Shown in pieces: positions 1-64,000 of a DNA stretch of 64,000 nt (positions within the stretch are counted from its first letter, which is position 1; each line of letters begins with the position of its first letter). Where the stretch lies: positions 124,001 to 188,000 of the forward strand of contig NZ_JAMXEX010000002.1 of the NCBI RefSeq assembly GCF_025370775.1, in the 5' to 3' direction. The notes under the pieces were generated by a model that saw nothing but the letters and a program-made list of their open reading frames with translations, was not told where the DNA came from and searched no databases. The stretch is from Ancylothrix sp. D3o (GTDB taxonomy: Bacteria > Cyanobacteriota > Cyanobacteriia > Cyanobacteriales > Oscillatoriaceae). The position numbers and the translations under genes were made by a program.

Positions 1-2
1 AA

Positions 3-1940
3 TTAGCGGTAGAAGGTAAGCTTGATCCCGTAGTTGGACGCGAAAAAGAAATTGAGCGGATCGTCCAAATATTAGGCCGGCGTACCAAAAACAATCCCGT
101 ATTAATTGGCGAACCTGGTGTTGGTAAAACCGCTATTGCCGAAGGTTTAGCCCAACGAATTGTCAACAAAAACGTACCCGATATTTTAGAAAACAAACAA
201 GTTTTTTCCCTCGATATGGGAGCATTATTGGCCGGGACTCGGTTTCGTGGCGAATTTGAAGAACGCATGAAAAATATCATGCAAGAAATTCGCACCGCCG
301 GCAATATTATCCTCTTTATCGATGAAATTCATACCCTCATTGGTGCCGGTGCAAACGAAGGCGGAATGGATGCAGCCAACATCTTAAAACCGGCCTTATC
401 GAGAGGACAATTCCAATGTTTAGGGGCAACAACCCTCGATGAATACCGCAAACATATCGAGCGAGATGCAGCCCTTGAACGTCGTTTTCAACCCGTAAAA
501 GTTGGCGAGCCAAGTGTAGAAGAAACCATCGAAATTTTATACGGTTTGCGGAAAGCCTACGAGCAACACCACAAACTAAAAATCTCCGATGACGCCCTAG
601 TTTCGGCGGCGCAACTTTCAGATAGATACATCAGTGACAGGTACTTACCAGACAAAGCAATAGACCTCATTGATGAAGCCGGATCTCGCGTGCGCTTCAG
701 CCACACAAAACAATCTCCAGAGCTAAGAGCGCTCAAACAAGAACTGCCAAAAGTCGTAAAAGAAAAAGAAGCAGCCGTGCGCGATCAAGACTTTGAAAAA
801 GCCGGTAAATTGCGAGACAAAGAATTAGAAATTCAGGGCAAAATTTCCACCGCTTCCCAAAACAAACCGCAAACAATTGATGCAACCGTTACCTCAGATG
901 ACATTGCCGAAATTGTAGCAAGTTGGACAGGAGTACCAGTTAGCAAACTCACCGAAACCGAATCAGAAATGCTGCTGCATATCGAAGAAACCTTGCACCA
1001 GCGATTAATCGGACAAGAAGAAGCAGTCAAAGCCGTTTCTCGTGCCATTCGTCGCGCTAGAGTAGGTTTAAAAAATCCCAACCGCCCGATAGCAAGCTTC
1101 CTCTTTTCTGGGCCCACCGGCGTCGGCAAAACCGAACTCACAAAAGCCCTCGCTGCTTATTTCTTCGGCTCAGAAAAAGCCATGATTCGATTAGATATGT
1201 CCGAATACATGGAACGCCATACTGTCTCAAAACTCATCGGTTCTCCCCCCGGATATGTTGGTTTTGATGAAGGCGGACAACTAACAGAAGCCGTGCGCCG
1301 TCGGCCATACACTGTCGTGCTATTTGATGAAATCGAAAAAGCACATCCCGACGTTTTCAATATGCTTTTGCAACTGCTTGAAGATGGCCGGTTAACGGAC
1401 GCAAAAGGCCGCACGGTTAGCTTCAAAAATACCCTAATTATCCTCACATCCAACATCGGATCACAAGTCATTTCTAAAGGCGGAAATAGCTTCGGATTTG
1501 ACCTGACCGACAACCAAGCCGAAGCACAATATCAGCGAATTTGTACCCTCGTCAATGACGAACTTAAGCGCGTTTTCCGACCAGAATTTTTAAACCGGCT
1601 TGATGAAACTATCGTCTTCCGTCCGCTGACAAAAGACGAAGTAAAAGATATCTCAGAAATCATGCTTCGAGAAGTCTTTAGCCGCCTCACCGAACAGGGA
1701 ATTACACCTCAAGTAACAGAACGATTCAAAGAGCGTTTAATTCAAGAAGGTTTTGACCCTGCTTATGGTGCCCGTCCGCTGCGTCGCGCTATCATGCGAT
1801 TGTTAGAAGATGTGCTCGCAGAAGCTATTTTAGCCGGCCATATTAAAGACGGTGATTCTGTGTTGGTAGATGTCGATGAAACCGGCAATGCAAAAGTTGT
1901 ACCGATTGTTGAAAAAGTGCCTGAATTAGCACTTAGATAA
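3..1940 (+). CDS. clpC: ATP-dependent Clp protease ATP-binding subunit ClpC (5' truncated)
   Basis: Hsp100 AAA+ unfoldase that feeds substrates to the ClpP peptidase in the cytoplasm. The reading frame is open from base 3, so the N-terminal Clp repeats and the start lie upstream of the window; about 645 residues remain of a family of roughly 820. The first AAA+ module has Walker A GEPGVGKT (nt 108-131) and Walker B LFIDEIH. A UVR-type helical stretch ([14 protein letters not shown], nt about 785-830) separates the modules, which is the mark of ClpC rather than ClpB or ClpA. The second module has Walker A GPTGVGKT (nt about 1111-1134), Walker [10 protein letters not shown], and a C-terminal small domain with the GARPLRRAI sensor-2 motif. 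No frameshift is seen. A strong terminator follows directly. Confidence 0.96.
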
Positions 1941-1946
1941 AAGAGG

Positions 1947-1982
1947 AGGTTGGGTTAATTTGAGAAACCCAACCTTTTTTTT
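1947..1982 (+). terminator. Rho-independent terminator of clpC
   Basis: A perfect 10-bp stem (AGGTTGGGTT, 1947-1956, with AACCCAACCT, 1966-1975) and a 9-nt loop are followed by a run of T. It starts seven bases after the clpC stop codon. Confidence 0.9.
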
Positions 1983-2013
1983 AACCGCATCCTATAGCAG
2001 ATGGACGCAGATG
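1983..2013. repeat. Dispersed GCAGATGGACGCAGAT repeat, copy 1
   Basis: The stretch AACCGCA...GCAGATGGACGCAGATG belongs to a short imperfect repeat family. It recurs at 39845-39874 and, more degenerate, at 43316-43370 and 19929-19960. All copies are intergenic. No ORF or transposase is associated. Confidence 0.6.
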
Positions 2014-2086
2014 TAGAGACGTTCTGGCATAACTTTTTTTAAACCGGATAGCGTATGAAATATTTCCCCCAAACTGAGTTAAAAAA

Positions 2087-3259
2087 ATGGCTTCAATTTG
2101 GATAGGTAATGCACTTTCTTTTTACGCTTTTATAGCAATTGCGCTGGCGGAATCAGGATTAGGGGTGGTTCTGCCATCAATTCAAAACACTTATCAGCTT
2201 AATCCTGCAACAGTATCCCTACTTTTTCTTTCCCAGATGTCAGGGTATATAGCCGCAGCTTTGGGTAGCAGCCTACTCGTCAGCAAATTTGGTCTTGCCA
2301 AAACTCTCTTACTTGGTGCTATCAGCTTAACGAGTTCTTTATTTATATATGCCATAACTTCGTCCTGGTTAGTTATGGTTCTCACCGGCACATTGTTAGG
2401 TTTAGGAATTGGCTTAATTGATGCCGGTGTCAATACTTACGTTGCCAGCGACCAAACCAACGCCAGCATCACCGGCTTTTTGCACGCCTTCTATGGCATT
2501 GGGGCGGTTTTAGGGCCAGTTATTGCCACAACCATACTCTCAGAAACCGGCAATTGGCGGACAGTTTATTTAGTATTTGTGGCCTTGACCGGCTTACTTG
2601 TCCTGGCGATGCTGTGGGCAACCTCACATTATCCACCCATGAGCCGACTTGTGAGAGAGTCTAGCGCCAATGCTTTGCGCCATGTACAAATAGCTCTCAC
2701 ATCAAAAACAGTAATTTTAGTCGCTATATTATCATTTGTGACCGTCGGCTTAGAAGCCTCTGTAAACAATTGGGCCTACAGCGTCGAAAATATCAGCCGG
2801 GGGATACCCGCAGTCTTGGCCGGCTACAGCATCAGCGCTTATTGGGCCGGCATGACTCTCGGACGCCTAGGCATGGGTTCGGCTGTCCGGCGGCTGGGCG
2901 CAATTCCCACCCTCAACGCTTCCTTAGCTTTATTACTGAGTAGCTTGGTTGTTTGGTGGTTATTTCCTTTTCAATTGTGGAGTTTACTTTTTATTGGATT
3001 AGGAGGAGGGGCAATTTTTCCCCTAACAATTTGGCTAATGCCCCAGCGTGTAAACTCTAATTTAGTACCAGCAGCCATCAGCTTTTTAACAAGTGCCGCA
3101 AGCTTAGGAGCATCTGGAATTCCAACACTTTTAGGATGGGCTGCCGGTGTAGTAAATTTAGCAATTATTCCGCCTTTAATGGTAGTAATTGCTATTTTAA
3201 TGGTCGTTATTCAGCACTTGTTAAACAGAAACAGTCCACCCCCTACAACCCTATCCTAA
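2087..3259 (+). CDS. Major facilitator superfamily transporter
   Basis: A 390-residue integral membrane protein whose hydrophobic profile fits about 12 membrane segments, the usual MFS size. The N-terminal half contains LLGLGIGLIDAGVNTYV and then FLHAFYGIGAVLGP, a pattern common in the FucP/YbjJ-like branch of sugar and drug permeases. The substrate cannot be read from the sequence. The ATG at 2087 is preceded only by an A-rich stretch with no clear Shine-Dalgarno. The gene is convergent with the GH15-like gene, leaving 23 bp between stop codons and no obvious terminator. Family is confident; substrate is unknown. Confidence 0.85.
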   Translation: MASIWIGNALSFYAFIAIALAESGLGVVLPSIQNTYQLNPATVSLLFLSQMSGYIAAALGSSLLVSKFGLAKTLLLGAISLTSSLFIYAITSSWLVMVLTGTLLGLGIGLIDAGVNTYVASDQTNASITGFLHAFYGIGAVLGPVIATTILSETGNWRTVYLVFVALTGLLVLAMLWATSHYPPMSRLVRESSANALRHVQIALTSKTVILVAILSFVTVGLEASVNNWAYSVENISRGIPAVLAGYSISAYWAGMTLGRLGMGSAVRRLGAIPTLNASLALLLSSLVVWWLFPFQLWSLLFIGLGGGAIFPLTIWLMPQRVNSNLVPAAISFLTSAASLGASGIPTLLGWAAGVVNLAIIPPLMVVIAILMVVIQHLLNRNSPPPTTLS

Positions 3260-3282
3260 TACTTGAGTTACTAAGGTTTTTT

Positions 3283-6200
3283 TCACCCCAACTGAGTTAA
3301 GAAGCGGAAAGCCTTAACAACAAAACTCGCACAAACATAAGGCGAAGTATCATAAAAAGCAGGCCAAGCTAAAGCCTTATCTTCATCATAAAAACTCGCT
3401 CGTTCTGGATGATTTTCTAACCACGCCAAACGCACCGCATGACCAATAATCACATCCAAAACCAGATAATCTTCAACCTGCAAATTAGGGTTGCGAACCG
3501 CTATCGCTGAAAGTTCCATCAACGCCTCAATATTAACCTGCCGGTACTCCGGCGCCTCAATTTTATTCAACAAATGCTCAACTTTCAGGGCAAAATTCTT
3601 TTCATTTTGCGTCATTTCTGAGAGCATTTCCTCGCTTTCTAAACGATTGCGGCGTTCTAATTTATCCCCCACAACCAACCCTTTACAATGTTTCATTAAC
3701 TGCCAAACCGACTCAAAAAAGTCTTCAGGAACTCGTCCCCGTACCCCGTCTAATTGTCGTTGCCGGTGCCAATTGCCGGTCACGAATACCGGGTTATCCA
3801 GCGGTGCAACAACCCAATCAATCTCCTGCTCTTTTTGGTTAATATGCAAAGATTCTTGTTGCTTTAAAAGTTGGTTTACCCCTTCATATCCCACCAATAC
3901 TTGCCGCAGTCGCGTTTTAATTTCAAACGGACTTAAACGCATTAATTGCTCATAAGCCTCATCTTGAGTCACCCCTAACTCTTTAGCAAGTTCACTGGTA
4001 AGCAACAAAATTAAATATCCTACTCGCAAAGTCAGCAACCCATTAAATAATGCCGGTTCTGATTTAATCAGTAATCCCAAATAAATCAAAATTTCCTGAG
4101 TTAACACCCGTTCCCGGATATCCTCACGGCAAAATTGGGAAATTTTTTCCATAAGTTCCGGGTAAGACTTGGGACGAGTAATTAAGGAAGCTTCGCTGTA
4201 AGCTTTGCCAACTGCAATTTGTTTTTGCCGCACTAAAATATCCGTGACAGCATCCGATAAACCAATATCAACTTTATTTAACAACCCCGCCGCGTGGCGT
4301 ACAATTGCCCATTCAATTTTCAGTTTTCCGGGTTCATTTTTCGACTGAGAACTGCCGGCAGCTTTTGCATAAACTTCATCCAATAAATCAGCCACCGTCA
4401 CAGGTTCATTTGGCCCTCCCAGGCCGGTATCAAAGTTTAAACTTTTTAACCGCACTAGCGAATTTAATAACTCGATTTGCTCATAAATATTGTCGGAATT
4501 TCGGAGACTTTTTAGCAACCAAGTCAGATTTTTTTGAAATTCCAGACTAAATTCTTGCGAAGAGTTCAACGGTTTAGTTTTCTCAGGATTATAGGCTAAA
4601 TAATAGCAGCTTGGTAAAGGATCTTTCACCGGCTCACTGGAAAACTCAAACTCATGCAGAAAATCAATTCTCTCACTACCCGAAGTTAGCAACAATTGAT
4701 TCAACCGGCCCAACTTCACCGGCACTGTCCCACAATTTCCACCCTTCAACTCTTGCATCAATTCCAACAACGCATCAAACCCCGATTTTAACATTGCCTC
4801 CGTAATTAAAAGCGTCATCGTAGGCCGGCCCAACTGACACCAATGCTGATAAATATAAGCAATTTCATACTTAATTTGTGACACCAAGAAATGGTAATCA
4901 AGCGTTAAATAAAACTGCTCCAAATCCAAAACAGCCGGCAAAAACACCATTCTTTCTCCCCGAATATTAAACATCCGAGAAGTCGTCAAACTCCGCAACC
5001 GGCGCACCGGCCGGCCCGTTAAACCCAACTTATCATTTCGCCCAATATACCAATAAGCCGCCGAAAGTTCCCAAGCTTGTCTCACTTGAATCGGTTCAAC
5101 TTCTGTCGGAGTCTGAGTTTCAATTCCATAGGCCGCCAATTGGTCTTGCAAAGCCTCATTTTCTGCCAGCAATGCAACTTGAACAACCGGCTGTCGGTGA
5201 CGACCCACACACAAATGCCGGCCCAAAGGATCAACATCCCCAATATCAATTAACCCCTCATCAATCATCTGACCCAAAAAATACAAACTCTGCGCCCAAA
5301 CCAAAGGGATATTTTCATTCGGCAACCGTTTTTGACTTTGAGGATTTAACTTTTCTGCCTCTATATTTTCCCCTGGCACATAATACAACTCTGGCAGCAA
5401 ACCAAACCCATCACGCTCAACCACCAAAGACTGCAAACGGCTTTTATACTCCTCAACCTGCTTACCATCACGGCGAAACAACCCATCTAAAAGCAAATAA
5501 GTCAAAAACAACGGCCACTCACACTCAATATGCTCAAACTGTCTCAACTCCCAAGGCTCATAATGCAAGCGATGAGGATCTTCTAAAATTGTTTGATGAC
5601 CATCTCGCAAAAACCGCTTACACCCATAATTTCCCAACAACTTACTAACAATTTCTCCCCGCGTCCGTTCCACCACATCGGCATTTTCCACCGCAAAAGC
5701 CGGAAAACCAATCACACTCAACAAAGCCGCATCAATCTCCTTAGAAAGAGACTCCCTTGGCAACAAAGATTCTAACGTCATTCGAGCGCGGGCAATTTCG
5801 TCTGGTAACACATGAATCACCGAAGCCTGCGACCCCCGCACCCCAAACAAATTAACCCCATTAATCGCCTCCAGAGCCGCCTTAGCCATGCCAATTGAAC
5901 TCGCATTCAACTCCGCATTTCCCTTATTAGTTTTATTCCCCCTCTCCCAAATCCCATAATCAGGAGTGCGGTAAGCACGGCCAATATAATAAACCAAATT
6001 TTGAATAAAATTAACCTCATCCAAACTATAAACAATATGCAAACCAGAAGCCGTCATCTGTGCCAACATCAGCACATAAAGCGAAGTAGCATCTAACTGT
6101 AAATGCCCCCACTCATCGTCCCCCACCACCACATCACCACTCGCCGTATTGTATTTAGCGTGCAAACAATCTAACAAAGACTGCGTATCTTTAAACCGCT

Positions 6201-6522
6201 CAACTTTATCCGATTGACGCATCATACAAAACAGCACACCACGCATCAACTTAATAACACTATGTTCAAGTTCAAACGTCCGCCCCGTACAATCATCAAT
6301 TTTGCGATACGCCAACGCCAAACCCCAAACCGCCAAAATACTGTACACATTATCTCGCACCCAAGCATCCGTATAATCCCCATGAGCATTAACCGCCGTA
6401 GAAGCCGGCAACAAACCCGTAATCGGATTTTGGCGTTTAATAATCGTCGCCTCTATTTGGCGATAATAATCTTCCAAACGAGCTTGAAATTGAACAGCAG
6501 AAATAGGCATCTTTTTTACCAA
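3283..6522 (-). CDS. GH15-related / phosphorylase kinase alpha-like protein
   Basis: A 1079-residue soluble protein. The first 250 residues have the (alpha/alpha)6 glucoamylase-like signature of GH15 and of eukaryotic phosphorylase b kinase regulatory subunits: TGLLPAS, DAWVRDNVYSI, DEWGHLQLDATSLY and YRTPDYGIWERG. These are the residues that line the glucan site in GH15. The rest is long and mostly helical, matching the extended architecture of PHK alpha/beta rather than a roughly 600-residue bacterial glucoamylase. There is no signal peptide, so it should be cytosolic and may act on glycogen or bind it. A second Met five codons in (position 6510) is an alternative start. A hairpin lies about 50 bp upstream. 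Catalytic activity is not certain from sequence. Confidence 0.85.
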   Translation of the reverse strand: MVKKMPISAVQFQARLEDYYRQIEATIIKRQNPITGLLPASTAVNAHGDYTDAWVRDNVYSILAVWGLALAYRKIDDCTGRTFELEHSVIKLMRGVLFCMMRQSDKVERFKDTQSLLDCLHAKYNTASGDVVVGDDEWGHLQLDATSLYVLMLAQMTASGLHIVYSLDEVNFIQNLVYYIGRAYRTPDYGIWERGNKTNKGNAELNASSIGMAKAALEAINGVNLFGVRGSQASVIHVLPDEIARARMTLESLLPRESLSKEIDAALLSVIGFPAFAVENADVVERTRGEIVSKLLGNYGCKRFLRDGHQTILEDPHRLHYEPWELRQFEHIECEWPLFLTYLLLDGLFRRDGKQVEEYKSRLQSLVVERDGFGLLPELYYVPGENIEAEKLNPQSQKRLPNENIPLVWAQSLYFLGQMIDEGLIDIGDVDPLGRHLCVGRHRQPVVQVALLAENEALQDQLAAYGIETQTPTEVEPIQVRQAWELSAAYWYIGRNDKLGLTGRPVRRLRSLTTSRMFNIRGERMVFLPAVLDLEQFYLTLDYHFLVSQIKYEIAYIYQHWCQLGRPTMTLLITEAMLKSGFDALLELMQELKGGNCGTVPVKLGRLNQLLLTSGSERIDFLHEFEFSSEPVKDPLPSCYYLAYNPEKTKPLNSSQEFSLEFQKNLTWLLKSLRNSDNIYEQIELLNSLVRLKSLNFDTGLGGPNEPVTVADLLDEVYAKAAGSSQSKNEPGKLKIEWAIVRHAAGLLNKVDIGLSDAVTDILVRQKQIAVGKAYSEASLITRPKSYPELMEKISQFCREDIRERVLTQEILIYLGLLIKSEPALFNGLLTLRVGYLILLLTSELAKELGVTQDEAYEQLMRLSPFEIKTRLRQVLVGYEGVNQLLKQQESLHINQKEQEIDWVVAPLDNPVFVTGNWHRQRQLDGVRGRVPEDFFESVWQLMKHCKGLVVGDKLERRNRLESEEMLSEMTQNEKNFALKVEHLLNKIEAPEYRQVNIEALMELSAIAVRNPNLQVEDYLVLDVIIGHAVRLAWLENHPERASFYDEDKALAWPAFYDTSPYVCASFVVKAFRFLTQLG

Positions 6523-6570
6523 AAACTTCCGGTTATTTTTAACAAAGACAAGAAAGCAGCTTTTACACTT

Positions 6571-6610
6571 TTAGCAAACTCAAGCCTCAATGCTTGAGAG
6601 CGTTTGCTAA
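6571..6610 (-). promoter_or_regulatory. Long hairpin in the leader of the GH15-like gene
   Basis: Two stacked stems: TTAGCAAA (6571-6578) pairs with TTTGCTAA (6603-6610), and CTCAAGC (6579-6585) with GCTTGAG (6592-6598), with a 6-nt loop. It begins 49 bp upstream of the start at 6522. No poly-T follows on either strand. It could be an RNA leader element or an operator. The rest of 6523-6947 is AT-rich with no gene seen; AAAACC-type short repeats lie near 6895-6935. Confidence 0.5.
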
Positions 6611-6947
6611 CCGCCAGCAAAAAACTTAAACTTATGAGCGGCAAAACAAAGCCAATCATCAGAGGATTTAGCCCTTTTTTAAACCTTAGACAAAACTCAA
6701 ACTTTTTTATGCTTACTTTTATACAACTGACAAAGAAATAGTAAAGATTAAGATTATATTAAGACCGGCCTCATGTCAAGACAACCGGCCCAAAAAAAAT
6801 TTCCGCCAGAGAGGCAGTAAAAATACGGCTCAAATAGACCATTGCAGAAGAACCCAAAACAACGATAATAAATTGGGAAAGCCCAAAACACAGCCGGGGC
6901 ATCCTCAAAAACCAAAAACCAAAAACCAAAAGCGTGTGAGACAAGAT

Positions 6948-7697
6948 ATGCAATTAGAGGCAGCCAAAAAATTCAAAGTATTAGGGCAACCAGTACACCT
7001 ATTACAAGACTACCCAACCTGGTTAATACAACGCTTGCAACAAGGCAAAGGCAGCCACGTCGTCACCCTCAACGCGGAAATGACAATGCAAGCAAAAGAA
7101 AACCCAGACCTAGCAGCAGCAATCAACCAAGCAGAACTCGTCATTCCCGACGGTGCCGGAGTAGTTATCTACCTTCAAATGTACAAACAAAAAGTACAGC
7201 GATGCCCCGGCATAGAACTAGCCGAAGCCCTCCTCAAACAAGCAGAGCAACTCGGAGAAAAATGCCCGGTATATTTTTATGGAGGAGCCCCCGGAATCGC
7301 CCAAACAGCCGCCCAATATTGGCATCAAAAAACCCCCAATTTAAAAATAGCAGGAATCACCGACGGCTACATTAACCCCGACCAACAAAAACAACTTTGC
7401 CAAACCCTAAAAACCATCGAACCCAAAATAATATTAGTCGGCTTAGGAGTACCCCGCCAAGAACTTTGGATCACCCAAAACCGGCACCATTGCCCAAACG
7501 CAATATGGATAGGAATAGGCGGAAGCTTCGACATTTGGGCCGGCATCAAAAATCGAGCCCCCTACTGGATGCAAAAACTACACCTAGAATGGCTATATCG
7601 CCTCTATCAAGAACCCTGGAGATGGCGAAGAATGTTAGCCCTACCCCATTTTGCTTTGATTGCCCTCCTCTCCCTAAAAACCCAAACCCAAAAATAA
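6948..7697 (+). CDS. WecG/TagA/CpsF-family glycosyltransferase
   Basis: This GT26 family transfers an N-acetylmannosamine-type sugar (ManNAc or ManNAcA) from a UDP donor to a lipid-linked acceptor during cell-surface polysaccharide or teichoic acid synthesis. Family landmarks are VVTLNAEM (residues 38-45), IPDGAGVV, the R-x-PG-x-E/L segment (QRCPGIELAEALL), VYFYGGAPGIA, and ILVGLGVPRQELWI followed by IGIGGSFDIWAG. At 250 residues it is family-length. An upstream in-frame ATG at 6873 would add 25 Lys/Pro/Gln-rich residues from an AAAACC-type repeat, so I prefer the ATG at 6948, where family similarity begins. Neither start has a good ribosome site. It stands alone, without other polysaccharide genes in view. 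Confidence 0.88.
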   Translation: MQLEAAKKFKVLGQPVHLLQDYPTWLIQRLQQGKGSHVVTLNAEMTMQAKENPDLAAAINQAELVIPDGAGVVIYLQMYKQKVQRCPGIELAEALLKQAEQLGEKCPVYFYGGAPGIAQTAAQYWHQKTPNLKIAGITDGYINPDQQKQLCQTLKTIEPKIILVGLGVPRQELWITQNRHHCPNAIWIGIGGSFDIWAGIKNRAPYWMQKLHLEWLYRLYQEPWRWRRMLALPHFALIALLSLKTQTQK

Positions 7698-7755
7698 AAA
7701 AACCCAGAAATTTCCCGACACCCCTACAACCTCTGCCTTAACCAAAAACCCCCCA

Positions 7756-9837
7756 TCAAACCAACTGCCCCCTAGCCCCCTGCTGATCCTTAATTCGCTC
7801 CAAACTCCCCGTAGGAATAGAAGCAATCAACTGGCGAGTATAATCCTTCTTTGGCTCCCGATAAAGTCGCTCCGAACTATCTATCTCCTCAATTTTCCCC
7901 TTATTCATAACAATAATGCGGTCACTCATAAACTTAACCACACTCAAATCATGGGAAATAAAAATATAAGTCAAACCAAACTCACCTTGCAACTCCTTCA
8001 ACAAATTTAAAACCTGAGCCTGCACCGAAACATCCAGAGCAGAAACCGACTCATCACAAATAATAAACTTTGGATTTAAAGCCAAAGCACGAGCAATACA
8101 AACCCGCTGACGTTGACCCCCAGAAAACTCATGGGGAAGTCTCCGCATCCAGTCCGCATTTAGCCCCACCCGTTCCAACAAATAAGCAGCCCTTTCACGT
8201 TGCGCCTGGGAATTTTTTCCCACCGAATGAATTTTTAGAGGCTCCATAATCGCCTCCCCAATCGTCATCCGGGGATTAAGAGAACCATAAGGATCTTGAA
8301 AAATAATTTGCATTTCCCGACGCAGCCGGCGGAGTTTTTCTCCGACAATTTTTGTAATATTTTCTCCCTCAAAATAAATCCCCCCACTCATCGGTTCAAT
8401 CAAGCGAATCATCGTCCGAGCCAAAGTTGTTTTGCCGCATCCAGATTCCCCAACCAACCCCAAAGTTTCACCCGGATAAACTTCAAAAGAAACCCCATTT
8501 ACAGCCATCGAATAACGTTTAGTTTCCCCAAACATACCCCGCACCGGAAAACCTACTTTTAGCTCGTCTACTTTCAGCAGAGGTTGTTGTTTCTGAAGTT
8601 GTTGTAAACGTTCTGCCATTTCTGCTTCGCTCACTTCCGCAGAAAGGGTATTTGAATGCACAGAAAGTTTATTCGTACCCTCACTCACCGGCAACGAAGA
8701 ACCACCCTCACCCACAATATCCGCCACCGGCCCAGAAACCTCACCCATTCCCGCCATCAAACTACCATCAAGATCCAGTTGAGGTTGGGAAGCCACAACC
8801 GCCGTCGGAGAATTTTGCGATTGGGAAGCAATACTTTTTTCTAAAATCTCCATTTGTCCAGCCTCATTTTTCACAGTTTCCATATAATCAGAAACCGTCG
8901 GTAAATAACGCAAACGGCGATTTAATTGAGGCCGGCAAGATAATAAACCTTTAGTATAGGGATGTTGCGGATTAGAAAAAATTTCCCAAACCGAATTATA
9001 TTCAACAATTTTGCCTTGATACATCACAGCAACCCAATCAGCAATTTCTGCAATCACCCCCAAATCGTGGGTAATAAACATCATCGTCATTTCCCGGCGG
9101 TCGCGTAAATCTCTCAGCAAACTTAAAATTGTTGCTTGCACCGTAACATCTAAAGCCGTCGTTGGTTCATCAGCAATTAATAAAGACGGGTTACAAGAAA
9201 TTGCCATAGCAATCATCACCCGTTGAATTTGACCCCCAGATAATTGATGAGGGTAACGATTAAGAATCGCTTCCTTTTGCTCATTAATACTCTGCAAAAT
9301 TTGCCGCTCATTGCGCCAAGATTTATGAGTTTCCAGAAAACGCTGTTGCAGTTCTTCATCACTAGGCAAAAGTTTTACCTCTTGCAGCAAAGCCATTGCT
9401 TGTCGTTTAGCTTGGATCTGCGAAACATTTTGATGCCGACAAATTGCTTCAGTAAGTTGAAAACCAACCGTATAAACAGGATTAAGCGAACTCATCGGCT
9501 CTTGAAAAATCATCGCCATTTGTCCGCCTCGGTACTGCTGAATTTTTTGGGCCGGTAAGTCCAACAAATTCACCGCCGGCATCGAGGAAGATCCTGGGGT
9601 AGAGCCCCTAAACCAAATTTCCCCACCGACAATTTTTCCAGGCGGGTTAGGAACCAAACCCATAACAGCAAGAGAAGTCACAGACTTGCCAGATCCCGAC
9701 TCTCCTACAATGCCCAACGTTTGACCGCGTTTAATTTCAAAAGAAATGCCATCAACGGCTGTGATTTGTTTCCAGTCGGTTTGGAATTCAACTTGTAGGT
9801 TACGAACACTTAAAATAGTTTCGGTCATGTCTGGCAA
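7756..9837 (-). CDS. Fused two-ATPase (DppD-DppF-like) peptide/nickel-type ABC transporter ATP-binding protein
   Basis: A 693-residue cytoplasmic protein with two complete ABC domains joined by a roughly 95-residue variable linker. Domain 1 has Walker A GESGSGKS (residues 45-52), signature LSGGQIQR and Walker B LLIADEPTTALD. Domain 2 has Walker A GESGCGKT (about residue 460), signature FSGGQRQR and Walker B FIICDESVSALD. Each domain carries the oligopeptide-type C-terminal segment (QHPYTKGLL; KKDYTRQLI). It therefore equals DppD plus DppF, or GsiA, in one chain and would energise import of peptides, glutathione or similar solutes. No permease or binding-protein gene is adjacent, so the partners must be elsewhere. 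A second Met at codon 4 (position 9828) is also possible. Confidence 0.93.
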   Translation of the reverse strand: MPDMTETILSVRNLQVEFQTDWKQITAVDGISFEIKRGQTLGIVGESGSGKSVTSLAVMGLVPNPPGKIVGGEIWFRGSTPGSSSMPAVNLLDLPAQKIQQYRGGQMAMIFQEPMSSLNPVYTVGFQLTEAICRHQNVSQIQAKRQAMALLQEVKLLPSDEELQQRFLETHKSWRNERQILQSINEQKEAILNRYPHQLSGGQIQRVMIAMAISCNPSLLIADEPTTALDVTVQATILSLLRDLRDRREMTMMFITHDLGVIAEIADWVAVMYQGKIVEYNSVWEIFSNPQHPYTKGLLSCRPQLNRRLRYLPTVSDYMETVKNEAGQMEILEKSIASQSQNSPTAVVASQPQLDLDGSLMAGMGEVSGPVADIVGEGGSSLPVSEGTNKLSVHSNTLSAEVSEAEMAERLQQLQKQQPLLKVDELKVGFPVRGMFGETKRYSMAVNGVSFEVYPGETLGLVGESGCGKTTLARTMIRLIEPMSGGIYFEGENITKIVGEKLRRLRREMQIIFQDPYGSLNPRMTIGEAIMEPLKIHSVGKNSQAQRERAAYLLERVGLNADWMRRLPHEFSGGQRQRVCIARALALNPKFIICDESVSALDVSVQAQVLNLLKELQGEFGLTYIFISHDLSVVKFMSDRIIVMNKGKIEEIDSSERLYREPKKDYTRQLIASIPTGSLERIKDQQGARGQLV

Positions 9838-10295
9838 ATAACAACAGGCGGAATATAAGGATTTTAACAGCGCTTTCTGTTATATTGCCCCAAACTCTAC
9901 TACATTTTAGGCAACCATCCGCAGCATAAATCATTGCCAACGCTGCCTACCCCCGGCCCAACACCACACCGGCGCGTCAGTTTCTCATCTCTTGTCATTA
10001 ACAAAATAGTCAAGATTTCTCGACGCTCAACCATCCAAACAAAGTTTTTTAACCTAAAAAACTGTTTTCCCTCCCACAAACACCGCTCACATCGCCCAAC
10101 TCAACGAGATCACCGCATCCTCCACCCCGTCAGAAAAAAGTCCGTCGTGCCATGACAGTTGCACGCCCTGGTTTAAGCTACTATTACAGCAAACGCCAAA
10201 TCAGTCGCCCTAGAAATTCAGAGATTGAAATAAACGAATAACATACTATTCTTTTGTTAGAATACACCTCACCCAGCGCTCTCGTTGTTGTAGCC
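9838..10295. other. Intergenic region between divergent genes, no gene seen
   Basis: This 458-bp stretch separates the minus-strand ABC gene from the next plus-strand gene, so it must hold both promoters. The only open frames are short and Arg/His/Pro-rich, typical of chance frames. A TACTAT-like -10 near 10242 precedes the downstream gene, but no convincing -35 was found. Confidence 0.4.
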
Positions 10296-11318
10296 ATGCC
10301 AACAAACCCTCTCGAACTTGCCAAGCAGGGCGATCCAAATGCGATTGCCGCGCTGCTAAACCGTACTCTTCAACCCAAGGGCATCACCGCCACAGCCGAA
10401 CAACAAGGCGGTTTTTTGCACGTTCTTTTGCACTCGACTCAAGTTGCACCACATAAACAAATCGTAGAATTTATCCAGCAAGGCATGAACAAGCTGGAAA
10501 GTCCGGTTATCCATACAGTCAGAATTGACAGCTACCAAACCGGCTCAGACTCACCCGCCTGGAGTGACGAATTTGGCCTAGAATCTGCCTTAATTGACCA
10601 AAGCGATTTTCCGCCGATTATGGATGATCCCTCCCTAGACGACTATTCCGACTCGGAGGATATGATGGGCAACCAACCCAGGTATGATGACCCGCAATAC
10701 GACGAACTTCCCCAAGAAGGCTATGAAGATGGGGATGGACAGGAAGAAGAAGAAGAAGAAGAAGAACCACAACCGGCAAAAGCCAAGCGTCAACCTCCCA
10801 AACTTTTGTTGCTGTTGTTAGGACTTTTAGCCCTCGCTCTCCTCGGTGTCGGTGCCGCCTTTGCTCTCAAACTTGGCCCCTTTGCCGAAACAGCCGAAAC
10901 TCCACCACCACCGGCACCCTCCTCGGCTAAACAAGCAGCCCCAGCCAACGCTACACCGGCAGCAGCCCCTAAACCGGCCACACCGGCACCAGCCACCAAA
11001 CCTGCTACACCGGCAGCAGCCACCAAACCTGCTACACCGGCAGCCAACACCCCCAAACCGGCAGCCAACACCCCCAAACCCGCAACCGCCACAGATCCCT
11101 GGCGCGATGCCGTCAAAAAAGCCGAAACTGCTGGCAACCTAGGCTTTGCTAGACCGCAAACCCCCCAAGAATGGGAAGCTTTAGGCCAACAATGGCAAGC
11201 AGCCATTGATGCCATGAAAAAAGTACCCGCCAATCATCCCAAATATAAAGAAGCTCAGCAAAAAATCAAAGAGTATCAAATTAACCTAGACTATGCAAAA
11301 CAAAATGCAGGGACTTGA
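10296..11318 (+). CDS. Single-pass membrane protein with acidic and Ala/Pro/Thr-rich segments, unknown function
   Basis: I do not recognise a functional family. The 340-residue product has four zones. An N-terminal globular domain (LAKQGDPNAIAALLNRTLQ..., about residues 1-85) resembles a small domain I associate with other cyanobacterial proteins. A very acidic, Glu/Asp-rich stretch ends in a run of Glu (about 95-165). One leucine-rich membrane segment (nt about 10800-10860) follows. Then comes an Ala/Pro/Thr/Lys repeat (PATKPATPAA-like units, nt about 10950-11090), and a 75-residue helical C-terminus containing DPWRDAVKKAE. The ATG at 10296 is preferred over a TTG 14 codons upstream because the conserved domain starts there. 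Topology suggests an N-in, tail-out anchor spanning the periplasm. Confidence 0.75.
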   Translation: MPTNPLELAKQGDPNAIAALLNRTLQPKGITATAEQQGGFLHVLLHSTQVAPHKQIVEFIQQGMNKLESPVIHTVRIDSYQTGSDSPAWSDEFGLESALIDQSDFPPIMDDPSLDDYSDSEDMMGNQPRYDDPQYDELPQEGYEDGDGQEEEEEEEEPQPAKAKRQPPKLLLLLLGLLALALLGVGAAFALKLGPFAETAETPPPPAPSSAKQAAPANATPAAAPKPATPAPATKPATPAAATKPATPAANTPKPAANTPKPATATDPWRDAVKKAETAGNLGFARPQTPQEWEALGQQWQAAIDAMKKVPANHPKYKEAQQKIKEYQINLDYAKQNAGT

Positions 11319-11769
11319 TTTTTAAAACGGGCCGGTGGCTTAAATTCCTCTCAATTCGTTCGCCTAGCGTGGCCGAGCGCGAACTGGTTTCCCCCTTCCC
11401 AGTCTGGCAGGGGGAGAGGTGTTTTTAGAAAAAAAATTAAGAAAAGTTTTAAATTTTCAACAGCCGGGCCGGTGTGTGATGCGTGCACCGCCGACTCAAA
11501 AAAAGTTACTAAAAATCTTTAGCGAGCAAAACTTAAAACCTCCTCAAATTTTTCTCCACCTATTAGGAAAACATCAAGATAGAGCCTAGTTAAAACTTAT
11601 CGCGGCTGCCTCAAGAGTTGACCTTTGAAAAAATTGCCTAAATTGTCAAATTAGACAACTCGCCAGAGAGCGTAAGCCGGCCAAACAAGAACAAAAACCC
11701 CACTTTAAACAAATCAAACAATCAGGTAAAATAAACGGCGGAACCTTCTCACACTAGGAGAAAAATTCA
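11319..11769. other. Intergenic region before pdxJ with a weak terminator-like hairpin
   Basis: No gene is seen. CCCCC (11391-11395) and GGGGG (11410-11414) can pair and are followed, after seven bases, by a T run. It could end transcription of the preceding gene but is a poor match. Several CCGGC/GCCGG pentamers are present. The pdxJ ribosome site AGGAG lies at 11756-11760. Confidence 0.35.
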
Positions 11770-12489
11770 TTGCCGACACTAGGCGTCAACATTGACCACG
11801 TTGCCACCATTCGTCAAGCAAGACGCACCGTTGAACCCGATCCCGTAGCCGCAGCCGTACTATGCGAACTGGCCGGCGCCGACGGCATAACCGTACACTT
11901 GCGAGAAGACCGGCGCCACATCCAAGACAGAGACGTGCAGATACTTCGTCAAACCGTCCGCACCCATCTCAACTTGGAAATGGCAGCCACCGACGAAATG
12001 GTGAAAATTGCCCTCAACATCAAACCCGACTACGTTACCCTCGTTCCCGAACGCCGCGAAGAAGTCACCACCGAAGGCGGACTAGACATCAAAGGCAACC
12101 TCGACCGCATGACCGCCGTAGTAGACACATTGCAAGGCGCCGGCATCCCCGTCAGTTTATTTATCGACGCAGACATAGCACAAATCGAAGCATCTGTCAA
12201 GGTAAAAGCCCAATTTATTGAACTACACACCGGCACCTATGCCGAAGCCAAAGGCGAAGAACAACAAAAAAAAGAACTCGCCATATTAGCCGACGGTGCA
12301 AAACAAGCAAAAGCAGCCGGTTTACGAGTCAACGCCGGACACGGATTGACTTATTGGAACGTTCAGCCAGTAGCCAACATCGAAGGCATGGAAGAACTCA
12401 ACATTGGTCATACAATAATAAGTCGGGCCGTCTTAGTTGGACTAGAGCGAGCCGTCCGAGAAATGAAACAAGCAATCAATGGTCAATAA
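11770..12489 (+). CDS. pdxJ: Pyridoxine 5'-phosphate synthase PdxJ
   Basis: PdxJ condenses 1-deoxyxylulose 5-phosphate with 3-amino-2-oxopropyl phosphate to make pyridoxine 5'-phosphate in de novo vitamin B6 synthesis. The 239-residue TIM-barrel protein shows the family segments [12 protein letters not shown] at the N-terminus, [35 protein letters not shown] and [14 protein letters not shown]. The start codon is TTG at 11770, supported by AGGAG at 11756-11760 with nine bases between and by the family N-terminus M-x-TLGVNIDH. There is no competing ATG. The next gene, ycf54, is 53 bp downstream in the same direction and may be co-transcribed. Confidence 0.97.
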
Positions 12490-12541
12490 CTATTGGTCAT
12501 TAATTCACAAATGACTATTGACAAATGACAAAGGACAAAAA
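12490..12541 (+). repeat. TGACAAA-type short tandem repeat that contains the ycf54 ribosome site
   Basis: An imperfect heptamer run (TGACTAT, TGACAAA, TGACAAA, GGACAAA) fills the gap between pdxJ and ycf54. AAGGA at 12531-12535, the ycf54 Shine-Dalgarno, is part of the run. The reverse complement, GTCATTT units, recurs at 46203-46257, and related copies are near 21102-21150. Confidence 0.55.
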
Positions 12542-12542
12542 A

Positions 12543-12872
12543 ATGCAAACATACTACTACGTTTTGGCCTCTCAAAAATTTTTACTTCAAGAAGAACCCT
12601 TCGAGGAAGTATTAAAAGAACGTAAAAGACACTATCAAGAACAAGAAAAACAAATAGACTTTTGGCTAGTTAAACAACCGGCCTTTTTAGAAGCCCCAGA
12701 AATGGCCGAAATTAAAGGCAAATGCCCGCAACCGGCAGCCGCAGTCATTTCCACCAACCCGCAATTTATCACTTGGTTAAAACTGCGCCTAGAATTCGTT
12801 ATCACCGGCGAATTTCAAGCCCCCAGCGCCGGCATTCCCGACGCCCTCGCATCCTTAGCGCCGGTTGCCTAA
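12543..12872 (+). CDS. ycf54: Ycf54 family protein, Mg-protoporphyrin IX monomethyl ester cyclase partner
   Basis: Ycf54 binds and supports the aerobic Mg-protoporphyrin monomethyl ester cyclase (AcsF/CycI) that makes the fifth ring of chlorophyll; it is conserved in cyanobacteria and plastids. The 109-residue product matches the family throughout as I recall it: TYYYVLASQKFLL at the start, EEPFEEVLKER, IDFWLVKQPAFLEAPE, VISTNPQFITWLKLRLEFV and a short Ala-rich tail. I chose ATG 12543 because AAGGA lies seven bases upstream and the family starts M-x-TYYY. An ATG 18 bp earlier would add MTKDKK from repeat sequence. A bidirectional terminator follows. Confidence 0.93.
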   Translation: MQTYYYVLASQKFLLQEEPFEEVLKERKRHYQEQEKQIDFWLVKQPAFLEAPEMAEIKGKCPQPAAAVISTNPQFITWLKLRLEFVITGEFQAPSAGIPDALASLAPVA

Positions 12873-12921
12873 ACAAAACAACAAAAGCATTTATAGCCTT
12901 TGTTATATAACTCTCGTACAG

Positions 12922-12954
12922 AAAAACCCGGTTTCTTGAAGAAGCCGGGTTTTT
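12922..12954. terminator. Bidirectional terminator between ycf54 and the divergent-PAP2 gene
   Basis: AAAACCCGG(T)TTCTT pairs with AAGAAG/CCGGGTTTT, flanked by A-runs on one side and T-runs on the other. It sits between two convergent genes and so can serve both. The AAACCCGG/CCGGGTTT core recurs at 25242, 27634 and 33350. Confidence 0.85.
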
Positions 12955-12977
12955 AGAATCTAAAAAGCACTATAAAC

Positions 12978-13433
12978 TCAATAAGCCGGCCCAGCAATCC
13001 AAGAAATAGCAACCCCCAAAACCAAACCCACAATCACCTGAAAAGGAGTATGCCCAAGCAACTCCTTAAGCCGGTTTTCATTAAACTCCGGGTGTTCTTG
13101 AAAAAACTCATCAATAATTTGATTCAAAACCCGTGCTTGTTTCCCAGCCGCCTGACGAACCCCAGCCGCATCATACATCACAATAATTGCAAAAATCGCC
13201 GCAATAGCAAACTCCGCCGTTTCCCAGCCAAGAGTTTGCCCCACACCAGTTGCCAGAGAAGTGACAAAAGCCGAATGAGCACTAGGCATCCCACCGGTTG
13301 TCACCAAAGAACGTAAATTCACCTTGCCATGTTTTGCAAGCTCAACGAAAACCTTTAAAACTTGAGCCAGCACACAAGAAAAAAGAGCAACCATTAACAC
13401 ATGGTTGTTTAGGATATTTCCGAAATCCTGCAT
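12978..13433 (-). CDS. Divergent PAP2 family membrane protein
   Basis: A 151-residue membrane protein of the divergent PAP2 (YuiD-like) family, distantly related to PAP2 phosphatases that act on lipid phosphates. The conserved GGMPSAHSAFVTSLATG sits at about residues 47-63; the PSAH part corresponds to the second PAP2 phosphatase motif. Other landmarks are AIIVMYDAAGVRQAAGKQA and LKELLGHTPFQVIVG. Four or so hydrophobic segments are visible. It lies 87 bp downstream of crtE on the same strand, an arrangement I recall from other cyanobacteria, so a role on prenyl or lipid phosphates is possible but only inferred. Confidence 0.88.
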   Translation of the reverse strand: MQDFGNILNNHVLMVALFSCVLAQVLKVFVELAKHGKVNLRSLVTTGGMPSAHSAFVTSLATGVGQTLGWETAEFAIAAIFAIIVMYDAAGVRQAAGKQARVLNQIIDEFFQEHPEFNENRLKELLGHTPFQVIVGLVLGVAISWIAGPAY

Positions 13434-13520
13434 AAGAATAAATCATCAAAAATTAAACAGCTTTTTCCCAAAACAATGTCCGCCGCGATGTTGGATGCGG
13501 CAATAAAAATTCAATAGCTA

Positions 13521-14450
13521 TCAATGCTTGCGATTCGTAATAAAATCTGCAAGAGCTTGTAGAGGTTGAGCCTTCTCACCAAAACACGCTAATTCAGCCT
13601 TTGCCGACTCCACCAACTGCCGCGCTTGACGCGATGATTCTTCTAAACCCCAAATACTCGGATAAGTTGCCTTTTGGGCTTGTAAATCTTTGCCTGCTGT
13701 CTTGCCCAACTGTTCAGCAGTCGCAGTAATATCGAGAATGTCATCAATAATTTGAAACGCCAAACCAATATTCTGAGCATAGCGAGACATTTTTTGTAAT
13801 TCCTCAGAAGACGCACCGGCCAAAATCCCCCCAGAAACCACACAAGCCTCTAACAAAGCCCCGGTTTTATGGGTATGAATATAACTAAGCGTTTCTATCG
13901 AAATATCCGACTTGCCTTCCGAGTCCAAATCAACCACCTGACCGCCAACCAAACCAGCAGCCCCAACCGCACGACCCAGCAAAGCAATCACTCGTAAAAC
14001 TCGATCCGCCGGCACCCCTTTAGTTTCAGCCGCAACGTGCTCAAACGAATAAGCAAGCAAACCATCGCCGGCCAAAATCGCAATATCTTCCCCGTACACC
14101 TTATGATTTGTCAACTTACCCCGACGATAATCATCATTATCCATTGCCGGCAAATCATCATGGATCAGCGACATGGTGTGAATCATCTCTAAAGCACAAG
14201 CCGTTGGCAAAGCCATTTCCACTGTTCCACCGGCCAACTCACAACTCGCCAAACACAAAATCGGACGTAAACGCTTACCCCCCGCCAACAGCGAGTAGCG
14301 CATCGACTCATAAATTTTTTCAGGATAAATAACAGGGATAGAGCGGTCGAGCGCTGCTTCTACCAGCGGCTGTCGTTCAGCCAGATAAACAGACAACTCA
14401 AACCCAGCTTTGGCTTCTTTTTTTACAGAATCAGTATGTGCTGACACCAT
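13521..14450 (-). CDS. crtE: Geranylgeranyl diphosphate synthase CrtE
   Basis: A trans-isoprenyl diphosphate synthase (IspA/GGPS type) that adds IPP to allylic diphosphates to give GGPP for carotenoids, the chlorophyll phytyl chain and quinones. The 309-residue protein has GGKRLRPIL (about 57-65), the first aspartate-rich motif [14 protein letters not shown] (about 97-110), HKTGALLEA, and the second aspartate motif DDILD (about 237-241). This is the normal length. It is 107 bp downstream of folD on the same strand and followed by the divergent-PAP2 gene, so the three could form one transcript. Confidence 0.96.
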
Positions 14451-14557
14451 CCCTCTATCCCTCTTGCGTTTAATTCCTAACCAATTCTACGGGGTATCGG
14501 TCACATTGGAAGACCCAAACTCCGCACAGCCAACCCAAAGTTTATCCAAACTAACGC

Positions 14558-15436
14558 CTAGGCCATTTTTTTGCAGTAACTATCTACCGTATTCTGTAAC
14601 AGTATCGCCACCGTCATCGGGCCAATTCCACCAGGCACCGGCGTAATATATCCAGCCACTTGCTTTACCTGCTCAAAATCCACATCTCCAACCAAGCGAT
14701 TTTTGCCGGTGGTATCATCAACGATACTATTAATGCCCACATCAATCACCACAGCACCCGGTTTCACCATCTCAGCCGTTATAGCTAGAGGCCGGCCTAT
14801 AGCTGCCACCAGAATATCAGCACTGCGAGTAAGCGCCGCTAAATCTTGAGTGCGAGAATGAGCAATAGTCACCGTCGCATTTGCTTCCAACAGCATCAAA
14901 GCCATTGGTTTGCCAACTAAAATACTTCTTCCAATTACTACCGCCTGCTTTCCCTTGACATCAATTTGATACTCTTCTAAAACACGCATCACACCGGCCG
15001 GCGTACAACTTCTCAAGCCAACTTCCGAACGCAACAACCGGCCCATATTAAGCGGATGTAGCCCATCACCATCTTTATTGGGGTCTATTTTATTTAAAGC
15101 CGCCACCGCATCCAAATGATTTGGCAAAGGCAACTGTACCAATATTGCATCCACTCGTTCATCTTCGTTTAACTCACAGATCGCCGCTTCCAGTTCTGCT
15201 TGTGTGGCCGATCCCGGAAAATTTTTGCCTAACGAAGCAATCCCCACTTTAGCGCAGGCTCGCTCTTTATTGCGAACATAGGCCGCACTGGCTGGGTTGT
15301 CTCCTACCATCAGCACAGCCAGTCCGGGCGGGCGTTTTCCTTGAGTTTGTAGGGTTTGGATACGCTGTTGCAGTTCGGTGTGGATTTTTTCGGCGACAGC
15401 TTTACCATCTAATAAAACAGCAGTTTTTGCATCCAT
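14558..15436 (-). CDS. folD: Bifunctional methylenetetrahydrofolate dehydrogenase / methenyltetrahydrofolate cyclohydrolase FolD
   Basis: FolD interconverts 5,10-methylene-, 5,10-methenyl- and 10-formyl-tetrahydrofolate with NADP in cytosolic one-carbon metabolism. The 292-residue protein contains [16 protein letters not shown] (with the catalytic Tyr/Lys region), the [10 protein letters not shown] motif, [11 protein letters not shown], the nucleotide-binding [14 protein letters not shown], and the C-terminal [18 protein letters not shown]. It is complete and in frame. It is encoded upstream of crtE on the minus strand. Confidence 0.97.
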
Positions 15437-15877
15437 TGAGGTTTAAATCGCATTTTCATGTTCGGTTTCGCGCTTTATTAGTTTCTCAGAAAATCGCCTC
15501 CTAAGCGCACTTTTCTACTCATCCTTGTACCACCCTCAGCCATCGCTTCCTCCCCGGTTGCCAAAAAAGCCTCCCACCTCCACAACCCTACAGATCCAAA
15601 AAAAACTCTCACCGGCCTTGATTTGTTTGCTTTTAGCGATATTTTTTAAACCTTTTTAACCAATTTTCGCTTAATGTTGTATAATAGCCAAACAGTAAAG
15701 CGAAACTAAGCAAAAAAACCGCAACCCAACCATGTCACCTTCCGCCTTGTTAATCATCCAAATAAAACTACACAATCAAAGAGATATTCACCGATGGAAA
15801 TAAACAAAGGCAATGTCAAGTTTAAATTCATCCCCTCTGATTTTCTCACTTTTACAGTTGAAAACCAGTTCAGTTTA
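15437..15877. other. Divergent promoter region between folD and the OB-fold lipoprotein gene
   Basis: No gene is seen in this 441-bp stretch. A consensus TATAAT lies at 15680-15685 on the plus strand, but no good -35 is found 16-18 bp upstream. An in-frame ATG at 15794 would lengthen the downstream protein by 28 residues. Confidence 0.4.
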
Positions 15878-16264
15878 ATGAATTTAAATAAAAAACCAGC
15901 CTTGCGTTTTGGGGGGATATCTATATTGTTAGGGGCAATCTTGGGATGTGGTAGTTTTGCCCAAAATATGCCGGTGACAAACATCGCCGATATTCGCCAA
16001 AACCGCAGCAATTATTCTACGATTTATCTCAAAGGTCGGGTGGAAAATCAAGCCCCTTTTCTCGGCACCGGCGCCTATCAAGTCCGCGATGAAACCGGCA
16101 GTATTTGGGTATTTACAACGCAAAGTTTACCAAACAAAGGTGATGAAATTTTGCTCAAAGGAGAAGTGCAATATAAAAGTATTCCTCTGGCCGGTCAAGA
16201 TTTAGGAGAGGTTTACATAGATGAATTGGAACAAGTGAAACGCCTGCCAGTTGAAAAAAAATAG
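15878..16264 (+). CDS. Probable OB-fold lipoprotein of unknown function
   Basis: The 128-residue product starts with a basic stretch (NLNKKPALRF) and a hydrophobic segment ending in ILGCG, a plausible lipobox, so it is probably a membrane-anchored periplasmic lipoprotein. The mature part has the beta-rich OB-fold pattern of tRNA-anti/DUF4131-like proteins: NYSTIYLKGRVE, GAYQVRDETGSIWVFT, GDEILLKGEVQYK. This fold binds nucleic acid or oligosaccharide in some families, but no ligand can be named. An ATG at 15794 would put 28 extra residues before the signal and is less likely. It is followed 30 bp later by a Nudix gene. Confidence 0.7.
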   Translation: MNLNKKPALRFGGISILLGAILGCGSFAQNMPVTNIADIRQNRSNYSTIYLKGRVENQAPFLGTGAYQVRDETGSIWVFTTQSLPNKGDEILLKGEVQYKSIPLAGQDLGEVYIDELEQVKRLPVEKK

Positions 16265-16294
16265 TTAAAAATAACCGAACATTAATGAGGATTT

Positions 16295-16747
16295 ATGAGT
16301 GAAGGACTCATTCATGTGGCCCTAGCAATTTTGTATAATAAAAACGGCCAGTTTCTTATGCAATTACGAGATAATATCCCCACCATTGTACATCCGGGGA
16401 AGTGGAGTTTTTTTGGTGGTCATCTTGAACCGGGAGAAGTACCCGCAGAGGGGGTTAAACGGGAATTGTTAGAAGAAATTGGTTATACACCGGCAGAGTT
16501 AAGAGAATTTCGATGTTATTCTGATGGCAAAGTGGCTCGGCATATTTTTTACGCACCTTTGAACCGAGGATTAGACGAATTACAGTTAAATGAAGGCTGG
16601 GATATGGGATTAATAACCACCCAAGAAATAGAAAAAGGTGAAGCATTTTCTGAAAAGGCCGGTGGTGTATGGCCTTTATCCGACGTCTACCGCTCTATTC
16701 TCCTTGAATTTATCTCCCAAAATTCCGGCTTATTTGGAGATTTTTAG
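16295..16747 (+). CDS. Nudix hydrolase
   Basis: A 150-residue member of the Nudix superfamily, enzymes that cleave nucleoside diphosphates linked to another group using a divalent cation. The Nudix box GGHLEPGEVPAEGVKRELLEEIGY (given here only as a motif spanning residues 42-65) has all consensus Gly, Glu and REL-x-EE residues. The substrate cannot be told; the N-terminal LIHVALAILYNKNGQFLMQLR is MutT-like. A weak AATGAGGA ribosome site precedes the ATG. It may be co-transcribed with the OB-fold lipoprotein gene 30 bp upstream. Confidence 0.9.
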   Translation: MSEGLIHVALAILYNKNGQFLMQLRDNIPTIVHPGKWSFFGGHLEPGEVPAEGVKRELLEEIGYTPAELREFRCYSDGKVARHIFYAPLNRGLDELQLNEGWDMGLITTQEIEKGEAFSEKAGGVWPLSDVYRSILLEFISQNSGLFGDF

Positions 16748-17353
16748 TTGTTTCTCGGAGGTTAAGAGCAAGGGAGGATACAAAAAATATTAATAGCAAT
16801 TTTCAGAATTGAGCCAAAAAAAGTTAGGCTGAGTTAGGGCTTGTTTGCGGGTAGGGGAAGGAGAGAAAAAACTTTCTAATGAATTGTAAGAAGACTTTTC
16901 AGAGATTGGATTAATAAGCAAAGTAACAACAAGAGTAGAGATTAATAAAACAAAGCAAGCTAAAGTTAAGAAGGCAGCCTCCGCACTTTTACGAGAAAAT
17001 TGGGGAATTGGCGGGAAGTATCCAGACCGGCAAACCCAACATTAGCCGCAAATAACCAAATTGCAGGCCGGGGTGAAAAACTTCTTAACAAAGGGGTGTG
17101 GATTGATCAATTCCGTGCTTAATTTGAGATGGAGTGATTTTAAATTAGTTGCACACAAATAGCAGAGAGCGGGGGAAAAAGTAGCCAATGACACGATTTT
17201 CTGAGGGGCAGGTTAAAACCGGCGGCTAGGCAAAGCGGCAGATATGTAGCAAAATTATCGTTAAAAATCACCTAAAAAGGGGGAAAACCAGTAGCCATTC
17301 AGTGCCGGTGTAGCCAACATCACTAAGGCCCGCAAAAAAAATCACAGCCCCAA
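16748..17353. other. Intergenic region, no gene seen
   Basis: This is one of the longer gene-free stretches. No ORF of credible composition and no tRNA or CRISPR structure was found. CCGGC/GCCGG pentamers are present. The only regulatory candidate is the CRP-like palindrome just after it. Confidence 0.4.
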
Positions 17354-17367
17354 GTGATAAAGATCAC
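17354..17367 (+). promoter_or_regulatory. Candidate CRP-type operator upstream of the diguanylate cyclase
   Basis: GTGATAAAGATCAC is an inverted repeat (GTGA-N6-TCAC), the core spacing of CRP and cyanobacterial SYCRP1 sites (TGTGA-N6-TCACA). It lies 129 bp upstream of the ATG at 17496. The outer T/A of the full consensus is only partly present (A on the left, A on the right). Confidence 0.45.
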
Positions 17368-17495
17368 ACACAAAAGGGCACTTGCGTCAGCCTGTATGCA
17401 CAGAATTCTCACAGAACAGTAATCATTCCTATCACCAGCCAAATCAGCAAAAAGCCCGATATTAAAAAATATAAACTTCTCAATACAAAAAAAAC

Positions 17496-19898
17496 ATGAA
17501 GCCTGGTTTTTGGGATGCGTCCTCGTTGCTCACAGAAGAGCAAAACTTATTCACAGTTTCCTTTGACTTGTTTTGCCGCTGGGGAGAAGACGGATCGGTG
17601 CGGCCTTATAATTTGGCTTGGGAGCGCGTGCTGGGTTGGAAACAAGGGGATCTGCAAGCCTCATGGGTAGAGTTGCTGCATCCAGAAGACAGGGGGAAGT
17701 GGTTAGATGAGGTGGCATCTTGCGCTGTGGGAGAAAGTTTTGAAATAGAGTTACGCTGCCGGCACAGAGATAAGAGCTATCGTTGTTTGACATGGCGAGT
17801 ATTAAGGACAACAAAAGCAGAGCTATGGGGTGCCGGTCAAGATATCAGCGAACTGCGCTGCACACAGGTTCGCTATGAAATGCTTTCGGATTTATTTCAA
17901 AAGCTGGTTGGCATTTATACAGACACTACAACCAGCCCTATTCCGCAAGCTCTGATGAGGATGGACAACATCCCCTACCGTCCACCCGCGTCAAAAAATA
18001 ACAACCCAATAATACCGGCGTCAGATTATGTGTTTTCTGCCAGCGTTACTCCAGAGGGGCAAGTAGTCACCAAATGGGTGACAGAATCATTCCAAGAAAT
18101 CACCGGCTACAGTTTGGAAGAATTACACCGCATCGGCGACTGGGGCCAAATAATTCATCCAGAAGACTTGGTTTTGACAAGCCAATCCTTTGAGAGGTTG
18201 CTGCAAAATCACCCTGTTACCACCAGATACCGAATTATTACTAAAAGCGGTAAGATACGCTGGCTGCACGATTCTGTGCGTCCCGTTTGGGATGGTAAAC
18301 GAGTGGTGGCTGTGTTGGGTGCTTGTCGGGATATTACTCAGCAGCAAGAAGCCGAAGCCGCCTTGAAACGCAGTGAGCAGCTTTATCGGACGCTGGCGCA
18401 AAACTTCCCGAATGGTGCGGTGCTTTTGTTTGACAAAGAAGGCCGGTATTTGCTGGCAGAAGGGCAGGGATTGACGATGGTGGGGTTAAGCCGCGAGTCA
18501 TTGGAAGGAAAAACTTATTTTGAAGTGCTACCACGCCAAATCAGCAAGCAGCTTAAACCTATTTATAAGGCAACTCTGGCCGGTGAAAGCACTGTTACGG
18601 AAATTTGCTACAACAAAAGACACTATCAACTGCACACCTGTGGTGTGAAAAATGAAGAGGGCGAAATTTGCAGCGGCTTGATGGTTGTTTCGGATATTAC
18701 CGAACGCAAGCAAGCTGAGGAGGCTCTGCGGGTTGCGGCAAAGCGTGAACGTTTAATGTCTGTGGTGCGTGACCGCATTCGTCAGTCTCTTAATATCGAA
18801 ACTATCCTCAAGACTACTGTGGAGGAAGTGCGGCAGTTTCTTGATACAGATCGGGTGTTGATTTATCGCTTTCAACCAGACTGGACTGGGAAGGTGGCGG
18901 TAGAATCTGTTGATTCTGGCTGGACTCATCTGCATTCGAGAAGTATGCAGGTATCGGAATTTACCCAAACTTGCATTTCTTATTATCAAAGAGGTCATGT
19001 TTATACTGTTGAGGATGTTAACCGGCAAAGTGTGACTGTTCCTCATTTGGCTCTGTTGCAAGAGGCTCAAGTTAAAGGGTTATTGGTGGTGCCGATTTTG
19101 TACGACAGTGTGGATACTTCTCTGTCTCTGTCTACAATGCTTGGGGCTAGGGATAATTTGTCTTCTCATGGCCCCCGCCGCCATTCCCGTCCGCTGTGGG
19201 GTCTGCTGGTGGCAAATCACTGCCGCGCCCCCAGACAATGGCAGGCGCAGGAGGTTGAGTTGTTGTCTTCTTTGGCTAACCAGCTATCAATTGCGATTCA
19301 GCAAGCTGAACTTTATCAGCAGTTGGCTTTGGCAAATATGGAATTGCAGCGTTTGGCAAGTTGCGATTGTTTGACTGGTGTGGCCAACCGCCGCCGATTT
19401 GATGAATTTCTCGCTGAGCAGTGGCAACGCTCGCTCTCTGTTCGCAATCCTGTGTCGCTTTTGTTATGTGATGTTGACTTTTTTAAGTTATATAACGATA
19501 CTTACGGTCACATTGCCGGCGATGAGTGTTTGCAAAAAGTGGCAGCGGCTATCCGCGCTTCGCTGAATCGTCCAGGGGATTTGGTCGCCCGCTATGGGGG
19601 TGAGGAGTTTGCTGTGGTGTTGCCTTCTACTGATTGGGAGGAGGCTCTCTATATTGCTGAGTCTATCCGCAGGGCTGTTAAGGGGTTGTCTATCCCTCAT
19701 CGGCGCTCTTCCAATCAGTATGTGACGATGAGTGTGGGTGTTGCCAGTGTGGTGCCGACTACGGAGTGGGAACCTTCTCATCTAATTGCTGAGGCTGACT
19801 GTGCTTTATATTCTGCTAAGGCTAGTGGCCGTGATCAATGCTGTTCCAGCCGGTTGAACAATGCGCTATCTTTGAGCGATGTATCGGCTGATGTTTAA
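17496..19898 (+). CDS. PAS-PAS-PAS-GAF-GGDEF diguanylate cyclase
   Basis: An 800-residue signalling enzyme predicted to make cyclic di-GMP from two GTP. There is a PAS-like region at about 25-120, a PAS/PAC at about 175-285, a third PAS at about 290-410, a phytochrome-type GAF at about 430-600 (TDRVLIYRFQPDWTG) and a GGDEF domain at about 630-790. The active-site loop is intact (RYGGEEF), and an inhibitory-site RxxD (RPGD) sits five residues before it, so feedback inhibition by product is expected. I see no canonical chromophore cysteine pattern, so photosensing is unproven. No EAL domain and no membrane segment are present. A CRP-like site upstream suggests cAMP control. Confidence 0.93.
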   Translation: MKPGFWDASSLLTEEQNLFTVSFDLFCRWGEDGSVRPYNLAWERVLGWKQGDLQASWVELLHPEDRGKWLDEVASCAVGESFEIELRCRHRDKSYRCLTWRVLRTTKAELWGAGQDISELRCTQVRYEMLSDLFQKLVGIYTDTTTSPIPQALMRMDNIPYRPPASKNNNPIIPASDYVFSASVTPEGQVVTKWVTESFQEITGYSLEELHRIGDWGQIIHPEDLVLTSQSFERLLQNHPVTTRYRIITKSGKIRWLHDSVRPVWDGKRVVAVLGACRDITQQQEAEAALKRSEQLYRTLAQNFPNGAVLLFDKEGRYLLAEGQGLTMVGLSRESLEGKTYFEVLPRQISKQLKPIYKATLAGESTVTEICYNKRHYQLHTCGVKNEEGEICSGLMVVSDITERKQAEEALRVAAKRERLMSVVRDRIRQSLNIETILKTTVEEVRQFLDTDRVLIYRFQPDWTGKVAVESVDSGWTHLHSRSMQVSEFTQTCISYYQRGHVYTVEDVNRQSVTVPHLALLQEAQVKGLLVVPILYDSVDTSLSLSTMLGARDNLSSHGPRRHSRPLWGLLVANHCRAPRQWQAQEVELLSSLANQLSIAIQQAELYQQLALANMELQRLASCDCLTGVANRRRFDEFLAEQWQRSLSVRNPVSLLLCDVDFFKLYNDTYGHIAGDECLQKVAAAIRASLNRPGDLVARYGGEEFAVVLPSTDWEEALYIAESIRRAVKGLSIPHRRSSNQYVTMSVGVASVVPTTEWEPSHLIAEADCALYSAKASGRDQCCSSRLNNALSLSDVSADV

Positions 19899-19928
19899 AA
19901 GCGGTTTAATTAGGTGAAGGTTTAGTGT

Positions 19929-19960
19929 ACAACCACCACAGATGAACACAAATAAACATC
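19929..19960. repeat. Dispersed ACAACCACCACAGATGAACACA-type repeat
   Basis: An intergenic stretch of AGATGAACACA/AATAAACATC units related to the GCAGATGGACGCAGAT family at 1983 and 39845. ACAACCA (19929-19935) pairs with TGGTTGT (about 19984-19990), so the whole gap can fold. Confidence 0.4.
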
Positions 19961-20041
19961 AATGCACGGGATGCACTAAGGGATGGTTGTGCGGGTAGCG
20001 CATAGCTTTTGTCCTTCTCCATAATTAATCCTGAATCGTTT

Positions 20042-21088
20042 ATGATGCGACCCGTTAATAAGTTACCCAAGTGGGTTTTATGGATTTTGGCGTTTCCTTT
20101 GGCCGTTCTCTACGGCTGGCTTTTATTGTTAATTTTTAATTATTTACAACCGCTTTTAAATATTTTTGTAGCTTCGATTTTGCTTTCTTTTGTCCTCGAT
20201 TATCCGGTTAATTTTCTTCAGCAAAAAGGTGTAATTCGCCAAAATGCGGTGACTTTAGTTTTTTTGATTACTTTATTAATCTTGCTGGCTTTAGCTATTA
20301 CTCTGGTTCCGATTATTTGGCAACAACTTAATGAGTTTGCTAAACGTCTTCCGTTTTGGATAGATTCTGGAAGTTTTCAAATTCAAGATTTCAACCGCTG
20401 GGCCTTGGATCGCAATCTTCCTATTGATTTAAGTGGGTTGGCAATTCAACTCACAAACAGTCTGTCGGAACAATTGCAAACTTTAACAGGTAAAATGCTT
20501 GGTTTTGCTATTGATACGATTGGCAGTATTTTTAATATATTTTTAGCGGCGGTTTTAACGTTTTATCTGTTGTTACATGGTCAACGAGTGTGGGATGGAA
20601 TGTTTCAATGGTTCCCTTCGGATGTGGGGCCGGTTGTGCGCCGGTCTTTGCGGCAAAATTTTCATAATTATTTTATTGGTCAAATTTCTCTTGCTGCTAT
20701 TAGTGGTGTGGCAATGACTTTGGCTTTTTTGGCTTTACAAGTGCCTTTGGCTTTGTTATTTGGTTTTGGTTTGGGTTTAATGGCTTTATTTCCTCTTCTC
20801 ACCGGCATTGGTATTGCGTTGGTGAGTTTTTTGCTGGCTTTACAAAATTTTTGGTTAGGAATAAAAGTTTTATTTGTGGCGATGTTGATTGATCAAATTA
20901 ATGCTAATTTTATTGCGCCTCGCGTTTTAGGCGGTTTCACCGGCCTCAATCCTGTCTGGATTATTATTTCTTTATTGTTGGGGGCAAAACTCGGCGGTGT
21001 TTTAGGTTTATTAATTGCTGTTCCCCTGGCTAGTTTTATTAAAAGTACGGCGGAAATGTTCAGAACTAAAGGCGTAATTAGTGATTAG
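20042..21088 (+). CDS. AI-2E family (PerM/TqsA-like) transporter
   Basis: A 348-residue polytopic membrane protein of the AI-2 exporter-like superfamily, which also includes Na+/H+ antiporters and TqsA. About eight hydrophobic segments are visible: a pair at the N-terminus (residues about 10-55), one near 60-85, a soluble loop (about 90-140), and a C-terminal bundle with FYLLLHG, LLFGFGLGLMALFPLLTGIG and GLNPVWIIISLLLGAKLGGVLG, the family signature. The ATG at 20042 (or the next codon) is preferred to a TTG 33 bp upstream. The substrate is unknown. It is convergent with the Omp85 gene. Confidence 0.9.
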   Translation: MMRPVNKLPKWVLWILAFPLAVLYGWLLLLIFNYLQPLLNIFVASILLSFVLDYPVNFLQQKGVIRQNAVTLVFLITLLILLALAITLVPIIWQQLNEFAKRLPFWIDSGSFQIQDFNRWALDRNLPIDLSGLAIQLTNSLSEQLQTLTGKMLGFAIDTIGSIFNIFLAAVLTFYLLLHGQRVWDGMFQWFPSDVGPVVRRSLRQNFHNYFIGQISLAAISGVAMTLAFLALQVPLALLFGFGLGLMALFPLLTGIGIALVSFLLALQNFWLGIKVLFVAMLIDQINANFIAPRVLGGFTGLNPVWIIISLLLGAKLGGVLGLLIAVPLASFIKSTAEMFRTKGVISD

Positions 21089-21101
21089 TCAGGTGCCATT
21101 T

Positions 21102-21150
21102 ATCAATGATCATTTGTCATTTCTTGCTGTGTTGAAAAATGACCATTGAT
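21102..21150. terminator. Hairpin between convergent AI-2E and Omp85 genes
   Basis: ATCAATGATCATTT (21102-21115) pairs with AAATGACCATTGAT (21137-21150) with one wobble. Position between two gene ends suggests a bidirectional terminator, but the T-run is poor. The arms resemble the GTCATTT repeat family, so it may be a repeat remnant. Confidence 0.45.
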
Positions 21151-21154
21151 TTAT

Positions 21155-22696
21155 TTAAAACTTGTGGCCGGTGGTAATTTCAAAGCGAATATCTCCTTGA
21201 TCATTGATGCCTAAATCGCCACGAATTAAACCTACAGGAGATTTGACTCTTACACCAATACCATAGCCGAAACCAGTGCCCGGTTTATCGCGTACCGGCC
21301 CTGGTTCTCCTACAATGCTATCTCCTGAATTAAAATCTGTACCAAAATCTGCAAACACTACCCCCGCCACCGGCCTAATAATTGGAAAGCGATATTCCAC
21401 ACTTCCTAACAGAAAACTGCGACCGCTGGCAAGTTCTGCGCCTGCATATCCTCGCACCGAATTTAATCCACCAAGATTAAACGTTTCGGCAGGAATTACA
21501 TCACCTATGATTGTGCCGGCTTGAACGTTAAATGCCAAAACTTCGGCTAATTCTGGGTCTTTTTCTAGGTCAATTTTTCCTAAACCGAGCCAATTTATCG
21601 GCAGATATTGAATATAATTTGCTCTTAAACGGTTCATAAAAACTTCTCCTAAGCCCACTGGAATCGATTGCTCGGTACTGAAACTGAGCAAGGAGCCTTG
21701 AAAAGCATTTGAGGGGCGATTGCGTTGATCTAGGGCCATTCCAAAAGAAACGGTGAATAAGTCATCAATGCCGGTGTTACTAAGGCTAACAGGATTGCCA
21801 AATTTATCGATATTTTGAACTCGCCAATCTTGATCACGGATGCTAATTCGGGTGTAATTTAAAGCGAGTTGACTATTCCAATCGCCAATGTTATGTAGTA
21901 ATCCTAAACTACCTCCAAATCTGCCTTCTCTCATGTCATCGCCGTTTGGTAAATCGATATCTTCATTGAAAGTCTCGGAAAAGTTTCGGCTGCGGAATAT
22001 TTGGGCACTATAACCGAAACGGTTGGGTTGAAACCGGCGATAGGGACTAATAAAACCGGCCCGATATTGAAAGTCTTTACCGCTGATTTGGGTGTTGATT
22101 CGTAGCTGATCGTTTAGTCCGTTGAGGTTGGTGTGCCGGTAGCCAATTTGACCATATAAACCGATATCGCCGCTATTTCCGCCGCCAAAGGTAAAGTTAC
22201 CATACCGGCGTTCTTCAATGTTGTAGGTGATGGTGACACCGGCAGCATCTTGGCTAAAAGAAACGTCTACTTTGTTAAAAAGATCAAGCCGCTGTAGTCG
22301 CCAGATATCTTGTTCCATTAAGTCGGGGTTAAACAATTGACCGGCTTTTAGTTTTAATTCTCCTTCGATAAATTCTTTGCGGGTTTTTCCCTCAATTTGT
22401 TGATTGTTTTCGTCTATTGTTTCGCCTTCTGAGTTGACAAATTGGATCTGAATTTCTTTGATAATTGTGCCGGTGAAGTTTTGAGAGAAAATAGGGTTTG
22501 AAATGACAAAATGGGGGTTAATATTTGTGTCGGGTTCAATACTTTTTAGGGGGTTTTGTTGTAAATCTGCGGCTTTGTGGGAAATTTCGCCGTTGAGTGG
22601 GGGTGGGGTGTGGGCTGTGGCGGTGGATGTTAAATTGGCACTGGCGAGGGTGCTCAGGCTGAAAAGAATGGCCGGTTGAATGGGGTTAAGACGCAT
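21155..22696 (-). CDS. Omp85/BamA-family outer membrane protein with one visible POTRA domain
   Basis: A 513-residue outer membrane beta-barrel protein. A signal-like N-terminus (MRLNPIQPAILFSLSTLASA) and a roughly 50-residue linker are followed by one POTRA-like domain (about 85-165: IKEIQIQFVN...FNKVDVSF...ITYNIEE). The rest is a 16-strand-type barrel with the diagnostic LNSVRGY loop motif (about residue 412) and a terminal Phe. Full cyanobacterial Omp85 (BamA/Toc75-like) has about three POTRA domains and is longer, so this is a short paralogue. Possible roles are outer membrane protein insertion, secretion like TamA/FhaC, or solute passage. It is monocistronic as far as seen. Confidence 0.9.
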   Translation of the reverse strand: MRLNPIQPAILFSLSTLASANLTSTATAHTPPPLNGEISHKAADLQQNPLKSIEPDTNINPHFVISNPIFSQNFTGTIIKEIQIQFVNSEGETIDENNQQIEGKTRKEFIEGELKLKAGQLFNPDLMEQDIWRLQRLDLFNKVDVSFSQDAAGVTITYNIEERRYGNFTFGGGNSGDIGLYGQIGYRHTNLNGLNDQLRINTQISGKDFQYRAGFISPYRRFQPNRFGYSAQIFRSRNFSETFNEDIDLPNGDDMREGRFGGSLGLLHNIGDWNSQLALNYTRISIRDQDWRVQNIDKFGNPVSLSNTGIDDLFTVSFGMALDQRNRPSNAFQGSLLSFSTEQSIPVGLGEVFMNRLRANYIQYLPINWLGLGKIDLEKDPELAEVLAFNVQAGTIIGDVIPAETFNLGGLNSVRGYAGAELASGRSFLLGSVEYRFPIIRPVAGVVFADFGTDFNSGDSIVGEPGPVRDKPGTGFGYGIGVRVKSPVGLIRGDLGINDQGDIRFEITTGHKF

Positions 22697-22815
22697 GGTT
22701 GAGGTGATGGGGTTTTTCTGCTGCTTCCTCAGAAAAGCATAAAAAATCAGAGCAGAAAAGCTCTGAGGAAAGAAGCATATTTTAAGTTTTTTTGCAAGGT
22801 CTTAACTGCAACAAA

Positions 22816-23016
22816 CTACAGGGGCGTGCGAGAAACAAATTTCTCAAAATCTGCCTGGGTTTGCTGTAAAAGCTTTTCTCGGCTGTCTGTGGCGTGGGTA
22901 AGCGCGGGTAATAGATTCCGTGCTTGTAACGTCATGTGTAGCTGAAGGTGGGCCACATACTCACCGATATTTTCACGAGTTAAATCATTGGATTGTTGAA
23001 GCAGATGCGGATTCAA
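22816..23016 (-). CDS. Small protein of unknown function, 66 residues, TTG start
   Basis: I do not recognise the family. The product is helical and soluble (LLQQSNDLTRENIGEYVAHL...DSREKLLQQTQADFEKFVSRTPL). The start is TTG at 23016; GAGGGAG lies six bases upstream on the minus strand, a strong and well-spaced ribosome site that argues for a real gene. There is no rival ATG. It lies 119 bp upstream of the Omp85 gene on the same strand. Composition is not of the Arg/His/Pro kind seen in chance frames here. Confidence 0.6.
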   Translation of the reverse strand: MNPHLLQQSNDLTRENIGEYVAHLQLHMTLQARNLLPALTHATDSREKLLQQTQADFEKFVSRTPL

Positions 23017-24271
<1,255 letters not shown>

Positions 24272-24306
24272 GGCTTTTTTGCCGGTTTATGTAGGGCCGG
24301 CATCCC

Positions 24307-24367
24307 AGTGGCGCAGGCGTCCCGCCTGCGCTTGTAGGGTAATCGCAGGCGGGACGCCTGCGCCACT
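24307..24367. repeat. Perfect 24-bp inverted repeat with nested hairpins (dispersed repeat element)
   Basis: The left arm (24307-24330) and right arm (24344-24367) are exact reverse complements, separated by 13 bases. Each arm itself holds a GCAGGCG/CGCCTGC hairpin. A direct repeat CCACTCTTGAT follows (24363 and again about 17 bp later). There is no T-run. The form suggests a miniature mobile or REP-like element rather than a simple fabG terminator. Confidence 0.8.
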
Positions 24368-24463
24368 CTTGATATCCCGCCACTCTTGATAGCGTCACAC
24401 ACTATTTATTTAACCGGCAAAGTTGATTCACAATCAAAACAACACTCTACACAGGACGCAAAA

Positions 24464-25231
24464 ATGTATAATTTTGCCGGTTTTAGCGTTGTTTTTGGCA
24501 TTTTAATTTTGCTAGTTTACGCCATTCTGCAATGGTTACACATTCCTGCTGGAAACTTCTTAGATTGGGTAATTGGGGCTGCTACTTTTGAATGGTTATT
24601 ACTCATCGTTACGGTTCCTTGGAATATTCACTTTGAATCTAAATCAGTTTTAGCAGAGGCCGCAGAATCAAGGGAAAAAAATATTCCTGTTGACGAGAAC
24701 CAAATTAGCTACGTTAAAACTTTAGCTAATCGTTCATTTTTGGTAGCTATCGCGCTTCACCTTTTGTCAGCTATTGCGCTTTACACCCTAGCTTTAACAG
24801 GGATAAGCACAGTTGGCTATATCAGTTCTGCTGCTGCTTTGCTATTAACTATTCTACGCCCAGCAATACGGGCTTACAAATATTTAGCGATGCGTTTAAC
24901 GATGATTCGTAGCCAGTTTTTATATCCCCGCGAAGATATTGTGGAACTCCGCAGCCGGTTTAACGAACTGGAATTAAAAGTTACACAAATAGAGGAAAAG
25001 TTAAATCCCGAATATCCCACATCTTGGGTAGCATCCCAACAGCGCCAGTGGGAAGCAACACAAACTGAATTAAGCCGTTTAGCGGCTGCCCTAGAAAACC
25101 ACAGATCCACGAATCAAGCCGAACATATCCAGTTAGCAAGAGAAGCACAAAATGCCATTGCTCAACTCAGCACAGACGGGCAATTTTTAAACCACGCCCG
25201 CGAAATTATTCGGTTTTTTAAAGAAGCTTAA
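24464..25231 (+). CDS. Membrane protein with C-terminal coiled coil, unknown function
   Basis: I do not recognise the family. The 255-residue product has four hydrophobic segments (about residues 5-25, 33-55, 90-110 and 118-140) and then a cytoplasmic-type helical region from about 160 with coiled-coil heptads (RSRFNELELKVTQIEEKL; later AREAQNAIAQL). ATG 24464 is chosen because ACAGGA lies seven bases upstream; a more upstream start would read into the inverted repeat. A clear terminator follows. Confidence 0.7.
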   Translation: MYNFAGFSVVFGILILLVYAILQWLHIPAGNFLDWVIGAATFEWLLLIVTVPWNIHFESKSVLAEAAESREKNIPVDENQISYVKTLANRSFLVAIALHLLSAIALYTLALTGISTVGYISSAAALLLTILRPAIRAYKYLAMRLTMIRSQFLYPREDIVELRSRFNELELKVTQIEEKLNPEYPTSWVASQQRQWEATQTELSRLAAALENHRSTNQAEHIQLAREAQNAIAQLSTDGQFLNHAREIIRFFKEA

Positions 25232-25241
25232 TTTTTGCTGC

Positions 25242-25276
25242 AAAAACCCGGTAAATTTTGCCCTCACCGGGTTTTT
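25242..25276 (+). terminator. Rho-independent terminator
   Basis: AAAAACCCGGT (25242-25252) pairs perfectly with ACCGGGTTTTT (25266-25276). It follows the 24464-25231 gene by ten bases and belongs to the same AAACCCGG-type terminator family as the one at 12922. Confidence 0.88.
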
Positions 25277-25356
25277 AGAAGCTTTCTGTACTTCTGGCTA
25301 TAATCAGCGAGTATTGGTAATAAATGCTTGTGTAACCTTCAAAAGTGGTTCATCTA

Positions 25357-25458
25357 ATACCAATTCTTTAAAATAGAGCAACAGATTTAAAACCTCAAAT
25401 CCAGACTTCATCTGAATTTTAAATTTTGAATTTTAAATTTTGAATTTTGAATTGGTAT
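25357..25458. repeat. Inverted-repeat-bounded AT-rich element with AATTTTGAATTTT units
   Basis: ATACCAATTC (25357-25366) and GAATTGGTAT (25449-25458) are exact inverted ends. Inside the right part are several near-tandem AATTTTAAATTTTGAATTTT units. No ORF lies inside. The shape is that of a non-autonomous miniature element, here about 100 bp long. Confidence 0.65.
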
Positions 25459-25661
25459 AAAACATTTATCGCCCCTAAAATGGCTTTTCTAGGTTAGAGT
25501 TTTATACCTTTCTATTATATTAGATCCTGTAAAATAACTGAAATTTGGTAATTTCTTAACCAGTTTCCATCAAAAGCAGCCTGTTAAGCAAAGTAGACAG
25601 GCGAGTATGAGAAAAAGAGGCTTTGATTTTATTTGATAAATTGAGATTATCCCTTTTCTTC

Positions 25662-26246
25662 TTAAATTTCGTAATGCCAAATTGTCGGGGTTTCCGAGAC
25701 AATAATCACGCTGCGAGACTCCCGGCAAATTAAACCTTCTTTTTCAAAATTATTGAGCATTCTTGTTACAGTAACACGATTTGAGCCAATCATTTCTGCC
25801 AGTTCTTGATGTGTTAACCGCAGGTCAATTAATTGGCCTTCGGCAACGGCGCGGCCAAATCTTTTAGATAGCCATGTTAATAATTTGATTAAGGCTATAT
25901 CCATTGGTTTGCATTGCCGCATTTCTAAAAATTCTTCTAAACGCTGGTTATGCTCAATTAAGGCTGAAATAATTTTTTCCCACTGCGAAGCCGGCAAAAG
26001 AATTGCCTCCACCGGCGTCACGCATTCTATCGTATAGGGATCTGCTTTTGATAGCGGTTTACCTACAATATCTCCGCTGCCCCATAATCCCAGCGGAATA
26101 ACGTTTCCCTCTTCACTCCAAGTAAAAGTCCTCAGCACTCCTGATTTAATTTGCCAAAGTTCATTTGACCTTAATGGTAATAAAGATCGGCGATGAAATT
26201 TAAACTCTGTCTCGGTTGCCGGTTGACTATTTAAAAGCGTGTACAT
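25662..26246 (-). CDS. Crp/Fnr-family transcriptional regulator
   Basis: A 194-residue regulator with a reduced N-terminal cyclic-nucleotide-binding-like beta barrel (about 20-95: LWQIKSGVLRTFTWSEEGNVIPLGLWGSGDIVG) and a C-terminal winged helix with LTHQELAEMIGSNRVTVTRMLNNFEKEGLI (about 146-175), the Crp recognition helix region. The phosphate-binding cassette expected in cAMP receptors (GE...RSA) is not seen; the corresponding loop reads GSGDIVGKPLSKADP, so cAMP binding is doubtful. It is about 25 residues shorter than typical Crp. Target genes are unknown. It is divergent from cysK with a 400-bp shared region. Confidence 0.9.
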   Translation of the reverse strand: MYTLLNSQPATETEFKFHRRSLLPLRSNELWQIKSGVLRTFTWSEEGNVIPLGLWGSGDIVGKPLSKADPYTIECVTPVEAILLPASQWEKIISALIEHNQRLEEFLEMRQCKPMDIALIKLLTWLSKRFGRAVAEGQLIDLRLTHQELAEMIGSNRVTVTRMLNNFEKEGLICRESRSVIIVSETPTIWHYEI

Positions 26247-26353
26247 TTGAGCAATTCTCCCAATTATTTAAACATTTTTAGAGAATGTTTTTCTTCGCTG
26301 TTTTTGCCACAAAATGCCTAGACAGATCAGAGAAATCGCTTTTTTGGCTTAAA

Positions 26354-26461
26354 CTACGGTTTCTCGGTAGAGATAGGGGATTAAGGGCAATGACAAGAAG
26401 TATGTCACACCGAGACAGTCAACGTCAAGCAAAAACCTTAAACTCTATCGAAGAACCGTAG
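26354..26461. repeat. Imperfect inverted repeat in the crp-like/cysK promoter region
   Basis: The 19-bp arm at 26354-26372 (CTACGGTTTCTCGGTAGAG) matches the reverse complement of 26443-26461 at 16 of 19 positions, with about 70 bp between. It may be an operator pair, a structured transcript or a small element. The remainder of 26247-26653 shows no gene. Confidence 0.45.
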
Positions 26462-26653
26462 TATCATAAAAATAAGGTTGATTGCCGCCGGCTTGCCAAT
26501 CGTGGGGCCAGAGCCTTATGAACGCCGATAGGTAACAAGATTTGTGTCAAAAGCGAAACGACTGCCTGCATTTGACCACAATGTAATCAAGATGGTTAAT
26601 AGTTAATGGCTACTAACCTAAGCAAAACACAAAACAAATTCCCCAAAACTGTT

Positions 26654-27613
26654 ATGCGGATAGCTCGTGATATTTCGGAATTAATTGGCCGCACGCCTTT
26701 GGTACAGCTTAATCGCATCCCTCAAGCAGAAGGATGTGTGGCGAGAATTGTTGTCAAACTTGAAGGCATGAACCCAGCGGCGTCGGTAAAAGATCGCATC
26801 GGTGCAAGCATGATTTCTGCCGCAGAAGAAGCGGGTAAAATTGCCCCAGGTAAAACAGTTTTAGTCGAGCCCACATCAGGAAACACCGGCATTGCCTTGG
26901 CGATGGTAGCCGCAGCCAAAGGCTATCAACTTATTTTAACCATGCCTGAAACGATGAGTTCTGAACGGCGAGCTATGCTCAAAGCCTATGGCGCGAGAGT
27001 TGAACTCACCCCCGGCACCGAGGGGATGCGTGGCGCTATTGCGCGTGCAGAGCAAATTGTGGCAAACACTCCCAATGCTTATATGTTGCAACAATTCCGC
27101 AACCCTGCTAACCCAAAAGTTCACCGCGAAACTACGGCTGAGGAAATTTGGGCAGATACAGATGGCGAAGTTGATATTTTAATTGCAGGAGTTGGCACCG
27201 GCGGTACAATTAGCGGTGTTGCAGAAGTGATAAAGGCAAGAAAACCGAGTTTTCAAGTGATTGCCGTTGAACCGCAAAAAAGTGCGGTGCTGTCTGGCGG
27301 GTATCCGGGGGCCCATAAAATTCAGGGAATTGGAGCCGGTTTTGTGCCGGAAGTCTTGCACGTTGATTTAATTGATGAAGTGATTGCAGTCAGCGATGAA
27401 GATGCAATGGCCTATGGCCGACGTTTGGCCCGCGAAGAAGGTTTGCTGTCGGGAATTTCTTCGGGTGCCGCCCTTGCAGCAGCAATTAAAGTCGGTCAAC
27501 GTCCAGAAAATCGCGGTCGTTTAATTGTGATGGTGCAGCCGAGTTTTGGCGAACGCTATCTGAGCACGCCGATGTTTCAAGATTTAGAAGCGCTTGAGGC
27601 GGCTATTCATTAA
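26654..27613 (+). CDS. cysK: Cysteine synthase A (O-acetylserine sulfhydrylase)
   Basis: A PLP enzyme making L-cysteine from O-acetylserine and sulfide. The 319-residue form starts [20 protein letters not shown], the family N-terminus. The PLP lysine is in [11 protein letters not shown], the substrate loop is [12 protein letters not shown], the PLP phosphate loop is [10 protein letters not shown], and the C-terminal Ser/Gly motif is [11 protein letters not shown]. An ATG at 26606 would add 16 residues encoded partly by a TTAATAGTTAATGG-type repeat; neither start has a clear ribosome site. Sulfur metabolism is also served by the downstream msrA. A terminator follows. Confidence 0.95.
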
Positions 27614-27633
27614 ACCGGCCTTTTCTATGGCCT

Positions 27634-27668
27634 AAAAAACCGGCTTTCCAAAGAAACCCGGTTTTTTT
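27634..27668 (+). terminator. Rho-independent terminator of cysK
   Basis: AAAAAACCGG (27634-27643) pairs with CCGGTTTTTT (27658-27667) across a 14-nt loop and ends in a T-run. It lies 21 bp after the cysK stop codon. Confidence 0.85.
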
Positions 27669-27794
27669 ATATTTCCCTCGCTTCTGTGTCTGAGCTTGCT
27701 TTGCTGTGTAGGCCGGTGTTTGCGGCATTTTTTGGAATTAAATGTTATATTAAGAAATGTAAAAGCAGATCACAAAAAATTAGAGTTACAACAA

Positions 27795-28448
27795 ATGGTG
27801 TTATTTGGATTTGGCAAAAAAGCGAGTATGCCCAAACAGTCTGAGGCGTTACCCGGACGAACCGAAGAAATACCGGTGCCGGGGCAACATTTTGTTAACG
27901 GCAATCCCCTTAAACCGCCTTATCCTGATGGTTTAGAAATTGCGATGTTTGGGTTAGGTTGTTTTTGGGGTGCAGAGCGGAAATTTTGGCAGCAAAAGGG
28001 CGTATTTTCTACCTCTGTGGGCTATGCTGCCGGTTATACGCCCAACCCAACTTATCAAGAAGTTTGCAGCGGCATGACCGGCCATAATGAAGTAGTCCGC
28101 GTGGTATTTGATCCGAAAGTAATTAGTTACGAAGACTTGCTAAAAGTTTTCTGGGAAAGCCACAATCCTACTCAAGGAATGCGGCAAGGAAATGATGTAG
28201 GAACGCAGTATCGTTCGGGAATTTATGTTTATTCAGAAGCTCAGAAAAAGTTAGCCGAAGCTTCACGGGATGCCTATCAAAAAGCCCTGAAAGATGCTCG
28301 TTATGGGGAAATTACGACCGAGATTATTGATGCCCCAGAGTTTTATTTCGCGGAAGCTTATCACCAGCAATATCTGGCAAAAAATCCAAATGGATATTGC
28401 GGTTTAGGCGGCACAAAAGTTTGTTATTCTGCAACTGCTCAAGCTTAA
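27795..28448 (+). CDS. msrA: Peptide methionine sulfoxide reductase MsrA
   Basis: MsrA reduces the S-epimer of methionine sulfoxide in oxidised proteins using thioredoxin. The 217-residue product has the catalytic motif [11 protein letters not shown] (about 57-67) with the reactive Cys, then [54 protein letters not shown], and a C-terminal [21 protein letters not shown] with resolving Cys residues. ATG 27795 is chosen because the upstream 33 codons (open to 27696) are Cys/Leu-rich and lack family similarity. The N-terminal [10 protein letters not shown] tail is common in cyanobacterial MsrA. Confidence 0.95.
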
Positions 28449-28455
28449 TTCTAAC

Positions 28456-28482
28456 TCGTACCTGGGTTTTACCTGGGTACGA
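28456..28482. terminator. Hairpin after msrA
   Basis: TCGTACC (28456-28462) pairs with GGTACGA (28476-28482), eight bases after the msrA stop. There is no T-run, so termination is uncertain. The rest of the gap to 28738 is AT-rich with no gene seen. Confidence 0.45.
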
Positions 28483-28738
28483 AATTGAAGAATCTCTACC
28501 TTTTGTTGGTTCGGGAGACAGAAAGAGAGAGGTAAAAAAGAAAACGCAAAATTTATTAACCAAATTTTCAATATTTATCTAAATTATTATCGGTTTGCTG
28601 AACAGCGAAAAAATGGCAAAATTATAAATAAAAGACTTTAAAAAATAAACCGGCACTTCTGGCAAAGCTAGAACTAAAAGAGGGTTGCTGAAAGTGGGAA
28701 AAGTTAAAAAGACGGCCAAACTTTAATTTTTATGGCTT

Positions 28739-30037
28739 TTATTCCTCTTTAAAATGGTTGATAGGAAGGTAAACATTAACCGTTGTCCCATGATTTTCTT
28801 CGCTAATAATTGTCAGAGTTCCGCCGTGATTTTCTATTACCCATTTGGCAATAGGGAGACCCAAACCAGATCCCGGACTACCGGGAATTAAATTTGCATT
28901 GCTGGCCCGGTAAAAGCTGTCAAAAACTTTTTCTTGGTCGAGTTTAGGAATGCCTATTCCTTGGTCTTGAAAAGTTATAGTTACAGCATCTTCACAACTA
29001 CTTATTTCCAAAACAATAGCCCCTCCGTCCGGCGAGTATCTGATAGCATTATTCAAAAGGTGAGCCAAGGCTTTTTTAAGTAAATTCGGGTCAGCCCAGA
29101 TTTTTTCAACGCAAGCATTGTCATTTAAAAAAATAAGCTGGTGGTTGCTATTGTCTCCTAGCTTAGAGCTTTTTAACAACTTTTCGCACATTGCAGTTAA
29201 ATTCAGGGGAGCCGGTTCTATTTTAAAGGCTTTAGCGTTAATTTTCGCCAAAGTTAAAACATCTTCTAACAGTGTTTCAAAACGGGAAATTCCATCACTA
29301 ATTTTATCAAAATATTGACCATAATCATTTATGTTCAGTCGAGAAAGCTTCCGATGGAGTAAATCGCTAGTCGTAGAAATAACCATTAAAGGAGTGCGGA
29401 ATTGGTGAGAAATAGTGTTCAGCAATTGCGATTTTAGCTCACTTAAAGATTTCTCGTTTTCGAGAGATTTTTTTAACTGAAGTTGAAGATTTATTAATTG
29501 TTGATTTTGCTCTTGGAGTTCCGTAGTGCGCTCCAGAACAAGCGCTTCAAGTTGTTGATTTAAAGTTTTTAATTTAGTTTCGGCAGCTTGACGGTGAAAA
29601 ATTTCCGTTTGCAATTGCTGGTTTTGTTGCTGTAGCTGTATTTGCAAGCGGCTAATTTTCAGTTGATTTTCTACACGAGCCAGCACTTCCGCTAGTTTCC
29701 AAGGTTTTGTAATATAGTCAACTCCGCCAGAGGCAAAAGCTCGGACTTTATCAAAAGTTTCATCACTGCCACTTAAAAAAATAACAGGAATCTCCCGCGT
29801 AGACTCCTCAAATTTGAGCCGCTGACATACTTCATAGCCATCCATCACGGGCATCATCAAATCGAGCAAAATTAAATCTAATTGGTTGAGGGTGGCTATA
29901 TCCAAAGCAGCATTGCCATCATTAGCCTGGTAAACTTTATAGCCTTTTTCCATCAGCACCGTCGTTAAAAGCCAGACAATTTCTGGCTCGTCATCGACAA
30001 TTAAAATGTTTGCCAGATCATCCTTTTCTTCAAACAT
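28739..30037 (-). CDS. Response regulator-histidine kinase fusion (REC-coiled coil-HisKA-HATPase)
   Basis: A 432-residue soluble two-component protein. An N-terminal receiver domain (about 10-125) has the acidic pair DDE, the phosphoacceptor Asp in LILLDLMMPVMDG and the KPW lysine. A Gln-rich coiled coil (about 130-200) follows. The HisKA box is LLNTISHQFRTPLM with the phospho-His. The HATPase has the N box LLNNAIRYSPDGG, DQGIGIP and GSGLGLPIAKWVI. REC-first hybrids of this type are common in cyanobacteria and usually receive a signal from another kinase. It is divergent from a second kinase gene at 30409, which may be its partner. Confidence 0.93.
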   Translation of the reverse strand: MFEEKDDLANILIVDDEPEIVWLLTTVLMEKGYKVYQANDGNAALDIATLNQLDLILLDLMMPVMDGYEVCQRLKFEESTREIPVIFLSGSDETFDKVRAFASGGVDYITKPWKLAEVLARVENQLKISRLQIQLQQQNQQLQTEIFHRQAAETKLKTLNQQLEALVLERTTELQEQNQQLINLQLQLKKSLENEKSLSELKSQLLNTISHQFRTPLMVISTTSDLLHRKLSRLNINDYGQYFDKISDGISRFETLLEDVLTLAKINAKAFKIEPAPLNLTAMCEKLLKSSKLGDNSNHQLIFLNDNACVEKIWADPNLLKKALAHLLNNAIRYSPDGGAIVLEISSCEDAVTITFQDQGIGIPKLDQEKVFDSFYRASNANLIPGSPGSGLGLPIAKWVIENHGGTLTIISEENHGTTVNVYLPINHFKEE

Positions 30038-30408
30038 ATCTCTCTCTGTGCCTTTCAGGGGAGGTAATTTTGTTTTCTCAAAGAAGTTTAATCAATACGC
30101 TACGCTGCTAAATACTTACTTAGTTTCTCAAATTTCCGACTCTGAAAGCAAGATTTGCGGATCAACTTTACTGACACCACGAAAAAGATCAGCACTTTTG
30201 CCTGAAGCCCCCAACCACGCTTGCCGGTTGCGTGCTCTAGCAGGTCAATGGAAATTGAGCAGCTAAACTCAGCGTGGATTCCTCACTGCCCATCTCATCT
30301 CTATCAATTTAGCAGAACTGAGCAAGAAAAGAAAAACTCTCTGTTTCCTCAACTTCTTGCTGGGAACTCTCCCTGCAAAAAATCACCCGATCAGGTGAGT
30401 CAACAAGC
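30038..30408. other. Shared promoter region of two divergent kinase genes
   Basis: The 371 bp between the two divergent kinase starts hold no credible gene; two short plus-strand frames cross it but lack ribosome sites and family similarity. A hexamer ATCAGGTGA and several GAAAAAC repeats are present without clear structure. Confidence 0.35.
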
Positions 30409-31455
30409 ATGAAGTTAAGGAATAACAGCCGTCCTACAGTGATTAATGGTACAGATTTTTACTCATCGCTTGAAATTATGGTTGAGAATGCTTCTGAGTT
30501 TGTAAATTCGCCCTCATCTCAAGTCATCAATAGTCGCCCTAGCGGCGGTGACAATAACCCGCTTTCGTCTAATTCTTGCAGTGATTTTTATTTTCTAAAA
30601 TCGCCAACTGAAGAAAACTTAAAATTTCCTATAAACAGCCAAAAATCTCCTTTTTCTGAAAGGGATTTACAGGCTATTTCTGAGTGTTGTAAAGATGAAA
30701 AAGCCTTTGAAGAACTGCAACAAATTTTGCTCAAAGCTTGGGGGAACGATCCCGAAAAAGACCGCCTAAAAGATGTGATTTTGCATACCGTCGCCCATGA
30801 CTTACGGACTTCTGTTTTGGGAACACTTATGCTCTTTAAACATTTAATGTCTCAACCAGAGGAAATGATTACAATTTCTCGCTCGGTGGTTGACCGGCTT
30901 GTGCAAGGCAACAAACGCCACCTAGAAATGATCAATGCTCTCTTAGAAACCTATTTCCCTGAAGATGAAGCTATGGTTTTAGCGGGAGTGGTTAGGTTTT
31001 CGGCGCTGGTGGAAACGATTTTTAAAGACTTAGCACCAATGCTAGAAAAAAATCAACTTAAGTTGATAAATTTGGTATCGACATCTTTACCGCCGGTGGT
31101 GGCTGATCCTGTACAAATCCAGCGAGTTTTTGAAACTTTAATTACCCACATTGCCTTCAATAACCCCCCCGGATTAACCCTGACGGTGAAAGCTGAGGTG
31201 GAAGCGAAAATGATGCGTTGTTCGATTGCCAATAATGGCGCTCAAATAAGCCCAGTTGAATGTAATCGCCTTTTTGATTTATATATCCGTGAACCGCAGC
31301 ACCGATCTGGCACCAGCACCGGCCTAAAATTATATCTTTGCCGGCAAATTATTCGCTCATTAAATGGGGAAATTGGTGTTGAACCTTCCGCAGATTCCGG
31401 TGTCACATTTTGGTTTACATTGCCTCTAGTTAGTGCTGTGTCACAGAAAAGCTAA
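30409..31455 (+). CDS. Sensor histidine kinase with degenerate ATPase N box
   Basis: A 348-residue protein. The first about 115 residues are Ser/Asn-rich and unstructured-looking. The HisKA box is VILHTVAHDLRTSVLG (His at about residue 131). The C-terminal HATPase region is recognisable (PPVVADPVQIQRVFETL..., RLFDLYIREPQHRSGTSTGLKLYLCRQIIRSLNG) and close to cyanobacterial RppB/ManS-type kinases. The usual Asn of the N box (NLxxNA) reads ITHIAFNN here, so ATP binding may be altered. Glycines of the G2 box (GTSTGLKL) are kept. It is divergent from the REC-kinase fusion. Confidence 0.85.
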   Translation: MKLRNNSRPTVINGTDFYSSLEIMVENASEFVNSPSSQVINSRPSGGDNNPLSSNSCSDFYFLKSPTEENLKFPINSQKSPFSERDLQAISECCKDEKAFEELQQILLKAWGNDPEKDRLKDVILHTVAHDLRTSVLGTLMLFKHLMSQPEEMITISRSVVDRLVQGNKRHLEMINALLETYFPEDEAMVLAGVVRFSALVETIFKDLAPMLEKNQLKLINLVSTSLPPVVADPVQIQRVFETLITHIAFNNPPGLTLTVKAEVEAKMMRCSIANNGAQISPVECNRLFDLYIREPQHRSGTSTGLKLYLCRQIIRSLNGEIGVEPSADSGVTFWFTLPLVSAVSQKS

Positions 31456-31517
31456 TTTTCTAAACTACCGGCTTTTGTTTTTCGTCCCCCTCTGTGCCGG
31501 CAATTCCTGCTGATCAG

Positions 31518-31706
31518 TTAAGCCGCTTCCAGCCAGTCAAAAATTCGCTCTAATTGTTCAATAGAAACTAAGCCGTACTGCCACAATACCATCGGCAGAA
31601 GCGTCGGCGGTTCTTGTGAGCGCAAGGCCAGTTCAATGCAAGTATTAGAAATGCCTAAGTCTTCTTGCAGAAATTCAATTAATTTTAAGCGTAAATTAAA
31701 TTGCAT
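31518..31706 (-). CDS. DUF2949 family small protein
   Basis: A 62-residue cyanobacterial protein. It matches the DUF2949 pattern as I recall it: LIEFLQEDLGIS near the start, ALRSQEPPTLLPMVLWQYGLVSIEQLERIFDWLE to the end. It is soluble, of unknown function, and the length is typical. The ATG at 31706 lies 253 bp downstream of nothing coding on its strand, so it should have its own promoter. It is convergent with the kinase gene ending at 31455. Confidence 0.85.
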   Translation of the reverse strand: MQFNLRLKLIEFLQEDLGISNTCIELALRSQEPPTLLPMVLWQYGLVSIEQLERIFDWLEAA

Positions 31707-31867
31707 GGCTATAAGGGGGGAGCGATTTTGATTTGAATATTATTATGAGGGATTTGTGTTGGCCCGCTTGTGATCCTGTCGCCGTGAGTTTGTGATAGTG
31801 ATCAGCTTTGGTTGTGACAGCCATCGTCTAGTAGCTGTTTTGGGCCTTTCCTTTTCAAATGCTTGAT

Positions 31868-31946
31868 CCCCGACGATCCCCCGCCCATCGCGCGCCAATG
31901 AAGAGGTATCTCCCCCCTCATTATAGGGGGCTGGGGATCGTGGGGG
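31868..31946. repeat. Nested inverted-repeat element
   Basis: The outer arm CCCCGACGATCCCC (31868-31881) matches the reverse complement of 31933-31946 at 13 of 14 positions. Inside it, CCCCC (31913-31917) faces GGGGG (31926-31930) around TCATTATA. It is about 80 bp without an ORF and looks like a miniature repeat element. The rest of 31707-32117 holds no gene. Confidence 0.6.
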
Positions 31947-32117
31947 TTGGAAAATACGCACCTAAGTATAAATACATATTGAGAACCGGACTATCTCTTT
32001 AATATGGCTTTGTCGCCGCAAAAATTAAACATTAAACTTTAAAATTCTTTGCCTTAATAAAATGAGTTGCTGTTCTCAGCTTTGTAAAGGATAGTTGCTA
32101 ATTATTTCTAACTGGTC

Positions 32118-33287
32118 TTAATTTTTCACAATTGTTTTTAATCCTCTCATTAAGCGGCGGATACCTTCCTGGGCGGTTTCTTTTTGCAGTGATCCGTAGG
32201 CGACGCGCAAATAACAGCCTTTTTCAATTCCAAAGGTGTCACCAGGAATCACGGCTACTCCATATTCTCGAATTAGTTTTTCGACTAATTCCAGAGATTT
32301 GATTTTGCTTTGAAGATTGAGCAGAAAGTAAAAAGCACCTTCTGCCGGTGGAATGGTGCAAAATTCTTTTAAAGTATCGAGTTCTTCTAGCATCAAGTTT
32401 CGCACTTCGGCGATTTGTTGAATTTGGCTGCGGCAATATTCTCCACCGGCTTCTAATGCTCCTGTGGCTGCATATTGAGAAATAACTGGCGGGCAAATTA
32501 AAATCGTATCCTGAATTTTTTTTACCGAATCTAAGAGGTGTTTTGGCATTACCATATAGCCAATCCGCCAAGATGCAAATCCATAGGCTTTGGAAAGGCT
32601 ATACAAGGAAATGGTGTGGTTGTTGCTGTCGGGAAGGGAGGCCGGAGAAAAGTGTTTTACATTGTTATAGGTAAAGTATTCGTAGGCTTCATCGCTGATA
32701 TGATAAATGCCTCGGTTGCGGCAAATTTCGTTGATTTTCTGTAATGATTCTGGGGAATAAACAGCACCAGTGGGGTTATTGGGGGAAATGGTAACTATGG
32801 CGCGGGTTTTATTTGTAATGGCTTGTTCTATGGCTTGGGGTTGTAATTGATAGTTTTGATTGGTTTCTACGAGGACGGGCCGGCAGCTTGCCATGACAAT
32901 TGCCATTTCGTGATTGAAATAGTAGGGAGTTTGAATAATAATTTCATCACCGGGGGAGGTGATGGCTAAAATGGCGTTCATAAAGGCCATGTTGCTGCCG
33001 GCGGTAACAAGGATGCAGTTTTGTTTATCAATTTGAATATGATTGTCGGTTTTGAGCTTAATTTCGATGGCTTGGAGTAAGGGGGTAATGCCTTGCACCG
33101 GCTTATATTTATGGTTTTCTGGATCGTTGAAAAATTCAGATATTTTGTTGAGGGATTGGGCCGGTGGGCCGTAATAAACTACGCCTTGTCCGAGTGAAAT
33201 TGTCCCCGGAGAATTACGAATCATTTCGCCAACGATGGGAATAATTGGCGATTGTACGGCTTGCATTCTCTGGGGGGTTGGGTTCAT
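32118..33287 (-). CDS. Pyridoxal-phosphate aminotransferase, class I/II
   Basis: A 389-residue fold-type I aminotransferase. Landmarks are ISLGQGVVYYGPP at the N-terminus (the substrate arm), TAGSNMAFMNAILAI, SPNNPTGAVYS (about 171-181), ISDEAYEYF (the PLP-O3' Asp/Tyr region), and the Schiff-base lysine in SLYSLSKAYGFASWRIGYMV. The C-terminal Arg motif is LRVAYGS. Substrate cannot be fixed from the sequence; aromatic or aspartate/alanine-type are possible. It lies 160 bp downstream of the pentapeptide gene on the same strand. Confidence 0.9.
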   Translation of the reverse strand: MNPTPQRMQAVQSPIIPIVGEMIRNSPGTISLGQGVVYYGPPAQSLNKISEFFNDPENHKYKPVQGITPLLQAIEIKLKTDNHIQIDKQNCILVTAGSNMAFMNAILAITSPGDEIIIQTPYYFNHEMAIVMASCRPVLVETNQNYQLQPQAIEQAITNKTRAIVTISPNNPTGAVYSPESLQKINEICRNRGIYHISDEAYEYFTYNNVKHFSPASLPDSNNHTISLYSLSKAYGFASWRIGYMVMPKHLLDSVKKIQDTILICPPVISQYAATGALEAGGEYCRSQIQQIAEVRNLMLEELDTLKEFCTIPPAEGAFYFLLNLQSKIKSLELVEKLIREYGVAVIPGDTFGIEKGCYLRVAYGSLQKETAQEGIRRLMRGLKTIVKN

Positions 33288-33349
33288 TTTTTTTGGTGGG
33301 GTAATTGTTTTGTATTGTCCAAGCTTTTGGCGGCGAAAATTTGAGTAAG

Positions 33350-33379
33350 AAACCCGGTTTTTTTAAAGGAACCGGGTTT
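33350..33379. terminator. AAACCCGG-type hairpin between the pentapeptide and aminotransferase genes
   Basis: AAACCCGGTT (33350-33359) pairs perfectly with AACCGGGTTT (33370-33379). On the minus strand it falls about 70 bp after the pentapeptide stop codon. The U-run is short, so efficiency is doubtful. Confidence 0.6.
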
Positions 33380-33448
33380 GTTGGAGGGTTAATTGAAGGA
33401 AGTTAAATTGATGGTTCAGCCTTTCAGGGATACCACCGGCATTTAGGT

Positions 33449-33988
33449 TTATTTGCCGATTTTGTGGGGTTGATTTTTTTCGGTTAATAGCCCGATGACG
33501 CCTTCGAGTTGAGTGCTGACGAGGTTGGCTCCCCGCAGGTTAGTGCCGGTGAAAAGGGCGTTAACTAAGTGAGCATCCGAGAGATCGGCGTAGCCCAAGT
33601 CTGCATCGGTAAGGTTGGCTCCTTTGAGGTCTGCGCCGCTGAGGTCGGCTCCTTTGAGGTCTGCGCCTCTGAGGTCTGCACCGGCCAGACTTGCGCCTCT
33701 GAGGTCTGCGCCGCTGAGGTCTGCGCCTTTGAGGTCGGCGTCTTTGAGGTCGGCGGAGAATAATTTGGCACTTTTGAGGTCGGCGTCGCGTAGTTTTGAC
33801 CCTCTCATGTTGGCACCAGAGAGGACAACGTTGCTGAGGTTGGCTCTTTCGAGGGCACAACCTTGGCATTGCCTAGTGACGATGAGCCGGCGGATATGAG
33901 CTTGTTCGGTGCCGCAGCCGGTGAAGGTGACAGCCAAGAGGGTGCCGGTGGCCGCTAGGATGCTTAGTCTTTTTTGGGTAGGAGTCAC
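33449..33988 (-). CDS. Pentapeptide-repeat lipoprotein
   Basis: A 179-residue exported protein. The N-terminus has a signal segment ending in a lipobox-like VTFTGC (Cys about residue 25), so it is probably lipid-anchored. From about residue 44 to 155 it is built of A(D/N)LXX repeats ([25 protein letters not shown]...), about 20 in a row, which form a right-handed quadrilateral beta-helix. The DNA copies of the repeat are close (GCCGACCTCAAA-like units), so the array can expand or contract. The start ATG is at 33988. Function is unknown; such proteins are common in cyanobacterial thylakoid lumen and periplasm. Confidence 0.9.
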
Positions 33989-34205
33989 AGTGGCTTAACT
34001 AGGAATAAAGAAGCGTTTTCTGTCAAGAGGGGTAATACTCCTCATGTTTGGGGATTTTAGCACCCACAGAAAATCGATGAGATCTAAGAATTTAATCTAA
34101 ATCACCTATTTTTTCTGGTTTTGAGCGCAGGAAATTAATTTTGTTATTTTTTGTTCCCCAAGCCGACCTAGAAGCCGGTTTTTTTGGGTGGTCATGGAAG
34201 GGCTA

Positions 34206-34234
34206 TTGACAAAATCGCTTGATTGGTTTTACAT
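34206..34234 (+). promoter_or_regulatory. Possible upstream psbA promoter (TTGACA)
   Basis: A perfect TTGACA at 34206-34211 is followed 17 bp later by TTACAT (34229-34234), a weak -10 that overlaps the HLR1 repeat. It may be an alternative start controlled by the repeat, or chance. Confidence 0.35.
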
Positions 34235-34245
34235 AAGTTTACATA
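34228..34245 (+). promoter_or_regulatory. HLR1 element (RpaB-binding direct repeat) upstream of psbA
   Basis: TTTACATA-AG-TTTACATA fits the HLR1 consensus (G/T)TTACA(T/A)(T/A)-NN-(G/T)TTACA(T/A)(T/A) at every fixed position. HLR1 is the site of the response regulator RpaB, which controls high-light and photosystem genes. It ends 18 bp upstream of the proposed -35 at 34264. Confidence 0.85.
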
Positions 34246-34263
34246 AACTATTAGATAAGAAAT

Positions 34264-34292
34264 TTGTAAATAAATATTAAAAAAACTATGCT
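34264..34292 (+). promoter_or_regulatory. Proposed psbA core promoter
   Basis: TTGTAA (34264-34269) and TATGCT (34287-34292) are 17 bp apart. A start near 34299 would give a leader of about 88 nt. That leader contains a small hairpin, TGGGC (34321-34325) with GCCCA (34337-34341), which may affect transcript stability. Confidence 0.55.
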
Positions 34293-34386
34293 ACAATTTC
34301 GCGCCCTGATATATTGAACTTGGGCAACCAAAAGAAGCCCATATTATCGAACCTCGAAAATTAAATCACGCAATTATCCACATACC

Positions 34387-35448
34387 ATGACAACGACCTT
34401 ACAGCGCCGTGAAGGCGGCTCCGTTTGGGAGCGTTTCTGCAATTGGGTCACTTCTACCGAAAACCGGATTTATCTCGGTTGGTTCGGTGTGCTGATGATC
34501 CCCACCCTGCTGAGCGCGACCGTTTGCTTCATCATTGCTTTTATCGCTGCTCCCCCTGTGGACATCGATGGTATCCGTGAGCCCGTTGCCGGTTCCTTAC
34601 TGTATGGCAACAACATCATCACGGGTGCTGTGGTTCCCTCCTCCAACGCTATTGGCTTGCACTTCTACCCAATTTGGGAAGCAGCCAGTATGGATGAGTG
34701 GCTCTACAATGGTGGCCCCTACCAGTTGGTAGTGTTCCACTTCCTGATCGGCATTTTTGCCTATATGGGCCGGCAGTGGGAGTTGAGCTATCGTTTGGGG
34801 ATGCGTCCTTGGATCTGCGTTGCGTATAGCGCACCCTTGGCATCTGCTACCGCTGTATTTTTGATCTATCCCTTGGGTCAAGGTAGCTTCTCGGACGGTA
34901 TGCCTCTGGGTATTTCCGGTACTTTCAACTTTATGATCGTGTTCCAAGCAGAGCACAACATCTTGATGCACCCCTTCCATATGTTGGGAGTTGCCGGTGT
35001 GTTTGGTGGTTCTTTGTTCTCGGCGATGCACGGTTCTCTCGTGACGTCTTCCTTGGTGCGTGAAACGACCGAAGTTGAATCTCAAAACTACGGTTATAAG
35101 TTCGGCCAAGAAGAAGAAACCTACAACATTGTTGCAGCACACGGCTATTTTGGTCGTTTAATCTTCCAATACGCTTCTTTTAATAACAGCCGCTCTTTGC
35201 ACTTCTTCTTGGGTGCTTGGCCGGTGGTTGGTATTTGGTTTACGGCTTTGGGTATTTCGACAATGGCGTTTAACTTGAATGGTTTTAACTTTAACCAGTC
35301 AGTGTTGGATAGCCAGGGTCGTGTAATTAATACCTGGGCTGATGTAATCAACCGCGCTAACTTGGGTATGGAAGTAATGCACGAACGTAATGCTCACAAC
35401 TTCCCCCTCGACTTGGCTGCTGTGGAAGCGCCTTCTCTTCGTGGTTAA
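34387..35448 (+). CDS. psbA: Photosystem II D1 protein, plant-type 353-residue form
   Basis: D1 is the reaction-centre core subunit of photosystem II in the thylakoid membrane. All key residues are present by count: Asp61, His118, Tyr161 (YZ), Asp170, His190, His198, His215, His332, Glu333, His337, Asp342 and Ala344. Residue 130 is Gln, the form linked to low-light D1:1 proteins. After Ala344, the processing site, only nine residues remain (AVEAPSLRG), so the protein is 353 long; most cyanobacterial D1 have a 16-residue tail and 360 residues. The short tail is like plant and Prochlorothrix D1. The carboxyl half ([30 protein letters not shown]) also reads plant-like. A CtpA-type protease is encoded at 44909. 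Confidence 0.98.
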
Positions 35449-35494
35449 TTGATTTCATGCTAGAAATGTGATCATTTTTGCATTTCTGCTAAAT

Positions 35495-35529
35495 AAAAAA
35501 GCGCTCTCCTTTTTGGGGGGCGCTTTTTT
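35495..35529 (+). terminator. Rho-independent terminator of psbA
   Basis: AAAAAAGCGC (35495-35504) pairs with GCGCTTTTTT (35520-35529), 47 bp after the psbA stop codon. A second small inverted repeat, AGAAATG/CATTTCT, lies just before it (from about 35462). Confidence 0.9.
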
Positions 35530-35615
35530 GCTTTGAGAACTCACAAAATCATGTAGAGCAGGAGGGCGAAGAATTGAGGTTGAGAGTGAAAACAGAAAAC
35601 TTGAATATCACCGGC

Positions 35616-38600
35616 CTAACGTTGACGAATAGGAATTTCGATACAAAATTCTGTACCCTTTCCTTGCTCAGTAAAACACTCTAAAACTCCCTTATGCTGA
35701 CCGACAACAATTTGATAACAAATAGATAGCCCTAAACCGGTACCTTTTCCCACCGGCTTTGTTGTAAAAAACGGGTCAAAAATCCTTAACTTCACCGCAT
35801 CAGGCATACCGGCACCATTATCAATGATGCGAATAACTACAGAAGAATTACTTTGTTTAAGTTCCGTGCGAACTGTAATTACACCGGCTTTTGGTAATAA
35901 TTCCAGAGCATCAATTGCATTGGAAAAAATGTTTAAAAATACTTGATTAAGCTGGCCGGCGTAACACTCAACTTTCGGCAAACTGCCATACTCCTTAACA
36001 ACCTCAATCCCCGGATGTTTAGCAGGTTTGAAACGACTTTGCAAAATTAACAGAGTATTATCAATCCCCTCATGTAAATCAACAAACTTCATCGCCGCCT
36101 CATCCAGGCGCGAAAAATTCCGCAAAGAAAGAACAATTTGGCGGATTCTTTCGGCTCCCACCTGCATTGAAGACAAAATCTTTCCTAAATCTTCACCCAA
36201 AAATTCAAAATCCATTGCCTCCAATTTTTCCTGTATTGTTTTGCTGGGAGCCCCTACTTCCTTTTGATAAATTTCTACCAAACCCAATAAATCTTTAGAG
36301 TAAACTTCCAGATAAGAAAGATTGGCATAAATAAAATTAATGGGATTATTAATTTCATGGGCAACACCGGCTACTAATTGCCCCAAACTAGACATTTTTT
36401 CTGTTTGTATTAACTGGGCTTGAGTTGTTTTCAATTCCTGCAAAGCTGAGGCAAGTTGTTCTGCTTTTGCTTGCGCCACACTCGCCGCATTCACAGACTG
36501 TGCGTAAAGTTCTGCTTGATCAATAGCGATAGCTAATTGAGCCGTGACTGCTGTTAATAATTCTACTTCACTATCACTCCAAGGACGTACCCCAGAATAG
36601 TGAACACAACCCACAATTCCAATAGCAAAACTTGAACCCATCCCGCCGGATGTAGCGAGTCGAGTTTGGATCGGCAAAGCTAAAACAGAATTACAACCCA
36701 AACGGCGAGAAAACCGGCGCAAAACGCGATTTTTTTCAGTTTTTGCATTATCGACGCGCAGAATTTCTAAATTTGATAAGTTTGGCAAAACTGAACCGGC
36801 TACTTTTGCATCATAGACACCCATCACAGTTTCTAAGTCGGCGTTTTTTGCCTCCATAACTATTTCTAAGGCATCGGTTTTAGCAGTGAAAGTGTACCAA
36901 ATAAAAACACAGCGGTCAATATTTAATAAACTGCGAATTTTATGGACTGCTGTTTCTAAAATGGTATTTAATTCTAAAGATGTGCGAATTTGACTAGCAA
37001 GCTGAAATAACAAAGCCTCTCGTCCTGATAATAACTCTTGACGAACCCAGGCGCGGTCAATGGCGACAGCAAGGGCATTCGCTACCCAACTCAGCGTACT
37101 GCGAGCCGCTTCACTATAAGGAACTAGGCTTAAAATTGCCATAACTCCCACTAAACGATCTTCAACAATTAAGGGATATCCTGCCAAAAATGTAGCGGGA
37201 TCATCCCAAGAAGAAACGCTAGAATCATTGGAAATTTTAGAGGATTCAGGAGTAATATAAGATTGGCGATTTTGAGCAATAAACCCAATCATGGAAAACC
37301 CCAAAGCAATACGGTCGCTAAATTCTGCCGTTGCCGGTTGTTCGCCGGTGAAAGATTGTAGCTCTAATAAATTGGCGGTTTTATTAAACGTCCAAATGCC
37401 GGCAAAACTTAAATCTAAACATAACTCCATCACTTCGGTACAGCGGTGGAGAATTTCGGGTAAGGTACTGCTTTGAATCAAGGCCACGCCTATTTCTGCC
37501 GCTAGGGTAGAAAGCCGGGATCTTTCTAACAATAAAGCACTGGCGCGTTTGCGGTCGGTGATATCATAAAATGCACTTAATAAAGCCGATTTTCCATTAA
37601 ATTTTAACGGTTGTAAGGATAAAGAAATCCAGAAATAAGTGCCATTTACTTTAACAGCGCGAATTTCTTGCGCCCGCACAAAGCCATCTTTTTTAAACTT
37701 TGCCAGAACAGTTTCCCTGTCGGCAGGATTTTCATAAAAATCGATAATTTCCTGCTGCTGCATTTCCGGCAAAGAGATGCCCAAGGCTTCAGCTAAAGCA
37801 GGATTTGCATACATTAATGAATTATCTTCTAGGCTGGTAATTAAAATAGGAATGGGGGTTACTTCGGCAATAGCGCGAAAACGTTCTTGGCTTTCTCGTA
37901 ATTCTTCTTCAGCTTTTTGGCGGCGGCTGATATCGACAATGGCAGCGATAAAATACTTTGGTTCTCCGGATTTTTCTTTTACCAAAGATAGCGTTAAATT
38001 AACCCAAACGACGGTGCCATTTTTGCGGATATAACGTTTTTGAATTGAGTCTAAGGGCATTTCTCCTAAACGCATCCACCGCACTGCTTCTGTGGTGATT
38101 TGCACATCTTCGGGATGGCTAATTTCATAAAATCCAATAGTGAGGAGTTCTTCTTGGGAGTAACCAACAATATCACAATATCGCTGGTTAGCGCGGAGAA
38201 ATTGCCCGTCCAGCGCCACCAACGCCACTCCCACCGCCGTTTGCTCAAAAGTTGCTCGAAACCTCGCTTCACTTTCCCGCAATGCTTCTTCTGCAAGCTT
38301 GCGTTCAGTTATATCTTGTACTAAAGAAGCGACACCAATTAAATTGCCGGTTTCATCGACTAAGGGCGTATTATACCATTCACAAATAATAATTTGCCCG
38401 TCTTTGGTAATGTTTTCATTAGTGTTGCGAGTCCAGCCTTGATTTGTTAACATTTTTGCCCAAAGTTTATTAAGTTCTGGTTTAACAATTTCTGGGGCAA
38501 TTAAATCAGCGGCAGCCTGTCCAAGCGCTTCGGTTCTGGTATAACCAAAAATCCTTTCGGCGGCTGGGTTCCATTCGGTGACTTCAAAGGCTAAACTCCA

Positions 38601-39716
38601 CTCTATTACTGCTAGGGGAGTTTGCTGGAAATGCAAAGCTAATTTTTGCTCTTGTTTGGTAAAGGCGGTTTCGGCTTTTTTCTGGTCGCTGATGTCAATA
38701 AATAATCCATCCCAAATTATCTCTGATCCTAGGCAAGGTTGCGGCTGAAAAATAGCTTTAAACCATTTAAGTTGCCCAGAAGCGGTAATCAGCCGGCCTT
38801 CCCATTTCCAAAGTTGCAGACTGTTAGCTGCATCGCTGATGGCTTCCTGCCAGGAAATGAGGTCATCGGGATGTAATAGTTCCATGAAGCTATTACAATT
38901 TGCTAGGATTTCTGTAGGTTCTAATTCGCACAATTCATAACAATCTCCGCTGACAAATTTAAAGGCTATATTTTCTCCGCCCTGCCAAGACATTTGATAA
39001 ATTACAGCCGGTAAATTTACCGCGATTTGTTGAAACTTGTCTTGGCTATTTTGCAGGGCGGTAATTAACCTTTTAACAATTTCTGTTCCGGTGGTTTCTA
39101 GGCTGAGTAATTGTTGTTGAGATTCTTGTAATTTATTTTCAAGTTCGAGCGGCTTTGTGATGTCTTTGAGAGTACAGATAAGTTGTCTAAGGTTGCCGGT
39201 GTTGTCTCTTTGCGGGGTGATGCTGATTTGTAACCATTTGACTGCGGAATTGTTAGGAATGCCGACAATATCACAGACCGATTCACCGCTAGTTAGGGCT
39301 TTTGTGAAGCATTGATTTGCAGCTAATAATGTGTTATTTTGTTGCAGTAATTGCCAGTTGGAATTAAATGCTGTTTGTCCCGGTAATTGAGATTGAGGAA
39401 TTTCCAAAAGTTGAGCAGCGGCGGGGTTGCTCCAAATAATTATGCCGGTGGAATCTGTAATTAAAATGCCGGCATCAACGAGTTGAAGGGCGTCTTCTAA
39501 AAAGGTTGTGTGTGTTTTTGATGCCGGTTTGCGCCACCACCACCACGCCACTATTCCTATCAAGGCGATGGCGGCGAAGACTAATTGCCATTGTTCCGCA
39601 ATGGGTATTTTATGCAGGGCTGTTTTTGCAAAAATTGACGAAAAATAAACAATTGGGCGAGAATAGGGGAACAAAACGGCGACCAAGTGCAGGTTTTCGG
39701 TTTGGATCATTGCCAC
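35616..39716 (-). CDS. Large multi-PAS, two-GAF sensor histidine kinase
   Basis: A 1366-residue kinase. One hydrophobic segment ([15 protein letters not shown], about 45-60) near the N-terminus anchors it to the membrane. Five PAS-like domains follow: [46 protein letters not shown] and [11 protein letters not shown], each about 120-130 residues apart. Next are two GAF domains ([31 protein letters not shown]). The HisKA box is [18 protein letters not shown] (His in AHE), and the HATPase has [20 protein letters not shown] and [22 protein letters not shown] kinases are typical of cyanobacteria. No receiver domain is attached, so its partner is elsewhere. A second Met two codons in is an alternative start. 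Confidence 0.93.
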
Positions 39717-39844
39717 CTCGATAGGGGGGTGCCGGTGGAGGAAAGAAACAGTGTTCTTTTTCTGTTGTAGTGGTTATTTATGTCTTTTGTCTTTTTTTTT
39801 GTTGTGGATTTTGGGAGGGGGAGGATTATGTTTTAGGAAATTTT

Positions 39845-39874
39845 AACCGCAGATTAACGCAGATGGACGCAGAT
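39845..39874. repeat. Dispersed GCAGATGGACGCAGAT repeat, copy 2
   Basis: This is the clearest copy of the family: AACCGCAGATTAACGCAGAT followed by GGACGCAGAT, three related AACGCAGAT-like units. It lies between sbcC and the large kinase gene. Confidence 0.65.
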
Positions 39875-39931
39875 ATGGGGGTATATTAGCATAATTGGAT
39901 GGTTGATAAGGGAGAAAATTTTGGCGCTTAG

Positions 39932-42900
39932 TTAGACGGAAAGTTGGATTTGGGAGCCATTTTGGGTTTTGTTGACTTCTATTCTTGCTTGGAAGGCTTC
40001 TTTAAATTGCGGCATATGGGTAACGGTTAAAATGCAGGCAAATTCTGAGGCAATGGCATTAATTGCGGCTATTAATCGGTCGCATCCTTCGCTGTCTTGG
40101 GTGCCAAATCCTTCATCGACTATTAGCATTTGTAATGCTGTTCCTGAACGATTTGCTAATAGGCGTGCTAGGGCAAGACGGATGGCAAAGTTAATCCGAA
40201 ATGCTTCTCCTCCTGAGTAGGTTTCATAAGGGCGAGTTCCTCGTGCATCGGCGATGAGGATATCGAGGGTTTCGATTAATTTGCCGGTTGTTTTGGCTGA
40301 TTTTGTTTTGGTTTTACTGGCTTTTTGGGTGACAAATTGAATATGCAATTGGTTGGCACTCAGGCGCGATAATATTTGATTGGTTTCGGCTTCGAGTTGG
40401 GGCAGTACATTTTCGATCATTAGGGCTTGAATGCCGTTTTTACCAAAGGCGGCGGCGAGTTCGGAATAAATGCGTTGTTGTTTGATATGGTTTTGCAAAT
40501 AGGCTCTTTTTTCTTTGAGTTGGGTTTCTAAAGAGGCGCGATATTGCTGTTGTTGTTGCAAGCGTCCTTTGCTGGCAAAAAGTTGATCAAGTTGTGTACG
40601 CCGGCCGGCAATGGTTCTGTCAAGATTTTGTATTTCAGTGCTTGGATCTGGTGTTTGAAAAAGTTGCCGGTTAAGTATTTCTAATTCCTCAGCTATTTTT
40701 TGTCGCTGCTGTCTTCTTTCTTCTAACCAGGTTTCTAATTCTTTTGCTCTCTTTACAAACTGGGGGTATTCTTCGCGCGCAGTCAGTAATTCTTGATATT
40801 TTGCTAACCAAATTTGCGCTTTTTTTAAAGTTTCTCGAACTTGACTGTGCGCGTGTCTATCATAGTTAATTTCTGTTAATTGCCGGTCAATTTCTGCCAT
40901 TGCCTGGGAATATTCAGAAATTGTTTTCTGTTGTTCTAAATCTTGGCTTAACTTGGCAACTAAAGCCTCTAATTCTGGTTTTTTAAGTTGCAATTGTGTC
41001 CACCGGCGCATGGCAGATTTGATCTCAGCTTGTTTAATTTCTGCCCAGCGCCAGCGTTCCACATTTCCGCGTGCAAGGGCGTGGGTTTTTTCGTCATAAT
41101 TTAGTTGTTGAAGTTGCCTCTCCAGTTGTTGCAATTCACTTTGCAATTCTGGCGAATGGGTGCCGGTGGCAAGTATTTGTTCCAGTTGTTGTTTTTCTGC
41201 ACTTAAATGTTGTAATTTTTCCCGGTCATTTGTCGTTGCATCGAGTTGAGCAAGCAAATTTCCCCGCCGTTCCCGCAACGTATCATAACCGGCTAATTCT
41301 TGAGTAAGTTGCTGATATTCTGTGCGGAGAACTTGAATTTCTCTTTCTGAGGTCGCCAATTGTTCACGCACCACCCACAATTGATTAAGAATATCCTGTT
41401 GTTCCGTTGCGTGTTTTTCTAAAACTAAATTTCTGTGATGTTCATCAAGAGGCCGATCACACAAAGGACAAAGCGGAAATGCCGATTCTAAATTGGAATT
41501 TTCGCCCGCATCTTCTGGAGAATATTTCTGCATTAACCCCATTTTTTCCTGAATACCGGCAAGGCGAGTTTCATATTCCCGCTGTTGCGTTTGCAAGCGT
41601 TCCATAAAACTGCGTCTTTCGAGACCTTTTTCTCTCACCCGTTGTTGATAAATCCGTTTTTTTTCTAACTCTTCAATTTGAACCCCAATTTCGATAACTG
41701 CTTGTTGCAATTGCGGGTGACGCTGTTGCTGTAAATGCAATTGATAACCAGTAGCTTGTATTTCTTCTAAACGAGCACCCAAACGAGCGCCCACCCTTTC
41801 CAATTCTACTTGTAAGTGATTTCTTCTATTAATTAAAGGGGCAATTTCTCCTTGCAAACGATCTAAATCAGCCAGCTTAGTTTTTGCCAATTGCAATTGA
41901 GCCAAACCGGCCTCAACTTCCGGAGCAGATTGCAGAATTTGTTGCAACTCTTCCTCTTGTTGCAAAAGCGAATCAAGTTGAGCCTTAGCGGAAGAAAGCT
42001 TACCACTCAATTGCGCGAGATGCTGTGAAAGTTGTTGTTGCAAACTCGAACGTTTTTCCCCAAGTTCTTGATGTAGCTGAAACTTGCCATCTTCAAGTTG
42101 CTCTAAACTTTGTAACTGCTGAAAATTGGCATAACCGCTAGTAATTTCTTTTTCTTGGTGCAAGACAGCCTCAAGTTGTTGCTGACGCGATCTTGTCATC
42201 GCCAAATCTTGCTCTAGGCGTTCACCCTCACCATTAATTGCCTGATATTGCTGCCGGTGCCACGAAACTTGCTGTAACCAACTTTGGCGCAAAACAGCCT
42301 GCTCTTTTAACTTTTTCAAAGATAGCTCATCAGCAACTTGTTTAGCCTGTAAATCATTTAAACTAGCCTCCGTCTCAGCCAACTCTGAAACCGTACTTTC
42401 ACTCGCTTCTAACTGCGACTGCAAAGAATAAATATCTACCTCCAACAATTCAACTTTTCCCTTAAAATTTTTAGCGCGTTCTTTAGCCTCTTCCGCCAAC
42501 CGATCATAATGATTAAGCTTCAACAACTCCGCCAAAATCTCCTTCCGTTCATTCGGACGCTTAAGCATAAATTCATCAGCCCGACCTTGACGCAAATAAG
42601 CCGAATTGCTAAACGTCTCATAATCTAACTTAAGATGTTCTAAAACCTTCTCCTGAGTTGCTCGCAAACCCCGCTCACTCAGAGACTTAAAACTAACTGG
42701 GCGACCTTCCTCATCAGAAACCGTAGCAACTTGAAATTCTAAACTCGTCAACTGACCGCGAACCCGACAACGAATCACCCGATAAATGCAACCATTAACT
42801 TGAAAAACATAATCAACCCGCGCCTCTTTAGCCCCAAAATGAATCACATCATCCTCAGAACCGGCCCGACTTTCACCCCAAATTGACCAAGAAATCGCCT

Positions 42901-43024
42901 CTAACAGAGAAGACTTGCCGGCACCATTGGGCCCACAAATACAAGCCGTATGCAGGCCGCGAAACTCCAGTGTAGCGTTTTCATAGCTGAGGAAATTTTT
43001 TAATGTTAATTGATGCGGAATCAT
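39932..43024 (-). CDS. sbcC: SbcC-type (Rad50-like) SMC ATPase, DNA repair exonuclease subunit
   Basis: SbcC pairs with the nuclease SbcD to open and trim hairpin and broken DNA ends. The 1030-residue protein has an N-terminal half ATPase with Walker A GPNGAGKSSLLEAI (about 31-44), two long Gln/Leu/Glu-rich coiled coils, a zinc hook CPLC near residue 510, and a C-terminal half with the signature SGGEAFRINFAIRLAL and Walker B MLIVDEGFG. Coiled coils flank the hook symmetrically, as in the family. No sbcD is adjacent in this window. Confidence 0.94.
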   Translation of the reverse strand: MIPHQLTLKNFLSYENATLEFRGLHTACICGPNGAGKSSLLEAISWSIWGESRAGSEDDVIHFGAKEARVDYVFQVNGCIYRVIRCRVRGQLTSLEFQVATVSDEEGRPVSFKSLSERGLRATQEKVLEHLKLDYETFSNSAYLRQGRADEFMLKRPNERKEILAELLKLNHYDRLAEEAKERAKNFKGKVELLEVDIYSLQSQLEASESTVSELAETEASLNDLQAKQVADELSLKKLKEQAVLRQSWLQQVSWHRQQYQAINGEGERLEQDLAMTRSRQQQLEAVLHQEKEITSGYANFQQLQSLEQLEDGKFQLHQELGEKRSSLQQQLSQHLAQLSGKLSSAKAQLDSLLQQEEELQQILQSAPEVEAGLAQLQLAKTKLADLDRLQGEIAPLINRRNHLQVELERVGARLGARLEEIQATGYQLHLQQQRHPQLQQAVIEIGVQIEELEKKRIYQQRVREKGLERRSFMERLQTQQREYETRLAGIQEKMGLMQKYSPEDAGENSNLESAFPLCPLCDRPLDEHHRNLVLEKHATEQQDILNQLWVVREQLATSEREIQVLRTEYQQLTQELAGYDTLRERRGNLLAQLDATTNDREKLQHLSAEKQQLEQILATGTHSPELQSELQQLERQLQQLNYDEKTHALARGNVERWRWAEIKQAEIKSAMRRWTQLQLKKPELEALVAKLSQDLEQQKTISEYSQAMAEIDRQLTEINYDRHAHSQVRETLKKAQIWLAKYQELLTAREEYPQFVKRAKELETWLEERRQQRQKIAEELEILNRQLFQTPDPSTEIQNLDRTIAGRRTQLDQLFASKGRLQQQQQYRASLETQLKEKRAYLQNHIKQQRIYSELAAAFGKNGIQALMIENVLPQLEAETNQILSRLSANQLHIQFVTQKASKTKTKSAKTTGKLIETLDILIADARGTRPYETYSGGEAFRINFAIRLALARLLANRSGTALQMLIVDEGFGTQDSEGCDRLIAAINAIASEFACILTVTHMPQFKEAFQARIEVNKTQNGSQIQLSV

Positions 43025-43491
43025 AAAAAAACTCTAATAACTCTCAACCCAATTTTCAGCTTAAATTTTTAATCACAGACTCATATATTATCATTTTTGC
43101 CCGAAAAACCGCCCTAATTCCAACTCTGTCCCGTCTCTGATGCCAAAAATTTTTTTAGAAAACCGGCATATAACAGATTTTTTTGTTCGATGCTGGGTTA
43201 ACTTCTGTACCCTCGCCTTGAAAAAAAGGCTCCGATAGTTACAGTCATAGCACATCTAAGGATCTACAGGCTCTTTGTTCGGATTTTGTGGTTTTCTTGA
43301 TGGGAACTAATTTTTAACCGCAGATGTAAAGCAGCACAGATGCCAGCCCCACAGATGGATGCCGCAGTAGATAGGTTGTTTGCTTCGGTTTTGGCATCAA
43401 GTTCTCACAGAGGAAATAAATTAAGCAAACCGGCACCATTTGTGGCAATCTGAAAAACAGAGAGGACAGTAATCTAGTACAGAAACAACCT
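43025..43491. other. Divergent promoter region of sbcC and ispG, with a degenerate repeat
   Basis: No gene is seen. The stretch 43316-43370 contains AACCGCAGATG, CACAGATGCC and CACAGATGGATGCCGCAG units related to the repeats at 1983 and 39845. The ispG ATG at 43492 has no strong ribosome site. Confidence 0.45.
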
Positions 43492-44712
43492 ATGCAAACT
43501 CTGCAAAACCCCTCAACCACCGCCTACAGTCACAATGCCACAGACGGCACTATCCACCGGCGCAAAACTCGCGCTGTGAAAGTCGGTAACGTCACCATTG
43601 GCGGCGGGTATCCGGTGGTTGTGCAGTCGATGATTAATGAAGATACGCTTGATGTTGACGGTTCGGTGGCGGCGATTCGTCGTTTACATGAAGTTGGTTG
43701 CGAAATTGTTCGCGTGACGGTGCCGAGTATTGCTCATGCGAAAGCGGTGGCAGAAATTAAAGAAAAGTTGATTAAAACTTATCAAGATGTCCCCTTGGTT
43801 GCCGATGTGCATCACAATGGCATGAAAATTGCCTTGGAAGTTGCAAAATATGTGGATAAGGTGCGGATTAATCCGGGGTTATATGTGTTTGAAAAACCCC
43901 GTGCAGATCGAACAGAGTTTTCGGATTCAGAATTTGCAGAAATTGGTGATAAAATTCGGGAAACTTTAGAGCCTTTGGTGGTTTCTTTGCGTGACCAAGG
44001 CAAGGCGATGCGAATTGGGGTAAATCATGGTTCGCTGGCTGAAAGAATGCTGTTTACCTATGGCGATACGCCGGAGGGAATGGTTGAGTCGGCAGTTGAG
44101 TTTTTGAGAATTTGTGAGTCTTTGGATTTTCGCAATTTGGTAATTTCGATGAAGGCTTCGCGGGTGCCGGTGATGTTGGCGGCGTACCGTTTGATGGCGA
44201 AAAGAATGGATGAGTTGGGAATGGATTATCCGCTGCATTTGGGTGTGACGGAAGCGGGGGATGGTGAGTATGGTCGCATTAAGTCTACGGCTGGCATTGC
44301 TACTTTGTTAGCTGAGGGACTTGGTGATACTATTAGGGTATCTCTCACAGAAGCTCCAGAAAAGGAAATTCCGGTTTGTTACAGCATTTTGCAGGCTTTG
44401 GGGCTTCGCAAAACGATGGTTGAGTATGTGGCTTGTCCGTCTTGTGGTCGCACTTTGTTTAACTTAGAAGAAGTGTTGCACAAAGTGCGTGAGGCGACTA
44501 AGCATTTAACCGGCCTTGATATTGCCGTGATGGGTTGTATTGTGAATGGCCCCGGAGAAATGGCGGATGCCGATTATGGTTATGTGGGCCGGCAACCTGG
44601 TTTTATTTCGCTTTATCGTGGTCGTGAGGAAATTAAAAAGGTACCCGAAGATCAAGGCGTTGAGGAGTTAATTGCTTTGATTAAGTCGGATGGCCGGTGG
44701 GTTGATCCCTAG
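43492..44712 (+). CDS. ispG: 4-hydroxy-3-methylbut-2-en-1-yl diphosphate synthase IspG (GcpE)
   Basis: The penultimate MEP-pathway enzyme, a [4Fe-4S] protein that converts MEcPP to HMBPP, precursor of all isoprenoids. The 406-residue protein shows [41 protein letters not shown], and the cluster cysteines in [16 protein letters not shown] and [13 protein letters not shown]. It is the cyanobacterial/plant-type length and would use ferredoxin. crtE, another isoprenoid gene, is elsewhere in the window. The gene is followed 196 bp later by the CtpA-type gene. Confidence 0.97.
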
Positions 44713-44844
44713 GGATTGATTTTGGTTTGGGCCGGTGGGGGCCGGCCCTTTGAAAAAGGCTATGGATAGGCGGATCTTTGTGTGAGACACAGGCTTTAAA
44801 TTTAGGAAAAAATTGGCTTTTCAAGGCTGGAACTCCCACATCCT

Positions 44845-44867
44845 CCCACTCGCTGTGTTAGAGTGGG
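44845..44867 (+). terminator. Hairpin between ispG and the CtpA-type gene
   Basis: CCCACTC (44845-44851) pairs with GAGTGGG (44861-44867) across a 9-nt loop. There is no T-run, so it may be a leader structure of the next gene, whose ATG is 42 bp on, rather than a terminator. Confidence 0.45.
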
Positions 44868-44908
44868 CTTAATGCCTTTGAATAATTTTTTGCCGGCTCA
44901 GAAAACTT

Positions 44909-46204
44909 ATGGAAATGACAAAACGTGGTCTTGTTCTTGGTGCGACAGTGATAATGGTTAGTGCTGTAGCCATAGCAAGAGCAGATATCCACCCAAAAGT
45001 TTTAGCTTCTTTTCAGGATAGCCCTAAAGAATTGGTTGATGAAGTGTGGCAAATTGTTGACCGCAATTATGTGGATGCCACGTTTAATCAGGTGGATTGG
45101 GATAATGTTAGAGATCAATATTTGAGCCGGCAATATACCAGCAAGGACGAGGCGTATAAAGCGATCCGCGAAATGCTGGAACAGCTAAAAGATCCTTATA
45201 CTCGCTTTATGGATCCCAAAGAGTTCCAAAATATGCAGATTGATACGCGAGGGGAACTAACTGGGGTGGGGTTACAGTTGGCGCAAGATGAGGAAACTAA
45301 AAAGTTGGTAGTGGTGGCGCCAATTGAGGAAACACCGGCCTTTAAAGCGGGGATTTTAGCAAAAGATGAAATTGTTAAAATTGACGGCAAAAGCACTGAG
45401 GGGATGGATGTTAATCAAGCAGTGCAGTTAATTCGGGGACAGGCTAATAGTCAAGTTACTTTAACGATTCAGCGGGGTAAGGAGGTCTTAGAGTTTCGCC
45501 TTATAAGGGCTCGTATTGAAATTCATCCGGTGCGCCATGCTGTGCGAAAAACTCAGTCGGGGAATATTGGATATATTCGTTTGATTCAGTTTAGCGAAAA
45601 TGCGGCGTCGGAAATGCGAGCGGCGATTCAAGATTTGGAAAAGCAAAAGGTTGATGGATATATTTTAGATTTGCGTTCTAACCCTGGTGGGTTGTTGCAA
45701 GCTAGTATTCAAATTGCCCGGATGTGGTTAGAAAGTGGCACTATTGTTTCGACGGTGAACCGGCAAGGAATTACTGATAAGCAAAGTGCTAATAATGGCG
45801 CTTTAACTAAGAAGCCAATGGTGATTTTGGTGGATGGTGGTTCGGCGAGTGCGAGTGAAATTTTATCGGGTGCTTTGCAAGATAATAAGCGTGCGGTTTT
45901 GGTGGGTACTAAGACTTTTGGTAAGGGTTTGGTACAGTCTGTGCGTGGTTTAAATGATGGTTCGGGTTTGGCGGTGACTATTGCTAAGTATCTGACGCCT
46001 AGTGGTCGGGATATTAATAAGCATGGTATTGACCCGGATGTGGTGTTTGAGTTGTCTGATGAGCAAAAGTTGGCTTTGCGTAAGGATAATACGAAGATTG
46101 GTACGCCGGATGACCCGCAGTATGTGAAGGGTTTGGAGGTTTTGCGTAAGGAAATTGTGGCGAAGCAAGGCAATCGGGCGGAGTCTGCGAAGCAGAAGCG
46201 GTGA
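44909..46204 (+). CDS. S41-family carboxyl-terminal processing peptidase (CtpA/CtpB type)
   Basis: A 431-residue serine protease with a Ser/Lys dyad. An N-terminal signal-like segment (LVLGATVIMVSAVAIARA) exports it. A PDZ domain spans about 115-200 (LTGVGLQLAQDEETKKLVVVAPIEETPAFKAGI). The S41 core contains GYIRLIQFSENA, YILDLRSNPGGLLQ, the catalytic Ser in GGSASASEILSGALQ and the Lys in GTKTFGKGLVQ. In cyanobacteria one such enzyme (CtpA) removes the D1 tail; which paralogue this is cannot be settled here. psbA in this window has a nine-residue tail, a possible substrate. The stop codon abuts a GTCATTT repeat. Confidence 0.93.
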   Translation: MEMTKRGLVLGATVIMVSAVAIARADIHPKVLASFQDSPKELVDEVWQIVDRNYVDATFNQVDWDNVRDQYLSRQYTSKDEAYKAIREMLEQLKDPYTRFMDPKEFQNMQIDTRGELTGVGLQLAQDEETKKLVVVAPIEETPAFKAGILAKDEIVKIDGKSTEGMDVNQAVQLIRGQANSQVTLTIQRGKEVLEFRLIRARIEIHPVRHAVRKTQSGNIGYIRLIQFSENAASEMRAAIQDLEKQKVDGYILDLRSNPGGLLQASIQIARMWLESGTIVSTVNRQGITDKQSANNGALTKKPMVILVDGGSASASEILSGALQDNKRAVLVGTKTFGKGLVQSVRGLNDGSGLAVTIAKYLTPSGRDINKHGIDPDVVFELSDEQKLALRKDNTKIGTPDDPQYVKGLEVLRKEIVAKQGNRAESAKQKR

Positions 46205-46257
46205 TTTGTCATTTGTCATTTGTCATTTGTCATTGGTCATTTGTCCTTTGTCATTGG
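46203..46257. repeat. GTCATTT short tandem repeat
   Basis: About seven near-exact heptamers GTCATTT/GTCATTG/GTCCTTT lie in a row directly after the CtpA-type stop codon. The reverse complement of this unit fills the pdxJ-ycf54 gap. Heptanucleotide runs (STRR) are a known feature of filamentous cyanobacterial genomes. Confidence 0.8.
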
Positions 46258-46280
46258 TGGGGTGGGGGGCCCCAGAGTGT

Positions 46281-46469
46281 TCATTTTGGTTGACATTTGC
46301 CGGCCCGGATAAGTCCGATTCTCCGGGCTATTGCTTCATCAGTTGTGCTGTAGGGCCCCCATTGTTCCTCAATGTCGGGGTCTTTTTGTTGTTGAAGTTG
46401 TGGTGCGCTAAGTATATCACAATTGCCCTGGGGTCGTTTTACTATATACCAAGTTTCTGTGTTTTCCAT
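46281..46469 (-). CDS. Small conserved cyanobacterial protein, 62 residues
   Basis: The product (WYIVKRPQGNCDIL near the start, EEQWGPYSTTDEAIARRIGLIRAGKCQP at the end) resembles a small cyanobacterial protein family I recall being labelled, misleadingly, as DDE transposase family. Nothing in it is transposase-like. Its fold may be a small SPOR-like or Lys/Trp-rich domain, and function is unknown. The ATG at 46469 has no clear Shine-Dalgarno. It is convergent with the CtpA-type gene. Confidence 0.7.
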   Translation of the reverse strand: MENTETWYIVKRPQGNCDILSAPQLQQQKDPDIEEQWGPYSTTDEAIARRIGLIRAGKCQPK

Positions 46470-46569
46470 TCTGTTGTTTGGTTGGGTTGATTTTTAACTG
46501 GTTAAAATAGAAATGGTAGCATATTCAAGTTTTAATTTCTTGGTTTTATAGCGGGGAGTAATGGTTTTT

Positions 46570-47079
46570 ATGACTCAAGAATTAACGGATTTAAAAAATA
46601 GCATTCTGGAGGGCCGGTATGCGGATGCGCTGGAGATTGTTGAGGAGTTGGAGGCGATGAGTCGCAAAGATTATCTACGGAAAATTAAGAGTTTTTTAGT
46701 TAGGCTGATGATTCATTTAATTAAAAATCAAATTGAGGGCCGGTTGACTAATTCTTGGGCTGCTTCTATTCGGGATTCAGTTATTCAAATTCAAGACTTT
46801 AATTTAAAAGATAATCAAACCTCGTATTACATAAAAGCTGATGAGTGGGATCTGTTTATGGAAAAGGCTTTTGAGTCGGCAATTTCTCAAGCAAGTGCAG
46901 AAGTTGCCGGTGGTTCATACAAACCGCGTCAGCTTTTAGGAATGGTTGACCAAGACCAAGTTTTTAATACAGTAAAGCGTTTTATTGATTTAACTTACTC
47001 GGTTTCTGAGGAAGATTTAGGAGAGGCTATTGATCAAGAATTAAGTCAGTTAGCCGGTGGGGAAGATTGGGCGTTTTAA
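46570..47079 (+). CDS. DUF29 family protein
   Basis: A 169-residue helical protein of the DUF29 family, common in cyanobacteria, with unknown function. The N-terminus has the usual SILEGRYADALEIVEELEAMSRKDYLRKIKSFLVRLMIHLIK pattern over residues about 12-55. GGGGAG at 46553-46558 is 11 bases before ATG 46570 and only two before ATG 46561; I choose 46570, which gives MTQELTDLK, the DUF29-like start. It stands upstream of the CHAT operon, separated by a repeat element of about 105 bp. Confidence 0.8.
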   Translation: MTQELTDLKNSILEGRYADALEIVEELEAMSRKDYLRKIKSFLVRLMIHLIKNQIEGRLTNSWAASIRDSVIQIQDFNLKDNQTSYYIKADEWDLFMEKAFESAISQASAEVAGGSYKPRQLLGMVDQDQVFNTVKRFIDLTYSVSEEDLGEAIDQELSQLAGGEDWAF

Positions 47080-47096
47080 GCTGCCGGTTGAATGCT

Positions 47097-47201
47097 GCCG
47101 GTTGAAACCGGCATCTACAAGAAAGAAACCCCTCCGGGGTTATGAAGGTTTACTATCTAGTCCGTAGGACTTTATTCTTGTAGGCGCCGGTTTTAACCGG
47201 C
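47097..47201. repeat. REP-like palindromic element with 23-27-bp outer arms
   Basis: The outer arm 47097-47123 matches the reverse complement of 47175-47201 with few mismatches. Nested hairpins lie inside: GCCGGTT-GA-AACCGGC at the left, CCCCTCCGGGG in the middle, AGTCCGTAGGACT, and GCCGGTTTTAACCGGC at the right. There is no ORF. The form fits a REP/MITE element mobilised in trans. Confidence 0.75.
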
Positions 47202-47288
47202 GACATCTTTATTCGTGCACACACCGGCATCAACCATCCGCCAACGTTAGAATAAAAAAAACCAATCTCAACAACAGACACACCGCAA

Positions 47289-50033
47289 ATGTTTCGGCAC
47301 CTTCGTCAGTGGTTCATCAAAGCATGGCATCGCTTCCTGGGGTTATTCCGCAAACCCCAACCCACAAACTCCCCCACACCCCAATTTACCGATGCGGACT
47401 ACGAAAAACTGTTTTTTCAGCTTTTGAAAGTAGTAAATTCCGGTATGATGGGTGAGCAGGAGGCTTTGTGGTGTGTTGAAAGCTTGAAACAACCCAGTTC
47501 TGAGGCGGAATGGGTGCAGTGGTTGGGCCGGTTTGGGGATAGGTTGCTTGCTTCAGATGCACCTAACCGCGAGTTAGCAGAAAAAATGGTGAAGTTGGGG
47601 GAAGTAAATGGCGGGCAACTAACAGAAATGGCGGGAAATATTGGCAGGGAATTGTTGAGCCGGTGTGCGGAAGAGGGGCCGGTGGCTTTAGAGATTAGCA
47701 GTGATGCGATAGCGTTGTTTTATCGGGGGGTTGACCAACATTTGGCGGATGATTTTAATGGTGCTTTGGCAAGCTATGAGAAGGCTATCGATATTGAACC
47801 GAAATTCCATCTTGCCTGGCACAATAAGGGCGCTGTACTGACTGACTTGGGACGCTATGAGGAGGCGCTGGCAAGCTATCAAAAGGCTATTGAGATTGAA
47901 CCGAAATTCCATAATGCCTGGAACGGAAAGGGCGTTGTACTGAGTGACTTGGGACGCTATGAGGAGGCGCTGGCAAGCTATCAAAAGGCTATTGAGATTG
48001 AACCGAAATTCCATCATGCCTGGAACGGAAAGGGCCGTGTACTGAGTGACTTGGGACAGAATGAGGAGGCACTGGCAAGCTATGAAAAGGCTATCAAAAT
48101 TGAACCGAATTACCATCCTGCCTGGAACGGAAAGGGCTGTGTACTGAGTGACTGGGGACGCTATGAGGAGGCAATAATTGCCTTTAACCGTGCCTTACAA
48201 TTAACCAATAATCAAGACTGGCAAGCTTGGGCAAACTGGGGGGTGGCAATTATTAAGTCACAACGCTACGATGCAGCCATTGAAAACTGGGATGAAGGCT
48301 TGCAAAACATCCCCGCAAATGAACTAGAAGGTCGCGCTAGATTGCATCAATGTAAAGGTAATGCTCATTATGAATATGCACGCTTTCAACTTAACCGCTA
48401 TCCCTACTTAAACAAAGCCAGAAACAGCTATATCGACGCCCTAAAAACCCTCTCTAACTGCCAAAATGATATCCTTGGAGAAATCCTCAGCCAACCTTGC
48501 CCCCCTCACCTTATCCCCCTCTATCTCGAAATATTGCAAAAATTAGCCAAAGTCTGCAAAGCCCTCGGTAATCAAAAAGAATTTGAATACTGTGCCCTCG
48601 GTAATCAAAAAGAATTTGAATACTGTTTAAACATAGGCGATCAACTGCTAGAAGAATTGCTCAAAACCCAATCCAACGAGCAAAAAATCCGCCTCTCCAG
48701 AAAATACGCCAGCTTTAATCAATTGCGGGTTTTATTATACGCCCAATCCCCCAAACCCGAAGAAAAAAAACTAGCCTTAAAATTATCCCAACAGCGCAAG
48801 AATCTCTGCCTAAGATGGATGCAAAAAGGGTGGGTAGAAATGGAAACCCCCGAACTCACCATCCCCCCTGGTGTCGCCCTCCTCGACTGGCATTACAGCG
48901 ACGCTGGAATAGTAGTATTTATCCTCAGAAATGACGAACCTTTAAAAGTCTGCATTCTCACCTCCCAAATTCCACAAATTCTCGACAATTCCGCCGATAG
49001 ACTGGTAGGAGAATTTGAAGAATGGATGAAACAATGGCAAGAAAATTATGAGAAGCAACGCGGCAAAAAAGAAGACCAAACCGAAACCCAGGAATGGCAA
49101 AATGCAATGGTTGAGGAATTAGAAAAACTCCGTAAAATCCTCCAAATAGACGATCAAATTTTACGCCACCTCAGAGGCATTGACCACCTCATCCTAATTC
49201 CCCACCGGCACTTACATTTATTACCCCTAGAATACTTCTTTCAAAATCAAAAATTTACCATCAGCCGGCTGCCTAGTTTGCAAATGGGAATAGATTTAGA
49301 AAACTCCCCCAACTCAGCCAAACACCTCCTCAACGTCCAAAGCCCCAGTCCCTTACTTTTTGCTGAATTAGAATCAAATGTAATTGCCCATTTTTACCAA
49401 AACAATCTAACATTCATCCCCAGCAAAAAAGCCACCCTAGAAAACGTCATCAACAACCTGCAAACAAACATCGGCATCTTTCATTTTACCGGCCACGCCG
49501 GCCACGATTTCAACAACCCTAAAAACTCCGCCCTCAACTTAAAGCAAAAACCACATTTCACCCTCGAAGAAATCTTTAAACTCGATTTCAGCCAATATTT
49601 TATCATTAGTTTATCCGCCTGTGAAACCGGCCTCACCAGCAAACCAAATCTAATAGATGAATATGTAGGTTTAGTCAGCGGATTTTTATCCTCAAAAGCA
49701 AGTTACGTTCTCAGTACCCTTTGGCAAGTGCAAGAATTATCAGCAGCTTTAATAATGATAGAATTTTACCGAGAAATAAACAAAGATAATCCCCCAATTA
49801 TCGCCCTCAAAAACGCCCAAAACTGGTTACGCACTGTCACCTTAGAAAAACTCGCCCAATGGTGTGAAGAACTCGCCTCAGAAATAGGAGAAGACAACGA
49901 CTCTTACGATACCTTAATTGCCCAAGCCAACCAAGCGAAACAACAAATTGCTATAATGGGTAAAGATGACACTCCCTACAAGCACCCTTATCACTGGGCT
50001 GGGGTTATTATTACGGGAAAAATCAACCTATGA
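47289..50033 (+). CDS. TPR-CHAT protein, probable caspase-like protease
   Basis: A 914-residue protein of the TPR-plus-CHAT class (CHAT is a caspase-fold protease domain). A basic, Trp-rich N-terminal helix (residues 1-25) may touch the membrane. TPR units, about 34 residues each, run from about 139 to 330 (ALASYQKAIEIEPKFHNAWNGKG...), followed by a helical linker. The CHAT domain is at about 640-914, with the catalytic His736 in HFTGHAGHD and Cys778 in LSACETG; both are intact. The TPR DNA units are about 93% identical and one 33-bp tandem duplication lies at 48561-48626. The last four bases overlap the next gene. In related systems TPR-CHAT proteins sense a partner and cleave a neighbour-encoded effector; here that is inference. 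Confidence 0.9.
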   Translation: MFRHLRQWFIKAWHRFLGLFRKPQPTNSPTPQFTDADYEKLFFQLLKVVNSGMMGEQEALWCVESLKQPSSEAEWVQWLGRFGDRLLASDAPNRELAEKMVKLGEVNGGQLTEMAGNIGRELLSRCAEEGPVALEISSDAIALFYRGVDQHLADDFNGALASYEKAIDIEPKFHLAWHNKGAVLTDLGRYEEALASYQKAIEIEPKFHNAWNGKGVVLSDLGRYEEALASYQKAIEIEPKFHHAWNGKGRVLSDLGQNEEALASYEKAIKIEPNYHPAWNGKGCVLSDWGRYEEAIIAFNRALQLTNNQDWQAWANWGVAIIKSQRYDAAIENWDEGLQNIPANELEGRARLHQCKGNAHYEYARFQLNRYPYLNKARNSYIDALKTLSNCQNDILGEILSQPCPPHLIPLYLEILQKLAKVCKALGNQKEFEYCALGNQKEFEYCLNIGDQLLEELLKTQSNEQKIRLSRKYASFNQLRVLLYAQSPKPEEKKLALKLSQQRKNLCLRWMQKGWVEMETPELTIPPGVALLDWHYSDAGIVVFILRNDEPLKVCILTSQIPQILDNSADRLVGEFEEWMKQWQENYEKQRGKKEDQTETQEWQNAMVEELEKLRKILQIDDQILRHLRGIDHLILIPHRHLHLLPLEYFFQNQKFTISRLPSLQMGIDLENSPNSAKHLLNVQSPSPLLFAELESNVIAHFYQNNLTFIPSKKATLENVINNLQTNIGIFHFTGHAGHDFNNPKNSALNLKQKPHFTLEEIFKLDFSQYFIISLSACETGLTSKPNLIDEYVGLVSGFLSSKASYVLSTLWQVQELSAALIMIEFYREINKDNPPIIALKNAQNWLRTVTLEKLAQWCEELASEIGEDNDSYDTLIAQANQAKQQIAIMGKDDTPYKHPYHWAGVIITGKINL
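47769..48176 (+). repeat. Four tandem 102-bp TPR-coding units
   Basis: Units start at 47769, 47871, 47973 and 48075, each coding one 34-residue TPR. Units 2 and 3 differ at only about seven positions by direct comparison, which points to recent duplication within the sensor part of the protease gene. Confidence 0.9.
48561..48626 (+). repeat. Exact 33-bp tandem duplication inside the CHAT gene
   Basis: 48561-48593 and 48594-48626 are identical, duplicating ALGNQKEFEYC in frame. Perfect identity indicates a recent event. Confidence 0.92.
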
Positions 50034-50491
50034 ACGCAACAAAATACTTCACACTTATTGCCTGTTTGCAATGCTTAGCCAAAGTTCAAGAAACCCTCCC
50101 TGAGCAAGTGCAAGAAAAAATAAATCAAGCCGGAAAACTCTTAGCCACAGACGAAGAAACGGCTATTTCTATGTTGCGGCAAGCGGTGATAAGCTACGAT
50201 AAACTCAAGGAATCTTATCAATCAGCTTATGATGATTTATTTTCCCGTTACAATGCCCAAAAAAGAGCAAAAACCCGCATAGAAGACGATGAGGAAGACG
50301 AAAGCGACTTCAATTATTTTTTAGAAAATCAACTACCGCCACTTTTACCTAAACTGGGAGAAATTCTCAGCCAACCCAACCCAGGAAAACTGCTCCAAGA
50401 TTTAGCCACCACCGGCACTCAACCTCCCGAAGAACAAAACACGGAAGAGAATACATTTGTAGAAATTTTTATGGGAATTTCGTTTTTATAA
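50030..50491 (+). CDS. Small acidic protein in the CHAT operon, unknown function
   Basis: I do not recognise this 153-residue product. The first about 85 residues are helical (KYFTLIACLQCLAKVQETLPEQVQEKI; MLRQAVISYDKLKESYQSAYDDLFSRY). An acidic run (DDEEDESD) follows at about residue 86, then a hydrophobic patch NYFLENQLPPLLPKLGEIL and a Glu/Thr-rich tail. No signal peptide or membrane segment is seen. Its ATG overlaps the stop of the CHAT gene as ATGA, and its stop overlaps the next ATG as TAATG, so translation of all three genes is coupled. That pattern and the tight order suggest a chaperone, inhibitor or adaptor in the complex; this is inference. Confidence 0.75.
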   Translation: MNATKYFTLIACLQCLAKVQETLPEQVQEKINQAGKLLATDEETAISMLRQAVISYDKLKESYQSAYDDLFSRYNAQKRAKTRIEDDEEDESDFNYFLENQLPPLLPKLGEILSQPNPGKLLQDLATTGTQPPEEQNTEENTFVEIFMGISFL

Positions 50492-51870
50492 TGACTGACA
50501 TTATTGATCCAACCCTAGATTTATTTCTTTACCACAAAAGAGGTGCAGGTGGTGATGAAGAAACAGAAATTGCCAAAAATCAAGCTAATTTTGCCGCCAA
50601 TTTTCCAGACAATGTTAAACCCGATTTCACGAAAGAAAGCACCGCCGAATCAACCGAATATCTGCCTTTACTCAAACCCTCATCAACAATCCCCGATATA
50701 GAAGATAACGGATATAAAATCCCCGCTGATTACTATGCCGTTTTATTAGCAGATACCTACGGATTATTTTACACCTCTTGCCTCACCGATGACACCACCC
50801 CACAAGATATTTCTTGCCTGCAAAATTTGAAAAAACAAGTTACCGACAAAAGCGGAGATATCGGCAAAACTTGGATGATTTCTGCTTGCTTACAAACCGG
50901 CGATAATGCAGAAACAGTAGCTAAAGATATCTATGAAAAAACGTTTCCGGGGATGCGGTGGCAAAACAAACAGGATGGCAAGTTTTTCAATGCAGATATC
51001 TTTGAAATTTCCCAACCACCCACAGCAGGAAAATCAAGAGAAGAAAGTCATGTTTTAATTATACTTTTTCCCACTGCCGAAGACAAGGCAAAGCTAGGAA
51101 AATTAACAAAAACTTTAATAAAATTATTATGTTATCGCCATAAAATTATCTGGTCTTATCAACAAACCCGTGAATGTAAACACGAACTGCAAAAGGTGTA
51201 TCAATCTATCCGTAATACCATTGAAGGAATCAGAGGAAAATTCAATACTAACGAGCTAACCCACGACCAATTAAATGAACTCGAAAAAATCTTAAAAACC
51301 AACTTAGCGAACTTATATGATTATGGCAATCAATTAAACTCTTTAGAAATGTATAAACAGACGATAGAGGTTAACCTAAACAACTACAAACTAGCGGTAA
51401 AAACTGTTAGCGATAAAGTAGGAGTTGGCCAAAATAACTTAAAATTTTTAGAAGATTTTAGTGAATTAACAGAGAAAAAATATAGCCAACAAATAGATAA
51501 AGATTATGCCAGCCTTAGTCCTGGTTTAAGATTACTAGAAAACCTAATTAATACGATCCGAGGCATAGTAGAAATAGAACAAACCCAAATTAACAGCCGC
51601 ATAGAAACCCAAAACCGCAACTTTCAAAACCTCGTTGCAGTGGCCGGTGTAGGAATTTCCACCGCTTCATTAACAGCCACCGGCATCGCCCCATTAATCC
51701 AACAAATTACCACACCTCCAACAAATCAACCTACCAAAATCACAAACCCATCTAATCAAGCCTTATCCATCTGGATTGGTTTCTTCATCCTTTGCCTATT
51801 GTTTGGTGGATTTTGTGCCGGCTTCACGTACTGGTGGCGAACTCGGAACAACCCTAAAAAACAACCCTAA
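50491..51870 (+). CDS. Coiled-coil protein with two C-terminal membrane segments; candidate effector
   Basis: A 459-residue product without recognised family. Residues 1-215 look like a mixed alpha/beta domain (DYYAVLLADTYGLFYTSCL; SHVLIILFPTAEDKAKLGKL). About 215-375 is helical, with coiled-coil character (RECKHELQKVYQSIRNTIEGI). Two hydrophobic segments end the chain: about 381-401 (LVAVAGVGISTASLTATGIA) and about 427-446 (WIGFFILCLLFGGFCAG), joined by a Pro/Thr-rich 20-residue linker, then a short basic tail. This is a 2TM-tail layout seen in several membrane-acting effectors, but no activity is shown. Translation is coupled to the small protein gene by a TAATG overlap. Confidence 0.75.
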   Translation: MTDIIDPTLDLFLYHKRGAGGDEETEIAKNQANFAANFPDNVKPDFTKESTAESTEYLPLLKPSSTIPDIEDNGYKIPADYYAVLLADTYGLFYTSCLTDDTTPQDISCLQNLKKQVTDKSGDIGKTWMISACLQTGDNAETVAKDIYEKTFPGMRWQNKQDGKFFNADIFEISQPPTAGKSREESHVLIILFPTAEDKAKLGKLTKTLIKLLCYRHKIIWSYQQTRECKHELQKVYQSIRNTIEGIRGKFNTNELTHDQLNELEKILKTNLANLYDYGNQLNSLEMYKQTIEVNLNNYKLAVKTVSDKVGVGQNNLKFLEDFSELTEKKYSQQIDKDYASLSPGLRLLENLINTIRGIVEIEQTQINSRIETQNRNFQNLVAVAGVGISTASLTATGIAPLIQQITTPPTNQPTKITNPSNQALSIWIGFFILCLLFGGFCAGFTYWWRTRNNPKKQP

Positions 51871-51928
51871 AACAAGATAATCACCCCCTAAAAACCAACC
51901 CCCCTTTTTCAGGGGGGGTAATCAAAAA

Positions 51929-53980
51929 CTAACTCTTACCATTTCCAGACGTAGCCAAAACCCGCTTCGCCAAAGGCTCCGGCACCTCCTGTAAATGGTC
52001 AAACTCCCAATTAAAATAACCCACACCCATCGTCAGAGAACGCAACTCAACGATAAGATCCTGCATCTCAGCCACCGGCAAATAAGCAGAAACCTTATCC
52101 CAACCCTTCCACTCAGCCATCCCCTCATAACCCAAAATTTGACCCCGCCGGCCACTCACCAACTGCAACATCTTCGACGTAAACTCATTTGGCGCACAAA
52201 TAGTAACCGAAGCAATAGGCTCCAACAAAGCCGGCTCACACTTCGCCATTCCCTCCTGCATCGCCAAACGAGCCGCCTGCTTAAACGCCTGCTCCGAACT
52301 ATCCACACTGTGATAAGAACCATTAATCAGCGTCACCGCCACATCCACCACCGGGAAACCCAAAGGGCCCTGAACCAAAAACTCACGCACCCCCATCTCC
52401 ACACCAGGGATATACTGCTTTGGCACCACACCCCCCACAATTTTGTCCCCAAACGTAAAGCCCTCACCACGAGCCACCGGCTTAATATCCAGATAAACAT
52501 CCCCAAACTGGCCATGACCGCCACTTTGGTGCTTATACCGGCCATGCACAGAAGAAACCGGCTTGCGAATCGTCTCCTTATATGGCACTTGAGGTAAATG
52601 CGTCACCATCGGCAAATTATACTTGCGCCGCAGCCTATCCAGAGCAACCTTTATATGTATCTCACCTTGTCCCCACAAAATAATCTCATGGGTATCACCA
52701 TGTTGCTCCCAAGCCAAAGAGCAATCCTCTTCCATCAACTTCGCCAAAGCCCCCGTCAACTTCACCTCATCATTCCGCTTCTCAGGAGCAATCGCCAAAG
52801 CAAACACCGGCCTCATCACCTCCGCCTTCCGCAAAGCCACAGCCACACCACCAGGCGAAAGCGTATCCCCCGTCTTAATCGCCTCCATCCGACCAAGCGC
52901 CACAATATCACCCGCAGACGCAGACTGCACCGGCACCGTTTGCTGACCCATCAGCCGGTACATCCCACTTGGACGCACACCATTTAACACCATCCCATCC
53001 GTAAGCGTCCCCTGCCAAACACGCACCAGAGACAACTTACCACCCTGCGGCGTATAGAACGTCTTCAAAACCTGAGCCAGCGGCTCACTAGCCTTACCTA
53101 AACCGCGACGTTCCGCCGTCACCACCGGCTCAGGAGCCTCCCGCAACAAAGCCTCAAGCAGCGGACGCACACCAAAATCCTGCTCCGCCACCCCAAAAAA
53201 CACCGGCACAATTAAATCCGCGCCCAACTCCATTTTCAGATCCGCAATAATCTCCTCTTGCGGCGGATTAATCTCCTCCAGCAACTCCTCAAGCAAATGA
53301 TCATCAAAATTCGCCAACTCCTCAAGCATCACCGCCCGCGCCGCGTGTTCCTGCTCCCGCAACTCCTCCGGCATCGGCACCGGATCAGCCTGCGCCCCCG
53401 CATGATAATGATAAGCCTGCTCCGTCACCAAATCAATAAACCCAACAATCTTATCCCCGCCTCCAATAGGATACTGATGAGGCACAACCGGCCGGCTCGA
53501 AACCGACTTAAGCGCATTCAGCACCTCCATAAAATTAGAACTACAGCGAGCCTCATCCGTACAAGCCCGATCCATCTTATTAATAAAAACCACATGGGGA
53601 ATTTCCCAATCATCCAAAAACTTAAAAAGCGGAGCCAAAGTCAAAACCCGACTTGGATCAGCCTCACAAACTACCACAGCCAACCCCGCCCCAATCAAAG
53701 CATTATGACTTTCTTGAGCAAACTCCACCGAGCCCGGACAATCAAGGAACGTCAACCGCACCCCTTCATAAACCGCACTCGCCACAGAAACCTCAACACT
53801 CATTTGACGTTCCCGCGCTTCCGCAGAACTATCCCCCACCGTATTACGATCCTTTACACTCCCCTTACGAGAAATCGTCCCCGTCACAGACAACAAACTT
53901 TCTAACAACGTTGTTTTACCACTTAAATACGGGCCAACCAGCGCCACATTACGCAAGCCCGAAATAACTTTATCGTTCAT
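51929..53980 (-). CDS. EF-G-like GTPase (elongation factor G paralogue)
   Basis: A 683-residue translation-factor GTPase of the EF-G2-like group. G motifs are present but diverged: G1 reads GPYLSGKTTLLE (about 16-27) rather than the usual GHVDAGKTT; G3 is DCPGSVEF (canonical DTPGHVDF) and G4 NKMDRA. Domains II to V follow (VLKTFYTPQGGKLSLVRVW; KVALDRLRRKYN; YKHQSGGHGQFGDVYLDIKP; LLEPIASVTICAPNEF). The main fusA gene is not in the window. Such paralogues can act in ribosome recycling or stress; the cyanobacterial role is unknown to me. It is convergent with the CHAT operon. Confidence 0.92.
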   Translation of the reverse strand: MNDKVISGLRNVALVGPYLSGKTTLLESLLSVTGTISRKGSVKDRNTVGDSSAEARERQMSVEVSVASAVYEGVRLTFLDCPGSVEFAQESHNALIGAGLAVVVCEADPSRVLTLAPLFKFLDDWEIPHVVFINKMDRACTDEARCSSNFMEVLNALKSVSSRPVVPHQYPIGGGDKIVGFIDLVTEQAYHYHAGAQADPVPMPEELREQEHAARAVMLEELANFDDHLLEELLEEINPPQEEIIADLKMELGADLIVPVFFGVAEQDFGVRPLLEALLREAPEPVVTAERRGLGKASEPLAQVLKTFYTPQGGKLSLVRVWQGTLTDGMVLNGVRPSGMYRLMGQQTVPVQSASAGDIVALGRMEAIKTGDTLSPGGVAVALRKAEVMRPVFALAIAPEKRNDEVKLTGALAKLMEEDCSLAWEQHGDTHEIILWGQGEIHIKVALDRLRRKYNLPMVTHLPQVPYKETIRKPVSSVHGRYKHQSGGHGQFGDVYLDIKPVARGEGFTFGDKIVGGVVPKQYIPGVEMGVREFLVQGPLGFPVVDVAVTLINGSYHSVDSSEQAFKQAARLAMQEGMAKCEPALLEPIASVTICAPNEFTSKMLQLVSGRRGQILGYEGMAEWKGWDKVSAYLPVAEMQDLIVELRSLTMGVGYFNWEFDHLQEVPEPLAKRVLATSGNGKS

Positions 53981-54459
53981 AAATCCTCCAGTTCAGCAAT
54001 TGGAAACCAACGGTTTGATAAATTAAATTTTTTGGGCAAAAATCTCGCTATAACCAGGCAATCCGCATCGAGATCCACCCGGTCGAGTCTCTTTCTTTTT
54101 CTTGCTCTCTTTATTTGAGATTACCTTATTTTTACGGTACTGAAACAAAAATTGCAGCTTCTCTTAAGGTTAATTTAACTTAATTTGAACCTTTATCAAA
54201 TCCTGTAAATTTTTGCTAAATTTTGTAATATTTTCGATAATTAAACTTAGCAAACAGCCAACCGAAGCCCCACCACCTTAAAGAAAAACAAGCAACCAAA
54301 CTCAAAAAAAACCAGGCCGGTCAAACAATCCACAAAAACTCAACTTCCCCGACATCCCCCAAAAGATAGATTTTTGCCTTTCCTCACCCCAAATATAAAC
54401 CCCTTAACATTTGCCCCCATAAGCGTTAAAAAAATTAATAAAACTAACCCCCGAAACTA
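53981..54459. other. Divergent intergenic region, no gene seen
   Basis: This AT-rich 479-bp stretch lies between the EF-G-like gene and the TPR gene. No tRNA, palindrome or ORF of coding type was found. It should contain both promoters. Confidence 0.35.
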
Positions 54460-55362
54460 ATGCCATCCCAACCCAAACTCAAAACCCACTGGTTAGCCCT
54501 ACTTTTGGTCTGCGGACTGATCACCCTTTCACCTCTCAAAACAAACGCCCAAACTCAACAAAACCCCCAAAAAGCCGCCGACTTAGTAAACAAAGGACTG
54601 CAACTAATTCAAAAAGGCAACCTCAGCGAAGCCACCGGCCTATTCCAACAAGCCACAGAACTAGACCCCAACCAGGCAGCAGCCCACTACAACCTGGGGC
54701 TGGCGCTGCGCCAACAAGGACAACTGCAAGCCGCCGCCAGCGCCTTCTACAAAGCCACGCAAATTGATCCCCGCTTTGCCCTTGCCTACGCCAACCTCGG
54801 TGCCGCCCTCCTCGAAGGTAACAACCTCACCCTCGCCCAACAATACCTGCAACGCGCCACAGAACTTGATCCCCAACTGGGCATCGCCCACTATAACCTC
54901 GGATTAGTTCTCGCCCAACAAAAACTCTGGGATCAAGCCATCACAGCCCAAAAACGCGCCATGCTCTACAGTCCCAAAGCCCCCGAAGCTCCCTATCACC
55001 TTGGACTTGCCTACCTGCAAATAGCCCAACTTGATAAAGCCAAAGAAGCCTTTCGTAAAGCCATTGAAATTACCCCAAATTACCCCGAAGCCCACTATAA
55101 CTTGGGTTCCCTGCTGTTTAATGAAGGGGAACTACAACCCGCCTTAGATGCCTTTCGCAAAGCCAGAGAACAAAATCCCAACTATGCCAACGCTTACTAT
55201 GGTGCCGGGTTAGTTTTTCTGCGACAAGGCCGGTATCAAGAAGCCAAAAACGTCTTGGAATATGCCAAAAACCTCTATACCTCTCAAAATAACCCCCAAT
55301 GGGCCGCCAACGCCGAAAAACAACTGCAAAACCTACAAAATTTCCTCACCACAAATCCTTAA
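54460..55362 (+). CDS. Exported TPR protein
   Basis: A 300-residue protein with a signal peptide (LALLLVCGLITLSPLKTNAQ, cleavage after about residue 31) and about seven TPR units of 34 residues (AADLVNKGLQLIQKGNLSEATGLFQQATELDP; AAHYNLGLALRQQGQLQAAASAF; and so on). TPR scaffolds bind partner proteins; this one would work in the periplasm or lumen. No partner gene is adjacent. The start ATG at 54460 follows an A-rich stretch with no clear Shine-Dalgarno. Confidence 0.87.
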   Translation: MPSQPKLKTHWLALLLVCGLITLSPLKTNAQTQQNPQKAADLVNKGLQLIQKGNLSEATGLFQQATELDPNQAAAHYNLGLALRQQGQLQAAASAFYKATQIDPRFALAYANLGAALLEGNNLTLAQQYLQRATELDPQLGIAHYNLGLVLAQQKLWDQAITAQKRAMLYSPKAPEAPYHLGLAYLQIAQLDKAKEAFRKAIEITPNYPEAHYNLGSLLFNEGELQPALDAFRKAREQNPNYANAYYGAGLVFLRQGRYQEAKNVLEYAKNLYTSQNNPQWAANAEKQLQNLQNFLTTNP

Positions 55363-55873
55363 ATCTATTGCTCAAACCCCCTAGCCGCAACGATGCCGGC
55401 CTTCCTCTGCGATGCTGCCTACATAAAATCCTTGCAAGATTTTATGGATCGCTTTATCTTATTTCCAGAGGATTTCTGTAGAATGAGAGAAAAGGAAGTG
55501 ATTCAGGTCACAAGAATGGGGACTCTCATCTGCCGTCAAAAAATACCGTGACCGCACCCAAACTAGCCCACGATAGCCATCTTGCGAGAAAACTTTTGAA
55601 CTCATCAAGACTATCAAATCGGCTGTTTCGGGCAAAAAAAATTAATGGTTTTGCTTTTCGGCCTGCTGGATCTAACCAGCACTTCGCCTCACCGGCACCC
55701 AAAAATCTTATCCATAACAATTACCAGCATTTCAAACCAACCTGAATAGGCTGGTGAGCGCAAAGAGTTTGAGTAATTCACGGCAACAAGTGCAAAACAA
55801 CCATTACTTTGCCATCAGGGCCATTGCACAGCAACCATAAGTTTATTCACGTCAAAGCTGCGGGGTTTTTCCA
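55363..55873. other. Intergenic region, no gene seen
   Basis: A 511-bp stretch between two plus-strand genes. Several short frames cross it on both strands but none has a ribosome site or recognisable product. A TAGAAT -10-like hexamer lies near 55480. No RNA gene structure was recognised. Confidence 0.35.
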
Positions 55874-56323
55874 GTGATTGCTATTTCAAATCGCACCCAG
55901 GAACGTACCTTGGGGACTATAAGCTTTGCTTCTACGCTGTATCTTTGTCCAGTTTTGGATTTGCTGCTTGCAGAGATCCCCCAACAATGGCGGGCAGAAT
56001 TACGTCTCGGACTGCAAGAAGCATTGGTTAACGCCGCCAAACATGGCAATCAACTTGATCCCAGCAAAACTGTTTTAGTTCGTTTTTCGGTAATTGGGGA
56101 TCAATATTGGTGGGAAATTGCAGACCAAGGCTCAGGCTTTACTCCCCCTTGCACTTGCAGTACAGACTACAGCGAACATCTCCCCTGTGACGAAGGTGAG
56201 TGTGGCAGAGGTTTATTTATTCTCTATCAAATATTTGACCAAGTACATTGGAATTCTCAAGGCACAGAGTTGAAACTCTGTAAACAAGTGGGTAGTCGTT
56301 CGCGGCTACCCCTTGTTTGTTAA
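55874..56323 (+). CDS. RsbW/SpoIIAB-like anti-sigma factor ATPase (HATPase_c)
   Basis: A 149-residue serine-kinase-like ATPase domain of the GHKL fold. Motifs are the N box GLQEALVNAAKHGNQ (about 47-61), the G1 box ADQGSGF and the G2-like GECGRGLFILYQIFD. Proteins like this bind a sigma factor or phosphorylate an anti-anti-sigma factor; neither partner is adjacent. The start is GTG at 55874, where the frame and the family N-terminus begin. The insertion CTCSTDYSEHLPC between the G1 and G2 boxes, with extra Cys residues, is unusual and may bind metal. Confidence 0.85.
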   Translation: MIAISNRTQERTLGTISFASTLYLCPVLDLLLAEIPQQWRAELRLGLQEALVNAAKHGNQLDPSKTVLVRFSVIGDQYWWEIADQGSGFTPPCTCSTDYSEHLPCDEGECGRGLFILYQIFDQVHWNSQGTELKLCKQVGSRSRLPLVC

Positions 56324-56360
56324 ATTTTAAGTTTTAAAGGCGCTTATTCGATTACAGAAA

Positions 56361-56382
56361 TTTGTGTACACTTGTACACAAA
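56361..56382. promoter_or_regulatory. 22-bp near-perfect palindrome, LexA-box-like core
   Basis: TTTGTGTACA and TGTACACAAA (10-bp arms) flank CT. The core GTAC-ACTT-GTAC fits the cyanobacterial LexA consensus GTAC-N3-D-GTWC, although the outer flanking bases do not. It sits between convergent genes, which is unusual for an operator; with only two bases of loop it makes a poor hairpin. Confidence 0.4.
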
Positions 56383-56441
56383 AATCATCGTTGCTGGTCG
56401 AGGGGCACAGTTTCCAAAATCAACGAGCGCAAATCAACTGA

Positions 56442-56759
56442 TTAATTTTGCCGCTGATGTCCATGTGTAGGACAAGGCGGTGCAGAAATTGAACGATCCA
56501 GCCAGCCTACCGCTTGTTGCAGTCTCGGTAAGGCTTCCTCTGGGCTATCTTTGAGCAAAAAAACTAAAGCAGCAGCAGCTTGTTCACCGGCCCGCGCTTT
56601 ACGATTAGATTTAAGCCGGTGCCAGTCTTTTTCGGTGATGGCAAGTCTTTGGGCTAGGGCTTGTGCTAGTTCTAAGGTACTGATGTTTTGCAAATTGCCG
56701 GCCTCTGGACTTTGCAGGCCGGTGGATGTGGGAGTGCTATTTGGGGTAGGGTTAGGCAT
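56442..56759 (-). CDS. Conserved-looking hypothetical protein, 105 residues
   Basis: The chain starts with a Pro/Thr/Asn-rich segment (PNPTPNSTPTST) and continues as a helical domain (STLELAQALAQRLAITEKDWHRLKSNRKARAGEQAAAALVFLLKDSPEEALPRLQQAVGWLDRS). I do not recognise the family with certainty; it may be one of the cyanobacterial DUFs. ATG 56759 is preferred to an ATG 19 codons upstream whose extra residues (Cys/Arg-rich) overlap the divergent gene. It is soluble. Confidence 0.65.
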   Translation of the reverse strand: MPNPTPNSTPTSTGLQSPEAGNLQNISTLELAQALAQRLAITEKDWHRLKSNRKARAGEQAAAALVFLLKDSPEEALPRLQQAVGWLDRSISAPPCPTHGHQRQN

Positions 56760-56797
56760 AAAGTGGTTTATACTTTCTTTTACTCTACAACAGCGGT

Positions 56798-57160
56798 ATG
56801 CCCGTAGGCCAACCAAACCCCAACGATTCCCAAGAACCCGACTTTGAGCAACAACTCGCCGAAGTCGAACAATCTTTGCAGCAATTAAAACAACGCTACA
56901 CCCAAATTCAACAAGACCGGCAAAGACAAAGCGAACTTTTGCAACGTCAGGAACAACTCAACAAACAATCTCGTCTTACTCGTAATGATTTACTCCTAAA
57001 AGAGTTGCAAAGCATTCAAGAACAACTCGAAAAGATCGAACTGAACTTAGAAAGCAGCCTTTTTTCTTGGGGCAGTTTGAAAGAGCCTTTTTGGCAAGCC
57101 GTGCGTTTTGCTGGTGCAGGTATTGTGGTAGGGTGGATTTTGAAATCTTTGGCCGGTTGA
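56798..57160 (+). CDS. Coiled-coil protein with a C-terminal membrane helix, unknown function
   Basis: A 120-residue product: an acidic N-terminus, a Gln-rich coiled coil (QQLAEVEQSLQQLKQRYTQIQQDRQRQSELLQRQ, about 18-55), then LKEPFWQAVRFAGAGIVVGWILKSLAG, a single membrane segment at the C-terminus. The family is not recognised. It is divergent from the 56759 gene with 38 bp between the starts, so promoters overlap. Confidence 0.65.
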   Translation: MPVGQPNPNDSQEPDFEQQLAEVEQSLQQLKQRYTQIQQDRQRQSELLQRQEQLNKQSRLTRNDLLLKELQSIQEQLEKIELNLESSLFSWGSLKEPFWQAVRFAGAGIVVGWILKSLAG

Positions 57161-57243
57161 TTAAAATTATCTCGATTTAGGGGAATCATTTATGCCATAA
57201 AAGCTATTGCTAGGCAGTAAGTAAACATTTCAGGAGGGTTATT

Positions 57244-57972
57244 ATGCTTAATAGTTGGATCGATATCACGGTTCCGGTTAGAACTTTAGTTCGCCAAAAT
57301 CCGGCCATATTCTATCCTCTCTGTAGAGCTTATTTCCCTAACCAAAAGATTAATATTGTCCAAGAAGATACTCAAATAGTCATCGAAGGATTTCCCCGTT
57401 CTGCTAATACTTTTGCTGTGATTGCATTTTTTCAATCTCAGCCAGAACCAGTTAAGATGGCTCATCATTTGCACGCAGCGGCTCAAATCATTCGTGCAGT
57501 GAAATGGAAAATTCCTACCTTAGTTTTGCTACGAAATCCTAAAGATGCCGCACTTTCTAGTATTAGCGCATTTCCGCAATATAGCATTTATAGATCATTA
57601 TCCTATTATATATCTTTTTATTCGGCGATTTATGACTATCAAGACAGTTACATAATCGGAGAATTTGAAGAAGTTACTCAAAACTATGACCAAATCATTA
57701 AGCGAATTAATACCAAATTTAACACTAACTTTGCTGTTTGGGAAAATACACCGGCCAACAAGCAAAAAGTTTACGATATAATGGGCGGTCAACTCAATAC
57801 CAGTTTTCCCTCAAAAATTTTAAAAATAAAAAATAACGCTGAAGAAGAAAGGCGGAGAAAATTAATTGAAGAGATCCAAAGTAATAAATACGCCGCAATG
57901 TTGGAAGAAGCCAACCAAATTTATCAGATTTTCAAACAGACGGCTTTAACTCAGAAGCTTATTCATACCTGA
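57244..57972 (+). CDS. Sulfotransferase-like protein
   Basis: A 242-residue protein with the two PAPS-binding signatures of the sulfotransferase fold: [17 protein letters not shown] (5'-phosphosulfate loop, about 47-63) and the Arg/Ser-bearing [16 protein letters not shown] (3'-phosphate motif, about 95-110). It would transfer sulfate to a carbohydrate or other acceptor, which cannot be named. The C-terminal half is Lys/Glu-rich and less typical. The start has a strong ribosome site, AGGAGGG, eight bases upstream of ATG 57244. It is 44 bp upstream of asnS on the same strand. Confidence 0.8.
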
Positions 57973-58016
57973 TATCTTGTAAGAGTAATCAAGATATCAA
58001 AAATTCACAGAACCCA

Positions 58017-59408
58017 ATGGCAACGCAACGAATCGCAGAACTTTTGCGAAGTGGTCAACCAGACGAAACCGTGACCGTGCAAGGCTGGGTGCGAACCAAA
58101 CGAGAACTTAAAGACTTTGCCTTTGTCGAAGTCAATGATGGTTCATCAATGGCTAACCTGCAAGTCGTCCTCAGCCCAGACATCCCCGACTACGCCAACC
58201 TCGTCAAACAATTAAACACCGGCACATCCCTTGAAGTGTCTGGCACCCTCGTCGCCTCCCCGGCCAAAGGTCAGCGCATCGAACTCAAAGCCTCTACCCT
58301 CAAAGTGTACGGCGAAGCGAACCCCGAAACCTACCCCCTACAAAAAAAACGCCACTCCTTCGAGTTTCTGAGGGAAATAGGCCATTTGCGAGCTCGCACC
58401 AATACTCTTGGGGCCGTGTTTCGGGTGCGAAATGCTTGCGCTACCGCCATTCACGAGTTTTTTCAAGAGCGTGGTTTTTTGTGGGTGCATACTCCTATTA
58501 TCACGTCGAGTGACTGCGAGGGGGCCGGTGAGATGTTTGCAGTCACCAGTTTGGACTTAAAAAATGTGCCGGTGACAGAAAGCAAAGACATAGACTACAG
58601 TAAAGACTTTTTTGGCAAACCGGCCTACCTAACAGTCAGCGGACAGCTAGAAGCAGAAGTCATGGCAATGGCTTTTAGCAATGTGTACACTTTTGGCCCG
58701 ACTTTCCGCGCCGAAAATTCCAACACATCCCGCCACCTGGCAGAGTTTTGGATGGTTGAGCCAGAAATGGCCTTTTGTGATCTTCAAGGCGATATGGATC
58801 TCGCCGAGGCGTTTCTCAAACACATTTTTAAATATGTTTTGGAGAAATGCTCAGAAGATATGGAGTTTTTTAACCAGCGTATCGATAACACGGTTTTGGC
58901 AACCGCAGACAATATTATTAATAATCAGTTTGAGCGTTTGCCCTATACCGAGGCGATTAAGTTATTGGAAAAAGCGGATAAGCAGTTTGAGTATCCGGTA
59001 AGCTGGGGCTTAGATTTACAATCGGAACATGAGCGTTATCTGGCTGAAGATTTGTTTAAAAAGCCGGTGATTGTTACCGATTACCCGGTGGGGATCAAGG
59101 CTTTCTATATGCGTTTGAATGATGACGACAAGACTGTAGCCGCAATGGATATTCTCGCGCCGAAAATTGGCGAGATTATTGGCGGTTCTCAGCGTGAGGA
59201 ACGTTTAGAAGTTTTAGAACGACGGCTTAAAGCTCAAGGGCTAGATGTCGAAAATTATTGGTGGTATTTGGATCTGCGCCGGTTTGGGACGGTTCCTCAT
59301 GCCGGTTTTGGTTTGGGCTTTGAGCGTTTGGTGCAGTTTATGACGGGTATGCAAAATATACGAGATGTGATTCCTTTCCCCCGCGCACCTTTAACCATAG
59401 AGTTTTAA
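58017..59408 (+). CDS. asnS: Asparaginyl-tRNA synthetase
   Basis: Class II aminoacyl-tRNA synthetase that charges tRNA-Asn. The 463-residue protein has an N-terminal OB-fold anticodon-binding domain ([25 protein letters not shown], about 18-42) and a catalytic core with motif 1 ([18 protein letters not shown]), motif 2 ([25 protein letters not shown]) and motif 3 ([27 protein letters not shown]). The C-terminal PLTIEF is normal. The start ATG 58017 follows AACCC with no strong Shine-Dalgarno. Confidence 0.97.
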
Positions 59409-59447
59409 TCTCACTATCAACTTAACTCACATAGCGTAAACTAAATC

Positions 59448-59498
59448 GGCCCCATCGCTAATGCCACAAAAAGCAAAGCGGATGAGGCCATTTTTTTT
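59448..59498 (+). terminator. Terminator of asnS
   Basis: GGCCCCATCGC (59448-59458) pairs imperfectly with GCGGATGAGGCC (59478-59489), followed by a run of eight T. It lies 40 bp after the asnS stop codon. Confidence 0.75.
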
Positions 59499-59964
59499 GA
59501 TTTTAGACCGTTGCCAAAGTTGGAAATAGGCCGGTAACTTGCAACAAATTCTCCGTATTTTCCACAGGCCGCTAGGCTGATATTTTCTGACAATTTCGCG
59601 GGGGTTACTGCCATTATTGGCCTATTTTGTTACACCTTTAAAGCCTTTTTCCTAAAAGCAATCGAGCAGTATCCGTATAAACTACCTTTACTTTTATCCC
59701 CTGTCACGCATTAATCAAAAACTCTTATTGTTAGAGTCTGATTGTCTCTATACCTCTTTAAGAAGTCTCTGGAAGTATCAAGGGCAATTTTGTCCGTGAA
59801 ATTACGCAAAAATATTTAGAAATATTTCTCTATGAAACCCAGCCCAAAACAAGCACAACCAGTCCGAAAATGTTTTTTTTCTCTCAAAGAAAAATGACCG
59901 GCAGGATTTTACTTTGGGCCAAAAAAAATACCGTAAGAAACAGCAATCTACCTCTTTTAGTCGT

Positions 59965-59982
59965 CTATGCCTTTAGATAGAT
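59965..59982. promoter_or_regulatory. Palindromic box 1 (half-conserved)
   Basis: CTATGCCTTTAGATAGAT shares the 12-bp right half CTTTAGATAGAT with the boxes at 60426 and 60547. Confidence 0.45.
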
Positions 59983-60425
59983 ACCAGCCTTTAGGCGGGC
60001 TTCGAGTTACCGACATCAGAAAGCTGTAAGCCTTTTAGGGCAAAGCATTACGGCTTTTCAGTCCGCCTGAGTCCCAAGAACTTGTTGGCGGTTCAGTCTT
60101 TTTAAAACAAGGTTTAGACAGCATAGAGGAATTACTCTTTCGCAGTTGTAAAACTGGTCGTTGACTACTGTTTGACAACCTTAAAAAAATTGTTTATCTT
60201 CTGAAGGAAAAATTTATTTTTTTTGTGTTATTTTTAATTGCAAGATTAGATTTTTAGAGCCAATGAAATCCAGACGCTCGACCGCAAAAATCTAAGCCAA
60301 TCCAATTGATTCATCATTCTGGGGGTTGCCGTCACAAAAACAGCCATTCCCCTGCAACCCTTCCCAGGGCGCGGTTCATTTTTGCAAAGCCGAGTCTCCA
60401 ACATCGTGCCTGCTGGCATTTTTCT

Positions 60426-60443
60426 ATCTACCTTTAGATAGAT
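60426..60443. promoter_or_regulatory. Palindromic box 2
   Basis: ATCTACCTTTAGATAGAT, one mismatch from box 3, nearly palindromic (ATCTA-CCTT-TAGAT core). It lies 269 bp upstream of the PadR-like start. Confidence 0.6.
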
Positions 60444-60546
60444 TGGGCTTTTTAGGGTTTTCCAGCCAAGGGCTTGCAACGCCGTCTCTACCTTTGGGTA
60501 CACATCTTACCAGAGTTCGGCTGCTTGAGTTATATAGCTTTTTGTC

Positions 60547-60564
60547 ATCTATCTTTAGATAGAT
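60547..60564. promoter_or_regulatory. Palindromic box 3, perfect
   Basis: ATCTATCT-TT-AGATAGAT, two perfect 8-bp arms with two bases between. It is 148 bp upstream of the PadR-like start. PadR proteins bind inverted repeats and often repress their own genes. Confidence 0.7.
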
Positions 60565-60711
60565 TTTTGGCAATCAAAGCTTGACCCAGTGGCCGGAAGC
60601 GGTGAGGAAAGCTGATATCGGTGACTTTAAAAGTTTATTAACCATTCCTAAAACCAAAAGGCTTAGGTTTGGCAGTTGAATAAGTCAAGCCATTTTTGTA
60701 GAGGAAAAAAA

Positions 60712-61131
60712 ATGAGTATGCTCATGCGAATTGAAGACATTTACCAATTTTTTCAAGCGCCGCCGCCGATTTATCTCAATAAAGAGCTAACTGTTTGTTA
60801 TGTAGTTTTTGTCTTATTGCAAAGGGACTCCTACGGCACAGAACTTATTCAGCGACTCGAAGAAGACTATCCTGCCTACCGGCTCTCAGACACCGTGCTA
60901 TACAGCGCTCTCAATTTTCTTGAAGACGAACGCGCTATTAGCGGTTACTGGAAAAAAGTTGAAGGGCGCGGACGTCCCCGCCGGATGTACCTTATTCGCT
61001 CCCAATGGAAATCACGCGCTGAAGAACTTGCCTGGCTCTGGGAGGAATATATCAGCGGTCACACTTCTATCCGTTCGCTTAGAGCGCTCGACTTCAGTTT
61101 TCATCAAGACTCTGGCAGATCGCCGTCGTAA
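60712..61131 (+). CDS. PadR-family transcriptional regulator
   Basis: A 139-residue winged-helix protein of the PadR family. The N-terminal DNA-binding domain (about 20-100) has LTVCYVVFVLLQRDSYGTELIQRLEEDYPAYRLSDTVLYSALNFLEDERAISGYWKKV, followed by the wing sequence EGRGRPRRMYLIRS and a short C-terminal helix for dimerisation (YISGHTSIRSLRAL). ATG 60712 is chosen because GAGGA lies six bases upstream; an ATG at 60676 would add 12 less likely residues. Several palindromes upstream may be its operators. It is followed 42 bp later by the CCB1-like gene, a common order for regulator and target. Confidence 0.85.
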   Translation: MSMLMRIEDIYQFFQAPPPIYLNKELTVCYVVFVLLQRDSYGTELIQRLEEDYPAYRLSDTVLYSALNFLEDERAISGYWKKVEGRGRPRRMYLIRSQWKSRAEELAWLWEEYISGHTSIRSLRALDFSFHQDSGRSPS

Positions 61132-61173
61132 ACAGTAAACTTATGTAAAGTCCGCGCTTGGAAAACTGCCTTT

Positions 61174-61767
61174 ATGACCCCTGCGATTCTTTCATCCACT
61201 TTCCTGCTGACGCTGCTGTTAGGAGTTGGATTATTTTTCTTTATTCGTGCTTCCGTCAAAGATAGAACCGAGGAAGTTAAGCTTATTTCCGACCAAGCGG
61301 TTGACTCAGTTTTGACTCAGCTTCAAGAATATTTCTCCCGTCGCGCCTATCGTATGGCTGCGATTGATGGGTTAGCGAACCAAGTCACTTTTGAGGGCTA
61401 TGTCCGCCCTAGTTGGTTTTTAGCTGTGTTTTTAAGTTTACTGGCCGCAGTTGGTATTCTTTGTTTGGCTCTGGTGTTGGCCATTTTATTGCCTCAAGTC
61501 GGTTTCGCTTGTCTGGCTCTGTTGCTACTCGCACCGGCTGCCGGTTGGTTTTACTGGCGCCGGGCCGGTCGAAAAGAGCAAGTTTCCCTCAAAGTCGAAA
61601 TTCTTACCCCCCCATCGCCGGCGGCTAACGGCGGGTTTACCCAAATGCCGGTGACAAGCCAAAATATTGACGAACCGGCCCCTACTTGTATTACCATCAA
61701 AGCTCACCGCGACGAAATTGCCGAACTCACCAAAACTTTCCCCTTTAAGTCGGGCCACTTAGCCTAA
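61174..61767 (+). CDS. CCB1-like cofactor assembly of complex C subunit B protein
   Basis: A 197-residue membrane protein resembling the cyanobacterial CCB1 family, which helps attach heme c(i) to cytochrome b6 in the thylakoid b6f complex. The match is by pattern recall: a first hydrophobic segment (SSTFLLTLLLGVGLFFFIRASVKDR), YVRPSWFLAVFLSLLAAVGILCLALVL, and a third near 110-127. The central soluble loop (LTQLQEYFSRRAYRMAAIDGLANQVTFEG) sits between the first two. The tail is cytosolic or lumenal and less conserved. It is likely co-transcribed with the PadR-like gene. Confidence 0.75.
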   Translation: MTPAILSSTFLLTLLLGVGLFFFIRASVKDRTEEVKLISDQAVDSVLTQLQEYFSRRAYRMAAIDGLANQVTFEGYVRPSWFLAVFLSLLAAVGILCLALVLAILLPQVGFACLALLLLAPAAGWFYWRRAGRKEQVSLKVEILTPPSPAANGGFTQMPVTSQNIDEPAPTCITIKAHRDEIAELTKTFPFKSGHLA

Positions 61768-62215
61768 AATTTTAGATTTTAGATTTCCATTATCTGGCCA
61801 TACTCTCGTTTACTGGCCCCATTAAATCTAAAATCTCACATTCAGTCTTATCAACCCAGCGCTAAAGGGATTATGGCCATTGTTCTAAAATTTGCCCCGC
61901 AGCAAAAGCTGCACCAAAACCCAGCATCTGGCTTAAGTGCAGCTTCTCTTTACCACAATTTGGCAAGAGCAAAAACTCTTCTCATAAATTTATTTCCAAC
62001 ACACCAACCAACAAGTACATAGCTGCACCCAACCGGAAGCAGCCTTGTTGACAAAAGGGTACATTTCAACAGACACTCACACAGATAGCGCATAAGCTAC
62101 CACGTCTGTTTTATAGTTGAATAAGACTCAAGCCTGAACCTTTACGGGGTGAAAATTCAGGCTAGAAACTTACTTCCCTAGAAAGATTGGCAGAGGGCTG
62201 GTTCCTGTTTTTTTG
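61768..62215. other. Intergenic region with two hairpins, no gene seen
   Basis: Between the CCB1-like and DUF3155 genes, which are convergent. ATTTTAGATTTTAGATTT (from 61773) and AAATCTAAAATCT (about 61824) can pair. A second hairpin, AGCCTGAA (62131-62138) with TTCAGGCT (62156-62163), lies 53 bp after the DUF3155 stop on its strand. Neither has a good U-run. Confidence 0.45.
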
Positions 62216-62536
62216 TTAACGAGGCGTCAATACGGTGTTAGAATTACTAACCGTGTTACCCTCAAGCATTTTCAGGCTGGGGAACAGAAAGTGGTTTTCT
62301 TCCACATATTGCGCCCCAAACAACCCTTTTTCTGCCCAGAAATAGCGGTCGGTGGTATGCTCGTTTCGTTTGACTAACAATAAGGCCGGTGGGAGAATGC
62401 CTTCGGCGTGTATAAATTTTCTAGCGGCGGTGACTGGTTTATCTTCGCCACTTTCGATACTATATTGAGGCACATGCTCCAGAATGCGACGCCCTTCTTG
62501 GCGACGGCGGCTTTTACGTTTACGTCTCCTGGCCAA
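62216..62536 (-). CDS. DUF3155 family protein, TTG start
   Basis: A 106-residue cyanobacterial protein. From the N-terminus it reads ARRRKRKSRRRQEGRRILEHVP, then YSIESGEDKPVTAARKFI, LPPALLLVKRNEHTTDRYFWAEKGLFGAQYVEEN and HFLFPSLKML, which is the DUF3155 pattern as I recall it. The start is TTG at 62536: AGGAGGT lies about seven bases upstream and the family begins with MARRRKRKS. An ATG 81 codons upstream is not supported. The basic N-terminus suggests nucleic acid binding, but function is unknown. It is divergent from the hik2-like gene. Confidence 0.85.
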   Translation of the reverse strand: MARRRKRKSRRRQEGRRILEHVPQYSIESGEDKPVTAARKFIHAEGILPPALLLVKRNEHTTDRYFWAEKGLFGAQYVEENHFLFPSLKMLEGNTVSNSNTVLTPR

Positions 62537-62866
62537 CCTCTTTACCTCCTCTTTCAGCCGACGGGGTGTAGTGATAGTTACAAAAACCGTCGCCAGTATA
62601 TCCGTTTCTGTCCAAAAAATCAATCGTTTTTTTGTGAAAAATTTAAAGGCTGAAAACCCAGTGCCGGCAAAGCTTAGAGGTATTTGAAACACCCAGGATG
62701 CCCTCAAACAAAACAAAAGCCGTAATAAAAATATAAAAGTCTTAATAAAACTACAAAAAAATCGCCGCGAAATCGACACATTCTTGGTTGAAAGTATTTA
62801 AAACAGAGCCTTTGGCCGCTTCCCTTCCCTCCCCTGCTTATCCTTTACAACACCCCAAAAGACTTG

Positions 62867-64000
62867 ATGTTAATGCCCGTTAGTCCCGAATTTGTAGAGC
62901 TTTGCCAGTCACAGGTTGCCCTGCTGGCTCAAGGGCTGAGAGCGTCTTGGATCGTGGTTTACTTGACCACAGAGAAGGTACACAAGGATAGTGAGGTAGA
63001 ACTCGAAGAAGACAGCGAGGCCAAATTAATCCCTATCGTTGCTTACCCAGAAACAGCAGGGTCGTGGGAAGACAATAATACCTTCACCCTTAACCCCAGC
63101 GATACCGCTTCCCAACTGCGCCGCTTGCCCTCTGGAAACCTCGCCCCAGGAAAGCCGGTCGAACTCGGAGACTGGCAAAGTGCTGCTTTTGACTTTAATA
63201 GCACCGGCTATTACAGCGAAGAAAAAACACAAACCGGCCTCTCAAAACGTCAAATCGTTTTACCCCTCATCCACGAAGGCACCGTCATGGGGTTACTCGT
63301 GACTAACCGGGAAGACCGGCCCTGGAACAAACGAGAACGCCTGCAAATCGAACGTATCGCCCACACCATCGCCCTCGCCTGCTTCCTCGACCGCCGACAA
63401 GCCTACTGGAAAATCGCCTACCGCCAGCAGCAGTATTCAATTAGCCAGCAATACGATATCCTCGACAACTTGCTTCACCAAATACGCAGTCCCCTTACTG
63501 CTCTCAAAACCTTTGGCAAACTGCTCCTCAAACGCCTTAAACCCACCGACAGCAACCGTGATATCGCTCAACACATTTTACGAGAAAGTGACCGCTTGCA
63601 AGAACTGCTCACCCAAATGGATGCCGTCACCGACCAGCCACACGATGCCGCATCTCAGCTACTCCCCCCAGAAGAAGATGGGCCGGTTGCTTCTCCTCTT
63701 CCCCTGCTACCCCCATCGGGCGTTGTATCTTGCTTTGTTGCCGAAGTGCTAGAACCTTTGGTTGTCTCGGCCACCGCTATTGCCGGTGAACGCCAGTTAC
63801 AAGTTCACAGTCACATCCCCACTAACTTACCGCCGGTAAAAGCCAACCCCCAAGCTCTGCGGGAAGTTTTAAGTAATTTGACAGACAATGCCCTTAAATA
63901 TACATCTATCCCAGGACATATTTTTATAGAAGTCAGCGAAATTTTTGAGCCACCGGCCAGAAACGATACCACGAAGCCACAAGTTTCGACAGGCGTTCGA
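62867..64000 (+). CDS. Hik2/CSK-like sensor histidine kinase (3' truncated by the window)
   Basis: The open frame runs from ATG 62867 to the last base with no stop, 378 codons. The N-terminus (PVSPEFVELCQSQVALLAQGLRASWIVVY) starts a GAF-type sensor domain to about residue 160. The HisKA box is LLHQIRSPLTALKTFGKLLLKRLKP with the phospho-His in LHQIRSP, and the N box EVLSNLTDNALKYT is reached near residue 345. The match to cyanobacterial Hik2, the homologue of the plastid chloroplast sensor kinase, is from memory. That kinase reports redox state of the electron carriers; the Cys near residue 13 is of interest. The rest of the ATPase lies outside the window. Confidence 0.8.
   Translation, partial: MLMPVSPEFVELCQSQVALLAQGLRASWIVVYLTTEKVHKDSEVELEEDSEAKLIPIVAYPETAGSWEDNNTFTLNPSDTASQLRRLPSGNLAPGKPVELGDWQSAAFDFNSTGYYSEEKTQTGLSKRQIVLPLIHEGTVMGLLVTNREDRPWNKRERLQIERIAHTIALACFLDRRQAYWKIAYRQQQYSISQQYDILDNLLHQIRSPLTALKTFGKLLLKRLKPTDSNRDIAQHILRESDRLQELLTQMDAVTDQPHDAASQLLPPEEDGPVASPLPLLPPSGVVSCFVAEVLEPLVVSATAIAGERQLQVHSHIPTNLPPVKANPQALREVLSNLTDNALKYTSIPGHIFIEVSEIFEPPARNDTTKPQVSTGVR

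Follow-up and report, generated by a model that had tools for sequence, protein, structure and literature searches.

A nine-residue D1 extension in Ancylothrix sp. D3o and the apparent repeated shortening of psbA tails in cyanobacteria

Known D1 extensions and the psbA gene of Ancylothrix

The C-terminal extension of cyanobacterial D1 was given as 16 residues in PMC8121967, and that of Synechocystis 6803 was described as being cut twice by CtpA, after Ala352 and then after Ala344 (PMC8909930, section 5.1). Short extensions of 8–9 residues, found in green plastids and Prochlorothrix, constituted Group I in the classification of PMC8909930, where the major members of this group were presented as chlorophyll b organisms and its evolution as a "black box"; according to section 5.1 of that review, 8–9-residue tails were cut once in all organisms examined. 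CtpAs from four species accepted short as well as long tails, with better performance on the short one in two cases (PMC8121967). No mention of nine-residue tails in cyanobacteria lacking chlorophyll b turned up in the open-licence PMC text searched, which is no proof of absence.

The window, i.e., the whole 64,000-nucleotide stretch analyzed here, was part of contig G000:C2 from the Ancylothrix sp. D3o assembly (6.57 Mb, 142 contigs, 95.7% complete). The psbA gene therein (34387..35448, + strand; 353 codons plus stop, translated without internal stop) is an ordinary, intact gene of an already known length class. Its D1 precursor ended in HNFPLDLA(344)-AVEAPSLRG: codon 344 (Ala; 35416..35418, +), after which the CtpA cut is expected according to PMC8909930, was followed by a nine-codon extension (35419..35445, +) in place of the usual 16 residues. 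Codon 130 (34774..34776, +) encoded Gln, and thus the protein length, the tail sequence, and residue 130 were all as given in the earlier note. NCBIfam psbA model TIGR01151 scored 782.9 bits (cut-off 596.05), and its match stopped at profile position 348 of 360, the point where the window tail diverged. The residues checked for their presumed roles (e.g., Tyr161, His198, and Ser264) were all present, namely Tyr161, Asp170, Glu189, His190, His198, His215, Ser264, His272, His332, Glu333, His337, Asp342, and Ala344; these included the full list of what we take to be the cluster ligands (Asp170, Glu189, His332, Glu333, His337, Asp342, and Ala344), and the window protein therefore looks like a canonical water-oxidising D1.

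Upstream of psbA, the opposite strand carried a pentapeptide-repeat-like ORF, whose model score fell short of the cut-off, as well as a gene for a PLP-dependent aminotransferase, and a promoter scan of the upstream region returned no site. The opposite strand on the 3′ side held a 1366-residue ORF, sensor kinase-like by eye only. A terminator-like hairpin with a T run (35504..35520, +) followed psbA, a weak signal given five such sites in the stretch versus 2.7 expected.

The D1 chains of PDB entries 7oui and 9i4t, which we take to be plant proteins, end in AVEAPSTNG and share seven of nine residues with the window tail, so that the likeness to the plant tail pointed out in the earlier note held for both length and sequence. 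The window genome gave 13 phycobilisome-family matches above cut-off in a profile search; such genes would not be expected in a prochlorophyte, and judged by this gene content, the window organism is therefore not a typical chlorophyll b organism. Compared to Group I of PMC8909930, the window D1 had the same extension length (nine residues after Ala344) but differed in its phycobilisome-bearing host and in a tail ending in LRG instead of TNG, and its one-step cleavage is a prediction. Compared to the long-tailed D1 of Synechocystis 6803 (360 residues, 16-residue extension), it shared the body and the Ala344 cut site but lacked seven tail residues, including Ala352/Leu353 (PMC8909930). Close counterparts came from Oscillatoria sp. 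PCC 10802 and O. princeps RMCB-10, which belong to the same GTDB family: their psbA products likewise had 353 residues and a nine-residue tail, were 92–93% identical to the window D1, and were its sisters in the best tree (see below), but they contained Glu130 and the tail SVEAPAIKG, and both genomes additionally encoded a D1 variant, 82% identical, whose tail had 16 residues.

psbA paralogs in Ancylothrix and Fischerella

Three further complete psbA genes were identified in the window genome; they were 93% identical, all encoded Glu130, and had the tails SVEAPSIKG, SVEAPAIKG, and SVEAPSIKG; of the four genes, the window gene alone encoded Gln130. Gln130 D1 is the low-light form and Glu130 D1s are the high-light forms, and the window copy would accordingly be the low-light form, accompanied by three high-light ones. 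A Gln/Glu130 difference among D1 forms is described in PMC9709244 (D1:1 or PsbA1 type with Gln130); the window genome combined one Gln130 copy with three Glu130 copies. Moreover, two psbA 3′ ends (C18 and C71, both with the tail SVEAPSIKG) and two 5′ ends (C11 and C71) were located at contig ends, implying at least two copies beyond the four complete ones and at least six in all. Every psbA 3′ end in this genome (four complete and two partial) carried a nine-residue tail, and a second psbA with a 16-residue tail, which the earlier note had suggested looking for, was not found in the assembly (95.7% complete, 142 contigs). The window gene was 65–77% alike to locus L002 in the first 180 bases and 80–95% over codons 280–340, an identity profile with no recent conversion-like tract in this Gln130 gene.

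Fischerella PCC 9431 was the only genome with ungapped matches to residue 353 among the matches listed for its family (59 genomes); its relative G654 had a gene 98% identical to that of Fischerella PCC 9431, with a 16-residue tail. The Gln130 and Glu130 genes of Fischerella were 78–83% alike over the first 180 bases, 97–100% alike in every 60-base segment of the final 372 bases of codons 1–344, and equal at 28 of 30 bases of tail plus stop, and their flanks were unrelated; two divergent paralogs retained 16 residues. The combination of high 3′ identity, low 5′ identity, and unrelated flanks indicates that gene conversion, read here from identity profiles alone, probably spread the short tail between these paralogs, and conversion of this kind may help a short tail to pass from one psbA copy to another within a genome. 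Against this reading, the Gln130 and Glu130 genes of long-tailed G654 were also 92–100% alike across much of the 3′ half. Fischerella PCC 9431 and its long-tailed relative constitute a natural replicate for testing tail function.

Tail lengths and psbA phylogeny

Tail lengths were counted for 211 distinct non-viral body-plus-tail combinations with a full 344-codon body, a non-random set assembled from relatives of the window gene with a deliberate search for short tails: 146 had 16 residues, 49 had nine, five had 15, five had 12, three had 10, two had 17, and one had eight. Among the tails read, those of 15 residues occurred in family f26 and a Cyanobium, those of 12 in a Crocosphaera and four other genomes, and those of 10 in PCC 7702, G313, and G141. 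The 16-residue tail is the rule in cyanobacterial D1, as the earlier note had stated, with 146 of 211 combinations even in a sample steered to short tails. The penultimate residue was Asn in 128 of the 146 sixteen-residue genes, and it was Asn (22), Lys (16), Ile (7), Arg (2), Val (1), or Asp (1) in the 49 nine-residue genes. Gly346 was absent from 48 of the 49 nine-residue genes and present in 115 of the 146 sixteen-residue genes; these raw counts are strong, but once kinship was allowed for, the association between the short tail and Gly346 loss was not significant, because the six independent pairs available over starred branches are too few to reach significance.

When the last 73 residues served as query against 388 genomes of the order, 369 gave matches. 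Judged from the best rows, nine-residue tails were read in at least 35 of the 388 genomes, distributed over nine families (at least five genomes in f1, nine in f2, four in f3, and 12 in f7, and at least one each in f8, f11, f13, f18, and f46); examples were Trichodesmium, Okeania, Phormidium willei, Leptolyngbya PCC 6406, Shackletoniella, and Fischerella PCC 9431. Nine- and 16-residue copies occurred together in at least eight genomes (G005, G006 [= G299], G301, G303, G305, G306, G307, and G410). Within the family of the window organism, four genomes (G001, G005, G006, and G007) carried SVEAPAIKG, and two (G002 and G004) carried the 16-residue tail AGEQTPVALTAPSING. Among 80 viral loci, 79 gave 80 tails, composed of 74 with 15 residues, five with eight, and one with 16; the 8-residue cyanophage tails (AHTAPSIG, THTAPSIG, THTAPVIG twice, and TSKAPSIG; viral contigs L312–L391) were exactly seven residues below the usual phage length.

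Trees were built from codons 1–344 only (tail excluded) of 212 distinct genes, 48 of them nine-residue, and left out plastid and Prochlorothrix psbA. A 344-codon body starting with Met was required, which 18 non-viral rows failed, including the nine-residue rows L177, L182, L201, L278, L280, L282, and L395; partial genes were excluded, N-containing rows (two by difference, including one with a nine-residue tail) were removed, and L176, L181, L194, L320, and L404 were dropped from the 212-row set as long or divergent. The viral rows were eight drawn at random from 38 eligible distinct ones, among which no 8-residue phage gene was eligible. The first careful tree displayed 14 changes of the nine-residue state (11–14 in bootstrap trees; 43 with shuffled labels), seven of them forced by starred branches; its bootstrap was unsettled and some constrained trees scored better, and three more free searches were therefore run, giving 13, 14, and 13 changes and a best tree 84 log-likelihood units above the first. 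Such parsimony counts alone cannot distinguish gain from loss. Forcing all nine-residue genes into one clade was 519 log-likelihood units worse than the best tree (p-AU 0.0003; AU p 6e-9 against the first careful tree), and a single origin of the cyanobacterial nine-residue genes was thus rejected.

Smaller groupings were not rejected: (i) the four genes of the window genome as one clade (cost 29 units, p-AU 0.43), (ii) the 13 short-tailed genes of its family (56 units, p-AU 0.28), and (iii) the three Fischerella genes (38 units, p 0.33). In the best tree and one other of the three free trees, the window gene was placed as sister to the nine short-tailed Oscillatoria genes of its family; in the remaining one, its sister was the long-tailed gene of G004. 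In the first careful tree, the Glu130 genes of the window genome were placed beside long-tailed Microcoleaceae-like genes (100/97). One loss in this family is possible; since placements varied and the family clade was neither rejected nor proven, two separate losses are possible as well, and the long tails of G002 and G004 are a point against a single family-wide loss.

A decayed psbA 3′ fragment was observed in G004 (L236; G004:C39, ~110416-110535). It ended in the short tail SVKAPVIKG, and the intact psbA of the same genome had 16 residues, which hints that a short form once existed there and was then replaced or lost.

Origin and maturation of the short tail

The nine-residue tail is best read, with a probability of about 0.85, as the ancestral 16-residue tail minus a central seven-residue block in an otherwise ordinary psbA. 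In the tail comparison, the window remnant matched long tails at their start and at their A-P end, and the absent block spanned the position of the first CtpA cut in Synechocystis 6803 (Ala352/Leu353); positions 352–353 of the window D1 were Arg352-Gly353, and the first-cut site was gone. The long tail would be ancestral, and loss instead of gain of the seven residues is likely in cyanobacteria, because long tails occur in most surveyed cyanobacteria and in red and glaucophyte plastids and because repeated gain of an identical xPVAxx block is far less likely. The seven residues including the Ala352/Leu353 site may have been lost from the 16-residue extension in an ancestor of the window's family, a placement neither rejected nor proven by the trees. 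As that site is absent, the window tail is expected to be removed in one CtpA cut, and the precursor would be matured, as in plants, by cleavage after Ala344. Asn359 was reported to aid repair from photoinhibition (PMC8909930, section 5.2); its counterpart in the window D1, counting from the end, was Arg352.

The window genome encoded CtpA (contig C9), CtpB (C6), and CtpC (within the window). The CtpC gene (44909-46204, +; S41 protease; NCBIfam 735.6 bits, cut-off 665) lay ~9.5 kb downstream of psbA, with ispG at 43492-44712. It had been considered as a D1-processing protease near psbA, and this candidate was rejected: the CtpA model scored 506.9 bits, below its cut-off of 625.

Shared ancestry of the short tail with green chloroplasts and Prochlorothrix (Morden and Golden 1989, cited in PMC8909930) would account for the equal length and the seven of nine residues in common with the AVEAPSTNG chains, but it is highly improbable in view of the rejection of the nine-residue cyanobacterial genes as one clade, of unrelated lineages that have the same tail or closer ones (AVEAPSING in both Okeania and G227; AVEAPSIKG in Trichodesmium), and of the 15–16-residue tails of red and glaucophyte plastids (PMC8909930). 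These long tails, together with a single primary endosymbiosis, place the plastid loss inside the green line, and the plastid loss would therefore be independent of the cyanobacterial ones. The short tail thus looks like the outcome of repeated shortening and not a chloroplast link, since several unrelated cyanobacteria lost the same seven residues. The kinship with chloroplasts or Prochlorothrix implied in the earlier note was not supported: short tails were frequent in the order (at least 35 of 388 genomes), and a single origin of the cyanobacterial ones was rejected. Within cyanobacteria, the group that these two results cover, they match the opposite case that the note had raised, a short tail common in the group and independent of the chloroplast one. 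The note's observation was right and its meaning over-read, and the interesting part is the repeated seven-residue loss. The survey suggests that the ancestral tail was long and that cyanobacteria shortened it many separate times, also outside chlorophyll b organisms, and the recurrent minus-seven step, which cyanophage show as well (15 to 8), is relevant to the "black box" question of the 2022 review.

A small number of deletions followed by the spread of short tails through transfer of psbA or its 3′ end, between cells or via phage, would fit the conversion-like identity between the Fischerella paralogs, the presence of psbA in cyanophage (five of 80 phage tails read had eight residues), and the suggestion in PMC8909930 that transfer caused the confusing distribution. 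However, in the cases read, gene bodies grouped with their own long-tailed relatives (e.g., Fischerella with G654 and G615), the tail endings were like theirs (APAING for Fischerella and other Nostocales alike, EIIG/ELVG for the group of Leptolyngbya PCC 6406, and APSIKG/APSING elsewhere), and the short phage tails (THTAPSIG and similar) equaled no cyanobacterial nine-residue tail read; such spread is an unlikely explanation, and separate shortenings are preferred over it. Only slightly less doubtful is that the exact loss of seven residues reflects mere mutation bias, i.e., slippage at the pair of A-P repeats in the long tail. In PCC 7702, the 16-residue tail SVEAAPVAIAAPAING coexisted with the 10-residue tail SVEAAPALNG (loci L166/L186 and L156), a pair that looks as if six residues had been removed between the A-P repeats, as slippage would yield. 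Across 147 distinct long-tail DNAs, however, the best microhomology for a six-codon deletion averaged 5.3 bases (45% with at least 6) versus 3.0 bases (1% with at least 6) for a seven-codon deletion, so that slippage would favor 10-residue tails, and it was rejected as the source of the seven-residue loss; nine-residue tails in fact outnumbered 10-residue ones by 49 to 3 distinct genes and by 13–14 to 3 tree changes, a comparison based on few events and on sampling that favored short tails. Because microhomology favors six codons yet nine-residue tails dominate, and because phage show the same step from 15 to 8, the evidence leans towards selection on the resulting tail. A broader proposal, that selection has repeatedly favored a change from two-step to one-step maturation through removal of seven residues, many separate times in cyanobacteria, in marine cyanophage (15 to 8), and once more in green plastids, assisted by gene conversion among the psbA copies within genomes, is put forward tentatively and has somewhat less than even odds; if true, the chloroplast–Prochlorothrix deletion would be one case of a general convergence.

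Two minor observations were made on psbA loci elsewhere. psbA was apparently split in PCC 10802, Fischerella PCC 9431, and Elainella, at a run of unknown bases in the first two and at an ambiguous position with a frame change in the third, and these splits are probably assembly gaps. Okeania SIO3B5 contained a tandem psbA pair (L043 and L161), the two copies lying 669 bases apart and bearing an identical nine-residue tail.
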